Assembly: GCA_009929375.1 (NCBI GenBank)
Contig: SAAO01000008.1
Location: 1 to 64,000, forward strand
DNA from: Bacteroidia bacterium
GTDB lineage: Bacteria > Bacteroidota > Bacteroidia > Bacteroidales > Paludibacteraceae
Length of the DNA: 64,000 bases
Reading direction: 5' to 3'
Shown here piece by piece: positions 1-64,000 of this stretch; within the stretch, counting starts at the first letter, position 1, and each line of letters opens with the position of its first letter. The position numbers and the translations under genes were made by a program. The notes below the pieces were generated by a model. It was not told where the DNA came from. It saw nothing but the letters and a program-made list of their open reading frames with translations, and made no database searches.

Positions 1-154
1 TATGCATCAAATATACTAAAACTTGCAGATGTACACAATACTTTTAAGATTTATTTTACTGATAATCTTATGTTTATGGACTTTTTAAGGGTCGACTATG
101 TAGTTTTTTATATTACAAATAAAGTTTTTTTGTTTAAAATTCAGAAGAAATAAA

Positions 155-162
155 TATATTTG
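155..162 (+). promoter_or_regulatory. Putative Bacteroidota -7 element (TATATTTG) upstream of the histidine kinase gene
   Basis: TATATTTG matches TAnnTTTG; a TTTG lies at 129-132 with a 22-bp gap. Confidence 0.4.
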
Positions 163-211
163 CAAAAATAACTTTCCGCTTTTTAATCATTCGCTGTCTT
201 TTTTCATTGAT

Positions 212-2134
212 ATGAATAAATGCCTTTTCAATACTTTAATTATCAGTTTGCTGTTTGCTTTTTGCAGTGTCGTCAAAGTTGCTGCTCAATCGTCGTTTAG
301 TGAACAATATAAGGCTTCAAAGTTAAAAAATGATAGCTCTGCCATGATACAATCGTTGAAATTCTGGGGCGATTCTTTGAGTGAGGAAGCTGATTTTCAG
401 CGTGGCGATAGTTTGCTGACCATGGCTATTGCCTTGTCCGAAGCCTCAAAAAACAATTACGAAACAGGAATTCTCTACAATCTACTGGCTTCCAATGCAA
501 GTTATTCAGGCAACCGTCCGCTCGCAATGAGCTATTACCACAAAGCATTAAAAGCTTTTTACGATATCCGTGATGCCGACAAGGTAGCTATGATTTTGAT
601 GAACATGGGTTCGGAGTACGAATATGCAGGAAATCTGAAGCTGGCCATTGCCTACAAACTGAAAGCGCTGAAAAACAAAATTGCCTCCGGAAAAAAGAAA
701 AATCTCGATTATTATTATCAGCAGGTGGGGCAGCTTTTCAAAGAAACCAACACCGATAAATGGGAATTTTACGTGAAAAAAGCATACGAGGTTTCACGTA
801 CCTTACCTGAAAGTCGCATTCAGACAAAAGCCGCGATTTTCAACGATTTGGGTGGGATAAGCAAATTGCGTGGGAAAAACGATGAAGCGCTGGCCTGGTA
901 CGATTCGATGCTGGTTATTTCGCAGGCAAATAACTATATTACAGGTTTGGGAACTGCTTATTCAAATCGCAGTCTTATTTATATGGCGCAGGAAAAATAT
1001 GCTGAAGCTTATGCCGATATTCTGAAGGCGATTGAATACGCCGAACAGACCGGGAAAATTTACGCGCAGATCATCGACCGCATCCATGCGGCCAATATTC
1101 TCGAAAAAATGAGCCGCTTTACTGAGGCCGGAATTTATGCCAAAAAGGCGTTGGCACTCGCCCATGAATACAAGACTTATCCCGAAGAGGAAGCGCAGGC
1201 GCATTTGGCACTGGCACGTATTGGCGAGAAAACCAAAGACTGGAAAATGGCTTATGAGCACTACAATGCTTATAAAGAGGGTGTGGACTCGCTTCGAAAT
1301 GCCGATGTGGAGAAAAACCTGCACGAGATGGAGCTGAAATATCAGACTTCGGAAAAAGAAAAGGAAATTGAACGACTCGACCATGAAAGTCGACTAAAAA
1401 CAATTAGTTATCAGCGTCGTAAATCGATTATGGTTGCTGCTGTTTTTATCATGCTGCTTTTTGCCGCCATGTTGTTTCTGTGGTCGCGCCGTAAGCTGTT
1501 CGAAACACGAAAGGAACAAGCCGAGCTCAGGGAAAAACTGCTTCGCTCACAAATGAATCCGCACTTTATCTTCAATACGCTGAATGCTATTAATCAATAC
1601 GTACAGTCGGGGAAAAGCGAAGAAGCATCAGGTTTCCTCTCGCGATACTCGCGACTTATGCGCCAGATTCTCGAAAACTCCAACGAGAGTTATATTTCGC
1701 TGACTGATGAAATTGAATTTCTGAACAATTATCTGAAAATGCAGCAGTTGCGTTTCGGAATTAGCTTTGAATATGAAATCAGTGTGGGTGAAGGTATTGA
1801 TGCCGATAATACGGAAATTCCGCCCATGATTGCACAACCATTTGTCGAAAATGCTGTAGAGCATGGCATTCGGGGCATCAAAGACGGGTTGATTACAGTG
1901 AGTTTTAGTATTGTCGGCAAAGAACTGATTCTTACTGTGACTGACAATGGTGTGGGTATGAAAAATGCTGAACCCAATGCAAATCATCGCTCAATGGCCA
2001 TTGATATTACACTTGGCCGGCTCCAAATGCCGGGTGGTCGGCCGGATAGTTTGACGATAGAAAGTCCTGTTCCCGACACACAAAGCGGTACACGCATTAG
2101 TATGGCCATTCCTTTTAAAACGTTCAATACATGA
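212..2134 (+). CDS. TPR-repeat sensor histidine kinase, LytS/YehU type (His_kinase domain)
   Basis: Signal peptide, TPR-like helices, one TM segment, LRSQMNPHFIFNTLNAINQYV His-kinase motif, DNGVGM HATPase motif. Confidence 0.93.
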   Translation: MNKCLFNTLIISLLFAFCSVVKVAAQSSFSEQYKASKLKNDSSAMIQSLKFWGDSLSEEADFQRGDSLLTMAIALSEASKNNYETGILYNLLASNASYSGNRPLAMSYYHKALKAFYDIRDADKVAMILMNMGSEYEYAGNLKLAIAYKLKALKNKIASGKKKNLDYYYQQVGQLFKETNTDKWEFYVKKAYEVSRTLPESRIQTKAAIFNDLGGISKLRGKNDEALAWYDSMLVISQANNYITGLGTAYSNRSLIYMAQEKYAEAYADILKAIEYAEQTGKIYAQIIDRIHAANILEKMSRFTEAGIYAKKALALAHEYKTYPEEEAQAHLALARIGEKTKDWKMAYEHYNAYKEGVDSLRNADVEKNLHEMELKYQTSEKEKEIERLDHESRLKTISYQRRKSIMVAAVFIMLLFAAMLFLWSRRKLFETRKEQAELREKLLRSQMNPHFIFNTLNAINQYVQSGKSEEASGFLSRYSRLMRQILENSNESYISLTDEIEFLNNYLKMQQLRFGISFEYEISVGEGIDADNTEIPPMIAQPFVENAVEHGIRGIKDGLITVSFSIVGKELILTVTDNGVGMKNAEPNANHRSMAIDITLGRLQMPGGRPDSLTIESPVPDTQSGTRISMAIPFKTFNT

Positions 2135-2871
2135 AAATTCTGATTGTTGACGACGAAGCACCGGCACGCGAAATATGCCGGAATTTGCTGCGAAAATATT
2201 TTCCTGAAACCACAGTCTGCACCGAAGCTGTGACGGTTGAAGAGGCTTATCAGGCTGTTTTGCTGCACAATCCTGATTTGGTGTTGCTCGATGTGGATAT
2301 GCCCGATGGAACGGCTTTTGACTTTCTGAGGAAACTTACAACCGTGAATTTCAGCATAATTTTTATCACTGCTTACGAAAAATATGCCCTGCAGGCTATA
2401 AAATTCAGTGCGCTCGATTATTTGCTGAAACCTTTTTCTGAAGGTGAATTTGCCGATGCTATAAGAAAAGCACAACGCCGGGAAACTGCCCGTGAGACTG
2501 AGTCGAAATTCAATACTTTGCTGCAAAATTTTCAGCAGCCTGCACCTACCCGAATTGTGTTACGCACTGCCGATTCGATGCATGTGTTGCAGCTCGATGA
2601 AATAGTACGTTTGCAGGGCGAAGGGGCTTATACCAGCTTTTATTTGTCGGGACGAAAGCCGCTTATGGTTTCGAAAAACCTCAAGGAATACGAAGAATTG
2701 CTCGAAAACAACAATTTTATCCGCACACATCAGTCGCATTTGGTAAATTCAAAATATATTGTCTGCTATCACAAAGCCGATGGAGGTTACCTGAGCCTGG
2801 CCGACAAAACGCAGGTGCCTGTGGCTACGCGATACAAAGAAAAAGTGATTGCGAGGCTCAATAGTCTGTAA
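2131..2871 (+). CDS. LytTR-family response regulator
   Basis: Receiver domain (LIVDDEAPAREICR, LVLLDVDMPDGTAFDFL) plus LytTR domain (FIRTHQSHLVNSKYI); overlaps the kinase gene by 4 nt. Confidence 0.95.
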   Translation: MKILIVDDEAPAREICRNLLRKYFPETTVCTEAVTVEEAYQAVLLHNPDLVLLDVDMPDGTAFDFLRKLTTVNFSIIFITAYEKYALQAIKFSALDYLLKPFSEGEFADAIRKAQRRETARETESKFNTLLQNFQQPAPTRIVLRTADSMHVLQLDEIVRLQGEGAYTSFYLSGRKPLMVSKNLKEYEELLENNNFIRTHQSHLVNSKYIVCYHKADGGYLSLADKTQVPVATRYKEKVIARLNSL

Positions 2872-2974
2872 CTCGCTTTTATTTCGCAATCCCGCACATT
2901 TCAATCAATTCTCCACACATATAAATTACAGTAATCAATTGAAATGGTAGCAAACTATTTTTGTAACGTTCAAA

Positions 2975-3346
2975 TTGACAATTATGACTGAGAGCTGTGA
3001 AACAAAAATTATTATAGAAACCGACGAATATATTCTGGTTTCGGAAAAGTCGAAAATCCTTTATGCGTTTTTCTGTCGTAACCGGAAAAAGCTAAAACTA
3101 ACCTGTGTCGACGAAAACTTTGAGTTGGAAGGCGACGAAAAATTCTTCTTTTCCAAACTTATCGAAAACGGTTTTATTCGTATTTCGGGCTGCTGTTGCA
3201 TAAATCCTTCGCTTATAAAAGAATATAAAATCAGTGCAAAGCAAATTACCATGACCGACAATAGTGCTCTGAACATTGAATCCCGGTTTAAAAATCAGAT
3301 AGAAAATTATCTCAACTCGTTCGAAAACAAACTAACAAACCCATAA
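2975..3346 (+). CDS. Short stand-alone LytTR-like DNA-binding protein without receiver domain
   Basis: ENGFIRISGCCCINPSLIKEYKIS aligns by eye with the LytTR core FIRTHQSHLVNSKYIVCYH of the preceding gene. Confidence 0.6.
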   Translation: MTIMTESCETKIIIETDEYILVSEKSKILYAFFCRNRKKLKLTCVDENFELEGDEKFFFSKLIENGFIRISGCCCINPSLIKEYKISAKQITMTDNSALNIESRFKNQIENYLNSFENKLTNP

Positions 3347-3357
3347 ATACACGCTTT

Positions 3358-6294
3358 ATGAAAAAACATTTACTCCTGTTGTTGCTTTGCCTGTTTTCGT
3401 TTCCGGCATTGCAGTTGAAAAGTCAGACCACTCTTGCACCCGGCGATGTGGCCATCGTACAAGTGAATTACAGCTACAATTCGTTCGATTTCGTATGTTT
3501 AGTCGATATCGAAGCCGGTACAAAAATCCGATTTACCGACTATGCCTACAGCACAACACTCAGCGATCTCGATCAGACAACAACTTCGGATGGAATATAC
3601 GAATACACTGCTCCAAGTACTGTTTCGGCCGGAAAGGTGATTCAGTATAGGGTGAACTCAGACATAAATCCTGCTTTTCAAACCATTGCCGGAAGCAGCC
3701 TTAGCCTTCGTTCGTACAAAAATAGTTATACCCTGGCAGGCGAGAATATTCTTGTATATCAGCAGAATAATGATATTAAAACCTTTGTTTTTGCAATGGG
3801 CTGGATGCGTAAAGATAATTTTTCAATCAATCCTCTGAATACAAATGCAAAAGTCTGCGGTATTCCTCAGGGACTTTCCAAAAGCAATTTTACTGTTATT
3901 CAGATCGATTCGGTGATGAAACCCGGACAAAACCCTCAGTTAGCACGTGATTTCAGATACAATAAATACGATGGTTTTACAGGCACGGCTTTTATGTTGC
4001 GTCGTTATTTGTCGTCAGCACTTAATTACAATACATTTAGCGGGGCTTATGACAATAATGCGGTTGAAGATTTTACTGTTTTGGCTCCCGATAACACTGC
4101 GCCTGTGTTAACTTCGTCTTATCCAACAAACAACAAAATCAATGTTTCGGTCAATAGTGGTGTGGAATTGATTTTCGATGAAAAAATTGAGGTTTTAAAA
4201 CCTCTTTTAATACGAAATACAGCAAATGAATCTACAATTATTGTAACTACCGATGAGATTGCTGTTGTCGATTCAATCCTTTCATTTTCATTCGATAAAC
4301 GACTTGAAAATGCCGGAACTTATGTGCTCGAAATTCCTCAGGCTGCCATACGCGATTTGAATGGAAATACATGGCCTGCCAATAGTAACAGCATCAATTT
4401 TGCAACAAGCGCAAAACGATCGAATATTGCGATTGACTTTAGTGCTCCGAAAGAAAATCTGAAATGGACTACGCAGTCTGCTGTTGCCGATTATGAAGGC
4501 TTCTATTTGTTTGGTTACTGGTCGTTTAGCATGAATAATCTTCCTATGCGCTGGTATGTGAACGAACATGGTGAGACCGTAAATTCAATTCCTGCATCGC
4601 CCGGCTCAGGCAACGATATGTTTATTGGCGGAATGAATAATAGCCGGTTGGTAATTGATGTAAGTGCCATAAATAATACCATAACCAATATTGACAGCTA
4701 CGTGTACGACAATAATTGTCAGATTGTGACTTCGGTTTATAGCAATGGAAATGTTGTTAAATCGAAGAAAGTGACAAATTCAATTAACTCACCGTTTACA
4801 ATCAATGAGCAACACTATGTAAAGCAATATATTGCAAATGACAATGATGTAAAAATCGATTCGGTTGTCTTTGCCAGTCCCGAAGGGCGCGTGTTTAAAA
4901 CAAACTTTGAATTGATTGATCTGATGGCTCCGGTTGTTGAATTCGGTGATGCACGTGTTCTATGTGAAGGCGATTCGACACAATTGGATGCGGGATATAC
5001 ACCGGGTGCTGTGTATGCCTGGAGTACAAACGAAAGTACGCAAAAAATATGGGTGAAAACTTCGAACACATATTCGGTGACTGTGAAAAATACTTTGGGC
5101 GAAATGTCAGACAATGTTTTGGTTACTGTGAAACCCAAAATTTCCTTGTCATTGCCCGATACGATTTACGCTTGTGTGGGCGATACCGTCACTCTTACAG
5201 CGGGCGCAAATACCGAAAACTCCTATCTTTGGAGTCCGGGAGGACAAACAACGCCTTCGATTCAGGTTGCTCAGAGCGGAATTTATCATGTGCTCGTGAG
5301 CAATGGTGCCGGAGGTTGCTTGTCGACCGATTCTACACGCGTTATTTTTAAGGGTGCACGACTGAATGCTACTTTTTTGCAGGGTGGAATGACCGGATTT
5401 GAAGACGTGCAGGGCGAACTTTATAAAAAGAATAATGCCGGGAAATTTGAACTTCTCAGGGCGGCCAATATGCCACAGCTTGTGTTTTTCGAAGAATTGC
5501 CCGCAGGAGATTATATTTTAAAAGCTCATTTTGTAAGCTGGACTTTTCCCGGCGAAAATCCTTTTGTGGATACTTATCACGATCAGAAAGTGCTGTGGTC
5601 GGATGTGAAACCATTTAAACTCACTTGTGAATCCGATACCATGCTCATGTTTCTGCTTCAACAGAAAAAAGCTGATTTTGAATTCAATGGAACTGCTGTT
5701 ATCTCGGGAATAGTAGCTGTTGTGGGTGTGCAAAAGTCACCGGGAATGACTAAAATCCTTCGTTCAGCCGATTACGACACCAGGGTGTTGTTGTTGAATA
5801 GTGCAGGGGAAGTGATTGCCACACAATGTCCTGATGCAAACGGAAATTATAGTTTCACGAATTTGCCGGCCGGAACTTACAGCATTGTGATTGAACGAAC
5901 CGGGTACGACATGACTGAGCCTGTGACTGCAGAACTCGACGAAGGTGAGCAGGTTGTGAATGTGAACTTTACTGTGGATGAAGGAACTCAATCTGTGCAG
6001 GTTGGAATTACGACCGCGATTTTCAGTCAATTGTTTGAATACGACAAGGCTGTGAATATATTTCCGAATCCGGTAAGAGATGTGCTGAATGTGAAAATTG
6101 ATACAAACGGTAGCAAGCAAGTCCGGATTATTCTGACCGACCTTACCGGACAGCAGGTTCTGTTTTTTCAACAAAATCTGAGCCCGGGTGTTAACTACCT
6201 AACTCTTCAGAATCCGGGATTAAGAGGTATGTATATTCTTACAATAATTTCGGATGGCCCGAAAATCAACAAAAGGGTAATATTCGATTATTAG
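3358..6294 (+). CDS. Large secreted protein with Ig-like/SdrD-like regions and T9SS C-terminal sorting domain
   Basis: Signal peptide MKKHLLLLLLCLFSFPALQLKSQ; C-terminal NIFPNPVRDVLNVKI...KRVIFDY typical of Por_Secre_tail. Confidence 0.8.
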   Translation: MKKHLLLLLLCLFSFPALQLKSQTTLAPGDVAIVQVNYSYNSFDFVCLVDIEAGTKIRFTDYAYSTTLSDLDQTTTSDGIYEYTAPSTVSAGKVIQYRVNSDINPAFQTIAGSSLSLRSYKNSYTLAGENILVYQQNNDIKTFVFAMGWMRKDNFSINPLNTNAKVCGIPQGLSKSNFTVIQIDSVMKPGQNPQLARDFRYNKYDGFTGTAFMLRRYLSSALNYNTFSGAYDNNAVEDFTVLAPDNTAPVLTSSYPTNNKINVSVNSGVELIFDEKIEVLKPLLIRNTANESTIIVTTDEIAVVDSILSFSFDKRLENAGTYVLEIPQAAIRDLNGNTWPANSNSINFATSAKRSNIAIDFSAPKENLKWTTQSAVADYEGFYLFGYWSFSMNNLPMRWYVNEHGETVNSIPASPGSGNDMFIGGMNNSRLVIDVSAINNTITNIDSYVYDNNCQIVTSVYSNGNVVKSKKVTNSINSPFTINEQHYVKQYIANDNDVKIDSVVFASPEGRVFKTNFELIDLMAPVVEFGDARVLCEGDSTQLDAGYTPGAVYAWSTNESTQKIWVKTSNTYSVTVKNTLGEMSDNVLVTVKPKISLSLPDTIYACVGDTVTLTAGANTENSYLWSPGGQTTPSIQVAQSGIYHVLVSNGAGGCLSTDSTRVIFKGARLNATFLQGGMTGFEDVQGELYKKNNAGKFELLRAANMPQLVFFEELPAGDYILKAHFVSWTFPGENPFVDTYHDQKVLWSDVKPFKLTCESDTMLMFLLQQKKADFEFNGTAVISGIVAVVGVQKSPGMTKILRSADYDTRVLLLNSAGEVIATQCPDANGNYSFTNLPAGTYSIVIERTGYDMTEPVTAELDEGEQVVNVNFTVDEGTQSVQVGITTAIFSQLFEYDKAVNIFPNPVRDVLNVKIDTNGSKQVRIILTDLTGQQVLFFQQNLSPGVNYLTLQNPGLRGMYILTIISDGPKINKRVIFDY

Positions 6295-6320
6295 ACTAAA
6301 TCTGATACTTTTGACAATAA

Positions 6321-6370
6321 AGGCCGAAGCTTCATCAAAAACTCTTTTGAAACAGCTTCGGCCTGTTTTT
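6321..6370 (+). terminator. Rho-independent terminator after the T9SS protein gene
   Basis: 11-bp stem AGGCCGAAGCT (6321-6331) / AGCTTCGGCCT (6354-6364) followed by GTTTTT. Confidence 0.85.
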
Positions 6371-6505
6371 CTTCATTGAAATATCAGGGTTTTGTGTTGT
6401 TGATGTGTAAGTTGTTTGCTTTTTCCAAAACAATCATTACTTTTACGCAGTGAAACTATTTTGCTGGTTCACAAAGTTTTAAATATTCACAAATGAATAG
6501 TTGAA

Positions 6506-7165
6506 ATGGATGCAACAACTCCGATAAGACTTTTTCTGATTGACGATTCCGAGATCCTTGTGTCAGGAATAAAATCGTTGTTGGTTGGAAATAAGCTTGT
6601 AAGTATATCGGGTTGTGCCGGAACTGCAAACGAAGTTCTGCAAAGCAAAGAATTGCTTCAGTCAGATGTGGTTCTGCTCGATTTGATGCTCGAAGGTACG
6701 ACCGATGGTTTTGAGCTGATTGATCCAATTCTGGCATTAAATCCGGCTTTGAAAATTGTGGTACTGACCTGTCATAAAGATGTGAACACCATAGTGAAAT
6801 CAGTTCAGAAAGGCGTTTCAGCATATATCGGAAAAGATAGTTCGATAGATGAACTGATTGCAGTGCTGCAACTGGTTATGAAAGGAAACGGATTTTTCTT
6901 TGGCGAAACCATTCCACGTTCGCTATTGCTTGATTGCTTTCCCGATGTGGTGAATACGCACCCCAAACCCTGGAATCTCACCGAACGCGAAATTGAAATT
7001 ATTGCTTTACTCACGAAGGGATTTATTTCGAAAGAGATTGCCGGTAAACTGAAAATTAATATAAGTACTGTAGAAAGTCATAAAGACAATATCAAACGCA
7101 AACTTAACTGCAAAACAGTGATTGATATAGTAGTTTTTGCTTTAAAAAACGGACTTGTCGACTGA
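6506..7165 (+). CDS. NarL/FixJ-family response regulator (REC + LuxR HTH)
   Basis: LFLIDDSEILVSGIKSLL, VVLLDLML, and LTEREIEIIALLTKGFISKEIAGKLKINISTVESHKDNIKRKL. Confidence 0.93.
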   Translation: MDATTPIRLFLIDDSEILVSGIKSLLVGNKLVSISGCAGTANEVLQSKELLQSDVVLLDLMLEGTTDGFELIDPILALNPALKIVVLTCHKDVNTIVKSVQKGVSAYIGKDSSIDELIAVLQLVMKGNGFFFGETIPRSLLLDCFPDVVNTHPKPWNLTEREIEIIALLTKGFISKEIAGKLKINISTVESHKDNIKRKLNCKTVIDIVVFALKNGLVD

Positions 7166-7466
7166 TGTTCTCATCTGCACTTCTTCGTTCTTCTCCCCAA
7201 TTATTACTATTCCCTCTCCCAAAATATCAGGATTGTTTGTTATACATATTTTTATACATATTTGAATAATTTTAAATGTAGATTTAGTTCTGAATCTTTT
7301 GTAAATTATTTACTGTCCCTGAATGAATTTCATGTTTGATCATTGGTGAATTATTGTTGATAGTATTATGTTGTTGTTAAATTAATTTTAAGTTAACTGG
7401 CAGATATATAGCATTAAACAATATAAACAGTGCGGCGTCAGCACGATAAATTCTGACAAAAGGGTT

Positions 7467-10400
7467 ATGAAAAAACTTATACTTTTACTTTTAGTGCTTA
7501 GTCCTGCACTTAGTGTTTTTACGCAGGTTTCGGTACCCAATGGTGGATTCGAATTATGGACGGCCACCACATATAGTTATCCTGCAAATTACCTTGGAAA
7601 CTCAAATAACGACAATGATGGCTTTATTAATGTGAGAAAAGCAGTTGGTTACACCGGTAATTATGGGGTTGAGCTCGAAACAGTGTTAAATGATGGTGTC
7701 AGAATGGGTTATTTTATGACTGTGGAAGCAGAGGAAGATGATCCTTCTTTGTGGCATGGCGGAATTCCATATACTGAAATTCCGACTGGTTTTCAGGGTT
7801 ATTATAAATATAACCGTGCTTCAGGCGATAATGGATTTATGGTGATTGCTTTCAGTAAAAATGGAGTGAATCTCAGGACGTACTTCTTTAATCTGGACGG
7901 TCTTCATACCGACTATACCCCATTTAATTTTACGTTAGAGCCAGCATTGACCATAGCACCCGATTCGGTAATTGTGGCTTTTGCTTCAAGCAATATGGAG
8001 GGTGGACTTGTGGGCAGCAAACTTGTAGTTGACAATGTGTCGTTTACCGGTGTGTCAGCACAACCAGCATTACTAAGTGGCGATTTTGAAGAATGGACGG
8101 ATGTGACAAAAGAAACTCTTGATGAGTGGCATGCCGAAACTGAGAGAGGGATAGTTTCGGTGAAGAAAACAACTGATGCTTACAAAGGTGATTATGCTGT
8201 AGAGTTGAAAACTTACCTTGGTGAGAAAAATAATTTGCCTGTAGCAAGATCGGCCAGTTTGATGTCAGGGTATTATCCAGATTGCAATGGTGGAGATTGT
8301 TATCCGGCAGGCGGACAGCCTTTTAGTAATCAGACAGATGTGTTGGAGTTTTATTATAAATACATACCTCAGGGAAGCGACTATGCAAATGTTGGTCTCT
8401 ATTTTAAGAAAACTGGTGGCCCTAATGGCTGGCTTGCCGGAACAAGTTTAACTCCTGCTTCGGAATTTACTTATGCTGAAATTCCTGTGAATCTGTTTTT
8501 TGAGCCCGATTCGGTAATTATCCAAATTCAGTCTTCAGGTAATTGGGAGTCCATGTCGTTAGCTAATGTAGGGTCAACATTAATTATCGACGATATGGGT
8601 TTCCGTTCGCAGAAATATACTTTGAGTAAAACAGTAGTGTCTACACCCGGTGCGCTTTCTGCTTTGCTAAGCACCGCGGAACTGAATACGATTACTCATC
8701 TTACTGTAACCGGAAACATCGATGCCCGCGACTTTAAAACCATGCGCGATTTAATGCCTGTATTAGCGAATGTTGATATTTCGGGTGCTACAGTGATGGC
8801 TTATTCCGGAACTGAAGGTACTGTTAATACAGTTGATTTTGTTTATCCTGCGAATACAATTCCACGCAATGGAATGTTGGGTAAAACCACACTGAAAGGT
8901 TTTCAATTGCCTTTAGGTATAACAGCAATAGGCCGTTCGGCCTTTAATCGTTGTGAGAAACTGACTTCGATTACAATTCCACCAACTGTAACTGTAATTG
9001 ATACTATGGCATTCAGATCCTGTAAGGCGCTCACTGACATCGCAATTCCTACGTCAGTAACAAAAATAAATCAATCGGCATTTTTGCTAAGCGGGCTTAA
9101 AACGATCTCTTTGGCAGAAGGGTTGGAGGTCATCGGAAATTATGCTTTTCAATCCTGCGACTCATTACAGTTCTTATCCATTCCTTCCACCGTCCGAAGT
9201 ATTGGTTATTGTGCCATTACTTTTGTAAACTCTTTGCAGGGAATATCTGTACCAACTTCCAATCAGCATTACGCCGCAATTAACGGAGTTTTGTATGATA
9301 AGTCGATGCAGCGATTGATAGCTTATCCTCCTCTCAGATCAATGCATTACGATATCCCACATGGGGTGACAGTCATTGATACTGCTGCTTTTGAAGGGAA
9401 CTGGCGTTTGCGCAGCGTTGCTATGCCGGCTACACTTACTGAAATTGCCCCGGAAGCTTTTTATATGTGTAATATGCTTTCAACTATCGATATTCCTGCT
9501 TCGGTAACCGAAATCGGCGAATATTCATTTTATAATTGTCAGGGATTGGCGGCTGTGTTTGTAAATACGGTCACTCCATTGGTTACAATTGCAAGTGACA
9601 GCATTTTCAAATATGTTAACGCTGGTTGCACGCTTTATGTGCCTGTGGGTAGTGCTGCAGCATATCAGAGTGATCAGGGTTGGAGCGCTTATATAAGCAG
9701 AATAAAGGAGTTTGAGCCGGTTACAGATGTGGAAGGTAACGTGTACCACTCTGTGCAGATTGGAACGCAAAAATGGCTCGTCGAAAATTTGCGAACAAGG
9801 CATTACAACAATAATGATGTAATTTTGACTTCAACGAATCCGTTTGACGATTTGAGTTTTGATAATATGGCAAAATACAATTGGGCCGCGAATAATAATG
9901 AAGCCAATAATTATTTGTACGGGCGACTATATACCTGGAATGTGCTCGAAGATGCCCGTGACATTTGTCCGGCAGGCTGGAAAATACCGACCCGCGCCGA
10001 ATGGGAAATATTATTTACTTATGTGGCAGGTATTTATAGTACTTCGATTAATAAATCGCTTGCGGCTTCTTCAGCATGGGCTACACAGGCTGATCAGATT
10101 TACAATACTCCGGCTTACAATCAGCCAATGAATAATCAGAGTGGATTTCTTGCCTTCCCAGCCGGTGTTCGGCAAACTAATGGCGGATTCATTGGTTATT
10201 GGGGTACCACATATTTATGGACATCAGAAAAAATGGATAACTACGTAGCTTACGGATATAATATTGATTACAATAAACAGTATATGAATTCCGGTTTATT
10301 ACAGCGACAGGAAGGTTTTTCAGTTCGTTGTGTAAAGACCGACGTGGGTACACATGCCGAATTGCTGGCAGATAAGGAACTGAAGATCTATCCGAATCCA

Positions 10401-10595
10401 ATCGAAAATGGATTTTATTTGCCTGAAAATGTAACAGTATCAGAAATAATTATTTCCGATTTGCAGGGAGCCGTTTTGATGAAAATTGCAGATTTTGATA
10501 ATTATGTCACTATCAGCAGTCTGGCTTCGGGAGTATATGTGTTGCAATTACGGACAGAAGAGGGTGTTTTCAAAACCAAGCTTCTTAAAAAGTGA
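7467..10595 (+). CDS. Secreted BspA-type leucine-rich-repeat protein with FISUMP domain and T9SS sorting domain
   Basis: Signal peptide; repeated ITIPPTVTVIDTMAFRSC-type LRR_5 units; VYHSVQIGTQKWLVENLRT...FSVRCVK FISUMP region; IYPNPIENGF...FKTKLLKK tail. Confidence 0.85.
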   Translation: MKKLILLLLVLSPALSVFTQVSVPNGGFELWTATTYSYPANYLGNSNNDNDGFINVRKAVGYTGNYGVELETVLNDGVRMGYFMTVEAEEDDPSLWHGGIPYTEIPTGFQGYYKYNRASGDNGFMVIAFSKNGVNLRTYFFNLDGLHTDYTPFNFTLEPALTIAPDSVIVAFASSNMEGGLVGSKLVVDNVSFTGVSAQPALLSGDFEEWTDVTKETLDEWHAETERGIVSVKKTTDAYKGDYAVELKTYLGEKNNLPVARSASLMSGYYPDCNGGDCYPAGGQPFSNQTDVLEFYYKYIPQGSDYANVGLYFKKTGGPNGWLAGTSLTPASEFTYAEIPVNLFFEPDSVIIQIQSSGNWESMSLANVGSTLIIDDMGFRSQKYTLSKTVVSTPGALSALLSTAELNTITHLTVTGNIDARDFKTMRDLMPVLANVDISGATVMAYSGTEGTVNTVDFVYPANTIPRNGMLGKTTLKGFQLPLGITAIGRSAFNRCEKLTSITIPPTVTVIDTMAFRSCKALTDIAIPTSVTKINQSAFLLSGLKTISLAEGLEVIGNYAFQSCDSLQFLSIPSTVRSIGYCAITFVNSLQGISVPTSNQHYAAINGVLYDKSMQRLIAYPPLRSMHYDIPHGVTVIDTAAFEGNWRLRSVAMPATLTEIAPEAFYMCNMLSTIDIPASVTEIGEYSFYNCQGLAAVFVNTVTPLVTIASDSIFKYVNAGCTLYVPVGSAAAYQSDQGWSAYISRIKEFEPVTDVEGNVYHSVQIGTQKWLVENLRTRHYNNNDVILTSTNPFDDLSFDNMAKYNWAANNNEANNYLYGRLYTWNVLEDARDICPAGWKIPTRAEWEILFTYVAGIYSTSINKSLAASSAWATQADQIYNTPAYNQPMNNQSGFLAFPAGVRQTNGGFIGYWGTTYLWTSEKMDNYVAYGYNIDYNKQYMNSGLLQRQEGFSVRCVKTDVGTHAELLADKELKIYPNPIENGFYLPENVTVSEIIISDLQGAVLMKIADFDNYVTISSLASGVYVLQLRTEEGVFKTKLLKK

Positions 10596-10627
10596 GATGC
10601 CTTACAATGAATCGCAGGCAATAAATT

Positions 10628-10678
10628 TTGAGTATATAAAAAGGCTGAACCACTGGTTCAGCCTTTTTATATACTCAA
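10628..10678. terminator. Perfect 24-bp-stem bidirectional terminator between convergent genes
   Basis: TTGAGTATATAAAAAGGCTGAACC / ACT / GGTTCAGCCTTTTTATATACTCAA. Confidence 0.85.
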
Positions 10679-10688
10679 TTTGTAAACA

Positions 10689-11339
10689 TTAAGCAAAAAT
10701 CAGATCACCAAAGAATTCCGGACGATGAAAATCAGGTTGTTTGGTTGATATCAGACTCCAGCTCAGATAGTGCGGATTCGAAGTGCCGTCAGCGCATTTG
10801 TAGAAATTTGCTTTCACACGTTCGGGCAGATTATTTTTGTCCAGTCCGAGTAAGTCAAACGGAATGGCGAAAGTAAGTTTCCATTCGAAGCCGGCTTTTA
10901 TTTCGTTGAAAGGTTGATCGCCAAGTGTGGCATAACGTTTAATGCGCGACATTTTTTCAGGTCCGAACATTTCGACTCCTTCCTCGCGTCCTGCACGTTC
11001 GGCAGCCAGACAGGTACCAATACAATTCAGTTCGAAGTTGTTGTATGTTTTCTGATCGGGACGCTGAAAGAAGAACTCAACGCAACTATCCTGCCATACA
11101 GGGTCGTTGTCGTTGGTAAAAGTCGCTTTTACATTGTTTTCCACCACTTTAAAAAAGAGATAAAGTGCGTCGGACGAACGTGCAATTTTGAAACGACAAT
11201 CGGGTTTGTACGGATATTCGGAAGGCCAGTTAAGCATATCCACATATTCGTATGTTTCGTGTTGCTCAAAATACTGAGCAGCAAAGCGAATGTCGGTGCC
11301 ATCAAGGCGGGGAGCGTATGAAACTTTAAGTGTTTTCAT
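10689..11339 (-). CDS. CBM9-like (carbohydrate-binding family 9-like) protein, no evident signal peptide
   Basis: DCRFKIARSSDALYLFFKVVENNVKATFTNDNDPVWQDSCVEFFFQ pattern of the CBM9-like fold. Confidence 0.75.
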   Translation of the reverse strand: MKTLKVSYAPRLDGTDIRFAAQYFEQHETYEYVDMLNWPSEYPYKPDCRFKIARSSDALYLFFKVVENNVKATFTNDNDPVWQDSCVEFFFQRPDQKTYNNFELNCIGTCLAAERAGREEGVEMFGPEKMSRIKRYATLGDQPFNEIKAGFEWKLTFAIPFDLLGLDKNNLPERVKANFYKCADGTSNPHYLSWSLISTKQPDFHRPEFFGDLIFA

Positions 11340-11400
11340 TATGTTTATCTTTTTTATACCCCAAAAAATATTACCTTTTTAAATTGATTTTTTTAGCTCC

Positions 11401-13389
11401 TCAGCCTTCTGTTTTGTATTCTACAAAGGCTTCGATGGCTTCGTAAGAGGCAAGTCCAAGCTTTTTGTAAAGATCGGCTGTCGCCTGGTTGCGGTCTTCG
11501 GCGCGTTGCCAGAAGAGGCGTTCGTCATTACCCATGAACGGTGCGCTTTCCATTTGCGACTGATGTTTCAGAATGGAGTTTCGTTTGCTGCGAAGTTGTT
11601 CCGGACTCATTGGAACGGCCATTTCAATGTGGTCGATTTCCCACTCAGCCCATGCACCACGGTACATCCAAATGCGGCAATCTTTCATCCATTCCTTTAA
11701 TTTCAGTTCATCGATGGCGGCCAAAGCTGCGTTCAGACAAACTTTGTGGGTTCCGTGCGGATCAGCAAGGTCACCGGCTACAAATATCTGATGTGGCTGC
11801 ACAGTGTCGAGCAATTGCATTACGATACGTACGTCTGCCTCAGTCAGTTTTCCCTTTTGCACTTTTCCTGTTTCGTAAAATGGCAAGTCCAGGAAATGTA
11901 CATTTTCAGGTTTCAGACCAATAAACCGGCAGGCTGCACGAGCTTCTTCGCGACGGATTTGTCCTTTCAGAAACAATACATCGGCTGTGTCGGTGTCACC
12001 GGTTTTCTTTTCGTTGAGCAGGAAGTTAAGAGCTCTGTCGAGTTTTTCGAGTAATGCTTTGTCAGCGTTGTTAAAGCCATTTATTACATTTTTAAACAGT
12101 GCAATGTAACGGATTACTTCATCGTCGCCTACTGCGATATTTCCTGAAGTCTGATAAGCCACATGAACTTCGTGTCCCTGATCAACAACTCTCTGGAAAG
12201 TTCCTCCCATTGAAATAACATCGTCGTCGGGGTGCGGACTGAAAACAAGAACTTTTTTAGGATATGGACGCGCACGTTCGGGGCGGTTTGCATCGTCGGC
12301 TCCTGGTTTTCCTCCCGGCCAGCCAGTGATAGTGCGCTGTAAATCGTTGAATATGCGAATGTTTACATCGTATGCAGAGCCGTACAGCGACAACAGTTCG
12401 TCAAGACCGTGCTGATTATAATCCTTGTTAGTTAGTTTCAGAATAGGTTTGTCAGTTTTTTCGCAAAGCCATACGATAGCGCGTCGTATCATTTTGTCGG
12501 TCCACTCACAAGGGCCTACGAGCCATGGGTGGCTAAGGCGTGTAAGCAACTGAGCTGCGTCGAGATCGAGAACCACGCTGGCATTTTTATGTGTCTGCAG
12601 GAATGAAGCAGGTACGTTGTCGTTTACTTTACCTTCCACCACTTCTTTGATAATGCTGGCTTTGTGTTCACCCCAGGCCGAGAGTATAACGCGGCGTGCA
12701 TTCATTATGGTCGAAAGTCCGATGGTGATGGCACTTGCAGGTACATCATTTTTCGAACTATAGAAACCTTTGAGCGTGGCTCGTGAGGCATCATCGAGAA
12801 GCATCAAACGGGTAGTGGAGCTAAGTTGCGAACCTGGTTCGTTGTAACCCACATTACCTACAAGTCCTACGCTGAGCAATGCCAGGTCGATACCGCCAGC
12901 CTGTTCAATTTCCATTTCGTAGTTGCGACAGAAATCGTAAATTTCTGAACGAGCCATTGTATGGTCGGGTGTAAAGAATGCTTCCGGAGCAATGTCAACT
13001 TTATTAATCAGTTTTTCGCGTAACAAAAGACTGTTTGAATGCAACTGACTGTCGAGTACCGGATAGAATTCCGACACATTAAACACAATTACATTTGCAA
13101 AACTCAGCTCTCCATTTTTATAAAGACTTACAAGGTCGTTGTACACGCTCAGCCACGACGAGCCTCCCGAGAGTGCAAGTACGCATTTCTCGTTTTTTGA
13201 AGCTTTTGTTTTTATAAGCTGAGCAATTTCCTTTGCAATAGCATGTGAGCCATCTTTTTCTGAAGTGTAGATGTCTGTATGTAGCTTTTCGAAGCGAGTC
13301 TGACGAGCCGCTTCAAAAGCATCTCCCGGACGATAATATCTTTCGGGGATACGTTCGAGTGTAATTTTTGAACTTAAATCAAAATTCAT
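11401..13389 (-). CDS. Glucosamine-6-phosphate deaminase-like (NagB) / PIG-L (LmbE) deacetylase fusion
   Basis: N-terminal NagB-like region (LALSGGSSWLSVYNDLV, ITIGLSTIMNARRVILSAWGEHKASII); C-terminal PIG-L motif (KKVLVFSPHPDDDVISMGGTFQRVVDQGHEVHVAYQTSGN...DPHGTHKVC). Confidence 0.9.
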   Translation of the reverse strand: MNFDLSSKITLERIPERYYRPGDAFEAARQTRFEKLHTDIYTSEKDGSHAIAKEIAQLIKTKASKNEKCVLALSGGSSWLSVYNDLVSLYKNGELSFANVIVFNVSEFYPVLDSQLHSNSLLLREKLINKVDIAPEAFFTPDHTMARSEIYDFCRNYEMEIEQAGGIDLALLSVGLVGNVGYNEPGSQLSSTTRLMLLDDASRATLKGFYSSKNDVPASAITIGLSTIMNARRVILSAWGEHKASIIKEVVEGKVNDNVPASFLQTHKNASVVLDLDAAQLLTRLSHPWLVGPCEWTDKMIRRAIVWLCEKTDKPILKLTNKDYNQHGLDELLSLYGSAYDVNIRIFNDLQRTITGWPGGKPGADDANRPERARPYPKKVLVFSPHPDDDVISMGGTFQRVVDQGHEVHVAYQTSGNIAVGDDEVIRYIALFKNVINGFNNADKALLEKLDRALNFLLNEKKTGDTDTADVLFLKGQIRREEARAACRFIGLKPENVHFLDLPFYETGKVQKGKLTEADVRIVMQLLDTVQPHQIFVAGDLADPHGTHKVCLNAALAAIDELKLKEWMKDCRIWMYRGAWAEWEIDHIEMAVPMSPEQLRSKRNSILKHQSQMESAPFMGNDERLFWQRAEDRNQATADLYKKLGLASYEAIEAFVEYKTEG

Positions 13390-14489
13390 TATACTGTGAT
13401 TTTTGAGTTTTTATATTGGGCTTCGAACACAATTTGTTTCATTTTTTCAAAGTTTTCCTCCTGACTTTTCAGTAAGGCAAACTGGGCCAGCGTGCGCTGC
13501 ATATTGTGTTCGGGATGTTGTATCTTATAATAAGTGTCACCATTCAGGTAATCGGTGAAAAAGCGCACTGTCTGCATGTAGCTTAAAAGTTTTGCTCCAA
13601 ATGCAAGATATTCAAGTTCGGTGTCACTCAGGAATGTGGCTTTGCTCAGATAGCCTTCGCTGTAGGCTTTGAAAATTTCGAGATTGATGCCTACATTCTC
13701 AAGATTTTCGTCATCTTCGGCCCCTGTGTTAGCTGCTGTGCGCATAAAGTCGCCAAAATCGGAAAGTACAAAACCCGGCATTACAGTGTCGAGATCCACA
13801 ATGCAAATAGGTTCTTCGTTTTCGTCGAAGAGCATATTATTTACCTTGGTGTCGCAATGGTTGATGCGTTTTTGCAGTTTTCCTTCACGGAACATACGTT
13901 CGGGAGCACACATTCCCCATGCACGTTTTTCAATTTCGTCCACCATGAATTGCGTTTTTTCGAGTCTTCCTGCCGCATTGTTTTCCACTGCTTCGCGAAA
14001 TTGTTTTAACCTGAATTCCATATTGTGAAAATCAGGAATAGTTTCAATCAGTTCATCGTGCGGAATGTCGGAAAGCATGCACTGAAAATTTCCGAAAGCC
14101 TCGCCTGCTTTGAATGCAAGTTCGGGCGAAATGGCATCGTAACTGTGAGTATTTTCAATATTCACATACATTCTCCAGTATTCGCCTTCTGTGGTTTTAT
14201 AAAATAATTCTCCGTTTTTGGTAGGTATCAGTCGGAGTACTTTACGTTCTATGTTATTTTGTCCCTCGGCAGCAAGTTTTGATCTCAGGTGGTCGGTTAC
14301 TATGCTAATGTTTTTTTGCAGACCCGCCACATTTTTGAAGATATTGTGGTTGATTTTCTGTAAAAAATAAGACCCTTTCTCTGGTGTATTGGTTTTCAGA
14401 ATAAATGAATCATTGATATGCCCGATTTTTAGTGGAGACACAGTAGTGATTTCACCTTGAATGTCAAATTGTGAAATTATCTCTTCCAT
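13389..14489 (-). CDS. APH-fold phosphotransferase, N-acetylhexosamine kinase-like
   Basis: INHCDTKVNNMLFDENEEPICIVDLDTVMPGFVLSDFGDFMR is an APH-type catalytic loop; ATG at 14489 (MEEIISQF) preferred over the ORF-track start 14555. Confidence 0.8.
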   Translation of the reverse strand: MEEIISQFDIQGEITTVSPLKIGHINDSFILKTNTPEKGSYFLQKINHNIFKNVAGLQKNISIVTDHLRSKLAAEGQNNIERKVLRLIPTKNGELFYKTTEGEYWRMYVNIENTHSYDAISPELAFKAGEAFGNFQCMLSDIPHDELIETIPDFHNMEFRLKQFREAVENNAAGRLEKTQFMVDEIEKRAWGMCAPERMFREGKLQKRINHCDTKVNNMLFDENEEPICIVDLDTVMPGFVLSDFGDFMRTAANTGAEDDENLENVGINLEIFKAYSEGYLSKATFLSDTELEYLAFGAKLLSYMQTVRFFTDYLNGDTYYKIQHPEHNMQRTLAQFALLKSQEENFEKMKQIVFEAQYKNSKITV

Positions 14490-14763
14490 TTTTGAGTTAT
14501 GTGTTTTAAAGTAATATAGTATTAAGCCTGTAGTAATATGCAATATTCGTAGCATAATTACTGCCTTTTTGATTTGTCAGATTTAAAGTGTCCTTATATA
14601 TAACGTATAATTTAATATCAAAGTGATTTGTTTCTCTTTCACATTAAAATATTCTTGCGTTAATCTGTGAATTATCCGCTAATTTTATTTACCTTTGCAA
14701 AGATAATAAATATATTCAATAATAAATCTACAAAAATAGGAAAATCGCTAAAACTGTATTATT

Positions 14764-14796
14764 TTATCCTGTTTTCGTACAATATTATCCTGTTTT
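14764..14796. promoter_or_regulatory. Two 12-bp direct repeats (TTATCCTGTTTT) spaced 21 bp; candidate operator
   Basis: Copies at 14764-14775 and 14785-14796 in the divergent spacer between the kinase-like gene and sdaA. Confidence 0.4.
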
Positions 14797-14963
14797 AAGT
14801 GGAAAATGAGCTAAAAATAGCCCACTGCAATTTGTTTAGGGATGAAATTGAAGTGAAATTTTAATAATTTTACACAAAGGTGACATGTTTTTTACCTGAT
14901 TTTTGCCAATAAAAAACTATTAATTTATTCATGGAAATAAAAGTTGGTTGACTGAAATTCATT

Positions 14964-14971
14964 TATCTTTG
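14964..14971 (+). promoter_or_regulatory. Putative -7 element (TATCTTTG) of the sdaA promoter
   Basis: Matches TAnnTTTG, 31 nt upstream of the sdaA ATG; TTG trinucleotides lie upstream. Confidence 0.45.
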
Positions 14972-15002
14972 TTGTACGAAATGTAAAAAACAGAAATTCA
15001 AA

Positions 15003-16214
15003 ATGGAAAGTATAAAATCAATATACCGGATAGGAAACGGACCTTCGAGTAGTCATACCATGGGGCCAAAAAAGGCCGCTGAATTATTTCGTATTAAAAA
15101 TCCGGAAGCAACAGCGTTCAGGGTACATCTGTACGGAAGTCTGGCTGCGACCGGAAAGGGACACTTTACAGATAAAGCCATTGGCGACGCTCTGCATCCA
15201 TGCAATGTGGAGTTTGTGTGGCATCCTGAACTTGAGTTGCCGCTTCATACCAACGGAATGAAATTCGAAGCACTCGATACTAAAAATATTATATCTGATA
15301 GTTGGGTTGTCTACAGCATTGGGGGTGGAAAAATTATTGACGAAACCACCGATTTGTACGAAAAACAGATTTATGAGCACGAAAATATTACCGATATTTT
15401 AAACTGGGTCGAAAAGAGAGGAAAAACCTATTGGGAATATGTGCAGGATCGTGAAGAACCGGATTTGTGGGATTACCTGAACGAGGTCTGGAAAACCATG
15501 CAGAAATCGGTACGTGAAGGACTCGAAAATGATGGTGTATTACCGGGTGAACTGAATCTGCGTCGCAAGGCCGCTTCGTACTGGATTAAAGCCAAAAGTT
15601 ACAAAGTGAGTCTCCAGAACCGTTGCCTGATTATGGCTTATGCATTGGCTGTGTCCGAACAGAATGCAAGTGGAGGTGAAGTGGTTACTGCACCTACCTG
15701 TGGAGCCGCAGGTGTACTGCCTGCAATTTTGTACCATATGAAAAATTATCACGAATTTTCGGATAAAAATATACTTCAGGCACTTGCAACAGCAGGACTT
15801 TTCGGAAATGTGACACGTAAGAATGCTTCTATTTCCGGAGCTGAAGTCGGTTGCCAGGGCGAAATTGGTACTGCCTGCGCCATGGCCGCAGCAGCTTCAA
15901 ACCAAATGTTTGGCGGTTCGCCACAGCAAATTGAATACGCTGCCGAAATGGGACTTGAACATCATCTCGGACTGACCTGTGATCCTGTGTGCGGACTGGT
16001 ACAGATTCCATGTATCGAGCGTAATTCGTTTGCTGCGCTTCGCGCACTCGATGCAAACCTTTCGGCCATGATGGGCGATGGAAAACACATTATCAGTTTC
16101 GATAAAGTGGTGGAAACTATGCGCTCTACCGGTCACGATTTGCCTAATCTTTACAAAGAAACTTCGCTTGGCGGTTTGGCAAAATTTGCACATGTGTCTG
16201 GTGAAATGTGTTGA
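15003..16214 (+). CDS. sdaA: L-serine ammonia-lyase (single-chain, iron-sulfur type)
   Basis: IYRIGNGPSSSHTMGPKKAAELF, VVTAPTCGAAGVLPA, EVGCQGEIGTACAMAAAA. Confidence 0.95.
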   Translation: MESIKSIYRIGNGPSSSHTMGPKKAAELFRIKNPEATAFRVHLYGSLAATGKGHFTDKAIGDALHPCNVEFVWHPELELPLHTNGMKFEALDTKNIISDSWVVYSIGGGKIIDETTDLYEKQIYEHENITDILNWVEKRGKTYWEYVQDREEPDLWDYLNEVWKTMQKSVREGLENDGVLPGELNLRRKAASYWIKAKSYKVSLQNRCLIMAYALAVSEQNASGGEVVTAPTCGAAGVLPAILYHMKNYHEFSDKNILQALATAGLFGNVTRKNASISGAEVGCQGEIGTACAMAAAASNQMFGGSPQQIEYAAEMGLEHHLGLTCDPVCGLVQIPCIERNSFAALRALDANLSAMMGDGKHIISFDKVVETMRSTGHDLPNLYKETSLGGLAKFAHVSGEMC

Positions 16215-16256
16215 TCTAATTCATTACAAACTATATATTTAAACAATCTATTATTT

Positions 16257-17447
16257 ATGTATTCAGATTTTCAATCACACCTGCAAACCGAGCTTTCCGA
16301 TATCCGTGAAGCTGGTTTATATAAAAATGAGCGTGTCATTGTATCGCCACAGGGTGCGCTTATCCGCGTTGGCGATGGCAAGGAAGTGCTTAATTTTTGC
16401 GCTAACAATTATCTTGGACTCTCGAATAATCCTGAGTTGATTTCTGCAGCTAAAAATGCCCTCGATACTCACGGATATGGCGTTTCGTCGGTACGTTTTA
16501 TTTGTGGAACACAGGATTTGCACAAACAACTTGAAGCATCGATTGCACGCTTTTTCGGTACTGAGGATACAATATTATATGCAGCCTGTTTCGATGCCAA
16601 TGGTGGCGTTTTCGAACCATTGCTCAACGAGCAGGATGCGATTATCTCTGATGCCCTGAATCATGCATCAATTATCGATGGCGTTCGTCTTTGTAAAGCA
16701 CAGCGTTACCGTTATGCTAATGCCGACAAGGACGATCTGGAAAAACAGCTTATTGCAGCTCAGGCACAGCGTTATCGCCTGATTGTGACCGATGGGGTTT
16801 TCTCAATGGATGGAAATGTGGCACCGCTCGATAAAATTTACGAACTGGCCAATAAATACAATGCCATGGTTATGGTCGATGAGTCGCATTCGGCAGGAGT
16901 GGTTGGAAATACAGGTCGCGGGGTGACTGAACGTTATAATCTTCGTGGCGAAATCGAAATTATTACCGGAACACTTGGTAAAGCATTTGGAGGTGCTATC
17001 GGTGGATTTACAACCGGTAAAAAGGAAATTATCGAGCTGCTTCGTCAGCGTTCGCGTCCTTATCTTTTCTCAAATTCAATTCCGCCAATGGTGGCTGCAG
17101 CAGGTATCCGTATGTTTGCCATGATGGACGAAACCAATGAATTACAGGATAAACTGCACAAAAACACAGCTTATTTTGTGGAAAAAATGAAAGCAGCCGG
17201 CTTTGACATTAAACCAACTGAATCAGCAATTTGTGCCGTAATGCTTTACGATGCCAAATTATCGCAGGAAATGGCCGCCCGTTTGCTCGACGAAGGCATT
17301 TATGTAACCGGTTTTTATTATCCGGTAGTTCCTAAAAATCAGGCACGTATCCGTGTTCAGATTTCAGCAGCACACAATCCCGAACATCTTGACAAATGTA
17401 TTACTGCATTCAGCAAAGTGGGACGTGAGTTGGGTGTAATAAAATAA
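16257..17447 (+). CDS. kbl: Glycine C-acetyltransferase (2-amino-3-ketobutyrate CoA ligase)
   Basis: LNFCANNYLGLSNNPELI, VDESHSAGVVGNTGRGVTE, GTLGKAFGGAIGGFTTG; adjacent to tdh. Confidence 0.95.
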   Translation: MYSDFQSHLQTELSDIREAGLYKNERVIVSPQGALIRVGDGKEVLNFCANNYLGLSNNPELISAAKNALDTHGYGVSSVRFICGTQDLHKQLEASIARFFGTEDTILYAACFDANGGVFEPLLNEQDAIISDALNHASIIDGVRLCKAQRYRYANADKDDLEKQLIAAQAQRYRLIVTDGVFSMDGNVAPLDKIYELANKYNAMVMVDESHSAGVVGNTGRGVTERYNLRGEIEIITGTLGKAFGGAIGGFTTGKKEIIELLRQRSRPYLFSNSIPPMVAAAGIRMFAMMDETNELQDKLHKNTAYFVEKMKAAGFDIKPTESAICAVMLYDAKLSQEMAARLLDEGIYVTGFYYPVVPKNQARIRVQISAAHNPEHLDKCITAFSKVGRELGVIK

Positions 17448-17517
17448 GAAACACATTTAAACTAATCAAATAGACGAATTTGATTTTTAAAATAACAATT
17501 ATCTACTAATAACTCAA

Positions 17518-17549
17518 CTTCTTATTCCCCCTTGAGGGGGTTAGGGGGC
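17518..17549 (+). repeat. 32-bp G/C-tract hairpin repeat, copy 1 (CTTCTTATTCCCCCTTGAGGGGGTTAGGGGGC), upstream of tdh
   Basis: Identical 32/32 to the reverse complement of 36464-36495; contains CCCCCTTGAGGGGG hairpin. Confidence 0.9.
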
Positions 17550-17563
17550 TAATAATAAACGAA

Positions 17564-18589
17564 ATGAAAGCATTAGTAAAAGCCAGTCCTGAAAAGGGAA
17601 TTTGGATGCAGGATGTACCAATGCCAAAGGTCGGCATTAACGACGTTCTGATTAAAATAAAGAAAACCGCCATTTGCGGTACCGACCTTCATATTTACAA
17701 ATGGGACGACTGGGCACAGCGTACCATAAAAACGCCTATGACCATTGGCCACGAATATATGGGTGAAGTGGTGGATATGGGAAGTGGTGTGAAAAACATC
17801 AAAATCGGTGACCGTGTAACCGGTGAAGGACATATTGCCTGCGGACATTGCCGCAATTGCCGTCGTGGTAAACTGCACGTGTGCGAAAACACTGTTGGTA
17901 TTGGTGTGAACCGCGATGGTTCGTTTGCCGAATATCTTTCGTTGCCTGCCGAAAATGTGGTACATTTGGATAGCCGCGTTTCCGACGAAATGGCTTCGAT
18001 CATGGACCCGTTCGGAAATGCCACGCACACAGCACTTTCGTTCCCGCTTATCGGCGAAGATGTGTTGATTACAGGAGCAGGACTTATCGGTACTATGGCT
18101 ACAGCTATTTGCCGTTTTGCAGGTGCCCGCAATATTGTGGTGAGCGACCTGAGCGATTATCGTCTGGATATTGCCCGCAAAATGGGTGCAACAGTAACTA
18201 TAAACCCTACAAAAGGCGAAACTATTGAGGCTGCTATGAAACAGCTGCATATGCGTGGTTTCGATATTGGTCTCGAAATGTCGGGTTCACCCAAAGCATT
18301 CGAAGGCATGATCGACAATATGTACAACGGTTCGAAAATTGCTTTGTTGGGAATTTTACCAAATACAACTACTGTGGACTGGGGTAAAATTATTTTCAAA
18401 GCTTTGACACTGAAAGGTATTTATGGCCGCGAAATGTGGGAAACATGGTATCAGATGGAGCAAATGCTGATTACCGGCATCGATCTTTCGCCAGTGATTA
18501 CGCATCGTTTCGGCATCGACGATTTCCAGAAAGGATTCGATGTAATGGAAAGCGGCGAATGTGGAAAGGTAATACTGAGCTGGGATTAA
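17564..18589 (+). CDS. tdh: L-threonine 3-dehydrogenase
   Basis: Zn-dependent MDR motif [47 protein letters not shown]; adjacent to kbl. Confidence 0.96.
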
Positions 18590-18613
18590 GCATAACGTAT
18601 TTACAATAAATTT

Positions 18614-18649
18614 AAAGGCAGGATATTCATTTGGATATTCTGCCTTTTT
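18614..18649 (+). terminator. Terminator of the sdaA-kbl-tdh cluster
   Basis: AAAGGCAGGATAT / ATATTCTGCCTTT stem (one mismatch) ending in a T run. Confidence 0.75.
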
Positions 18650-18751
18650 ACTTTAAATGCATCAGGTTTTATATTATTGTACAGTTTTCCATATCAGATC
18701 GTATGGATTGTATTTTCTTTGTAAACCGGAATTTTATATAAACAGCTTACA

Positions 18752-21109
18752 ATGATAAAATCAAAATATATCTTCTCAATTCTAATTGCAATTTTGCTGC
18801 TACCGCAATCCGCATTTGCCGGATTCAAATTTCAAAGTGGCAAAATGGTACGTGCTGATATTTCTGTAAACGAATCGGAAGTGGTAAAAACGGCTTTCGG
18901 AATGTTTCAGAATGATTTTCTCCGTGTTTTCGATGCCGAAATACAGCAAAATTCCAAACAGGCTAAGTTGTTTATTGGTACGGTCGGACTTCAAAGTAAA
19001 GCCGAAAACTATGCTGATAAAGGCGAACTCGGATTGTTAAAACAGAAGCGTGAAGGTTTTCTGATTTTTGTAAAAGGAAATTCGCTTATAGTGCTTGGCA
19101 GCGATAAGCGAGGCACCGCTTACGGATTGCTTGAATTGTCGCGCATGATGGGTGTTTCACCATGGGAATGGTGGGCTGATTCGCCTGTGGAGAAACGAAA
19201 AGAACTTGATTTTCCGGATCATTTTCGCGTGATGCAATCGCCTTCGGTAAAGCACAGAGGCATTTTTATCAATGACGAAGACTGGGGATTGATGCCCTGG
19301 AGTTCGCAGAATTTCGAACCTTCGGACGTAAAAGGACGAATCGGTCCAAAAACGCATGCCAGAATCTTCGAACTGTTGTTGCGACTCCGTGCCAATACCT
19401 TCTGGCCGGCTATGCACGATTGTTCCGAAGCATTTTACCTCACGCCCGGAAACCGCAAAATGGCTGATAAATATGGTATTTATATAGGGACATCGCATTG
19501 TGAACCTATGCTCAGAAATACGAACGCTGAATGGAAAATTGCCGGAACGGGTGTTTATGATTTTGTGAATAATCGTGACAATGTGCTGAAATTCTGGGAA
19601 GAACGAACACGCGAACTGGCTGGTTCAGACAATATTTATACTTTGGGAATTCGTGGTGTGCACGATAGTAAAATGTTGGGTGCAAACACATTGCAGGAAC
19701 AAAAAGATGCACTTGACCAAATTCTGAAGACTCAGCGCGAAATGATATCCGATAATGTGAATCCGGATTTGGAGAAGGTTTCGCAGGTTTTTATTCCGTA
19801 CAAAGAAGTGTTGGATGTGTACAAAACTGGCTTACAGGTTCCTGAAGATGTGACGCTAATGTGGACCGACGATAATTACGGCTATATTCGTCATTTTCCC
19901 GACAGCGCTGAACAGACCCGAAAAGGCGGACATGGCATTTACAATCATCTTTCGTACTGGGGTCGCCCGCACGATTATCTCTGGCTTGCCAGCACACATC
20001 CGGCTCTGGTTTATACGCAAATGAAAATGGCCTACGATAAAGGTGTTCGCGATATGTGGATAATGAACGTGGGCGATATTAAACCTGCCGAATATCTGAT
20101 TGAACTGAGCATGGATATGGCGTGGAATATAAATGCGATTGAAAATAATATTGATGGGCTCGACAAGCATTTACAGAATTGGTTGATGCGGGAATTCGGA
20201 GAAAAAAATGCCACAGATTTACTTGCTGTAATGAACGAATATTACAGACTGGCTTATATCCGAAAACCTGAGTTTATGGGCAATACACGTACCGAGGAGC
20301 GTGATCCTGCATGGAAAGAAGTAAAAGATTTGCCATGGACTGAAACTGAAATTCTGGAGCGAATAGCACAATATAAGACTATAGATGAAAAAGTGCAGCA
20401 AATTTCAAAAACTATTCCCGAAGAAAAACGCGCTGTATGGTTTCAGCTGGTCGAATATCCGGTTCGTGCGGCTGCAAACATGAATTATAAGCATTTACAT
20501 GCGCAATTAGCCCGTCACTCCAAAAGTGACTGGAACAAAAGTGACACTGCTCACGACGAAATTGTAAAACTTAATGAATATTATAATTCATTGGCCGAAG
20601 GCAAATGGCGATTAATGATGGATGCCCGTCCGCGCAGGCTTGCTGTGTTCGATCGCGTAAAAAGAGCAGAAGCCGTGCAATCGCTTTGTGAAGGCGAAAA
20701 ATTGCTTTGTAAATGGAACGGAGTTGATTTTCATCGTTTCGAAGGTCCGAAGCCACTTGCTCATGGTTTGGGATACGAGCGAAAAGCTGTAAGTCTCTCG
20801 CCCAACACGACGCTGATTTACAATTTTGAAGTTTCGCAAACCGATTCGTTGAAAATCACAGTGGCACTTGCTCCGAATCATCCCGTAAACGGCAATACAT
20901 TGCGCTACGCCATTTCTCTGAATAATGAAAAACCTCAAATTGTAGATTTTCAAACACAGGGTCGCAGCGAAGAATGGAAAGAAAATGTACTTACCAATCA
21001 GGCATTGCGAACCACTATTCATGAAGTAAAACAAACAGGTAAGCAGACCTTGAGAATCACGGCTCTGGACGAAGGAGTTATTGTGGATCAGATAAAAATC
21101 AAAAATTAG
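18752..21109 (+). CDS. GH115-family glycoside hydrolase (alpha-glucuronidase-like)
   Basis: GTAYGLLELSRMMGVSPWEWWADSPVEKR, HRGIFINDEDWGLMPWSS, RLRANTFWPAMHDCSEAFY, WTDDNYGYIRHFPD are GH115-like blocks. Confidence 0.88.
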   Translation: MIKSKYIFSILIAILLLPQSAFAGFKFQSGKMVRADISVNESEVVKTAFGMFQNDFLRVFDAEIQQNSKQAKLFIGTVGLQSKAENYADKGELGLLKQKREGFLIFVKGNSLIVLGSDKRGTAYGLLELSRMMGVSPWEWWADSPVEKRKELDFPDHFRVMQSPSVKHRGIFINDEDWGLMPWSSQNFEPSDVKGRIGPKTHARIFELLLRLRANTFWPAMHDCSEAFYLTPGNRKMADKYGIYIGTSHCEPMLRNTNAEWKIAGTGVYDFVNNRDNVLKFWEERTRELAGSDNIYTLGIRGVHDSKMLGANTLQEQKDALDQILKTQREMISDNVNPDLEKVSQVFIPYKEVLDVYKTGLQVPEDVTLMWTDDNYGYIRHFPDSAEQTRKGGHGIYNHLSYWGRPHDYLWLASTHPALVYTQMKMAYDKGVRDMWIMNVGDIKPAEYLIELSMDMAWNINAIENNIDGLDKHLQNWLMREFGEKNATDLLAVMNEYYRLAYIRKPEFMGNTRTEERDPAWKEVKDLPWTETEILERIAQYKTIDEKVQQISKTIPEEKRAVWFQLVEYPVRAAANMNYKHLHAQLARHSKSDWNKSDTAHDEIVKLNEYYNSLAEGKWRLMMDARPRRLAVFDRVKRAEAVQSLCEGEKLLCKWNGVDFHRFEGPKPLAHGLGYERKAVSLSPNTTLIYNFEVSQTDSLKITVALAPNHPVNGNTLRYAISLNNEKPQIVDFQTQGRSEEWKENVLTNQALRTTIHEVKQTGKQTLRITALDEGVIVDQIKIKN

Positions 21110-21127
21110 ACAAACCTGTAAATAGAA

Positions 21128-21160
21128 AATGGCGCTAAAGATAAAATCTTTAACGCCATT
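21128..21160. terminator. Bidirectional hairpin between convergent GH115 and GH2 genes
   Basis: AATGGCGCTAAAGA / TCTTTAACGCCATT (one mismatch). Confidence 0.65.
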
Positions 21161-21176
21161 ATCAGGGATTTATGTC

Positions 21177-23660
21177 TTACTCAAAGCTAATCTTTGTCTC
21201 TACTGATTTCAGCAATGGAGAAGTAAATTTGAGATTCACCTCACCTTTTTCGCTGGCTTTGATGTAGGCCAGAATCTGTCCGTTGAAAACACGATGACGA
21301 TTGTCAGTGTAGTCGCTCATGTCCGAGTTGTTGCTGGCTTCGAGACCAAGCAAGCGGGCGGGACCGGCTATATGACAGGTCACTTCATTGTCGGCAAGCA
21401 TTACAGGTACTCCATCTTCGTCCACTACTTCAATTACAACCTGTGCGAGTCCGTTTTCGTTCAACCCAGAATTGATTTGCTTTTTAATTTTAAGCGCATA
21501 GGGACGTTTCGACGATTGAATGCTGTAACGGGCAATTTCTTTACCGCTTTTATCCATTCCCAAAACTTCCAGTTTACCGTCGGTATAAGGAATATCCCAA
21601 TAAATAATGCCTGTGCTTTTATCGTAGTCTTTGGTTGCGCCCACTTCTTTTCCATTGAGCATTAGTCGTGCTTTGGCGGCATTGGTATAAGTCACCACAC
21701 GAATCATTTGCCCTTCGTTGTAATTCCAAACCGGCCATGCGTCCATCGACGGGCGTTGCTCGCGGCGACCCTGCGAAGCTTCGAGTTGCGACCAGACATC
21801 TGCATTGTGCGAAGATACGCCTGCTCCGGGAGCCGGATAAGTGCCGATATAAGCCATGGGTTTGTCCGACCAGAGCGACTGACGGAAGTAGCCTCTTGGT
21901 TTTACAAATCCGCCAAAATCGAGCAGTCCCGAATAAAAACCACGCGAAGGCCAGCGTCCTGATTCACCCAGATAGTCGATACCCGTCCAAAGGAATTGTC
22001 CGAAAATAAACTCATTGTCGGTCACAGCTTTCCATGCATCCAGATCGTGGCGGTTTTCGCTGCCGAAAATAACGCGTTTCGGATATTTTTCGTGATCGGT
22101 TTTGTACATGCTTTCGGTATAATTGTAACCTGCAATGTCGAGCGCCGAAGGATATTCGGTTTCGTTGGACATGGCCACACCGGCCAAACCTGCTGTTACA
22201 GGACGTGAAGGGTCGTGTTTTCTGACTACTGCTGCCAGACGTTTGGCAATAGCCCCAAGTCGCATCGCATCAGGTGCATCTTTTTTATATCCGCCAAAAA
22301 TTGGTTGGGTAAATCCGGTTTCTTTTCCTCCGGCAAGTACAGGGTGCGAATACGGATCGTTTGGATAATCCACTTCGTTGCCTATGCTCCATGCAAAAAT
22401 GGAAATGTGGTTGCGGTCGCGGCGTACCATGTCGGCAAGGTCGCGTTCGCCCCATTCTTCGAAAAAGTCAAACGTTCCCTGAAAGCCCGGAGTGCCTACA
22501 TTCCAGCCTTCGAGCCATTTGCGTTTTGGGAATTCCCATTCGTCGAAAGCTTCGTTCATAACCAAAAGTCCGATTTCGTCACAAATTTCGTACAGATGCG
22601 AAGCCTGCGGATTGTGACTTGTGCGTATGGCGTTACAACCAAGCTCTTTCAGTGTCAGTAGGCGACGTTTCCACACTTCTTTGTACGAAGCAGCGCCAAG
22701 CACACCTGCGTCGTGGTGCAGACACACACCTTTTACTTTCATCCATTCGCCATTCAGTGCAAAACCCTTGTTAGGGTCGAACGTGTATGTGCGGAATCCG
22801 GTACGTGTAGTCGACTGATCAATCAGTTTACCATTCTGATATACCTTTGTTTTTAAAGTATATAAGGCGGGTTTGTCAAGGCTCCAAAGTTCCGGATTCT
22901 TGATTTTAATTTTGCTTGTGGCCTTGTTTTCGTTTCCGACAGCTGCTTTGAGAGTGGTTTTGCTTTTTCCGGCCACTTTGCCTGCTGGCGAAATAAGTTC
23001 GTTTTCAATCACCACGTTAGCTGTTTTTCCTGTGCTGTTGGTAATGTCTACCGACACATTCAAAGTGCCGCTTTTATTGCCCGAAGTTTCGGGATGCACA
23101 TACACGCCCCATTGCGAAATGTGTACAGGATTGGCATAAACCAAATATACGTCGCGATAAATGCCTGAACCTGTGTACCAACGCGAATCGGCCGACTGAC
23201 TGTGATCCACGCGAACGCTAATGACATTGTCCTGTCCGAAATTGATGTGTGGAGTGGCATCGTAAGCAAACGAAATATAACCATTTGGACGTTTGCCGAG
23301 TAACTGACCATTCAGATATACTTCGCTGCGGTTATAAACGCCTTCGAAATATAAATATACATTTTTTCCGTTGCGTTCAGCAGGAATGTTGATGGTTTTG
23401 CGATACCAGCCAATTCCGCCGGGCAGGTAGCCTGTAGCACTTGCCAGAGTGGGGCTGTGCTGACCACGAATGCTCCAATCGTGAGGCAGACTCACCGTTT
23501 GCCAGCGATGATCATTGAAGTTCTTATTAATCGCTTCGTGGTTGGCATTGTTCGAGAATTTCCATAAAGAATTTATTCGTTCCGATTCGCCAAATGATAG
23601 CTGAGCTTGCATTTGTATGACCAGAAAAAGTGAAAATGTAAGTAAAAAAATCTTCTTCAT
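21177..23660 (-). CDS. GH2-family glycoside hydrolase (beta-galactosidase-like)
   Basis: GH2 architecture: NDHRWQTVSLPHDWSIRGQ, GVCLHHDAGVLGAASYKEVWKRRL, AIRTSHNPQASHLYEICDEIGLLVMNEAFDEW, SIGNEVDYP. Confidence 0.92.
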   Translation of the reverse strand: MKKIFLLTFSLFLVIQMQAQLSFGESERINSLWKFSNNANHEAINKNFNDHRWQTVSLPHDWSIRGQHSPTLASATGYLPGGIGWYRKTINIPAERNGKNVYLYFEGVYNRSEVYLNGQLLGKRPNGYISFAYDATPHINFGQDNVISVRVDHSQSADSRWYTGSGIYRDVYLVYANPVHISQWGVYVHPETSGNKSGTLNVSVDITNSTGKTANVVIENELISPAGKVAGKSKTTLKAAVGNENKATSKIKIKNPELWSLDKPALYTLKTKVYQNGKLIDQSTTRTGFRTYTFDPNKGFALNGEWMKVKGVCLHHDAGVLGAASYKEVWKRRLLTLKELGCNAIRTSHNPQASHLYEICDEIGLLVMNEAFDEWEFPKRKWLEGWNVGTPGFQGTFDFFEEWGERDLADMVRRDRNHISIFAWSIGNEVDYPNDPYSHPVLAGGKETGFTQPIFGGYKKDAPDAMRLGAIAKRLAAVVRKHDPSRPVTAGLAGVAMSNETEYPSALDIAGYNYTESMYKTDHEKYPKRVIFGSENRHDLDAWKAVTDNEFIFGQFLWTGIDYLGESGRWPSRGFYSGLLDFGGFVKPRGYFRQSLWSDKPMAYIGTYPAPGAGVSSHNADVWSQLEASQGRREQRPSMDAWPVWNYNEGQMIRVVTYTNAAKARLMLNGKEVGATKDYDKSTGIIYWDIPYTDGKLEVLGMDKSGKEIARYSIQSSKRPYALKIKKQINSGLNENGLAQVVIEVVDEDGVPVMLADNEVTCHIAGPARLLGLEASNNSDMSDYTDNRHRVFNGQILAYIKASEKGEVNLKFTSPLLKSVETKISFE

Positions 23661-23957
23661 AACCTTAAAAAATAATTGAATAGTTTTCTGTTAAAACATG
23701 TGTTTTTCAAAACGGAAACCAAAAATAGAAAATAAAACAGAGCAATCTTTTGACATGCAAAAGGTTTACAAATTTGTACACCTTATTGATTTGTTTTTCC
23801 TCTAAGAAAGCTGTTCGGATTGTGTTACAGCTTATATTGAATGCATATTTTGTATGATTAAAATCAATATTTAGAGCAAAAAATCATTTTTATTGCTTTA
23901 TATTCGCATTCGGATTATATCCGGCCTGAAAATTTGTATCAAGGAAAAATCACATTC

Positions 23958-26900
23958 ATGCGCAGTTACAAAGCTTTATTCAATATTTTGACGTTTTTGG
24001 CATTGTCAGTTACAGTGCTGAAATCCGAAAATCAGCCCACCATCGATCATATTACGTCGAACAATGGATTGTCGCACAATACCATACGTTGTATGTTGCA
24101 GGATACCACGGGTTTTCTGTGGTTTGGTTCGCTCAACGGGCTTAACCGTTATGATGGACATAAAATAAAAACCCTCAATCCCGTCAATGCAAATGTAAAT
24201 TCTCTCTCGAGCGGAAAAATCAAGGAATTATATCAGGATAGCCGTGGTTACATTTGGGTACGCACCTACAGCGACATTATCCACTGTTACAATCCTTACA
24301 GCGAAAGTTTTTTACCTTTATTTTCAACCCGTGCCGAACGTCAGGCACGTCATAATCTTTTTTACGAGGATAAGGAAAAAAATGTGTGGCTCGGAGGTAC
24401 AGGTTCGGGTTGTGTGAGAATTTCTTTTTCCGGCGAAAAAATTGAAACAAAACAATTTCTTTCCAATTCACCGCAAACAGGTATCGCTTCGGATACGGTA
24501 AACGACATTTTCGAGGATAGTAAACTGAATGTATGGATACTGACATCGAATGGCATTAGCCTGTACGAAAACCAGCGAATGAAACTCATGGAATGTCGTG
24601 CGGGAGCATCGCGAAATTTTCTGAAAGCCTACGAAGCCAATGGGAAAATTTATTTTATTGCCGACAACGGTTATGTAATTGCTTACGATCCTGCTAAACA
24701 GAAAATCTCGGATTATTATAATTTGCCTACAGGAACACAGGTTTTTCGTACCGCAATGTTTGGGAAAGATCGTGTGCTTTTGTCTACTTCGAAAGGCGTA
24801 TATATGTTTTTGGTAAAAACAGGTCAGTTTCTGACCTCCGAAATGTTTGCCGGAGAAAAAATTGGAGGCAATGCAGGCTTTCAGAAAGATAAATCCGGAA
24901 ATTTGTGGATTTATAACTTAACCGGAAATGTGTGGCTGATGCATTCGGGAGCTGCGGTAAAAAAACTCAATCTGATTCCGCCACAGGTTTTACAACTGAT
25001 TGATGAGGAAAGATATCAGTTTCTGGCCGACCGTTTTGGCAATGTGTGGATCACCACTTACGGAAACGGTTTATTCCGCTATACAATTGCCGATGGAAAA
25101 CTCACACATTTTGCTTACGATAAAAATATTCGTGGTATTAGTTCCAATTACCTGCTTTCCATAGCCCTCGACAGAAACGACAATATCTGGGTGGGAACCG
25201 AAAGTATGGGAATAAATAAACTGTCCTTCGCAAATCGTGATGTACAGATGATTTACCCGGATATTACGCACAAACAAAAAAACGGAAATGTGGTTCGTTC
25301 GCTGTTCGAAGATCACAAGGGAAATATCTGGGTGGGAACCAAATCAGGTAGCCTGTATCGTTACAATGCCGATTTGTCGCAACGGACAGTGATATTCGAA
25401 AACGGTTACAATGTATATAGTTTGCTCGAAGACAATGCCGGAAATATCTGGATAGCCACGCGCGGAAACGGACTTATGCAGCTTCCGCAGGGACAATACC
25501 GCAATCCGCTATTTCATACACATTCTGCAAACCCCGGAAGTTTGAGCAGTAACAGTGTGTTCTCGATGATTTTCGACCGTCGCGGGCGCTTGTGGACAGC
25601 AACTTTTGGTGGAGGTGTGTCGGTGAAACTGAACAAGGAGGGCGTTGATAATTTCAGAACATTTTTCAATAATGATGAATGGATAAGATTTACCCGTTAT
25701 GTGTTCGAAGATAACAGTGGCGATATCTGGGTGGCAACTACTAACGGAATTCTGAGATTTAATCCGGATGATTTGCTGGCCAATCCTAAGGCTTACAGTT
25801 ACTACACTTTTGATCCGGAGTCGGATAATGGACTCAGTAATCCGGAAGTGCGCTATATTTTTCAGGATTCAAAAAACAATATATGGCTTGCTACTGCAGG
25901 CGGTGGATTGAATAAGTTTGTAAGGGAAACACCTTCCGGAAATGCAGTTTTCGAAACTTACCGCAATCAGCAGGGAATTGCAAACGACAACATTATGTCG
26001 GTGCTTGAAGATGGAAGTGGCATGCTTTGGGTGAGTACCGAAAGTGGTTTGCACATGTTCAATCCCGAAACAAAGTTGTTCAGATATTTCAGGTTTACCG
26101 ACGATTTTTCATCCAATACATTTTCCGAATCAACAGCATTCAGATGCCGTGATGGACGCTTGTTGTGGGGAAGCCTGAATGGTTTCTATGCTTTTCATCC
26201 TTCTGCAATACATAAGGAACCTGAGTTTGTCGATAAAGTTGTGCTTACAGGATTCTTTATTTACGATGTGGAAGCTGCTATCGGTGATAAAAAAGCACCT
26301 TTGCTAAAATCGGTTTCCTACTCCGATAAAATTGTGTTGAATGCCTCGGATAAAGTGTTTCACATCGAATTTTCGACGCTGAACTTCACCGATCCTAAGG
26401 CAAATCAGTTTATGTATATTCTCGAAAATTATGAAAAACGCTGGAATAGTTCGGGAGCTTACAATGTGGCTACTTACCGTAATGTACCACCGGGAAAATA
26501 TATTTTCAGAGTAAAAAGCGTAAACAGCGATGGTGTCTGGAGCGAGAATGAAACGACGCTACGTGTTGTCATTCGTCCGCCTTTCTGGGCCTCTGTTCCG
26601 GCCTATATCATCTATTTTATCCTGTTGTTGCTTGCGGCATATTTTGCTTTCCGTTTGGTTCTAAAATTCAACAGGCTGAACAATGCTGTGAAGGTTGAAC
26701 GTCAGCTCACTGATTACAAATTGCGCTTTTTTACAAATATCAGTCACGAATTCCGCACGCCGCTTACACTTATTAAAGGAAGTGTGGATACGCTTAATGA
26801 AATCAGGGAAAAACTGTCGGCTCCCATGCAGAAACTGGTGGGCGAACTTGATAAGAATACGTCCCACATGATGCGACTTATCGAACAGTTGCTTGAGTTC

Positions 26901-28307
26901 CGTAAACTTCAGAACAATAAGCAGAAGCTTAATCTGCAGAAAATGGATGTGGTGGCATTCCTGAAAGATATTTACGACAGTTTCAGTAATGTGGCTGTAA
27001 AAATGAATATCGATTATCGAATTGTGACGCATCCTGACACCATTGAAATGTATATCGATGCCAATAAAGTGGATAAAATTGTGTTCAATCTGCTTTCGAA
27101 TGCATTTAAATTTACAGCCCGTGGTGGAAAAATTACATTGATGGTGGACGCACTTGAAAAAGAGAATATGTTACGCATTTCTCTGGCCGATAATGGAATA
27201 GGTGTGCCACGCGAAAAACAGAACCTGCTTTTCAGCCGTTTTATGCAGGCTAACTTCTCAGCTTCGGGTACAGGTATCGGTCTGTCGCTTGTCAATGAGT
27301 TTACAGCACTGCATAAAGGTACTGTGCAATTTGCCGAAAACGAAGGTGGCGGGTCTGTGTTTACTGTAATGTTACCTTTGGGAGCCGAATTGTACGAAAA
27401 AGAAGATTTTGTGAATGAAGAAGTGGTCGTGCGTAACAGTCCAAACAGTGAAGTGTATCATATTTCGGATTTTATTCAGCCCGAATTGGAAAATGTGGCT
27501 TTGAGCCTTATGGTACACGAACCTGTAGCCGGTAAAAAATACCGCGTGCTGGTGATTGACGATAACGACGATATCCGCGAATTCCTGACGGTTAAACTAT
27601 CGCCCTATTTCGAGGTGATTACCGCTGTGGATGGCAATGAAGGTATTAAGCGAAGTGTAAACGAAGATCCTGATCTGATTATTTGTGATGTGATGATGCC
27701 GGGCATGAATGGTTTTGAACTTACCAAAATGCTCAAGGATAATTTCGAAACCTGTCATATTCCGGTGATTTTGCTTACGGCTTATGTGTCCGACGAGCAT
27801 CACACCGAAGGAGTGGAAGCTGGGGCCGATGCTTATATCAGCAAACCTTTCAGCATGAAGCACCTTATGCTGCAGATCAATAAGTTGCTCGAAAAACGCG
27901 AACTCCTGCACAAACATTATTCAGGCAGTGTGGTTATCGACGAAAATGCAGCGGAAGAGGCTGATGAAAGTACACGATTGCCCGAAAAGGACATTCAGTT
28001 TATGCGATTGGTGGAAGAGTTGCTGGCCAAGCATATTGCCGATCCCGACTTTTCTGTCGACGATTTTGCAGCCATGACCAATACAGGGCGTACATTGTTT
28101 TTCAAAAAAATAAAATCGCTTACAGGTCATTCTCCTAACGAATTTATCAGGTATCGCCGTATGAAAATGGCTGCCGAACTGCTTAAAACGTATAAATATA
28201 ACGTATCTGAGGTGTCGTACATGGTCGGTATCAACGATCCGTTCTATTTCAGTAAATGTTTCAAAGCCCAGTTTGGCTGTTCGCCTTCGAAATATCTTAA
28301 TTCGTAA
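23958..28307 (+). CDS. Hybrid two-component system regulator (HTCS: beta-propeller sensor, Y_Y_Y, HisKA/HATPase, REC, AraC)
   Basis: Repeated GNIWVGT/GLWFGSLNGL Reg_prop motifs; FFTNISHEFRTPLTLIKG; VLVIDDNDDIREFL; C-terminal AraC HTH. ATG at 23958 preferred; ORF track opens at TTG 23934. Confidence 0.96.
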   Translation: MRSYKALFNILTFLALSVTVLKSENQPTIDHITSNNGLSHNTIRCMLQDTTGFLWFGSLNGLNRYDGHKIKTLNPVNANVNSLSSGKIKELYQDSRGYIWVRTYSDIIHCYNPYSESFLPLFSTRAERQARHNLFYEDKEKNVWLGGTGSGCVRISFSGEKIETKQFLSNSPQTGIASDTVNDIFEDSKLNVWILTSNGISLYENQRMKLMECRAGASRNFLKAYEANGKIYFIADNGYVIAYDPAKQKISDYYNLPTGTQVFRTAMFGKDRVLLSTSKGVYMFLVKTGQFLTSEMFAGEKIGGNAGFQKDKSGNLWIYNLTGNVWLMHSGAAVKKLNLIPPQVLQLIDEERYQFLADRFGNVWITTYGNGLFRYTIADGKLTHFAYDKNIRGISSNYLLSIALDRNDNIWVGTESMGINKLSFANRDVQMIYPDITHKQKNGNVVRSLFEDHKGNIWVGTKSGSLYRYNADLSQRTVIFENGYNVYSLLEDNAGNIWIATRGNGLMQLPQGQYRNPLFHTHSANPGSLSSNSVFSMIFDRRGRLWTATFGGGVSVKLNKEGVDNFRTFFNNDEWIRFTRYVFEDNSGDIWVATTNGILRFNPDDLLANPKAYSYYTFDPESDNGLSNPEVRYIFQDSKNNIWLATAGGGLNKFVRETPSGNAVFETYRNQQGIANDNIMSVLEDGSGMLWVSTESGLHMFNPETKLFRYFRFTDDFSSNTFSESTAFRCRDGRLLWGSLNGFYAFHPSAIHKEPEFVDKVVLTGFFIYDVEAAIGDKKAPLLKSVSYSDKIVLNASDKVFHIEFSTLNFTDPKANQFMYILENYEKRWNSSGAYNVATYRNVPPGKYIFRVKSVNSDGVWSENETTLRVVIRPPFWASVPAYIIYFILLLLAAYFAFRLVLKFNRLNNAVKVERQLTDYKLRFFTNISHEFRTPLTLIKGSVDTLNEIREKLSAPMQKLVGELDKNTSHMMRLIEQLLEFRKLQNNKQKLNLQKMDVVAFLKDIYDSFSNVAVKMNIDYRIVTHPDTIEMYIDANKVDKIVFNLLSNAFKFTARGGKITLMVDALEKENMLRISLADNGIGVPREKQNLLFSRFMQANFSASGTGIGLSLVNEFTALHKGTVQFAENEGGGSVFTVMLPLGAELYEKEDFVNEEVVVRNSPNSEVYHISDFIQPELENVALSLMVHEPVAGKKYRVLVIDDNDDIREFLTVKLSPYFEVITAVDGNEGIKRSVNEDPDLIICDVMMPGMNGFELTKMLKDNFETCHIPVILLTAYVSDEHHTEGVEAGADAYISKPFSMKHLMLQINKLLEKRELLHKHYSGSVVIDENAAEEADESTRLPEKDIQFMRLVEELLAKHIADPDFSVDDFAAMTNTGRTLFFKKIKSLTGHSPNEFIRYRRMKMAAELLKTYKYNVSEVSYMVGINDPFYFSKCFKAQFGCSPSKYLNS

Positions 28308-28316
28308 CTCAAACTC

Positions 28317-28356
28317 AAATGCAACCGTAAATAAACCTGCGGTTGCATTTTTTTTC
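28317..28356 (+). terminator. Terminator of HTCS gene
   Basis: AAATGCAACCG / CGGTTGCATTT stem plus T tract. Confidence 0.88.
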
Positions 28357-28486
28357 TGTAATAACCTTTTTACCACACAAAACAATATTTTTTGTTATCT
28401 GCTTAGATTTTGTTTAATAATGCAAAAACTTATTAACCCCGGACAAAGACGGGCGAAATTGTGTAAAATATATCAAAAATTGTGAC

Positions 28487-28494
28487 TAACTTTG
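28487..28494 (+). promoter_or_regulatory. Putative -7 element (TAACTTTG) upstream of enolase
   Basis: TAACTTTG matches TAnnTTTG. Confidence 0.5.
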
Positions 28495-28592
28495 CAGCGC
28501 TAAAAATAAAGGCTTATTTCGTGAACTTCGGGCGAGCTAAAGCGTTTATTATCTTGCAGATTGAATCATATCAGAAATTAATTTCAATATAA

Positions 28593-29879
<1,287 letters not shown>

Positions 29880-29920
29880 GAAATTCTGACAGTTTTAAAC
29901 TGACAAATTTTATTCGCTTT

Positions 29921-29954
29921 AAAGAGCTGTCTGACATTCAGGCGGCTCTTTTTT
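29921..29954 (+). terminator. Enolase terminator
   Basis: AAAGAGCTGTCTGA / TCAGGCGGCTCTTT (stem with G-U pairs) followed by T run. Confidence 0.7.
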
Positions 29955-30211
29955 CATTTCTTACGTTAAGCTTATTAAAAGTTAGCACTGTGTCTGCTTA
30001 AAACCCGTTAAGCGCTGAATTACAACGTTAAATTTAGAAAAATATCTATATGTTCAAAAGTCATGGGAACATTTTTTGTATAAATTCGCATACCACAAAT
30101 GAGGAACGTATACTGTGGAGCCTTAGCATTTTTTGATGTTTTATAGCTGTTCGTTCTCCTTTTTTGTTATTGAAGAAATAAAAAGTATTAACCATAAAAA
30201 ATTTCAACTTT

Positions 30212-31711
30212 ATGAATGTATCAAAATTAAAAACTGCCGGATTGTTTGTGGCAGTAGCTGCAATAAGTGTGGCGACCACGCTTGCAACTTCGCATTTAAG
30301 CAGAAATAGCGAGATGGTTTACAAAACAGGTGAAAATAAAATTCCTGCATCCTATGCCGCATTTGCAAATGCATCGAGTGCGCTCGACACCGATTTTACA
30401 GTAGCGGCCGAACTATCGGTGCATGCTGTGGTGCACGTTAAAACTAAAACGCCAATGCGTACTCAGTCGTTTGGTGGTTTCAGCGATCCGTTTTTCGAAT
30501 ATTTCTTTGGCCCGCAACAACGCCGTCAGCAGCAACCTCAGGAAGCGCCTATGCAGGAAGGTTCGGGTTCGGGTGTCATTATTTCAGAAGATGGATATAT
30601 TGTGACAAATAATCACGTAATTGATGGTTCGAAAGAAATTGAAGTGACGCTGAACGATAAACGCACATTCAAAGCCACTTTGGTTGGGGCCGATCCGAAT
30701 ACTGATATCGCCTTGCTAAAGATCGAAGCCGAGAATCTGCCTGTGATAATTTTCGGAAACTCAGATGCACTGAAAGTGGGTGAGTGGGTGCTTGCAGTCG
30801 GAAATCCATTCAACCTGACTTCTACCGTAACTGCAGGTATTGTAAGTGCCAAAGCGCGTAATATCAATATTATCAACTCGCAAATGCGTATCGAGTCGTT
30901 TATTCAGACCGATGCAGCAGTAAATCCCGGAAACAGTGGAGGTGCGCTTGTAAATACACGTGGCGAACTGGTGGGTATCAATACAGCCATTGCTTCGCAG
31001 ACGGGCTCGTATGCAGGATATGCTTTTGCAGTGCCTGTGAGCATTGTGCAAAAAGTGGTAGCCGATATTCGTAAGTTTGGTGTGGTGCAGCGTGCGGTAC
31101 TTGGTGTAAGCATGCAGGACATTACCAGCGAACTGGCTAAAGAAAAGAAACTGAAAACCCTTGAAGGTGCTTTTGTGGCCGAAATTGTGGAAAACAGTGC
31201 GGCAGAAAAAGCAGGTATCAAAAAAGAAGATGTAATTGTGAAGGTAAATGGAGTTGCAGTGAAGTCTTCATCTGAACTTCAGGAACAGATTGGGCGTTAC
31301 AGTCCGGGCGACAAAGTGGAAGTGACCGTGTTGCGCGATAACAAAGAGCTGACTCTGAAAGCCGAACTTAAAAACCGCCAGGGAAATACTGAGGTAGTTT
31401 CGGCCGATGCTACCAGCGTGGACGTACTCGGTGTGAAGTTTAAAGAGATGAATTCGAAAACTAAAAACAGCCTGGGGCTAAGCTACGGTCTCGAAGTGGC
31501 TTCGGTAAGCAAAGGTAAATTCCAACAGGCGGGTATTCGTCCCGGATTTATTGTGGTGAAAATCAATAATCAGGCTATTCGTTCGGAAGACGATGTGAAA
31601 TCGGCGCTCGATGCAGCCATAAACACTAACGATCAGTTTAAGGTGTTGAATGTGGCCGGAGTGTACCCCAACGGAAAAGTAACCTATTACGCAATTAATC
31701 TGGCCGACTAA
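30212..31711 (+). CDS. Do/DegP (HtrA) family serine endopeptidase with two PDZ domains
   Basis: GSGSGVIISEDGYIVTNNHVIDG, TDIALLKIE, TDAAVNPGNSGGALVNTRGELVGINTAI, PDZ AGIKKEDVIVKVNGVAV. Confidence 0.96.
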   Translation: MNVSKLKTAGLFVAVAAISVATTLATSHLSRNSEMVYKTGENKIPASYAAFANASSALDTDFTVAAELSVHAVVHVKTKTPMRTQSFGGFSDPFFEYFFGPQQRRQQQPQEAPMQEGSGSGVIISEDGYIVTNNHVIDGSKEIEVTLNDKRTFKATLVGADPNTDIALLKIEAENLPVIIFGNSDALKVGEWVLAVGNPFNLTSTVTAGIVSAKARNINIINSQMRIESFIQTDAAVNPGNSGGALVNTRGELVGINTAIASQTGSYAGYAFAVPVSIVQKVVADIRKFGVVQRAVLGVSMQDITSELAKEKKLKTLEGAFVAEIVENSAAEKAGIKKEDVIVKVNGVAVKSSSELQEQIGRYSPGDKVEVTVLRDNKELTLKAELKNRQGNTEVVSADATSVDVLGVKFKEMNSKTKNSLGLSYGLEVASVSKGKFQQAGIRPGFIVVKINNQAIRSEDDVKSALDAAINTNDQFKVLNVAGVYPNGKVTYYAINLAD

Positions 31712-31731
31712 TAGTTTTCTCAATAATTTGC

Positions 31732-31773
31732 TCAGGGCATCTGTTCGTTGCGGGATAGATGCCCTGATTTTTT
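31732..31773 (+). terminator. Terminator of htrA-like gene
   Basis: TCAGGGCATCT / AGATGCCCTGA followed by TTTTTT. Confidence 0.9.
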
Positions 31774-31904
31774 AAGCATTATTGCACAAACTCATTTTCC
31801 GGAATGCAAAACATTTTCCATTTTGTGACGTTTCATTATCAAATGTATATTATTTCTGTTACTTATTTAAATAAAATGCTTGTTGTTCTTTAAACTATCG
31901 AATC

Positions 31905-32612
31905 ATGAAGCGAATTTTATTCATTGCTATTCTTTTTGTAATGCCGTTTTTGTTACAGGCACAGTTAATTGAATTGCCCAAAATGAAAGTACCGGGGCTC
32001 AAGTGGGAAACTGCCTATCAGTTCGACAAGGTGAATCATTTGAAAGTTGATTATTACGATAAAAAAGGACGCCTGAAACAAAGTCACGATTACGAAATAT
32101 ATTATCAGCAAAGCGGAAAAGACTTTTGTGTAAAGCTCATTACCGGAAAAACTGATATTGAAACTGTTTTCGATCTGAAAAACGAATCGGTGGTGCAGAC
32201 CTTCTCCTCAAAAGGTACTGAGTCGATGTACAATGCTACCCGATTTACTTTTCCCGACGAGAGTAAAGCCAAAAGAATTGAGCTGAAGCCCACCGGCGAA
32301 AAGCGCGAAATACTGGGTTTGGAATGCGAAGCATTTATTTATACCCTTCGAAATCAGACAGGAAAAGCATGGATAGCCACTTCGGAGCAAATGTCGAACG
32401 ATTATGGTATTTTCAGAGCTTCCAAGATGGGCATGTTTCACAATACGCTCTCCACAGGAGGCTTTGTTGTGGAGATTGAAACCGAAGATACAAATGGCAA
32501 CAGAACGCTGATGCAAACTATATCGCTGAGGAATAATGCAAGTTATAAAGCAACCTTCGATGGCGTAAATATGGGAACTGCCATTAATAAGGTCAGCTAT
32601 TTTAATTTCTGA
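31905..32612 (+). CDS. Secreted protein of unknown function (DUF4412-like)
   Basis: Signal peptide [49 protein letters not shown] resembles DUF4412-type proteins. Confidence 0.55.
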
Positions 32613-32664
32613 AAAAACGAATTTATATAAAACCCGGATCGCTTTAGGTATTAGTGTTTTTACA

Positions 32665-32696
32665 TTTGCCGGGCTCGAAAAAAATTACTACTTTTG
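32665..32696 (+). promoter_or_regulatory. Bacteroidota-type promoter upstream of primary sigma factor (TTTG-20 bp-TACTTTTG)
   Basis: TTTG at 32665-32668 and TACTTTTG at 32689-32696. Confidence 0.65.
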
Positions 32697-32718
32697 CAAG
32701 CTAATTTTCTATAAAGAA

Positions 32719-33582
32719 ATGAGACAATTAAAAATTACGAAATCGATTACGAATCGAGAAAGTGCATCGCTTGACAAGTATTTGCAAGAGATTGGACGTG
32801 AAGATCTTATCACGGTTGAGGAAGAAGTGGAACTGGCGCAGCGCATTCGCAACGGCGACCGTATTGCACTCGAAAAACTTACCCGTGCGAATCTGCGTTT
32901 TGTGGTTTCAGTGGCCAAACAGTATCAAAATCAGGGCTTAAGTTTGCCCGACCTTATTAACGAAGGTAATCTTGGACTGATAAAAGCTGCCGAAAAATTC
33001 GACGAAACACGCGGATTTAAATTTATTTCGTATGCAGTGTGGTGGATTCGTCAGTCGATTCTTCAGGCTTTGGCCGAACAATCGCGTATCGTACGTTTAC
33101 CTCTGAATCAGGTTGGTTCGCTCAACAAAATCAACAAGGCGTTTTCGAAATTTGAACAGGAAAACGAACGCCGCCCTTCGCCCGAAGAATTGGCTGAGCA
33201 ACTTGATATTCCGGTAGACAAAATTGCCGATACAATGAAAGTGTCAGGTCGCCATATTTCGGTGGATGCGCCGTTTGTGGAAGGTGAGGATAACAGTTTG
33301 CTCGATGTAATGGTAAACGACGATTCTCCTAACGCCGACCGCGCGCTGATCAATGAGTCGCTCTCGAAAGAAATTGAACGTGTGCTTGCACATACACTTT
33401 CGGACAGAGAACGCGATATCGTGAAGAAATTCTTCGGTATCGGAGTGACCGAAATGACACTGGAAGAAATCGGAGACGAGTTTGGACTTACCCGCGAACG
33501 TGTACGACAAATTAAAGAAAAAGCAATACGCAAGTTGAGACCAACTTCGAAAAGTAAATTGCTCAAAAGTTTTCTTGGATAA
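32719..33582 (+). CDS. rpoD: Primary-type RNA polymerase sigma-70 factor
   Basis: [32 protein letters not shown] start typical of the Bacteroidota primary sigma factor; [75 protein letters not shown]. Confidence 0.96.
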
Positions 33583-33590
33583 GAAAAAGA

Positions 33591-33627
33591 AAATCCACCA
33601 CAAGTTGCTTGTTGGTGGATTTTTTTA
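33591..33627 (+). terminator. Terminator of rpoD
   Basis: ATCCACCA / TGGTGGAT stem followed by T tract. Confidence 0.88.
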
Positions 33628-33639
33628 TGCCTTTATTCT

Positions 33640-33672
33640 ACTAATCTGGTGACTACAAGTCACCAGATTAGT
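33640..33672. repeat. Perfect 15-bp inverted repeat with 3-nt loop
   Basis: ACTAATCTGGTGACT-ACA-AGTCACCAGATTAGT. Confidence 0.9.
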
Positions 33673-33728
33673 TAGTTATTCCCTCTCGTATTTTACTTCC
33701 CGAATGCGTTACACCCACTGCTTCATCT

Positions 33729-33869
33729 CTGCCTGACTACATACTACTAAGTAGTCACTTTGATACGTACGTATCAAGGTGCTTGACAGGTACGAATCAA
33801 AGTGTTTGATACGTACGTATCAAACCGACAGTATAATGGCTGTGTGAATGACTATAATTAGTCAGGCAG
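33729..33869. repeat. Nested palindromic array: 11-bp inverted repeats enclosing three 18-bp palindromes at 23-bp period
   Basis: CTGCCTGACTA (33729-33739) / TAGTCAGGCAG (33859-33869); TTGATACGTACGTATCAA at 33760-33777 and 33806-33823, degenerate TTGACAGGTACGAATCAA at 33783-33800. Confidence 0.9.
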
Positions 33870-33876
33870 TAAGGCT

Positions 33877-35127
33877 TTATATAGCTGATGGGTCGGTAAG
33901 TTTTACGAAGAAGCGAATGACAAAGCCTATGGCCAGCAGCGAAATGCCATACACTATAACCATAAAGGGCAGCGATACGGACATTGCGACACAGCCTGTC
34001 AGTCCGAGCCAGGGAATTATTCTTCCATAGATTTGCTCTTCGCGTGGTTGGCGAATGGCCGCTACATTGGCTATGCTATAATAAAGCAAAATGGTGAAGG
34101 TGGCTGTGCGCACCACAAACTCGAACGATCCGAAAATGGTGATCAGCAGAATCACAGCACCTGTAAACAGAATTCCTAAATGTGGTACATAGGTTTTGCT
34201 GTGAATCAGTTCGAAAAAAGCTGGTAAATCTTTTCGTCGCCCCATGGCCAGTAGCATACGGCTAATGCCCAGAATCTGACTGAGCAACACACCCAGCATG
34301 GCTGTAGAAGCTCCGAGCGTAATGATAGTGCTTATGCCTCCTGCATTCATTATTCGGGCTGCTTCCTGTAGCGGCGACTTGCTATCGGCCATGCCCGCTG
34401 CGCCCAAAACGCCCACTGCTACCACCGAAACTGCTGCATAAAGTATTATGGCTGCAATAATGGTAATGATAACAGCCCGCGGAATGGTTTTGCGGGGCTC
34501 TTTTACTTCTTCGGCCAGTGTGGCAATACGCGCGTAACCTGTAAAAGCAAAAAACAATATGGCCGACGATTCGGCAATTCCTTTGAGTCCGAAAGGGGCA
34601 AAGGGCTTAAAGTTCACTGCTTTTATGTCGGGAATACCGGCCACTACAAAGTACACAAGTGAGGCTAAGGTGATAAAGACAATCAGAATATTGATGATGC
34701 CGGCCTTTTGAATTCCCCATAAATTAGCTATCGTGAGCAATACCACAGCCGCAATGGAATAAGTCATAGGCGAGGCAAAGGGTAAGAGTTGATGGAAATA
34801 ACTTCCGAAGCCAATGGCTACAATGCCAGCTGCCGATAGTTTGCTGAGAATAAACATCCAGCCAGCCGAGAATCCGGCCGATGGATTAAGGAGTCGGTAG
34901 CCGTATTCGTAAGTGCCACCCGACTGCGGATAAACGGCTGCCAACTGTGCCGAGCTAAGTCCGTTGAAAGAGGCTACAATGCCGGCAATCATTAAACCGA
35001 CTATAAACGATGCGCCCGAAACGCCTGCCGCCACTCCGGTGACTACAAATATTCCGGCTCCTATAATAGCTCCAAGTCCCACGGCTACTGCATCTTTCAG
35101 TCCCAGAACGCGTTTGAGTTTTGTCAT
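33877..35127 (-). CDS. APC-family amino acid permease
   Basis: KRVLGLKDAVAVGLGAIIGAGIFVVTGVAAG, about 12 hydrophobic segments, LFFAFTGYARIATLAEEVKEPRKTIPRAV. Confidence 0.93.
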   Translation of the reverse strand: MTKLKRVLGLKDAVAVGLGAIIGAGIFVVTGVAAGVSGASFIVGLMIAGIVASFNGLSSAQLAAVYPQSGGTYEYGYRLLNPSAGFSAGWMFILSKLSAAGIVAIGFGSYFHQLLPFASPMTYSIAAVVLLTIANLWGIQKAGIINILIVFITLASLVYFVVAGIPDIKAVNFKPFAPFGLKGIAESSAILFFAFTGYARIATLAEEVKEPRKTIPRAVIITIIAAIILYAAVSVVAVGVLGAAGMADSKSPLQEAARIMNAGGISTIITLGASTAMLGVLLSQILGISRMLLAMGRRKDLPAFFELIHSKTYVPHLGILFTGAVILLITIFGSFEFVVRTATFTILLYYSIANVAAIRQPREEQIYGRIIPWLGLTGCVAMSVSLPFMVIVYGISLLAIGFVIRFFVKLTDPSAI

Positions 35128-35168
35128 AATTATTTGTGTTAAGTTGTTCTGTTTTTGTTGAATAAACT

Positions 35169-35361
35169 CGTTTTGACTTTTTATAATGTCGCTCCTATGG
35201 AGCTATTTTGCACAAAGGACTAATAATAACTACCATAATTATGCTCCTAACGGAGCAATTTCTTAGCTTCGGAGAAGCGACATTATGGTAGAGCTATTTA
35301 TGTCGAGTGTTTTAGAGCTCCGTTAGGAGCGAAATTATATTGTTTATAAAAAGTCAAGACG
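35169..35361. repeat. Compound palindromic element (REP/MITE-like) with 18-bp terminal inverted repeats and internal GCTCCT..AGGAGC hairpins
   Basis: CGTTTTGACTTTTTATAA (35169-35186) vs TTATAAAAAGTCAAGACG (35344-35361), 17/18 match; internal CTACCATAAT (35230-35239) / ATTATGGTAG (35282-35291). Confidence 0.8.
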
Positions 35362-35481
35362 ACATCTATAAGTAAATTGCTTTGTTGGGTTATTGTAGCT
35401 CTTAATCTTCAAATAAATTCGTTACAATATTTAATGATATGTTTCTAACACAATAGCACACATAGAAATTATTTAGGAAAA

Positions 35482-35573
35482 AGACTTAGTTCACATAGAA
35501 AAAGTATCTGACGATACTTTTATCGCTCTGAAATTATCCCGAATATCGGGATAATCCTATGTGTTCTTAGTCT
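35482..35573. other. Three-way-junction-like inverted-repeat structure
   Basis: Outer arms 35482-35498/35557-35573 (14/17 complementary) enclose hairpins AAAAGTATC-TGAC-GATACTTTT (35500-35521) and ATTATCCCG-AATAT-CGGGATAAT (35533-35555). Confidence 0.65.
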
Positions 35574-35652
35574 TTTCATTTGTTTTCAGAACTACTGTGT
35601 ACTATGTGGTGAAAACAAATCAATAATAATTATCGGTAATATAAACATATCT

Positions 35653-36444
35653 TTAGTTTCTGATTATTTCCGGTTTCAGATTTCCGTATTCGTCGAAAAG
35701 CTGTTTTCCGGAGAATAATATGCTTAAAATCAGTGTCAGCGTGCATCCCACAAAAATGGCCAGCATAATCATTATCTGATATTTTATGGCAATGGCGGGC
35801 GAAGCTCCTCCCAGAATCTGACCTGTCATCATGCCGGGTAAGGAAATAAGTCCCATGACAGACATGGTGGCAATCAGTGGATTGAGACCCTTGAGCAGCG
35901 CATCGGACACAAAAGGTAGTAGTGCCTGTCTTTTACTGCCACTGTTGGTGAGTAAAAAGTAATACAATTCCTTTTTTTGCTGCAACCCTCCAAAATATGC
36001 CGTGAGTCCGACAATGTTATGGTTCAGCGAATTTCCCAAAACCATTCCTGTGATGGGTATAAAGTAGCGTGCATCGAAGAAATAATCGGGTTGCAGAACG
36101 ATTCCGATAAAAAAGCTGTCGATAATAAGCATGGAGACAAAGCCTGCCAGCGCAAATGGGAGCAGAAATGTTTTCCAGTTCAGTTTTACTCTTTGCAACA
36201 CAGTTCCTGCACCGACGAAAATCATAATCAGCACCCAAAGTGAATTTATCCAGGCACTGTTGAGTTTGAAAATCCATTCGAGATACACCGCGACCAGAAA
36301 CAGCTGTACAACCATGCGGATCATGCCTACAAGCATGTCCTTGATGACTTTCAGTTTAAAATAATAAAATACAAAAAGGGGAATAGCCATTCCGACAAAA
36401 GCCAGCAGCAAATTCCATAATCCTATATCGGTGGTTTCTTTCAT
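35653..36444 (-). CDS. fetB: FetB-like (UPF0014) ABC transporter permease
   Basis: MVGMIRMVVQLFLVAVYLEWIF, YFIPITGMVLGNSLNHNIVGL, LISLPGMMTGQILGGASPAIAIKYQIMIM. Confidence 0.88.
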   Translation of the reverse strand: MKETTDIGLWNLLLAFVGMAIPLFVFYYFKLKVIKDMLVGMIRMVVQLFLVAVYLEWIFKLNSAWINSLWVLIMIFVGAGTVLQRVKLNWKTFLLPFALAGFVSMLIIDSFFIGIVLQPDYFFDARYFIPITGMVLGNSLNHNIVGLTAYFGGLQQKKELYYFLLTNSGSKRQALLPFVSDALLKGLNPLIATMSVMGLISLPGMMTGQILGGASPAIAIKYQIMIMLAIFVGCTLTLILSILFSGKQLFDEYGNLKPEIIRN

Positions 36445-36463
36445 TTGTTTATTATTTAACCCG

Positions 36464-36495
36464 GCCCCCTAACCCCCTCAAGGGGGAATAAGAAG
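36464..36495 (-). repeat. 32-bp G/C-tract hairpin repeat, copy 2, upstream of fetB
   Basis: Reverse complement is identical (32/32) to 17518-17549. Confidence 0.9.
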
Positions 36496-36621
36496 AGGAA
36501 TGTGTATGATGCAATGAGTTTTTATTTAATTTTTAATCATTAATCCATTGATCTTCAATTCCCCTGAGTGATCTTCAATTTTAAATGGTGTACGGGTATT
36601 TTTATTCTGCTATATGTTTCT

Positions 36622-37215
36622 TTAAATAGAAATTACTCTACCAGCTGCATTGAGCCATTTGGAGTTGTGCGAAGCCGATACAACAGTGGTGTTTTCAAGG
36701 CCTTTTATACATTCGATCAGCGCATCGATGGCTTCGTCGTCGAGTGAGGCTGTGGGCTCGTCGAGTAGCAGTATTTCGCGTTCGAGCGACAGACAAACAG
36801 CTATCACAATACGTTGTTTTTGTCCTCCACTCATTTCGTCGAAACTGCGTGAAAGCATTTCGCGGGGCAGACCCAGTTTTTCGCAAAAGATTTCAGCTTT
36901 TTCACTCAGCTGACTTTTAGCAAGCATTTCGAGTAGTTCGGTACCGTTTTTTACAGGTAAATGAATGTTCTGAGGCACATAGGCCATTTTATTTCTAATG
37001 TTTTTAACCTGTAATCTGTTCAGCGTAAGCCCGTCGATGCTGATTTCCCCTTTTGCCGGAATAAGGTAAGCCTGAATGATTTTGAGCAGCGACGATTTAC
37101 CGCGCCCCGAAGATCCCGAAAAGCAAACATGCTCTCCGCGCCGGATTTGTGCCGAGAAATTATCCAGTATGGTTTTATCCTGAAAGGAAAGTGTAATTTG
37201 ATTGATATTGATCAT
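36622..37215 (-). CDS. fetA: FetA-like ABC transporter ATP-binding protein
   Basis: Walker A GSSGRGKSSLLK, MSGGQKQRIVIAVCL, Walker B ILLLDEPTASLD; adjacent to fetB-like gene. Confidence 0.85.
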   Translation of the reverse strand: MININQITLSFQDKTILDNFSAQIRRGEHVCFSGSSGRGKSSLLKIIQAYLIPAKGEISIDGLTLNRLQVKNIRNKMAYVPQNIHLPVKNGTELLEMLAKSQLSEKAEIFCEKLGLPREMLSRSFDEMSGGQKQRIVIAVCLSLEREILLLDEPTASLDDEAIDALIECIKGLENTTVVSASHNSKWLNAAGRVISI

Positions 37216-37304
37216 AGTTGCAAATATAAGAAAAATCAGTGTTTATAATAAACAACACCGGGGTTTTCTGTGTTCGGCAAGCTCCTAGAATTCCTTCTCT
37301 GAAT

Positions 37305-38486
37305 TTAATGAATAAATACGCTAACACGATATTGCGAGTTAGGTTGAATGTCGGTGAGCGATAAATAGCCACTTCTGAGTTTTTGGTTTTCAATGACCAG
37401 CGGATAAGTTTCTGTGTCCTGTAAATGCTGTTGCCATAATCCGTTCTCAGTATCAGAGTGATCCACCGAAAATGTGCCTGACGATAGGGAGTGAAGGAAG
37501 CGGTCGGTGAAAATGCGGGCTACATATCCCATGGTTGTTCTGAGGTTTATTTCCACGCAGGGATGCAGTTTTGTGATTCCGTTTTCGCTATACACAAACA
37601 TGTCGATGCCTGTCACACCCTCGTAGAAAGGGGCAATGTTCGTCTGGCAGAATTGTAAAAGTCCCAGTTTTACATTCAGGAGTAAATCTGCCGGAATACC
37701 TGAATTTATAAGATACTGTTCGGTGTCGTGGTTGCTCAGAAGGATATTGCGGCGGTAAATGCCTTTTTCTGTTTCGAAGAGTGAATAGCCTCCGAAACGG
37801 CATATGCCTTTCTCCATGCAGAACAACATCGCAAAATTCTGCTTTACCTCATATATTTGTTCAGCCATTACGCTGCCCTGTTTTTGAATAATCCGCCTGC
37901 ACCAGCCTTTGTGACTTTCGGTCGGATTGTGGCGGGCCCAGCTCAGACCCTTTCCGCTTCCTGACCATGGAGCTTTAAACACAACAGATTTATTGTTTTT
38001 TAAAAACAGATCGAGTTCCTTTTCGCTTTTTATTTCCACAGCTAGAGCCGGAGTTGCCGAAACTCCAATGCTGTTCAGATATTTCAGGGCAAGTACAGCT
38101 GTTCGGCGGTGCGAAAGTTCGCGTATTTTCAGTAGCTTTTCCTTTGCGACTAACAGGTCGGGATTTGACTGACTATTGATGGATGCTAATTGTTTCAAAA
38201 CGGCCGGATCCCAGCCCCAGGGTTCGGCTGCGCTGAATGAAAAAGAGCTTTCTGTACCAACAGTATCAATGTGTTGTAAGTCCGGAAACAGACTTTGCAT
38301 TCCGGTGAGCCATTCTGTGTGAGTATTCCTGCAGAGTACTTTGCTACCCGGTTTTGCATACCAGACAGGGAGCATTTCGAGGTCACGGGCAAGTGTCATG
38401 GCCGATTGTGGTGGCACAAAATTAGGATCGTTGTTGGCCAGCGCCAGATCGTGCTCCGGGTTGAAAAAATACAGTAGCTGATTCAT
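37305..38486 (-). CDS. ATP-grasp-like protein of unknown function
   Basis: VVFKAPWSGSGKGLSWAR (ATP-grasp-like glycine loop), MAEQIYEVKQNFAMLF, LHPCVEINLRTTMG (metal-binding E-x-N). Confidence 0.6.
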   Translation of the reverse strand: MNQLLYFFNPEHDLALANNDPNFVPPQSAMTLARDLEMLPVWYAKPGSKVLCRNTHTEWLTGMQSLFPDLQHIDTVGTESSFSFSAAEPWGWDPAVLKQLASINSQSNPDLLVAKEKLLKIRELSHRRTAVLALKYLNSIGVSATPALAVEIKSEKELDLFLKNNKSVVFKAPWSGSGKGLSWARHNPTESHKGWCRRIIQKQGSVMAEQIYEVKQNFAMLFCMEKGICRFGGYSLFETEKGIYRRNILLSNHDTEQYLINSGIPADLLLNVKLGLLQFCQTNIAPFYEGVTGIDMFVYSENGITKLHPCVEINLRTTMGYVARIFTDRFLHSLSSGTFSVDHSDTENGLWQQHLQDTETYPLVIENQKLRSGYLSLTDIQPNSQYRVSVFIH

Positions 38487-38577
38487 GCTGCAAAATTAAG
38501 TCAAAAAGACTTCTTTCCGAAACATGAATTGTTGATATTTTTCCCGAAAGCTTATCCGCACGGCAAAGAGTGATGTG

Positions 38578-38641
38578 AAAATGCCATTCCCGCAGCCGGA
38601 TCATTGATAACTTTGATCCGAAAACTGCGAGAATGGCATTT
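38578..38641. terminator. Long hairpin downstream of the GxGYxYP gene
   Basis: AAATGCCATTCCCGCAG / CTGCGAGAATGGCATTT arms with inner CGGATCA / TGATCCG. Confidence 0.6.
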
Positions 38642-38665
38642 GATATGAAAACGAAACGAAAACTG

Positions 38666-41368
38666 CTATTGAACCAGAATTTTTTTGTTGTATTTAAAAC
38701 TGTTTATCACAATGGAAGCCACATATGTACCTCTTGTAAGTGTACCGATATTCACCACGCCCGAAGCCGGAAGTGCTGAATGAAGTACGGCTTTTCCGCA
38801 AAGGTCGAACAATGTAACAGACGCATTATTGTCGATAACATGTGCGGAAGTGATATTCAGTTTGCCGCCCACTACCGGGTTTGGTGAAATAAACACGTCG
38901 GAACTTTGATAATGATTGGGTTTCCCGAGCGATGTAACCTCAGTGTACAACTGACTTTTGGGAATGATTTCGCGGGCCTGCATGCCGCTTGCCCATTCCA
39001 GAATACATTTTGCGTTGCCTGTGTTATCAAAATATTCAAGTTTGATATTGTACTTCTGACCTGCTTCGAGGGCGATTGTGGCGCTGTAGGTGCTTCCTGT
39101 GTTGGTAGTCCACCTGTCGATAAGCAATTGATCGTTAATCCAAAGACGTGATCCGTTGTCGCTGGTAGTGTAGAAAGTGTAAGTGCCCGAATAACGTGGT
39201 TGCACAGACCCTGTCCAGCGAACCGAAAATCCATCGGTATTTATGTTTTCGGCAGGTGCACTTTCGGCCCAGTTGAAATTTACTTCGCTATCGTTGCGGG
39301 TAAGCACTTCTGTCTCGAAGTTAGTACCGTTGAAATAAGTGCCTGCCAAACCATCGCCGCTACCTTCAATTCCACCGGGATTTACGGTGAGTTTATTGGC
39401 CTCGCGCATAAGCATAAACAAATGATCGGGACGAACGACACTGTAATCTGAACCCAGAGAGTTTTTTACGTTTTTGAAACTTGTGGGTGTCACACCTCCC
39501 CATGGTGCTGCCTGAATAATCACAAAACGGGGCGAGGTTTTGTTCCAGCCTGAGCTGGCACTTGCAATATGATCCTTCATGGCTTGCTCGCCACTGCAAT
39601 AATTACAGGATAGTGGCATTCCGGGCAACGACACATTGTAAACCGAAAGCGGACCTCCGGTGTTTTGTGCGGTCATACCAAGCAGAGTAGGAGCGTTGTT
39701 AGCATAGTTTTGTCCCACTGTTTGATTGATTCCTCCGGTAATGGTGTTCCATACAGTCACCACACGAAGTCCGGCTGCCTTGTTGTAGGCTTCCGTAGCA
39801 CTGATATACTTACTGAGAATCGACTGTGAAGTCCAGTAATTCGGATAAGTATATCCGAGTCCCGAAGGTCCGGAAACAAGATTGTCGTTGTCGGTCGACG
39901 ATTTGTGCAGATAGTTGAGCGCACCGGGCATGGCATCGACCATGGCGGGTGAAATAGTCCAGCCCATTGGCACAGAACCTCTGTCGGGATTATTCCAGAG
40001 TTTTCGCATTAAGTGCTCAATGTACTGAAGATTATCGCCATCGCTCAGGATAAAAGCCACATATATTTTATTTTCCAATGCAGGTTTTGCAGGAATTGGC
40101 TTGATATTAATAGTACGTGAAGTACCACTGTGAACAGTGAGATTTGAGCAGAAATCGCTCGGAATAGTTGGAATGCCATATAGCGAACCACGCATCACAC
40201 CGGGCTGCTCTTCGGGCCACCAGCCCATATAATTAGCTCCGGCGGGCATCGACGAGAGAAATCTGTTGAGCAATGAGCTTTCGGATGTGATATCCGGATC
40301 GAGCCAGATAACAGCTGTGCCAATCCCTGCGGCATATTCGCGCAATGATCCTTTGTGTACATTCGGGTTCAATCCAATCAGCAATCGTTTGTCGGTGTTG
40401 TTCCAGTGATTGTCGAATAAATCCTGATAAACCTGAAGTTTACTTGTGTATTTGCCGCGCAAATCGAGCAGAATAGGGAATCCGAAAGTAGATGTGAGGC
40501 GCGTAATAAGCGAAGGAGCTGCTACTACCGCATTCAGATCTTTGGCCAGGGTTGTGGCCAGATTGACGGTGTGAATCTGAGTCGGGTCATAAATAATAAG
40601 CCCCGAAATTTCTTTCCGGTATTTATTCAGAACCACCCAACCACTCGACTGTTCCACCCAGCGCAGACCGAGCGATTGCATCCATGTAAAAGGACCTTCG
40701 GCAAAAGCATCGCCATCGTACGAAAATATACGTGGTTTGGTTTTGTTTACAATGCCTTTCATGGTCGAAAACAAATATTGTTCGGCTCCGGCATTGTCCT
40801 GAGATATTTCCACCCAATCGGCTTTGAGGGTTGCATTCCCTTTCCAGAGTACGCGCATTTCCACATGCTGACTATCGGCGGGCATCATAAAGTTCATTTT
40901 TATACTTACATAGCTTCCTGCTGCTGTAAATTCCTTGCGCGTTACACTTTTACTTACTAATACTTTGTTGGTGGTAATGTTGCGTACATCGAGTACGGCC
41001 ACTACATTGTCGTCCTGCGAGTTATTGTCGATGCGCAAACGAAATTCAGCCACGTTTTCACCCATAGTCACAGTGTTGTCGGCTGCACTGACGAGCATAT
41101 ACTGATTTGCAGCGTCGGTTGCGGGTGCGCAAATCCAACCATCGGTTTCAGCGCGACCTGTGGCGTGTGTGGTTTCCACAGCTTCGGCCTGCCATTTCCA
41201 GTTACGTGTGAAAGGAGCAACCGAACCATTCATATAAATGAAATCCATTGTTGGCGAAACGTCAGGAAATGAAGGTAATTTCTGATTTTCGGGCCAGATA
41301 ACCTGCCCGAAAGTATGCAATGCAACGAACTGAAGAAGAAGTACAGAAATAAGGAAATGCTTTTTCAT
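38666..41368 (-). CDS. Secreted GxGYxYP-domain protein with PA14 domain and T9SS sorting domain
   Basis: PSGLGYTYPNYWT motif; GLAGTYFNGTNFETEVLTRNDSEVNFNW...YTFYTTSDNGSRLWINDQLLIDRW PA14; FISPNPVVGGKLNI...KYNKKILVQ tail. Confidence 0.88.
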   Translation of the reverse strand: MKKHFLISVLLLQFVALHTFGQVIWPENQKLPSFPDVSPTMDFIYMNGSVAPFTRNWKWQAEAVETTHATGRAETDGWICAPATDAANQYMLVSAADNTVTMGENVAEFRLRIDNNSQDDNVVAVLDVRNITTNKVLVSKSVTRKEFTAAGSYVSIKMNFMMPADSQHVEMRVLWKGNATLKADWVEISQDNAGAEQYLFSTMKGIVNKTKPRIFSYDGDAFAEGPFTWMQSLGLRWVEQSSGWVVLNKYRKEISGLIIYDPTQIHTVNLATTLAKDLNAVVAAPSLITRLTSTFGFPILLDLRGKYTSKLQVYQDLFDNHWNNTDKRLLIGLNPNVHKGSLREYAAGIGTAVIWLDPDITSESSLLNRFLSSMPAGANYMGWWPEEQPGVMRGSLYGIPTIPSDFCSNLTVHSGTSRTINIKPIPAKPALENKIYVAFILSDGDNLQYIEHLMRKLWNNPDRGSVPMGWTISPAMVDAMPGALNYLHKSSTDNDNLVSGPSGLGYTYPNYWTSQSILSKYISATEAYNKAAGLRVVTVWNTITGGINQTVGQNYANNAPTLLGMTAQNTGGPLSVYNVSLPGMPLSCNYCSGEQAMKDHIASASSGWNKTSPRFVIIQAAPWGGVTPTSFKNVKNSLGSDYSVVRPDHLFMLMREANKLTVNPGGIEGSGDGLAGTYFNGTNFETEVLTRNDSEVNFNWAESAPAENINTDGFSVRWTGSVQPRYSGTYTFYTTSDNGSRLWINDQLLIDRWTTNTGSTYSATIALEAGQKYNIKLEYFDNTGNAKCILEWASGMQAREIIPKSQLYTEVTSLGKPNHYQSSDVFISPNPVVGGKLNITSAHVIDNNASVTLFDLCGKAVLHSALPASGVVNIGTLTRGTYVASIVINSFKYNKKILVQ

Positions 41369-41683
41369 TTGATTATGATTGATTTTGGAATATACAGGTT
41401 TACGATGAATTTAATGTGATGGTTGGGGGAATTGAAAATTGAGAAATGTTTCTGCAGTAATAATATTTACCGGCAGAGGCGTGAAGATGTCAATTCCAAA
41501 GGGTTGATGTGTGTATAAAAAAGTAAAATGTGATTCATTTGCACGAGCATTTAAGTTCAGTATGCAAATTAAATCACATTTTGTCAATTATACGGATAAA
41601 ATAAGTCCAAAAAACAATAATCATCGACCATAGTAGGAAATCCGGTTTACTGCGTTACTGTTTGTGCGCTTCATCTTATTTGA

Positions 41684-44600
41684 TCACTGTTTCAGGCTTT
41701 TTAGCCGCAAATATTCCTTTTCGCTTACTTCGAAAATAGATCCGTGACGAATGCCGCGGGGTAATTTTATTTTGTCCGAAATGTCCGTCCAGGTTTCCAG
41801 ATCAGTGGATTTTATGGCACCGTAGCGATGGTCGCGGTAACGGTCGAAATACACTATCCACTCATTGCCTCGTTTCAATGCTGTTGGACCTTCGACCCAG
41901 AAATTGCCCGTAATCGGTTTTCCTGCTTTGCTGTAAGGGCCTGTGACTTCGTCGGCGTATGCAATTTTCAGATTTTTCTGCACAGGTTCGCGTGTCTCAT
42001 CTTTCAGAAACATCACCCAACGCTGGCCGTCGTGCAAAATAGTAGCATCTATGACATTAAATCCCGGATCATAGAGGAGTCTGGTTTCGCTGAAAGTTTT
42101 GAAATCGCGGGTGGTCACATAATACATGCGGTGATTCAGACCACTTTCGTGTTCGGTTTGCGTTTCGGGGAAAAGTCCGGTAATGGTGGTTGCCCAGTAA
42201 ATCATGTAGTTTTGCGACCACGGATCGTAGGTAATTTCGGGAGCCCAACTGTTACGGGCACCGGCCTCGTGAGCCATTACGGGCAGGTATTTTTGTTCCG
42301 ACCAGTTGATCAGGTCGGGTGAGCTTGCATAACCAATACCTTTGTCGGTCCAGCTGACCGTCCACACCATGTGAAAAAGTCCATCTGCTCCCCGAATAAT
42401 GCAGGGATCGCGCATCAATCTGTCATTGGCCACCTGTGGCGTCAGAAACGAAGAGTCATTTTTGAATACTTCCCAGTTTAAACCGTCAGTGCTTCCGGCC
42501 AGGTGCAGTCCATCGCGACTATTGTTTTTGAAATACGAAAAAACATAATATCGCTTATTGTCAATGGCCTTAATCTGATAGCTTTCTCCGCTTTTGGTGT
42601 CGAATTCAGTCACATAAAAACCTGATTCATTTTTCTCAGAAGTCGCATTGATTCCTTCCACTTCAATGGCTGTAGTGGTTATCAAGCGGCAGCGGTTTCC
42701 GTTCAGTGATTTTATACTGGCAGTTTTCAATCTGTTTTCGCTCCACAGGATTGTCACTTCAAAGTTTCCACGCGCTTTGATGCCCGATATTTGACCTTCG
42801 TTCCAGGCCATCGGCAGTGCAGGAAGCAAACGTATTTCGTTGCGGGTGGATTGCAACAGCATTTCGATGACAGCTGCAGTGCCACCAAAGTTTCCATCTA
42901 TCTGGAAAGGTGGATGTGCATCGAAAAGATTAGGATAAGTGCCACCACCACTGCGTTTGTCAACTCCTTTGTAGCCGTCCGGGTCGACATACCGAAGCAG
43001 TTCTCGGTACATTTTGTAAGCTCGGTTGCCGTCCCAGAGTCGCGCCCAGAGGTTGATGCGCCAGCCTTTGCTCCAGCCAGTGGTTTCGTCGCCTTTTACT
43101 TCGAGTGTTTTTCTGCTTGCAGCTGCGAGGTCGGGCGTTTTTTCGGGTGTGATGTGTTGTCCCGGATGCAGACCAAACAAATGTGTCTGATGACGGTGGC
43201 GCGGATCTTCATCTTCCCAGTCGTGATACCATTCCTGCAGATGACCATTTTTACTTATTTGATAAGGATAAAAACGTTTCAGTGCGCTGCTGAGCGAATC
43301 GCTGAACGATTTGTCGAGTCCAAGTTCATTGGCAGCTTCAATGGTTTGAGCAAAAAGTTCGCGCATCATGGCAAGGTCGGCGGTTGCACCATACAAAGTC
43401 GCACCTTTGAAACCTTCGGGCGTTTTGTAGCGGTTCTCGGGCGAAGTGGACGGTGAAGTAATGAGGAATCCATTTTTATCTTCCACAAGCCAGTCGAGAC
43501 AAAACTGAGCAGCGCCTTTCATAAGCGGGTAGGCTTTGTTTTTCAGGAAATCTTTATCGCCGGAAAATAAAAAATGTTCCCACAAATGTGTGCTCAGCCA
43601 TACGCCTGCCATGTTCCAGTTGGCCCAAGAAGGATCGCCATCGCCAAAATCGCCCACAGGATTGGTCATGGCCCAGATATCGGAATTGTGTGCGCAAACC
43701 CAACCACGTGTACCGTAGAAATTGCGTGCAGTGATGGCGCCTGTTTTCGACAGATTTTCGATAAAACCAAGCAAAGGTTGATGCATTTCGCTGAGATTTG
43801 CTGTTTCGGCAGGCCAGTAATTTTCCTCTGCATTGATGTTGGTGGTGTAATTGCTGCTCCAGGGCGGACGAATGTAAGGATTCCAGATGCCCTGCAGGTT
43901 GGCCGGAACCGCAGGAGTTCGCGACGAAGAAATGAGCAGGTAACGACCGAAATTGAAATACAGAATTTCCAGGTTTTTATCTTCTTTACCCAATGCATAG
44001 CGTTTCAGGCGCTCGTTGATGGGCAGGTCGGGCGCATTGCTTTTGCCAAGCGAAAGACTTACACGATTGTAAAACTGTCCGAAATCGTCGGTGTGGCGCT
44101 TGCGGATTTTTGTTTCTTTTTGCGCAAAAGCTTTTTTCAGTTGTGTAGCCGCAATCTTCCGGGCATCTTTTCCTTCGGTCATTGGGTTGCGGTCGAATCC
44201 GTTGAAACTGGTTTCCACCGAAATGTAAATAATAGCTTCGGAGGCATTCTTCAGCACCAGACTGCTGTCGGTAACCGATATTTTTCCATCTGTGTTTTTA
44301 ATTTTCATTTGAGTGGAAAAGCGTGTTCCGCGTTTGGCATCGTACAACACCGGCTCTTTCACGTTTCTGCGATAGTTCGGCTCAATTTTGTAAGGCGTTT
44401 GTCCGTTGACAAAAAGCGTTTTTTGCTTCACCGACACTTCATGACGAAGCTGACTGTCGAAGTTCAGACTGAAGTTCAGACTTCCCTTTTGCGATGCATT
44501 GAGTTTGATAACCACAACCTTGTCGGGGTAAGAAACGTAATACGAACGGCTGAATTTTATTCCGTCAGCATTGTAATCTACAGTGGCAATGGCTTCACGA

Positions 44601-45022
44601 AGATTTATTTCGCGGCGATAGTTGCTTATATTTTTATGATCGAAATGTATGTAAGCAGTACCCAACGGTGCGTAGGATTGCGAGAAGGTACCCTGCACTT
44701 TTCGTTGTAACTTTTCGGCCAGAGGATAGTTTTCGTTGCGCAGTGCCTCGCGTATTTCGGGGATAAAAGTGTGCGCCTGTGGATTCATATTGGCATTTAC
44801 AGGTTCGCCGCTCCACAATGTGGCATCGTTGAGATAAATTATTTCCCGGTCGGTGCGTCCGAAAACTGTAGCTCCCGTTTTGCCGTTCCCGAGTACAAAA
44901 GTTTCTTCAAAAAAGGCTGCAGGCTGGTCAAAATAAAAAGAATGCGAAGATTGAGCCACGAGAATTCCTGTACAATTCAGTAAAAGAATAAGGGCAAAAA
45001 AGAGTTTTTTCATTGCTGTCAT
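41684..45022 (-). CDS. Bimodular glycoside hydrolase: GH95 (alpha-L-fucosidase/galactosidase-like) fused to a C-terminal GH43-like five-bladed propeller
   Basis: GH95 blocks [82 protein letters not shown]-terminal [21 protein letters not shown]...[19 protein letters not shown]...[10 protein letters not shown]. Start may be the ATG at 45013. Confidence 0.88.
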
Positions 45023-45253
45023 AATTGGCTTTAAAACAATGTGATTTCAGTTTTTTAATCTCACAAATGTACAAATATTTTCACAATGGCTTTGCAGATC
45101 TTATTGTACGATTGCATGTCAATTTGTACTTATTTATGTGACATCGTGTTTTCGGGCAATTTTTTATCATGTTTATTATACGCTTAATTTTCTTATTTTT
45201 GTAGTCATTATCCTTATTCTAAAACTGATATCAGTATTACAGTTGTGAAAATC

Positions 45254-48200
45254 ATGCGCAAATTCAATATATTATTCCTTACCTGTTTTATTTCCTTTCT
45301 TTTTTCAGAGGGATTGCCTGCTCAGACGGGTTCATTTTATTCCACCGATAATGTACTCTCCAACAGCCTGATCAATGATATTTATCAGGATAGCCGTAAT
45401 TTTATATGGATAGCTACCGAGGATGGACTTAACCGTTACGACGGTGTGCGTTTTAATGTGTACCGTAACAGACGAAATGAGACAGGAACGCTGAAAAACA
45501 ATTACGTACGAACTGTTTTCGAAGATAGCAAAGGACGGTTTTGGGTCGGTTGTATCAATGGCCTGATGCGTTACGATCGGGGTACTGATAGCTTTACCGA
45601 AATTCCTGTTTATTTCCGTAACCAGATTGTGGAGCCGCATATTACTTCGGTGGTCGAAACGCCTGAAGGCGAAATCTGGATTTCCACCTCAGGAGGTGCT
45701 ATCATTCGGCCTAACAAAGATTTCAGCGCTTTTACTGTGGATGAAAACCTGTTTCCGCATTTGTGCAGCCGTTATCTGGTGAAAATATTCCGCGACAGCG
45801 AAGGTTTTCTATGGGTAGCTTCCGAGAATCAGGGTCTGAATCGTATCAATATGCAGAATATGCAAATCGAAACTTTCAGAGCGCCGGTTTCCATTGGCAG
45901 CAATCAAATTTCAGATATTGTAGAGGATACAGAAGGAAGTATCTTTGTTGGAACGCTTACAGGCGGGCTTTTTCGTTTCGACAAAACCACACAAAAGTTT
46001 GTATCAGTGCCTTACCGCAATCCGGAAGTGGTGCTGCCGGTGAAAAGTTTGCTTTTTGATAAACAACGGGGTTTGCTGGTGGGTACCGATGGTCGCGGTA
46101 TCATGTATCTCAACCGCAATTCGGGCAAGCTCGATGATTACAGAATTCAGAATGCGCAATTCGACTTTTCGAAAACAAAGATTCACGTATTGTTTACGGA
46201 TAAAAATCATAATTTGTGGACCGGACTTTTTCAGAAAGGAGTGTTTCTTGCGCCCAATCATCCGAATAAATTCCGTTACTGGGGAGCAAAATCATATTAT
46301 CAGAATGTGATTGGATCAAGTTGTGTGATGTCGGTTTTGCGTGATGAAAATCAGTTGCTTTGGGTGGGAACCGACAATGATGGACTTTATGCCATTGATC
46401 CTCAGGGTAAATCATTACATTATGATCTGAAAACTTCGCCTAATGGTGTTTCGGGCACAGTAATGGGCATTCTTAACGATGGCCCGGGTTCTTTGTGGTT
46501 GGCTTCGTACCTCGATGGTTTGGTTTTTTTCGATAAACGTTCGGGTCGCACCAGAAGTTTCAGGGATCAGCTTTCTGGTTTTCAGTATCATACTTCGGCT
46601 GGCAGAGCAATGACGCTGGCAGCGGGAACGAAAAATGATATCTGGGTGGGAACAAATGGTGCAGGTGTATTGGTGTTTGACAAATCGCTTCAGAAATATG
46701 TAAAACAATATCTTTTTCATGAAGAAGACTCATCGGGAATTGCAAACAACTGGGTAAATACTTTGCGCAACGATGGCGATAGCCTTATGTGGGTAGGAAC
46801 TTATGGCGGTGTGAGCAGTATCGATTTGAGAAACGATAAAATTACCACTTACCGTATAAAAGGAGGCATTTTACCCGGGAATATCGTGTATGCAGTTGCC
46901 CGCGATAAACAGGGAAAAATGTGGTTTGGAACTACAGAGGGTCTGGCCGCATTCGATATGAAAAAAAATGTTTCGACACATTATACGATCAATGAAGGAC
47001 TTCCCGGAAATGTAATTTGTGGCATTCTCGAAGATGAAAAATCGAATCTATGGATCAGTACACACACCGGAGTCGCTCAGTTTGTAAAAACCGAAAACCG
47101 TTTTCTGAACTATTATGCTTACGACGGACTTCAGGGCAATGAGTTTTCGATGGGAGCAGCTTTCAAATCGGAGGATGGAGAGTTGATCTTTGGTGGAGTA
47201 GGGGGCGTGAGTGCTTTTTATCCTTCGCAAATAGTGAATCGCCGTGCACCTATCAAAGTGCAGCTTACTGGCTTGTATGTGTTCGATAAACCCGTGGTGC
47301 AGGGACAAAAATCAGGACGTTTTGTGATTACAGACAAATTTATCATCGATACCGAAAAAATTCGCCTGAGCCACAAGGACAATATGTTCAGCTTCGAATT
47401 TTCAACTTTCGATTTTGGTGCACCGGGTCGCGTTTATTACCGTTATCGTATGGAAGGTCTTAACGATCAGTGGATAACTACCGAACAGGGAACAAGTCGT
47501 ATCAGTTTTACGAATCTAGGTTACGGGCAATACAAGCTCAGAATAAAAGCAGTGGTTGACAACAGCGAGTCGGAAGAAAAAGTGCTGAGCATCATTATTT
47601 ATCCACCATGGTATCTCAGCTGGTTTGCCAAACTGATTTACTTCCTGCTTTTTGTGGCTTTGCTCTGGGGTGTTTACCGCTTTATCACTGAGCGTTTACA
47701 ACACAAACAGGAAATGCTGAGGCGCGAACATATCGAACAGGTAAACGAAGGAAAACTACAGTTTTTTATTAATATTTCGCATGAAATACGCACGCCAATG
47801 ACGCTGATTATCAGTCCACTCGAAAAACTGCTGACTGAAAATCCCGATCCGGCAAAACTGCAGGTTTATCAATTGATGTATCGAAATGCACAGCGAATTT
47901 TACGACTGATTAATCAAATGCTCGATATCCGTAAAATCGACAAAGGTTTGATGTTTGTGAAAATGCGCGAAACCGATATGGTGGGCTTTATCGACGACCT
48001 GATGACGACTTTCGATTATCAGGCTAAAAAGCGGAATATCAGTTTTGGATTTATTCATGAAATGCCTCATTTACCGGTGTGGATCGATTTGAATAATTTT
48101 GACAAAGTGTTGGTTAATATCCTTTCAAATGCATTTAAATTCACTCCCGAGAATGGTGGTATTGTGATAAAACTTGCTACCGGAACCGATGCTGATATTT

Positions 48201-49354
48201 ATGGCCCGCTTAGTCAATATTGCGAAATCAATGTGAGCGATACGGGCTCAGGTATTCATGAAGATAACATTGAGAAGATTTTCGAGCGTTTTTATCAGGT
48301 CGATCATACGCAAATGAATGTGAACTTTGGTACGGGTATCGGACTTCATCTTGCCCGAACGTTGGTGGAACTTATGCATGGTAAAATCTTCGCGCGCAAT
48401 CGTCATGATGGCCAGGGTTCGGAGTTTATCATTCGTCTTCCGTTGGGTAGCGATCATATTCCGGCTGCAGAACTTGAAACACAAATAGAGCCATTGCCAC
48501 ATAAAATTACAGAGATTATTCAACTCGATGAGCAGGATGAAATTAATCCGCAGTATAATATACGACCACGAACAAAATACCGTGTGTTGATTGTGGAGGA
48601 CGAGAGCGATATTCGTCATTACCTGAGCGGTGAATTGTCTGATACATACCGTATCAGCGAATGTACAAACGGCAGGGAAGCGCTTGATTTTATTCTGAAG
48701 GAAAAGCCTGATCTGGTGATCTGCGACGTGATGATGCCCGAAATGGACGGTATTACGCTTTGTAAAAAACTGAAATCGAACGTAAATATCAATCATATTC
48801 CGATCATCCTGCTCACAGCCCGTTCGAGCGATGAGGATAAAGCAGAAGGATTCGATATCGGAGCCGATGCTTATGTGGCCAAGCCTTTCAACCTGGAACT
48901 TTTGCGTAAGCGGGTTGCCAATATTCTTGAAAACAGAGAACGTCTCGAACTGAAACGTGGCGATCAGACCAATCCGAACATTCCGCTGATTAAGCAGGTG
49001 GTTTTGAAATCGTCGGATCAGATTTTACTCGAAAAAATTACCCGCATTATTAATCAGAATATCGATAATCCTGATTTGAATGTGGAAATGCTAGCCGAAG
49101 GTGTGGGTATGAGCCGTGTGCATATGCACCGCAAACTCAAGGAGCTGACCAATCAGTCGGCGCGCGATTTTATTCGCACCATACGTTTGCGTCAGGCAGC
49201 CGAGTTGCTTTCGAATCAGAAACTTACAGTGTCGGAAGTGGCTTATGCACTCGGATTCAGTAATTTGTCGCATTTTTCGAATACTTTCCGTGAGTTTTAC
49301 GGCGTTTCACCCAAAGAGTTTGGCGAAAATGGCCGAAAAGCAAATAACTCTTAA
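45254..49354 (+). CDS. Hybrid two-component system regulator (HTCS)
   Basis: Reg_prop repeats (NFIWIATEDGLNRYDG), Y_Y_Y, FFINISHEIRTPMTLIISPLEKLL, REC VLIVEDESDIRHYL, AraC HTH. ATG 45254 preferred; ORF track opens at GTG 45245. Confidence 0.96.
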   Translation: MRKFNILFLTCFISFLFSEGLPAQTGSFYSTDNVLSNSLINDIYQDSRNFIWIATEDGLNRYDGVRFNVYRNRRNETGTLKNNYVRTVFEDSKGRFWVGCINGLMRYDRGTDSFTEIPVYFRNQIVEPHITSVVETPEGEIWISTSGGAIIRPNKDFSAFTVDENLFPHLCSRYLVKIFRDSEGFLWVASENQGLNRINMQNMQIETFRAPVSIGSNQISDIVEDTEGSIFVGTLTGGLFRFDKTTQKFVSVPYRNPEVVLPVKSLLFDKQRGLLVGTDGRGIMYLNRNSGKLDDYRIQNAQFDFSKTKIHVLFTDKNHNLWTGLFQKGVFLAPNHPNKFRYWGAKSYYQNVIGSSCVMSVLRDENQLLWVGTDNDGLYAIDPQGKSLHYDLKTSPNGVSGTVMGILNDGPGSLWLASYLDGLVFFDKRSGRTRSFRDQLSGFQYHTSAGRAMTLAAGTKNDIWVGTNGAGVLVFDKSLQKYVKQYLFHEEDSSGIANNWVNTLRNDGDSLMWVGTYGGVSSIDLRNDKITTYRIKGGILPGNIVYAVARDKQGKMWFGTTEGLAAFDMKKNVSTHYTINEGLPGNVICGILEDEKSNLWISTHTGVAQFVKTENRFLNYYAYDGLQGNEFSMGAAFKSEDGELIFGGVGGVSAFYPSQIVNRRAPIKVQLTGLYVFDKPVVQGQKSGRFVITDKFIIDTEKIRLSHKDNMFSFEFSTFDFGAPGRVYYRYRMEGLNDQWITTEQGTSRISFTNLGYGQYKLRIKAVVDNSESEEKVLSIIIYPPWYLSWFAKLIYFLLFVALLWGVYRFITERLQHKQEMLRREHIEQVNEGKLQFFINISHEIRTPMTLIISPLEKLLTENPDPAKLQVYQLMYRNAQRILRLINQMLDIRKIDKGLMFVKMRETDMVGFIDDLMTTFDYQAKKRNISFGFIHEMPHLPVWIDLNNFDKVLVNILSNAFKFTPENGGIVIKLATGTDADIYGPLSQYCEINVSDTGSGIHEDNIEKIFERFYQVDHTQMNVNFGTGIGLHLARTLVELMHGKIFARNRHDGQGSEFIIRLPLGSDHIPAAELETQIEPLPHKITEIIQLDEQDEINPQYNIRPRTKYRVLIVEDESDIRHYLSGELSDTYRISECTNGREALDFILKEKPDLVICDVMMPEMDGITLCKKLKSNVNINHIPIILLTARSSDEDKAEGFDIGADAYVAKPFNLELLRKRVANILENRERLELKRGDQTNPNIPLIKQVVLKSSDQILLEKITRIINQNIDNPDLNVEMLAEGVGMSRVHMHRKLKELTNQSARDFIRTIRLRQAAELLSNQKLTVSEVAYALGFSNLSHFSNTFREFYGVSPKEFGENGRKANNS

Positions 49355-49505
49355 AATGATATAAGGAATGTAGATTCAGTGTGACCTTCGGGTCATCAAA
49401 CTGTATTAACCTTGAGATTACTGTTGGTTTTACTCCGGTGAATTTCGCGGTGCATATTGTATTTGCAAAATCTAATTATCAAAATAAAGTTTATAATCGA
49501 TCTAC

Positions 49506-50681
49506 ATGAAACACATTTCTTTTGCATTATTATTAGTGCTGATAACAACAGGCTGTGGTGCTGCTCGTAAAGTTGAATTGTCGAACATTGCGAAAGCACA
49601 ATCCACACTTGATTCTGTTTATCGCTATTACAGCGTGCAAAATACCACGCTTTTGAGAGAAACTTTTCCTTTCAATAGCGATTATGCAGCCACTTATCTC
49701 GACAATCAGGATCAGGCCAAACCGAATCCTTATTCATTTCTGTGGCCTTATTCAGGTAGTTTGTCGGCTGTAAGTGCTATTATGATGCATAAAAAAACGA
49801 AGGGTGTGGAAAGTTATCTTACAGCAAAGGTTTTGCCCGGACTGGCACATTATTTCGATACTATCCGGTCGCCTTTTGCTTATGCTTCGTATATCAACGA
49901 TGCACCGCCATCCGATCGTTTCTACGACGATAATGTGTGGCTGGGAATAGATTTTACAGAGTTATATTTGCATACTTCAAAAGCTGAATATCTCGAAAAG
50001 GCCAAGCTTATCTGGAAATTTATCGAAAGTGGAACAGATGAAAAACTCGGTGGTGGTATTTACTGGTGCGAGCAATCGAAGAAAAGTAAAAACACCTGCT
50101 CGAATGCTCCGGGAGCGGTTTATGCGCTGAAATTGTTCGAAGCTACTAAGGATAGCAGCTATTTCAAACAGGGAAAAGCCCTTTACGAATGGACCAAAAA
50201 TACGCTTCAGGATAAAAATGATTATTTGTATTTCGACAATATCGGGCTGAATGGTCGCATTCAGAAACGAAAATATGCTTACAACAGCGGACAAATGTTA
50301 CAGGCGGCAGCATTGTTGTATAAACTCACAGACAAAAAGGAATATCTGGTGGATGCGCAAAATATAGCACAATCGGCGCACAATTATTTTTTCGAAGATT
50401 TCAGTGCTGCTGATGGCAGCAAAATGAAAATCCTCAAAAAGGGCGATATCTGGTTTACAGCCATTATGTTTCGTGGATTTGTAGAACTGTATCATTTGGA
50501 TAAAAACAAAACTTATTTGCAGGATTTTGATAAGAATCTGAATTTTGCATGGAAAAATATGAGAGAACAAAACGGTCTGTTTAACAGCGACTGGAGCGGA
50601 CAAACCAAAGATAAATCGAAATGGTTACTCACACAGTTTGCCATGGCTGAAATGTATGCCCGAATGCCCGAATTAAAATAA
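49506..50681 (+). CDS. GH76-family lipoprotein (endo-alpha-1,6-mannanase-like)
   Basis: LVLITTGCGAARK lipobox; YDDNVWLGIDFTELY, GGGIYWCEQSKKSKNTCSNAPGAVYALKLFE, YNSGQMLQAAALLYKLT. Confidence 0.88.
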   Translation: MKHISFALLLVLITTGCGAARKVELSNIAKAQSTLDSVYRYYSVQNTTLLRETFPFNSDYAATYLDNQDQAKPNPYSFLWPYSGSLSAVSAIMMHKKTKGVESYLTAKVLPGLAHYFDTIRSPFAYASYINDAPPSDRFYDDNVWLGIDFTELYLHTSKAEYLEKAKLIWKFIESGTDEKLGGGIYWCEQSKKSKNTCSNAPGAVYALKLFEATKDSSYFKQGKALYEWTKNTLQDKNDYLYFDNIGLNGRIQKRKYAYNSGQMLQAAALLYKLTDKKEYLVDAQNIAQSAHNYFFEDFSAADGSKMKILKKGDIWFTAIMFRGFVELYHLDKNKTYLQDFDKNLNFAWKNMREQNGLFNSDWSGQTKDKSKWLLTQFAMAEMYARMPELK

Positions 50682-50700
50682 ACACTTCAAATAATATTTT

Positions 50701-52206
50701 ATGAAAACACCTTCTCACATGATTAAAAAATGTATGACCATTATGGTTATGAGTGCTTTTGTACTTACGGCGCAGGCTGGCGTACAAAGTTCGAAAAAAT
50801 CGACGCGCTCGAAAAAAGCCGCAAAAACGATTGTGGCCGATAACACACAGGTATATGTGTCGCAGCGTCCCAAACCTGAAAGCCGTCTTTTTGTGTCGAA
50901 AGCAGTGGACGATAAAATTATTGCTATCAAAAAAGTATTGAAAAATCCGCGTCTGGCCTGGATGTTCGAAAACTGTTATCCAAATACCATCGATACTACT
51001 GTGCGTTATTACAGTGCCAATGGCGAAGATGATTCGCTGGTTTATACAGGCGATATTCACGCCATGTGGTTGCGCGACTCAGGTGCACAGGTTTGGCCAT
51101 ATCTCGATTTGGCAAATCAGGATCCAAAACTTAAAAGCATGCTTCGGGGTGTTATTTTGCGACAATTCAAATGTATCAATATTGATCCATATGCCAATGC
51201 TTTTCTCGATCCGCACGATCCGAATCCCGATCATAACTGGATGAGTGATATGACCGATATGAAACCCGAATTGCATGAACGCAAATGGGAAATCGATTCA
51301 CATTGTTATGTGATTCGTTTGGCTCACGAATATTGGAAAGAAACCGGAGATGCTTCTGTATTTGGCGAACAGTGGTTGAGCTCCATTAAACTTACTTTGC
51401 AAACATTCAAAGAACAGCAAAAGAAAGACGGTCATGGTCCTTATGTGTTCCAGCGCAAAACCGAACGTCAGCTCGATACTATGTCCAATGGTGGCAAGGG
51501 ACATCCCGTAAATCCTGTTGGTCTGATTGCGTCTGCTTTCCGTCCTTCTGACGATGCTACAACTTTCCAGTTCCTTATTCCTTCTAACTTTTTTGCTGTG
51601 ACTTCGCTCCGCAAGGCTGCTGAAATTCTGAATTCGGTAAATAAAGATGAAAAACTGGCTGCTGAATGTACTGCACTTGCCGAAGAAGTAGAAACTGCTT
51701 TGCAGAAATATGCTACATTCAACCACCCGAAATACGGAACTATTTATGCTTACGAGGTTGATGGTTTTGGCAATCAGCTTTTTATGGACGATGCCAATGT
51801 GCCAAGTTTATTAGCAATGCCTTATCTGGGCGATGTGAGTGTAAATGATCCTATCTATCAGAATACACGTAAATATGTTTGGAGCACCGATAATCCTTAC
51901 TTCTTCAAAGGTAAAGCCGGCGAAGGAATTGGTGGTCCGCACATTGGTTACGACATGGTTTGGCCTATGAGTATTATGATGAAAGCCTTTACAAGTCAGG
52001 ACGATGCTGAAATTAAAGCTTGTATCGAAATGCTTATGACTACTGATGCCGGTACAGGTTTTATGCACGAATCGTTCCACAAAGACGATCCAAAAAACTT
52101 TACACGTGCATGGTTTGCATGGCAGAATACGCTTTTCGGAGAGTTGATTGTGAAACTTGTTGACGAAGGCAAACTTGATCTGCTCAACAGTATTACAGTG
52201 AAATAA
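50701..52206 (+). CDS. GH125-family exo-alpha-1,6-mannosidase-like protein
   Basis: DDSLVYTGDIHAMWLRDSGAQVWPYL, SHCYVIRLAHEYWKETGD, GIGGPHIGYDMVWPMSIMMKA, FTRAWFAWQNTLFGELI. Confidence 0.93.
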   Translation: MKTPSHMIKKCMTIMVMSAFVLTAQAGVQSSKKSTRSKKAAKTIVADNTQVYVSQRPKPESRLFVSKAVDDKIIAIKKVLKNPRLAWMFENCYPNTIDTTVRYYSANGEDDSLVYTGDIHAMWLRDSGAQVWPYLDLANQDPKLKSMLRGVILRQFKCINIDPYANAFLDPHDPNPDHNWMSDMTDMKPELHERKWEIDSHCYVIRLAHEYWKETGDASVFGEQWLSSIKLTLQTFKEQQKKDGHGPYVFQRKTERQLDTMSNGGKGHPVNPVGLIASAFRPSDDATTFQFLIPSNFFAVTSLRKAAEILNSVNKDEKLAAECTALAEEVETALQKYATFNHPKYGTIYAYEVDGFGNQLFMDDANVPSLLAMPYLGDVSVNDPIYQNTRKYVWSTDNPYFFKGKAGEGIGGPHIGYDMVWPMSIMMKAFTSQDDAEIKACIEMLMTTDAGTGFMHESFHKDDPKNFTRAWFAWQNTLFGELIVKLVDEGKLDLLNSITVK

Positions 52207-52228
52207 ATTTACAGAAAATGAATTGCTG

Positions 52229-52264
52229 AAAAAAGGAGTTGTCGGATCGATGACTCCTTTTTTT
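52229..52264. terminator. Hairpin terminator between convergent GH125 gene and the envelope operon
   Basis: AAAAAAGGAGT / ACTCCTTTTTT. Confidence 0.8.
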
Positions 52265-52345
52265 ATTACCTGCTTGCAGACGATTTTCGATATTTGTAAA
52301 ACTTAAATGTCTAAATGCTAAGGTGTTTGTACTGTTTAGATGTTC

Positions 52346-52942
52346 TCAGAATTTGTATCTCGCACCTATACCTGCCAGTATAACAGATTCACCTTTAAAA
52401 TAATTTTGGTATTGTGTTGATAAATTAATTTGCCAGCGATTGGATACCAGATATTTTACATCAACTGATGTAATGACCCCGGCATAAAAAGCACTGCTTG
52501 CATCTACATTCATAACAGTATTCCATAAATCACTCTGTATATTGCGTAAGTATTCATAGTGCGAAAGGGTGTATATTCTGCTCTGATATGCACATGAGAA
52601 ACCAAGACCTGCCGAAAGTTCTAACCGATTAGCAGAAACAACATTCCATGTGGGGATTATTGCCAGATTCATTTGTGCCAGATTGTAATATAAATCTTTC
52701 ATGCGTAGGTCACCAAATGTTTCATTCATTTCACGTACTCTGTTGACGGCAAGCATACCTGTTTCAATTTTGTACGATACAGGACTTTGAGTGTTCCATT
52801 CATAACCAATTGTATAGCCGGCTCCGTTTAGCATGTTGTGCGGAACAAACGCATAGTTCAGTTTTCCATAAAACTCTTTTGTTGCCTGCGAAAAAACTGA
52901 AATAGATGCAAGAAGGAGTAGTGATAATATTGTTTTTTTCAT
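52346..52942 (-). CDS. Hypothetical outer-membrane beta-barrel-like protein
   Basis: Signal peptide MKKTILSLLLLASISVFSQA; alternating pattern and terminal aromatic (GIGARYKF). ATG at 52942 preferred over 52951. Confidence 0.6.
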   Translation of the reverse strand: MKKTILSLLLLASISVFSQATKEFYGKLNYAFVPHNMLNGAGYTIGYEWNTQSPVSYKIETGMLAVNRVREMNETFGDLRMKDLYYNLAQMNLAIIPTWNVVSANRLELSAGLGFSCAYQSRIYTLSHYEYLRNIQSDLWNTVMNVDASSAFYAGVITSVDVKYLVSNRWQINLSTQYQNYFKGESVILAGIGARYKF

Positions 52943-52964
52943 AAAGATCATTTTTATTTTTTAG

Positions 52965-53840
52965 TCAAAGTATAAAAGGCAATGGTTGAACCAATCTGAC
53001 TTTACATTGATAGGATTTAGGTAAAGAAACAAACCGTACCTCATCAGAGTTTTTTGTAATTTCCAGTGCCCATGCATGATCATTATCCACCTCTGTTGCA
53101 GTCCAGTAATATCCTTTTTCTCCATTTTCCTTTATCTCATTTTGTTCGCAATATCCAAAGAGTCCTAATCCCATTCCATATACATTATCTACCTGTAAAT
53201 TATAACCAGCAAGCTCATTGCCATAAAAAAGTGTGATTAATCCGTCCCAGTGTTGTTTGGTTGCCAGTTTTAAATCAATATTGGGTATGCTAAAAGCCTG
53301 AGCCTCATTCCAAGCAAAATAAGACCCATTATCAAGTGAGTCTTTTGCGTTGTAAATATTGTCAGAGCTACCTGACATCATGTTTTTACGTGTCCACCAA
53401 AATTGATCTATATTATCTGAGTTTTTCCAGGAATATGAATTGTAAATTATGGTTTGCGATTGAATTTGTATTGTATCATGTCTGAAACTATACACAAATT
53501 CACTTCTGTGTACTTCTTTGCAAACCTGATTGATTAATCCATCTTCATTTTTTACCTCAAGGGTTACAATTTTGATGTAATTGGTTTTTGATTTGCCATC
53601 GGCAATAAAGACCGGATTTGTTAACCACGGAGTGTCAAATTGCGATTGATCTTCATCGTAATCCCAGCGGTACTGCAGGTTTTGACCATTTATAGATACA
53701 GAGCCTGTGGCATCGAGAACCCATTTAAACCCGGGAACAAAACCTGTGGTGGAAAAATTCGGAGCAGGATATAAATCATCTTCGTAACATGAGCTAAGCG
53801 AGATGACAGATAGTATGATGATAAATAATTTTAGTTTCAT
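52965..53840 (-). CDS. Lipoprotein with PKD-like N-terminus and FISUMP-like C-terminal domain
   Basis: SVISLSSCYEDD lipobox; LQYRWDYDEDQSQFDTPWLTNP; GEKGYYWTATEVDNDHAWALEITKNSDEVRFVSLPKSYQCKVRLV. Confidence 0.6.
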   Translation of the reverse strand: MKLKLFIIILSVISLSSCYEDDLYPAPNFSTTGFVPGFKWVLDATGSVSINGQNLQYRWDYDEDQSQFDTPWLTNPVFIADGKSKTNYIKIVTLEVKNEDGLINQVCKEVHRSEFVYSFRHDTIQIQSQTIIYNSYSWKNSDNIDQFWWTRKNMMSGSSDNIYNAKDSLDNGSYFAWNEAQAFSIPNIDLKLATKQHWDGLITLFYGNELAGYNLQVDNVYGMGLGLFGYCEQNEIKENGEKGYYWTATEVDNDHAWALEITKNSDEVRFVSLPKSYQCKVRLVQPLPFIL

Positions 53841-53860
53841 TTTTATTTCATTTAAATTTA

Positions 53861-54520
53861 TTATTCGCCGACATTTATGGCAAGTCCAACTAAAACTTTT
53901 AGCCCGAAACCAGGCTCGTTTGTTGCAGTATCGTAATTGACAAATACATTTGCATCTACATAAAACAGATTGTATATTCGCTGTTGAATACCTAAATTCA
54001 GTTCAGGTATAATGTAAAATCCTACGTATGTGTCGTTAGAGCTGTCAATTATTGTTTTGGTAGCTCTTAATAAGTTTGAGGCTTTTATTCCTGTATATAC
54101 TCCGTTGCAATTGTTTCCACTTACTCCTTTTTCAATTTGTCGGGATTTTAAAAAATAGTTTCGAACGCCCGGATCAAAGGAGTTGATAAATACAACGCCA
54201 TCTTTCAAAAGCATAAATTCCTGATTCAGCTCAGCAACAACAGTCCAGTTTTTAGATAATTTGCTCTCATAACCTAATTGTGATAAAATGATACTGAAGT
54301 CATATCTTTCGTTGGGCTTAAATGGCGATACTGCAAATTTGAAAAGTCGTGTTTCGTCACGCAAAAACATGTCAAGTGTCTCATACTTCAGTTTGTAATA
54401 ATCATTTTTGTCAGCAGCTAAACTCTCCACTACAATTGTATCCTGTTGAGCAGATATTACTATATTGTTTAAAACCAAAAGTGTAAATGTGATTTTCAGT
54501 AATAATAAATTTCTTTTCAT
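53861..54520 (-). CDS. Hypothetical secreted/outer-membrane protein
   Basis: Signal peptide; no family recognised; same-strand operon position. Confidence 0.55.
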   Translation of the reverse strand: MKRNLLLLKITFTLLVLNNIVISAQQDTIVVESLAADKNDYYKLKYETLDMFLRDETRLFKFAVSPFKPNERYDFSIILSQLGYESKLSKNWTVVAELNQEFMLLKDGVVFINSFDPGVRNYFLKSRQIEKGVSGNNCNGVYTGIKASNLLRATKTIIDSSNDTYVGFYIIPELNLGIQQRIYNLFYVDANVFVNYDTATNEPGFGLKVLVGLAINVGE

Positions 54521-54528
54521 ATAGTTTG

Positions 54529-55152
54529 TTATTTGTTTAATGCGTTTATGCCAATTCCTACCGATAGTGTTGACACTATATTACCCGAATTAAATGCAGT
54601 TGTTTGTGCACGAATATTTAAGTAAATCCTTGAATTTACTTTGGTGATATATCCTGCCGATAAGGTAATGCCCGGCGTAAGATGAAATTCATGATCATAG
54701 TTTATCCAGTTTAAGGATTGTACATCTCCATTGAATGTATAATTGAAATGATAGCCCGAATTAGGCGATATGTTTGATATATAGCCTAATGCTGCACCAC
54801 CTGCCAGATAAAAAGTTCGTTCCCCACTTTTAAATGGTACGATTCCAATTTCGGCAGTTAGGTTCAATCCTGTCTGGTTTTCATATCCGCCATTAATCCA
54901 GCTATTGCCGTTAATTATCCATCCTTCTGCACTTTCGCGGTGAAAAAACCATGGTGAAAGTGTTTTAAGATGCGAAAAACCATTGTTTATCCCCCAGCAG
55001 TCGCCTGACCCTGAAAAGGTATAACCGGTATTTACCGACACTATTCGATGATTGTAACGGCTATCTTCAAAGTCTCCAGCCATTGTATAATTGCAAATCA
55101 GCAAAACAATGTATGTGAATGCGGGTTTAAGAAATTTAGTGGGTTGAATCAT
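54529..55152 (-). CDS. Hypothetical secreted/outer-membrane protein
   Basis: N-terminal hydrophobic segment; beta-rich sequence; overlaps the next gene by 4 nt. Confidence 0.55.
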   Translation of the reverse strand: MIQPTKFLKPAFTYIVLLICNYTMAGDFEDSRYNHRIVSVNTGYTFSGSGDCWGINNGFSHLKTLSPWFFHRESAEGWIINGNSWINGGYENQTGLNLTAEIGIVPFKSGERTFYLAGGAALGYISNISPNSGYHFNYTFNGDVQSLNWINYDHEFHLTPGITLSAGYITKVNSRIYLNIRAQTTAFNSGNIVSTLSVGIGINALNK

Positions 55153-55997
55153 TTTAAATGTATTTTTATAGGACTATAGCTTGTTCTGATATATATGTTT
55201 TTTGTAAAATTTTTGTTAGTGCTCCGAAATTGCTGGTCGTGGTTTTCATCAAAAATAAATAGTTTGTTAAAGCTGGTTTTGACATCCATATTATATTCTT
55301 TATCAGGTGTTTGTATTTGAATTTCGGCACGTTCTCCGTTTATTCTAAAGTTTTTGCAGTTGTTCAATAGAGATGCGTTTAGCGTACCATAACTCATATT
55401 TAGTGATACATTAGCTTCACAATTATTTATCAATACATTCGATTTTGATAGAGAACCTGTTAACTGACCGGCGATGTTGTTTGTACTAATATCGCTGTAT
55501 TTCAGTTGTATATTGGTTTTTCCGGAGATGTTTTCCAGTTCAAGACGACCAAATGAAATGTGTATTTCTTTAGTGCCTGTTAATTGTTGCAGATTAATAC
55601 TACCATATAAGTTTCGAATATCAAGGAATATTTCTTCCGGAATAATCAGTTCGTAAATAAAGCTTAAATTGCTTTCAATCTTCTGATTAGCGGTTTCGTA
55701 GTAGTTTCTGAGCAGTAGTTTTGAACCTTCTTTCTGGCTGTCGAATCTAATGTGTTTTAAATCCCTGATTGCGGTAGCTTGTTTTTTATGTTTAGCGATA
55801 TAAGTAATTTTTAATTCAATTGTATTTTGAGGTTTAGCACTGACTTTTATAGTCGCCTTTTCTCCCTGAATGAGTAAGGCCTTACAATCCTCAAAGCTAT
55901 ATTCAATAGTTTTTGATGCTTTATGAATAGTGTTTTGCGCTCCTACATTCAGTAGATTCAAACTTATTATAGCGATTATGAATATTCTTTGCTTCAT
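55149..55997 (-). CDS. Secreted DUF4097/adhesin-like beta-helix protein
   Basis: Signal peptide; repetitive LDIRNLYGSINLQQLTGTKEIHISFGRLELENISGKTNIQLKYSDISTNNIAGQLTGSLSKSNVLINNCEANVSLNMSYG. Confidence 0.65.
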   Translation of the reverse strand: MKQRIFIIAIISLNLLNVGAQNTIHKASKTIEYSFEDCKALLIQGEKATIKVSAKPQNTIELKITYIAKHKKQATAIRDLKHIRFDSQKEGSKLLLRNYYETANQKIESNLSFIYELIIPEEIFLDIRNLYGSINLQQLTGTKEIHISFGRLELENISGKTNIQLKYSDISTNNIAGQLTGSLSKSNVLINNCEANVSLNMSYGTLNASLLNNCKNFRINGERAEIQIQTPDKEYNMDVKTSFNKLFIFDENHDQQFRSTNKNFTKNIYIRTSYSPIKIHLK

Positions 55998-56584
55998 GAT
56001 TGAATGAGTATTATCATGTCCTGAAGTGTGGCCGATTTTAGATTTTCAATTTTTACTATTGACTGAATCATTTCGGGGGAATCACCAAACTGTTGAATAG
56101 CCCGATTAAGTTGTGCCTCTTCTGCTTTCAACTCTTCGTACAATTGCATGAGTTCTTTAAAACGACTTTCTTCGCAGGCAGGCATTTGTGTTGAGCAATA
56201 TGTTTGTATTTCGGCAATTGCAGCCTCTTCCAGATCATTTTCAGAAATACTGTGCTTTTGTGTGATAGTAGCTATGTACTTGTCTTTTCTAAACTGCTGA
56301 ACCATAATTGTTGAGGTTATTATGACTACTGCAATGGAGGCTGCAACGTACAGGTATTTGAAGTTAATTGTTTTTTTGCTGTGAAGATTAGAAGAAATCT
56401 TTTCCCATGTCGCTAAATCCGGATAATGCACTGGAAGTTCACAGAGACAGTTTGATAGCTTTGATTCAAAATCAAGTTTCTCCTCAATTTTTCTCCAAAC
56501 GTCTTCGTCAGGCTGATGCAAATACAGTCTTTTGTTCCAGTCAATATTTTTATTTTTTTGTGGCATATTCTGAAGTGTATTCAT
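55994..56584 (-). CDS. Single-TM protein, putative anti-sigma factor
   Basis: Cytoplasmic N-terminus, one TM (YLYVAASIAVVIITSTIMV), overlaps the upstream ECF sigma gene. Confidence 0.55.
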   Translation of the reverse strand: MNTLQNMPQKNKNIDWNKRLYLHQPDEDVWRKIEEKLDFESKLSNCLCELPVHYPDLATWEKISSNLHSKKTINFKYLYVAASIAVVIITSTIMVQQFRKDKYIATITQKHSISENDLEEAAIAEIQTYCSTQMPACEESRFKELMQLYEELKAEEAQLNRAIQQFGDSPEMIQSIVKIENLKSATLQDMIILIQS

Positions 56585-57107
56585 TTAACGACTTTCGCAA
56601 TAATTTCTTTGCGTAATTCAACTGTGATTTTGATGTCCCTTCTGAAATGTTTAGTATTTCGGCTACCTCTTTATGTTTATAACCTTCAATCTCTATCAGC
56701 ATAAAAACTAATCTGTTACCTTTTGGTAACGACCGAATTGCTTCATCGAGCTGTATGGCTGTGAAATTGAAATCAGGTAATGTTTCATCGTTTATCTCGC
56801 TTGCATCCGTAAAAGTTATTTTACTTCTTTCCCGCATTTTCCGGATAGCTGTTCGTACAACAATCGTTCGGATCCAACCTGCGAGCCGTTCAGGATCATT
56901 AAGGTCGGCAATAGTTTGGAATATGGTTATAAAGGCATCCTGTAATACATCATTTGCATGCTCTCTGTCGTTGAACATTCGAAACAATATTGAGTACATT
57001 GTTGTCGAGAATTTATCGTACAGCGCTTTCTGATGCATTCTGGAGTTTTTTACACAGCCAGTCACCAATTCGCTATTTGACAATTTCATTTCCCGTTTTA
57101 AATTCAT
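56550..57107 (-). CDS. ECF-subfamily RNA polymerase sigma factor
   Basis: MFNDREHANDVLQDAFITIFQTI, LPKGNRLVFMLIEIEGYKHKEVAEILNISEGTSKSQLNYAKKLLRK; ATG at 57107 preferred over ORF-track 57197. Confidence 0.92.
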   Translation of the reverse strand: MNLKREMKLSNSELVTGCVKNSRMHQKALYDKFSTTMYSILFRMFNDREHANDVLQDAFITIFQTIADLNDPERLAGWIRTIVVRTAIRKMRERSKITFTDASEINDETLPDFNFTAIQLDEAIRSLPKGNRLVFMLIEIEGYKHKEVAEILNISEGTSKSQLNYAKKLLRKSLNEYTSEYATKK

Positions 57108-57267
57108 GTTCTGACTGTAAGTGCTAATTAAGATGAAAAAGGTTGGAAAGTAGTATGAAATATTAATTATTAACCGCAAAGTTAATTTAAAAAACAATAA
57201 GAATGTTCACATTGTTATCTGTTGTTGTGAGTCGTTCAGTTTTTTTAGTGGAATACAAAAAATAGTT

Positions 57268-57275
57268 TATATTTG
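57268..57275 (+). promoter_or_regulatory. Putative -7 element (TATATTTG) upstream of the plus-strand ECF sigma gene
   Basis: TATATTTG matches TAnnTTTG. Confidence 0.4.
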
Positions 57276-57353
57276 TACTTTCATTCGAATTGGCAGTTCT
57301 ACTGATTTTTTCGAATGAGCGAACAATTTGAATGTTAATCTCTTGCTGTACTA

Positions 57354-57938
57354 ATGACGGAAAAGGAGTATATTTTACAATTGCAGAATGGCTCAAACGA
57401 GGCATTCGAATTTTTGTATAATACATATTCGCCAAGGCTTTATGGTTTTGTATTAAAGCTTACACATTCGTCGGATATGGCCGACGAGGTAGTGCAGGAG
57501 ACTTTTATAAAGATTTGGGAAAACCGCGGGACTATCATTCCCGAACTTTCGTTTAAATCCTATGTGTTTATGATTGCGCGTAATCATGTGATCAATGTGT
57601 TTCGCCGTCAGACAGTAATTACCAATCTCGAAGAGTATAAGGAATATCAGAACGATATTTCACTGAGTGAAAATAATTCGGAGAAACAGACTGAAGCAAA
57701 CGACTTAAAAGCATATATCGAAAAAGCTAAAAAACACCTGACGCCCCGTCAGCTTCAGATCTTTGAACTTAGTAAGGAAAAAGGTTTGTCGAATCAGGAA
57801 ATTGCCGACCTGCTTAAAATTTCCAAACAATCAGTCAAGAATCAGCTTTCAGCCTCATTACATACACTTCAATCCTATTTTAATACCCGAATGTGGTTGC
57901 TGCTTCCACTGCTTTATTATTATTTCAACGAACAATAA
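57354..57938 (+). CDS. ECF-subfamily RNA polymerase sigma factor (SusC/FecR-associated type)
   Basis: HSSDMADEVVQETFIKIWENR, LTPRQLQIFELSKEKGLSNQEIADLLKISKQSVKNQLSASLHTL. Confidence 0.93.
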   Translation: MTEKEYILQLQNGSNEAFEFLYNTYSPRLYGFVLKLTHSSDMADEVVQETFIKIWENRGTIIPELSFKSYVFMIARNHVINVFRRQTVITNLEEYKEYQNDISLSENNSEKQTEANDLKAYIEKAKKHLTPRQLQIFELSKEKGLSNQEIADLLKISKQSVKNQLSASLHTLQSYFNTRMWLLLPLLYYYFNEQ

Positions 57939-58194
57939 AGTGCATATTAAACCACTTATTTGTTTCTGATTGCTATTGATTCACAGGGTTTTATTTTCGT
58001 TCTGTTTAGCCTGAAGCCTGCCCCTTATCTGAAATTTTCATGAGAAATTTCTTTACAGCGTAAAAAGATTTTTTTGTAAAACATCAAAAATTTATGGTAC
58101 GTTTCGGATATGAAATTGTATTAGCCTGTAAGTACACAAATTTATTGTGACTGCAAACACAATTTCTTAATTAAAAATCTTAAAATCAATTCTC

Positions 58195-59811
58195 ATGAAA
58201 ACTCTTTATTCATTTTTATTAGCAACGTTTTTATGCGTAGCGCAGTAACAGGCTGCACCCACAACAGGCTTGCAATTCTCAGGTGCGGCTACAAGTTTCG
58301 TCGATCTGGGTCAGCAATCTTCCTTTACTCCTCAGGAGCTTACACTCGAAGTGTGGGTTAACTATCAGGTACTCAACGGAGGCGGTTACATTATTTCCAA
58401 CGAAGGCTGGAGTCCCACAAATCATGGTTATTCATTACGTTTGTCTGGAGCTAAACTCGAATTTGCTTACGGACACACCAACCAATGGCCTACAATAAAA
58501 AGTTCGTCGGATATAAGTACGAATACATGGTTTCATGTGGCAGTAACTTATACGCCAACCGAACTGAAATTATATATCAATGGCGTACTCGATGCTACTG
58601 CTGCTGTCACCACACCAATGGGAGCCACTTTGGCTAAAACATATCTTGGCGAAGGTCCAACATGGGCGAATCGTCGTTTTATAGGACAAATAGCCGATCT
58701 GCGTATCTGGAATGTGGCCCGCACAGCAACCGAAGTGGCAGCTGATATGAACAATACACTTACAGGAACCGAAAGCGGACTTGTAGCTGCATGGAAAATG
58801 AACGAAGGTTCAGGCAATAATGTAGCTGATATCAAAGGAACCTACAACTTTACAAAACCGACTGATGTGGCATGGTTTTTCCCAAGCACCGAACAGGAAA
58901 TTGCGGTTGTGGCTCCGTCAAAAGGTCTGATTTTGGATGCTTCCAAAGCAAATAGTCTGGTTGATTTTGGTCCGGTTCCGGCCATTTCCAATGCTACTGA
59001 ATTTACTGTGGAAGCAATTGTAAACTACAATTCTGCAAACAGCGCATATATTCTATCCAACGAAGGTTCGACACAGGATCTTGGCGAACAGGGTTTTTCG
59101 CTTCGCATGGAAAACGGACGCATAAACTTTACTGTAGGTGTAAATACCCGTCAGTGGGTAGGCATTACAGCACCGGCAACTGCTGAGTTGAATAAATGGT
59201 ATCATGTGGCTGCCACTTTTAGTGCCAGTGCTATGAAGTTGTATATTAATGGTATTGAAGTAGTTTCGCTTGCCAATCCTGCTCCAATGACAGCTTCGGT
59301 TCAGAAACTGATTATGGGTGATGGCGCAATGTGGCAGGGACGCAAACTCGATGGTCGTCTCGGATATGTGCGTGTGTGGTCGGTGGCTAAATCGAAACAG
59401 GAAATCAGAGACAATGTAAATACTTATGTGGTTGGCGACGAAGCTAATTTGCTTGCAGCCTGGAACAATGATGTAATAAATGCCACTGTGCTGGCTGATA
59501 AGAAAAATGCTGTTCCCGGAACTATCGGAAGTGATGTGGCCTGGTTTGGTTTTACAACGAATACTCAATCGCTGAAAAACAATTCGGATATTGAGGCATT
59601 GTTTGTAGCTAAAAACATGACCATAACAAATAAAACTGACGGTCTTGTAAGCTGGAATGTTTACAGTGTTTCAGGACAAAAAGTGTTGAGCGGAACAACT
59701 AAATCGGGTGAAGTAGCCGAAATGCAGCTTCACAATCTGTCGGGTTCGTACATTCTTCGCGCTATAGCCGAAGATGGTTCAACCATGACCAAAAGATTTA
59801 TCGTGCAATAA
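58195..59811 (+). CDS. Secreted protein with two LamG/concanavalin-like domains and T9SS sorting domain; frame interrupted by TAA in the signal-peptide region
   Basis: ATG 58195 gives MKTLYSFLLATFLCVAQ*QAAPTTGLQFSGAATSFVDLGQQ in the same frame as the 58270-59811 ORF; two LamG repeats (LEVWVNYQVLNGGGYIISNEGW, VEAIVNYNSANSAYILSNEGS); tail KRFIVQ. Confidence 0.75.
58246..58248 (+). other. In-frame TAA stop at the signal-peptide/mature boundary of the LamG gene
   Basis: Codons GCG CAG TAA CAG GCT GCA read directly from 58240-58257. Confidence 0.9.
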
Positions 59812-59888
59812 ACTGAAATAATCAGTCGGTACCGGTCTGAAAAATGGTCGGATGAAAATTCGAAAATAAAATTCACAAACTCATTCTC

Positions 59889-60884
59889 ATGGAAAAAAAC
59901 AAATTATACGAATTGCTGTCGGCTTACATAAAGCAAAAAAATGCAGGTACGAAAAACAGCGAGATGAACAAAGTCATTCGTCAGACTTCCGACGAGGAAT
60001 TGGGTGATGTTTTATCCGGTTTGTGGAACGAATTCGAACTGACTGAAAATTACGATGCTGAGCTGAAAGCAAACTTTAAAGCCATCAAACGCAGAATCAA
60101 AAATAAACACATATGGTTCAAAACCCGACAGATCGTAAAATATGCTGCGGTGTTGCTTCTGCCGGTTTTATCATTGCTTTCAGCCTGGCTTCTTATCGAT
60201 CGCAGTAATGTGCGATCTGAAAATGCCGTATTCTCGGTAAGCGTTGCTCCGGGCGAATCGTCGAAAGTACGCCTTCCCGATGGCAGTGAAGTGAAACTGA
60301 ATGCTGAATCGGAAATCACGTTTTGCAACAATTATCAGGAGAATAAACGAATGCTTCAGTTGAAAGGAGAAGCAGTGTTTAAAGTGGCTAAAAATAAGAA
60401 AATGCCTTTCGTGGTGGCTACCGAATATCTCGATGTGGAGGTATTGGGAACTACTTTCAATGTAAAAACCTACGAATCGGATAATTTACACGAAGTAGCT
60501 CTGGTCGAGGGAAGTGTGAAGCTCAGCACACGTTTCAATGATACTGAGAAAAGCATTTACCTGCAACCCAACCAAAAGGCAGTCTTCGATAAATCGACCG
60601 GAACGCTTAGCGTGAAACCTTTCGAGGCAGAGAGTGAACTGGCATGGACAAAGGGAATTATGGTATTTCACGGCAGGTCGCTGCTAGAAATTAATCACGA
60701 ACTCGAGCGTAAATTTGGCGTGGATATCCGTATGAATTATCCCGAAATTGAAAAGGATTTGTTTACCGGAACTTTCGATAATAATTCTATTGAAGATGTG
60801 CTCGATATACTCCGCATTCACTATGGTTTCGATTATCGCATCAACCAGAAAACGGTGATAATTTATCCTTCAGTGAAAAAATAA
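59889..60884 (+). CDS. FecR-family anti-sigma factor
   Basis: VAPGESSKVRLPDGSEVKLNAESEITF, FNVKTYESDNLHEVALVEGSVKL, C-terminal DVLDILRIHYGFDYRINQKTVIIYP. Confidence 0.95.
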   Translation: MEKNKLYELLSAYIKQKNAGTKNSEMNKVIRQTSDEELGDVLSGLWNEFELTENYDAELKANFKAIKRRIKNKHIWFKTRQIVKYAAVLLLPVLSLLSAWLLIDRSNVRSENAVFSVSVAPGESSKVRLPDGSEVKLNAESEITFCNNYQENKRMLQLKGEAVFKVAKNKKMPFVVATEYLDVEVLGTTFNVKTYESDNLHEVALVEGSVKLSTRFNDTEKSIYLQPNQKAVFDKSTGTLSVKPFEAESELAWTKGIMVFHGRSLLEINHELERKFGVDIRMNYPEIEKDLFTGTFDNNSIEDVLDILRIHYGFDYRINQKTVIIYPSVKK

Positions 60885-60980
60885 GTATTTAAAAGTCGTT
60901 GATATACAGTTTTATTTGAAGAATTGTGTGTCAGCACCCTTAAATCAGAATAAATAAAAAATGATTCAATAAATCTATTC

Positions 60981-63900
60981 ATGAACAAAAAACAATTTAA
61001 AAACACAGAAAAGAACCGCAGAAAGTGGATTTTCCCGCTTATGGCTTTTTTGCTGATTTTTAGTTCGACGGGTCTTATGGCTCAGCAGACTAAAATCAGT
61101 CTTTCGGTGGAAAAAGTAAGTTTGCGACAGCTTTTTGCTGCCATCGAAAGTCAATCCGATTACAAGTTTTTGTACCGCGATGTAATTCTCGACGACAAAA
61201 AGGATATTTCGGTGAAAGCCGATGGTCGCGAAGTGACTTTCATTCTCGATCAGGTATTGCCAGCCAGGGATTTGCAATACAAAATTGTGGGTAAAAACAT
61301 CAATATTATTCGCAAAAGCACAACGGTTGCTACCGGAAATCCGGTAACTGTAAGCGGTACGGTGGTTGACGACAGGGGCGAACCGCTGCTTGGAGTGACC
61401 ATTTTACAAAAAGACAACAGAAGCAACGGACAGGTTTCTGATTTTAATGGAAATTTCTCTATCTCAGTTCCTTCAGGCTCAGTGCTGATGTTTTCGTATG
61501 TGGGTTATCTCGACGACGAAGTGGTTGTGAAAGAAAGCAAAGCTCTGCGTATCCGTTTGCTCGAAGATACAAAAGCCCTCGACGAAGTAGTGGTGATTGG
61601 TTATGGAACCACACAGCGTAAAAGCGTGGTGGGTTCTGTGGATCAGATCAATGCGGGCAAAATTGAAGATCGTCCTGTAAGTAATCTTTCGCAGGCACTT
61701 CAGGGCGTTTCGGCCAATCTTACAATTCAAACAAAAAGTATGAATCCCAACGATAATCAAATGAGTATCAATATTCGTGGGGTAAGTACAATGACAAATA
61801 ACGACCCTTTGATTGTGATCGACGGTTTGGTTGCAAACTTAAGCAGTTTGAACCAGTTGAATCCCAACGATGTGGAAAATGTCTCGATTCTGAAAGATGC
61901 CGGTAGTGCTGCTATTTATGGTTCGCGCTCGTCAAACGGGGTTATTCTTGTGACAACAAAAAAAGGAAAACTCGACCAGAAACCGGTACTTAAAATGAGT
62001 TCGCTCGTAGGTATTCAAAGCCCCGATGTGTTATTTCGCCCGGTGGCAGGTTACGAAAATGCAATCCTGAAAAATATTGCTGCTTACAATACCGGCAATA
62101 CATTGCCTTACACACCTGAGCAAATTCTCGATTTGCAACAAAATGGTGCCAACAGCAAATGGTTTCTCGACGAAATTCTTCAGAATGCCCTTCAACAAAA
62201 CTACAATGTGAGTTTAAGTGGCGGAAGTCAGTACAGTTCTTATCTTTTTTCAGCCGGTTATCTGAATCAGGAAAGCAACTTTGTGTCGGGTTCGGCACCT
62301 GCTTACGGTATGGAGCGTTTCAATTTCAGAACAAATCTTGTAAATCAGTACGGACGTTTCAAACTTACCACCATCATGTCGTACAATCGTACGTCTTCAA
62401 ATGCGCCTAATGCAAGTGTCAGCAATTTAATGGTGGACGGTAGCCGTATTCCAAACTATTATTATTACAATCAGAAAGATCCGAACGGCAATTACCTGAT
62501 TAATGATGTATTGTCGCAGTTTACACCGCTTGCTACGCTTGAGGCTGCCGGATTTAATAAATATGATACCGATTATATCAACGGAAGTATTGCGGGTGAG
62601 TTTAAAATCTTCAAAGGATTGACAGCCAAAGCGCTGATTGGTCTCGATCATTATGCCAATCACCGTTACAGTCGCGAGCTCGAAGTGCGCTATTACAGCA
62701 GTCCCGAAGCTACGCAGCCTTCCATTATTCAAAATGTGGGTGGCCGCACAAGCGACTGGAACGAAAAAGCTTCGACCATAAACTCACAATTTTTACTCGA
62801 TTATGCGCAAACATTCAATGAGTCGCATCAGGTGAATGCCTTGTTGGGTGTTTCGAACGAAGCTTACTCGCGTTTCTCGAACGAAATATGGATGAAATAT
62901 GTCGATCCGAAACTTGGTATTCCTACCTCGGAAACTGCCATTGCAGGGAATATGGGTGGAAACACTACTGCCATGGGCACTTCACTCAGCAACATCGCTT
63001 CATTGTTCGGACGTGTAGGTTATTCGTTCCGCGACAAGTATTATGGCGAAGTGAGTTTCCGTTACGATGGTTCTTCTAAATTTGCCCGAGACAATCGCTG
63101 GGGATTTTTCCCTTCGTTGTCGGCCGGATGGCGAGTGTCCGAAGAGTCGTTTATGGATAATTACAGATCGCAGGTGGGCGATTTCAAAATCAGAGGTTCT
63201 TACGGTATCCTGGGAAATCAGAATATTGGCGATTACAACTTCCTGACAGTGTACGATACTTACAAAGATACTTATGCTTTCAATGGCGTATCGGTAAGTG
63301 GAACAGGTTTTCGTTTGGGTAGTCCGCTAATTACATGGGAAAAATCGGCCACCTTTAACGTGGGTTTTGATGCCACTTTCCTGAAAAACAAACTTTTTGC
63401 GTCTTTTGATTTCTTCAATAAAGTGACTTCCGGAATTTTGCTTAATCCTGTCACTCCTTCGGTTTTGGGAACGGCAGTAGGTATGCAAAACTCAGGGGAA
63501 ATGCAAAACCGTGGTTGGGAACTTACTTTGGGCTACAATCTGAAATCGGGCGATTTCAAACATGCTATAAGTCTGAACTTAGCCGATTCGAAAAACAAAG
63601 TGCTTTTATTCACTGGTTTCGAGGAAATTCATTCGAGCGATAATAAATCAGATATCATTCGTGTAGGTGCGCCTTTTGCTTCGTATTACGGATATCGTAC
63701 CGACGGATATTTCAGCAGTTATGCCGATATTCAAAACAGTGCTTTGCCTGTGGGTCTCGATGCTTCGCAGCTTGCTCCGGGTGATGTGAAGTACAAAGAT
63801 ATCAACGATGATGGCGTGATCGACAACAAAGACCGTCAGATTCTCGGAAATGCATTTCCACGTTATACCTTTGGTGCGACTTACAATCTCGACTGGAAAG

Positions 63901-64000
63901 GGTTTGATTTGAGTGTGCTTGTGCAGGGTGTGGGTAAACGTACCATGTATCTGCGTGGTGAATTGATTGAGCCATTTCACTCAAATTATTCATATACAAT
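60981..64000 (+). CDS. SusC/RagA-family TonB-dependent receptor with STN domain (truncated by window end)
   Basis: ATG 60981 opens [67 protein letters not shown]...[20 protein letters not shown]...[24 protein letters not shown]...[56 protein letters not shown]; no stop seen to 64000; absent from the ORF track. Confidence 0.97.
   Translation, partial: [1006 protein letters not shown]

Follow-up and report, generated by a model that had tools for sequence, protein, structure and literature searches.

Tandem repeats of 23 nt are known from BrickBuilt, a minisatellite/MITE of Porphyromonas gingivalis that reaches up to 22.8 repeats and for which no linked HU-DUF4469 gene is reported (PMC4596501). 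The array described here lies within a window of 64,000 nucleotides, the whole stretch of DNA analysed, from a Bacteroidia bacterium of the family Paludibacteraceae (genome G000). It and its relatives share with BrickBuilt the occurrence in Bacteroidales, the 23-nt tandem repeats, the intergenic position, several dispersed copies, and a leader and tail; tandem direct repeats of 23 nt are present in the window array and in 40 of 47 related arrays. BrickBuilt differs in being one sequence type of one species complex, whereas the arrays here are of many types, and its IS5-like terminal repeats (GAGACC.../...GGTCTC) are absent from the window flanks. The symmetry of the BrickBuilt consensus AGAYCATARTATCCTCTCRTRTG (7/9 pairs) is not above chance, and none of the 393 genomes of the order searched for a link with BrickBuilt, the window's genome included, contains that consensus at up to two mismatches.

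REP/REPIN elements and their RAYT genes offer a second likeness, a gene flanked by its own palindromes together with gene-free copies dispersed in gene ends. RAYT is a relative of HUH-type transposases, whereas the gene linked to the arrays here encodes HU-DNA_bdg and DUF4469 domains, and the window array has a sigma factor and a permease as neighbours instead of a Y1/HUH transposase gene. REP sequences reach high copy number, in contrast to one to three copies per array type here (two in the window's genome), and the arrangement as tandem units at 23 bp is unlike REP/REPIN. ParB-parS and Rep-iteron systems likewise have a DNA-binding protein gene adjoining iterated sites, but for the present arrays no ATPase or replication gene was recognised, and they lie strictly 3' of the gene and differ in sequence between paralogues. 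No ParA- or ParB-type gene was recognised by eye in the translated open reading frames of the loci inspected; the Pfam scan covered the HU protein, the integrase and the two window neighbours.

HU-DUF4469 proteins belong to the same superfamily and lineage as the HU/IHF expansion of the Bacteroidetes (HU-HIG and relatives). This expansion was reportedly described by Burroughs et al. in 2017, a work listed as reference 82 of PMC5906684, and its proteins are said to have been proposed to recognise invading DNA. To our knowledge no cognate DNA arrays were described in that work, and we know of no DNA targets for the HU-like expansion of the Bacteroidota so far. A literature search returned no paper linking BrickBuilt-type 23-nt repeats with this expansion, and none that names DUF4469 or reports on its function.

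The features of the window locus, and of the matching locus on contig C61 of the same genome, are as follows.

32719-33582, forward strand: sigma-70 factor gene (rpoD-like), convergent neighbour (Pfam scan)
33591-33626, forward strand: terminator-like hairpin followed by a T run, 3' of the sigma-factor gene and outside the array (read in the sequence)
33729-33739, forward strand: left arm of the outer inverted repeat, CTGCCTGACTA
33743-33755, no strand assigned: short palindrome ACTACT-A-AGTAGT (read in the sequence)
33753-33827, no strand assigned: stretch common to the window and the HU-linked array, 87% identity to G000:C61:3879-3953
33760-33777, no strand assigned: palindrome unit 1, TTGATACGTACGTATCAA, perfect
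33783-33800, no strand assigned: palindrome unit 2, TTGACAGGTACGAATCAA, 6/9 pairs
33806-33823, no strand assigned: palindrome unit 3, TTGATACGTACGTATCAA, perfect
33859-33869, reverse strand: right arm of the outer inverted repeat, TAGTCAGGCAG
33877-35127, reverse strand: amino-acid permease gene, convergent neighbour (Pfam scan)
G000:C61:3965-4699: gene of the HU-DUF4469 protein, with HU-DNA_bdg (PF14848) and DUF4469 (PF14734, Ig-like fold)

The original prediction, made from the window alone, had described three 18-bp palindromes, two perfect and one degenerate, at exact 23-bp steps, preceded by ACTACT-A-AGTAGT, enclosed by an 11-bp inverted repeat and situated between rpoD and permease genes that both point into the array; all of this was found at the positions above, with a spacing of 23 + 23. 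The window array is real and not a chance arrangement. Three matches to the palindrome at up to three mismatches were found in the window against 0.04 expected from 100 dinucleotide shuffles. A triple-palindrome score, obtained by doubling the number of paired positions and adding the identity between adjacent units, was 78 for the array; in the 167 kb that cover the window and the rpoD loci, every other place stayed below 60, whichever period from 19 to 28 was used. The enclosing repeat was considered as a general feature of such arrays and rejected, most related arrays having none; it is local to the window array. We agree with the earlier view that an ordinary promoter operator is unlikely, that the array resembles iterated protein sites and that it has no named family; a search of the window with Rfam covariance models gave no match at the gathering score. 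None of the downstream spacers of rpoD inspected in 29 relatives contains an array, and the downstream neighbour of rpoD in these relatives differs from that in the window, so they offer no orthologous spacer for an empty-site comparison. Where an array of the TTGA...TCAA type has three units, the middle one consistently shows lower symmetry (6/9 pairs) than the two outer ones (window 33783-33800; L048, L049, L054, L061, L005). A perfect 15-bp inverted repeat with a 3-nt loop, ACTAATCTGGTGACT/AGTCACCAGATTAGT, is located at 33640-33672 of the window, between the rpoD terminator and the array.

The genome-wide search for the 18-mer TTGATACGTACGTATCAA that had been suggested with the original prediction located one further place in the 3.87-Mb genome, on C61, where the 18-mer again occurs twice, 46 bp apart. 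The C61 array reads TTGATACGTACGTATCAA-5-TTGAAAGGTACGAATCAA-5-TTGATACGTACGTATCAA; its outer units are identical to those of the window array, and the asymmetric middle units, TTGACAGGTACGAATCAA and TTGAAAGGTACGAATCAA, are one base apart. It starts 15 bp past the stop codon of the 244-codon HU-DUF4469 gene, and a tyrosine integrase gene is located on its other side. Counted by eye in one orientation, the two arrays agree at 53/54 palindrome and 1/10 spacer positions, and in the reversed orientation at 48/54 and 8/10, so spacer divergence cannot serve as an argument. The window array has no adjoining HU gene; it has at least three palindromes of about 18 bp at a 23-bp period, as HU-DUF4469-linked arrays are defined here, and a cognate gene with a matching array in the same genome. 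Judged by its sequence, it is a stray or satellite (orphan) copy of an array type whose normal place is beside HU-DUF4469 genes. This genome has a second DUF4469 gene (L107, G000:C105:39049-39348), which is short, at 185 codons, and shows no detectable 3' array.

DUF4469 genes were found in 20 of 48 genomes within the genus, in 18 of 247 from the order and in 7 of 248 from the phylum, and their flanks were compared. Three or more imperfect 18-bp palindromes in tandem were detected in 47 of 89 downstream flanks and, at the same threshold, in 2 of 88 upstream flanks (genus and phylum combined), counts that are not fully independent since some flanks come from close species pairs such as G069 and G026. 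About half of the DUF4469 genes have no detectable array. The period is exactly 23 bp in 40 of the 47 array-bearing flanks. Within the genus, 23 was the best period, above all shuffles, in 33 of 50 downstream flanks; outside the genus it was best in 18 of 39, with five further flanks at 22, 24 or 25. DUF4469-linked arrays contain 3 to 9 units; of 34 arrays, 9 have a first unit that begins exactly 15 bp past the stop codon. In the gut species Parabacteroides distasonis five DUF4469 genes were examined and four of these have a 23-bp array, strong in three cases; the contexts are fimbrillin, surface-polysaccharide and ABC-transporter loci. A loose pattern that keeps the geometry recovered arrays in 9 of the 48 genus genomes, several directly 3' of HU-DUF4469 genes and others not, while a reversed control pattern recovered none. 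The exact two-unit GTAC-type pattern occurs in three contigs among 84,980 species, all of them Bacteroidales MAGs from two of these nine genomes. Arrays that are longer and less regular, composed of TTGAGTCG...ACTCAA units, were observed at L050-L053 and L055 (G026, G069, G070); one follows a broken HU-DUF4469 gene. An origin from phages or plasmids was rejected, since viral contigs, phages and plasmids yielded no similar DNA; matches were limited to distant protein homologues in two gut phage records, of which the one examined has no array, and to P. distasonis 'plasmids'. The latter, from TSDC17.2 in PLSDB (NZ_OY725757.1 and sister records), look like chromosome pieces.

Period, symmetry and placement are conserved while the sequence changes between paralogues. 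Units resemble each other inside one array and are unrelated between most paralogues (TTGATACGTACGTATCAA, CATCACACCACTGTGATG, TAGTGCAGTAGTGCACTA, GAACGATGTACATCGTTC and ATCGGAGCCTAATCCGAT among others). Protein identity and array similarity are correlated (Mantel r 0.41, 0/2000 permutations as high), a relation confounded with ancestry; arrays can be unrelated at 60-70% protein identity, yet the G000 and G011 proteins are 53% identical and 16 of 18 array consensus bases are common to both. When clades whose arrays are stable were set against clades whose arrays change, specificity residues did not stand out as a clear cluster. Substitution rates in orthologous arrays of G069 and G026 are mixed: two arrays have 0/72 and one has 10/90, the flanks standing at 3%.

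Orphan arrays of matching type were found in G000, G004 (two), G069 and G026 (four array types), and in G076 and G257, which belong to other families of the order; for orphans in G032 and G063 no cognate gene was identified. Orphan units pair at 78% of positions and linked units at 71%, so the orphans, being as symmetric as the linked arrays, are not simply decaying. Some orphan loci, such as rodA-htpG, are common to the related species G069 and G026. In the small sample of gene maps read, orphans are most often between convergent or tandem gene pairs, with one divergent pair only.

HU/IHF proteins are dimers, and palindromic sites therefore suit them. A profile of the HU-DUF4469 family matched PDB 4fmr at 1e-56, the match to IHF-beta being non-significant (E 0.3); an AlphaFold2 model from two input sequences had a mean pLDDT of 39. 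On the whole we judge it rather probable that the cognate HU-DUF4469 dimer binds the array cooperatively, which would mark the gene that encodes it and a small number of remote loci. The analysis shows the array, its link to HU-DUF4469 genes, the placement on one side of them, the constant period, a sequence particular to each paralogue and the orphan copies; binding, stoichiometry, cooperativity and output are what we infer. The array would serve as a binding platform of double-stranded DNA in which one dimer of the protein encoded at G000:C61:3965-4699 occupies each 18-bp palindrome as a two-fold site. At least three dimers may sit side by side at the fixed 23-bp step, touching their neighbours every 23 bp (about 2.2 helical turns) and probably joined via the Ig-like C-terminal domain. 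With the primary copy directly 3' of its own gene the protein would mark its own locus, and orphans such as the window array would be further targets of the same complex, in most cases at the ends of genes. The complex would probably act through local architecture or silencing, as a compact, possibly bridged nucleoprotein patch, rather than by classical promoter repression.

The original prediction had also allowed for a folded RNA or single-stranded DNA element. Arrays acting as RNA would form 3'-UTR hairpins that stabilise or terminate the transcript, the copies between convergent genes being bidirectional terminators; the 3' position of the arrays fits such a role, as does the very stable folding predicted on both strands (z -6.3 and -7.5), a stability that the palindromes alone explain. 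RNA hairpins should tolerate G-U over A-C, but the broken pairs of the palindromes on the sense strand of the HU gene show no G-T excess (72 G-T, 66 A-C), and the two-fold symmetry is thus most simply that of a dimer site in double-stranded DNA. A hairpin folded from an 18-bp palindrome would also have a poor loop, nothing about RNA accounts for a period of 23 bp, and a terminator-like hairpin of its own already follows the sigma-factor gene. A role as RNA is accordingly disfavoured and very unlikely, and the palindromes look like double-stranded DNA sites rather than RNA hairpins. A centromere-, iteron- or recombination-like site, serving partition, replication or site-specific integration with paralogue-specific sequences that avoid cross-talk, is similarly improbable. 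The iterated palindromes beside a DNA-binding protein gene, the strong diversification between paralogues of one genome and the accessory genes near several arrays (tyrosine integrase, AbiE, RhuM/KilA-N) would agree with it; but no ParA-, Rep- or recombinase partner common to the loci was recognised, accessory insertions stop about 100-130 bp from the array and not inside it, and the copies are chromosomal and scattered. The iteron, parS or integration site named in the original prediction found no direct support.

Mobility is ranked as the second explanation and is compatible with binding. It would make the arrays mobile or formerly mobile repeats, MITE-like as proposed for BrickBuilt, with the HU-DUF4469 gene plus array as carrier and the orphans as short non-autonomous copies. 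G011 and G004 share, at 92% identity but in unrelated surroundings, a 1.16-kb block of promoter, HU gene, array and about 275 bp; a G004 orphan of about 320 bp is a duplicate in which the final ~50 bp of the HU gene survive; G063 contains two copies of a 327-bp unit; and BrickBuilt itself is intergenic, with a leader, a tail and 23-nt repeats (PMC4596501). Against these observations stand the absence of a transposase, the lack of any terminal repeat or flank motif common to the array types (none across 41 loci), the low copy number of one to three per type, the palindromes kept in orphans and the orphan sites common to the related species G069 and G026; as the main explanation, mobility is rather unlikely.

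The pairing of HU-DUF4469 with a rapidly changing array sequence appears to be undescribed, and since systems of a gene with its own palindromes exist (RAYT/REP, Rep/iterons), it is a variation on an existing design. HU-fold proteins are regarded as weakly specific DNA benders. If the preferred reading of the array as a dimer-binding site holds, those considered here have evolved many sequence specificities, which would be unusual. The arrays provide a concrete predicted target for each paralogue, including those of a common human gut species, so that function is directly testable. A wider proposal, which we put forward tentatively as possible though doubtful, is that these are phylum-wide self-addressing modules, each an HU-like gene with an array read by its own product only, in which the recognition sequence switches fast between paralogues at a fixed 23-bp geometry and satellite arrays bring chosen loci under the same protein. 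Such modules would, if real, constitute a new kind of system for organising chromosomes, or for marking self and non-self, in a sequence-specific way.

Two differences in gene content near arrays were observed between the related species G069 and G026. A module of about 1.3 kb, AbiEi/AbiEii-like, is located beside the HU-linked array in one species, ends at a REP-like palindrome (GTAGAGACGCGATTAATCGCGTCTCTAC) and is absent from the other (L119, G069:C23, compared with L120, G026:C138). Comparison of L249 (G026:C87) with L244 (G069:C25) shows that one species, unlike the other, has RhuM-like and KilA-N-like genes inserted at a distance of about 100 bp from an orphan array.
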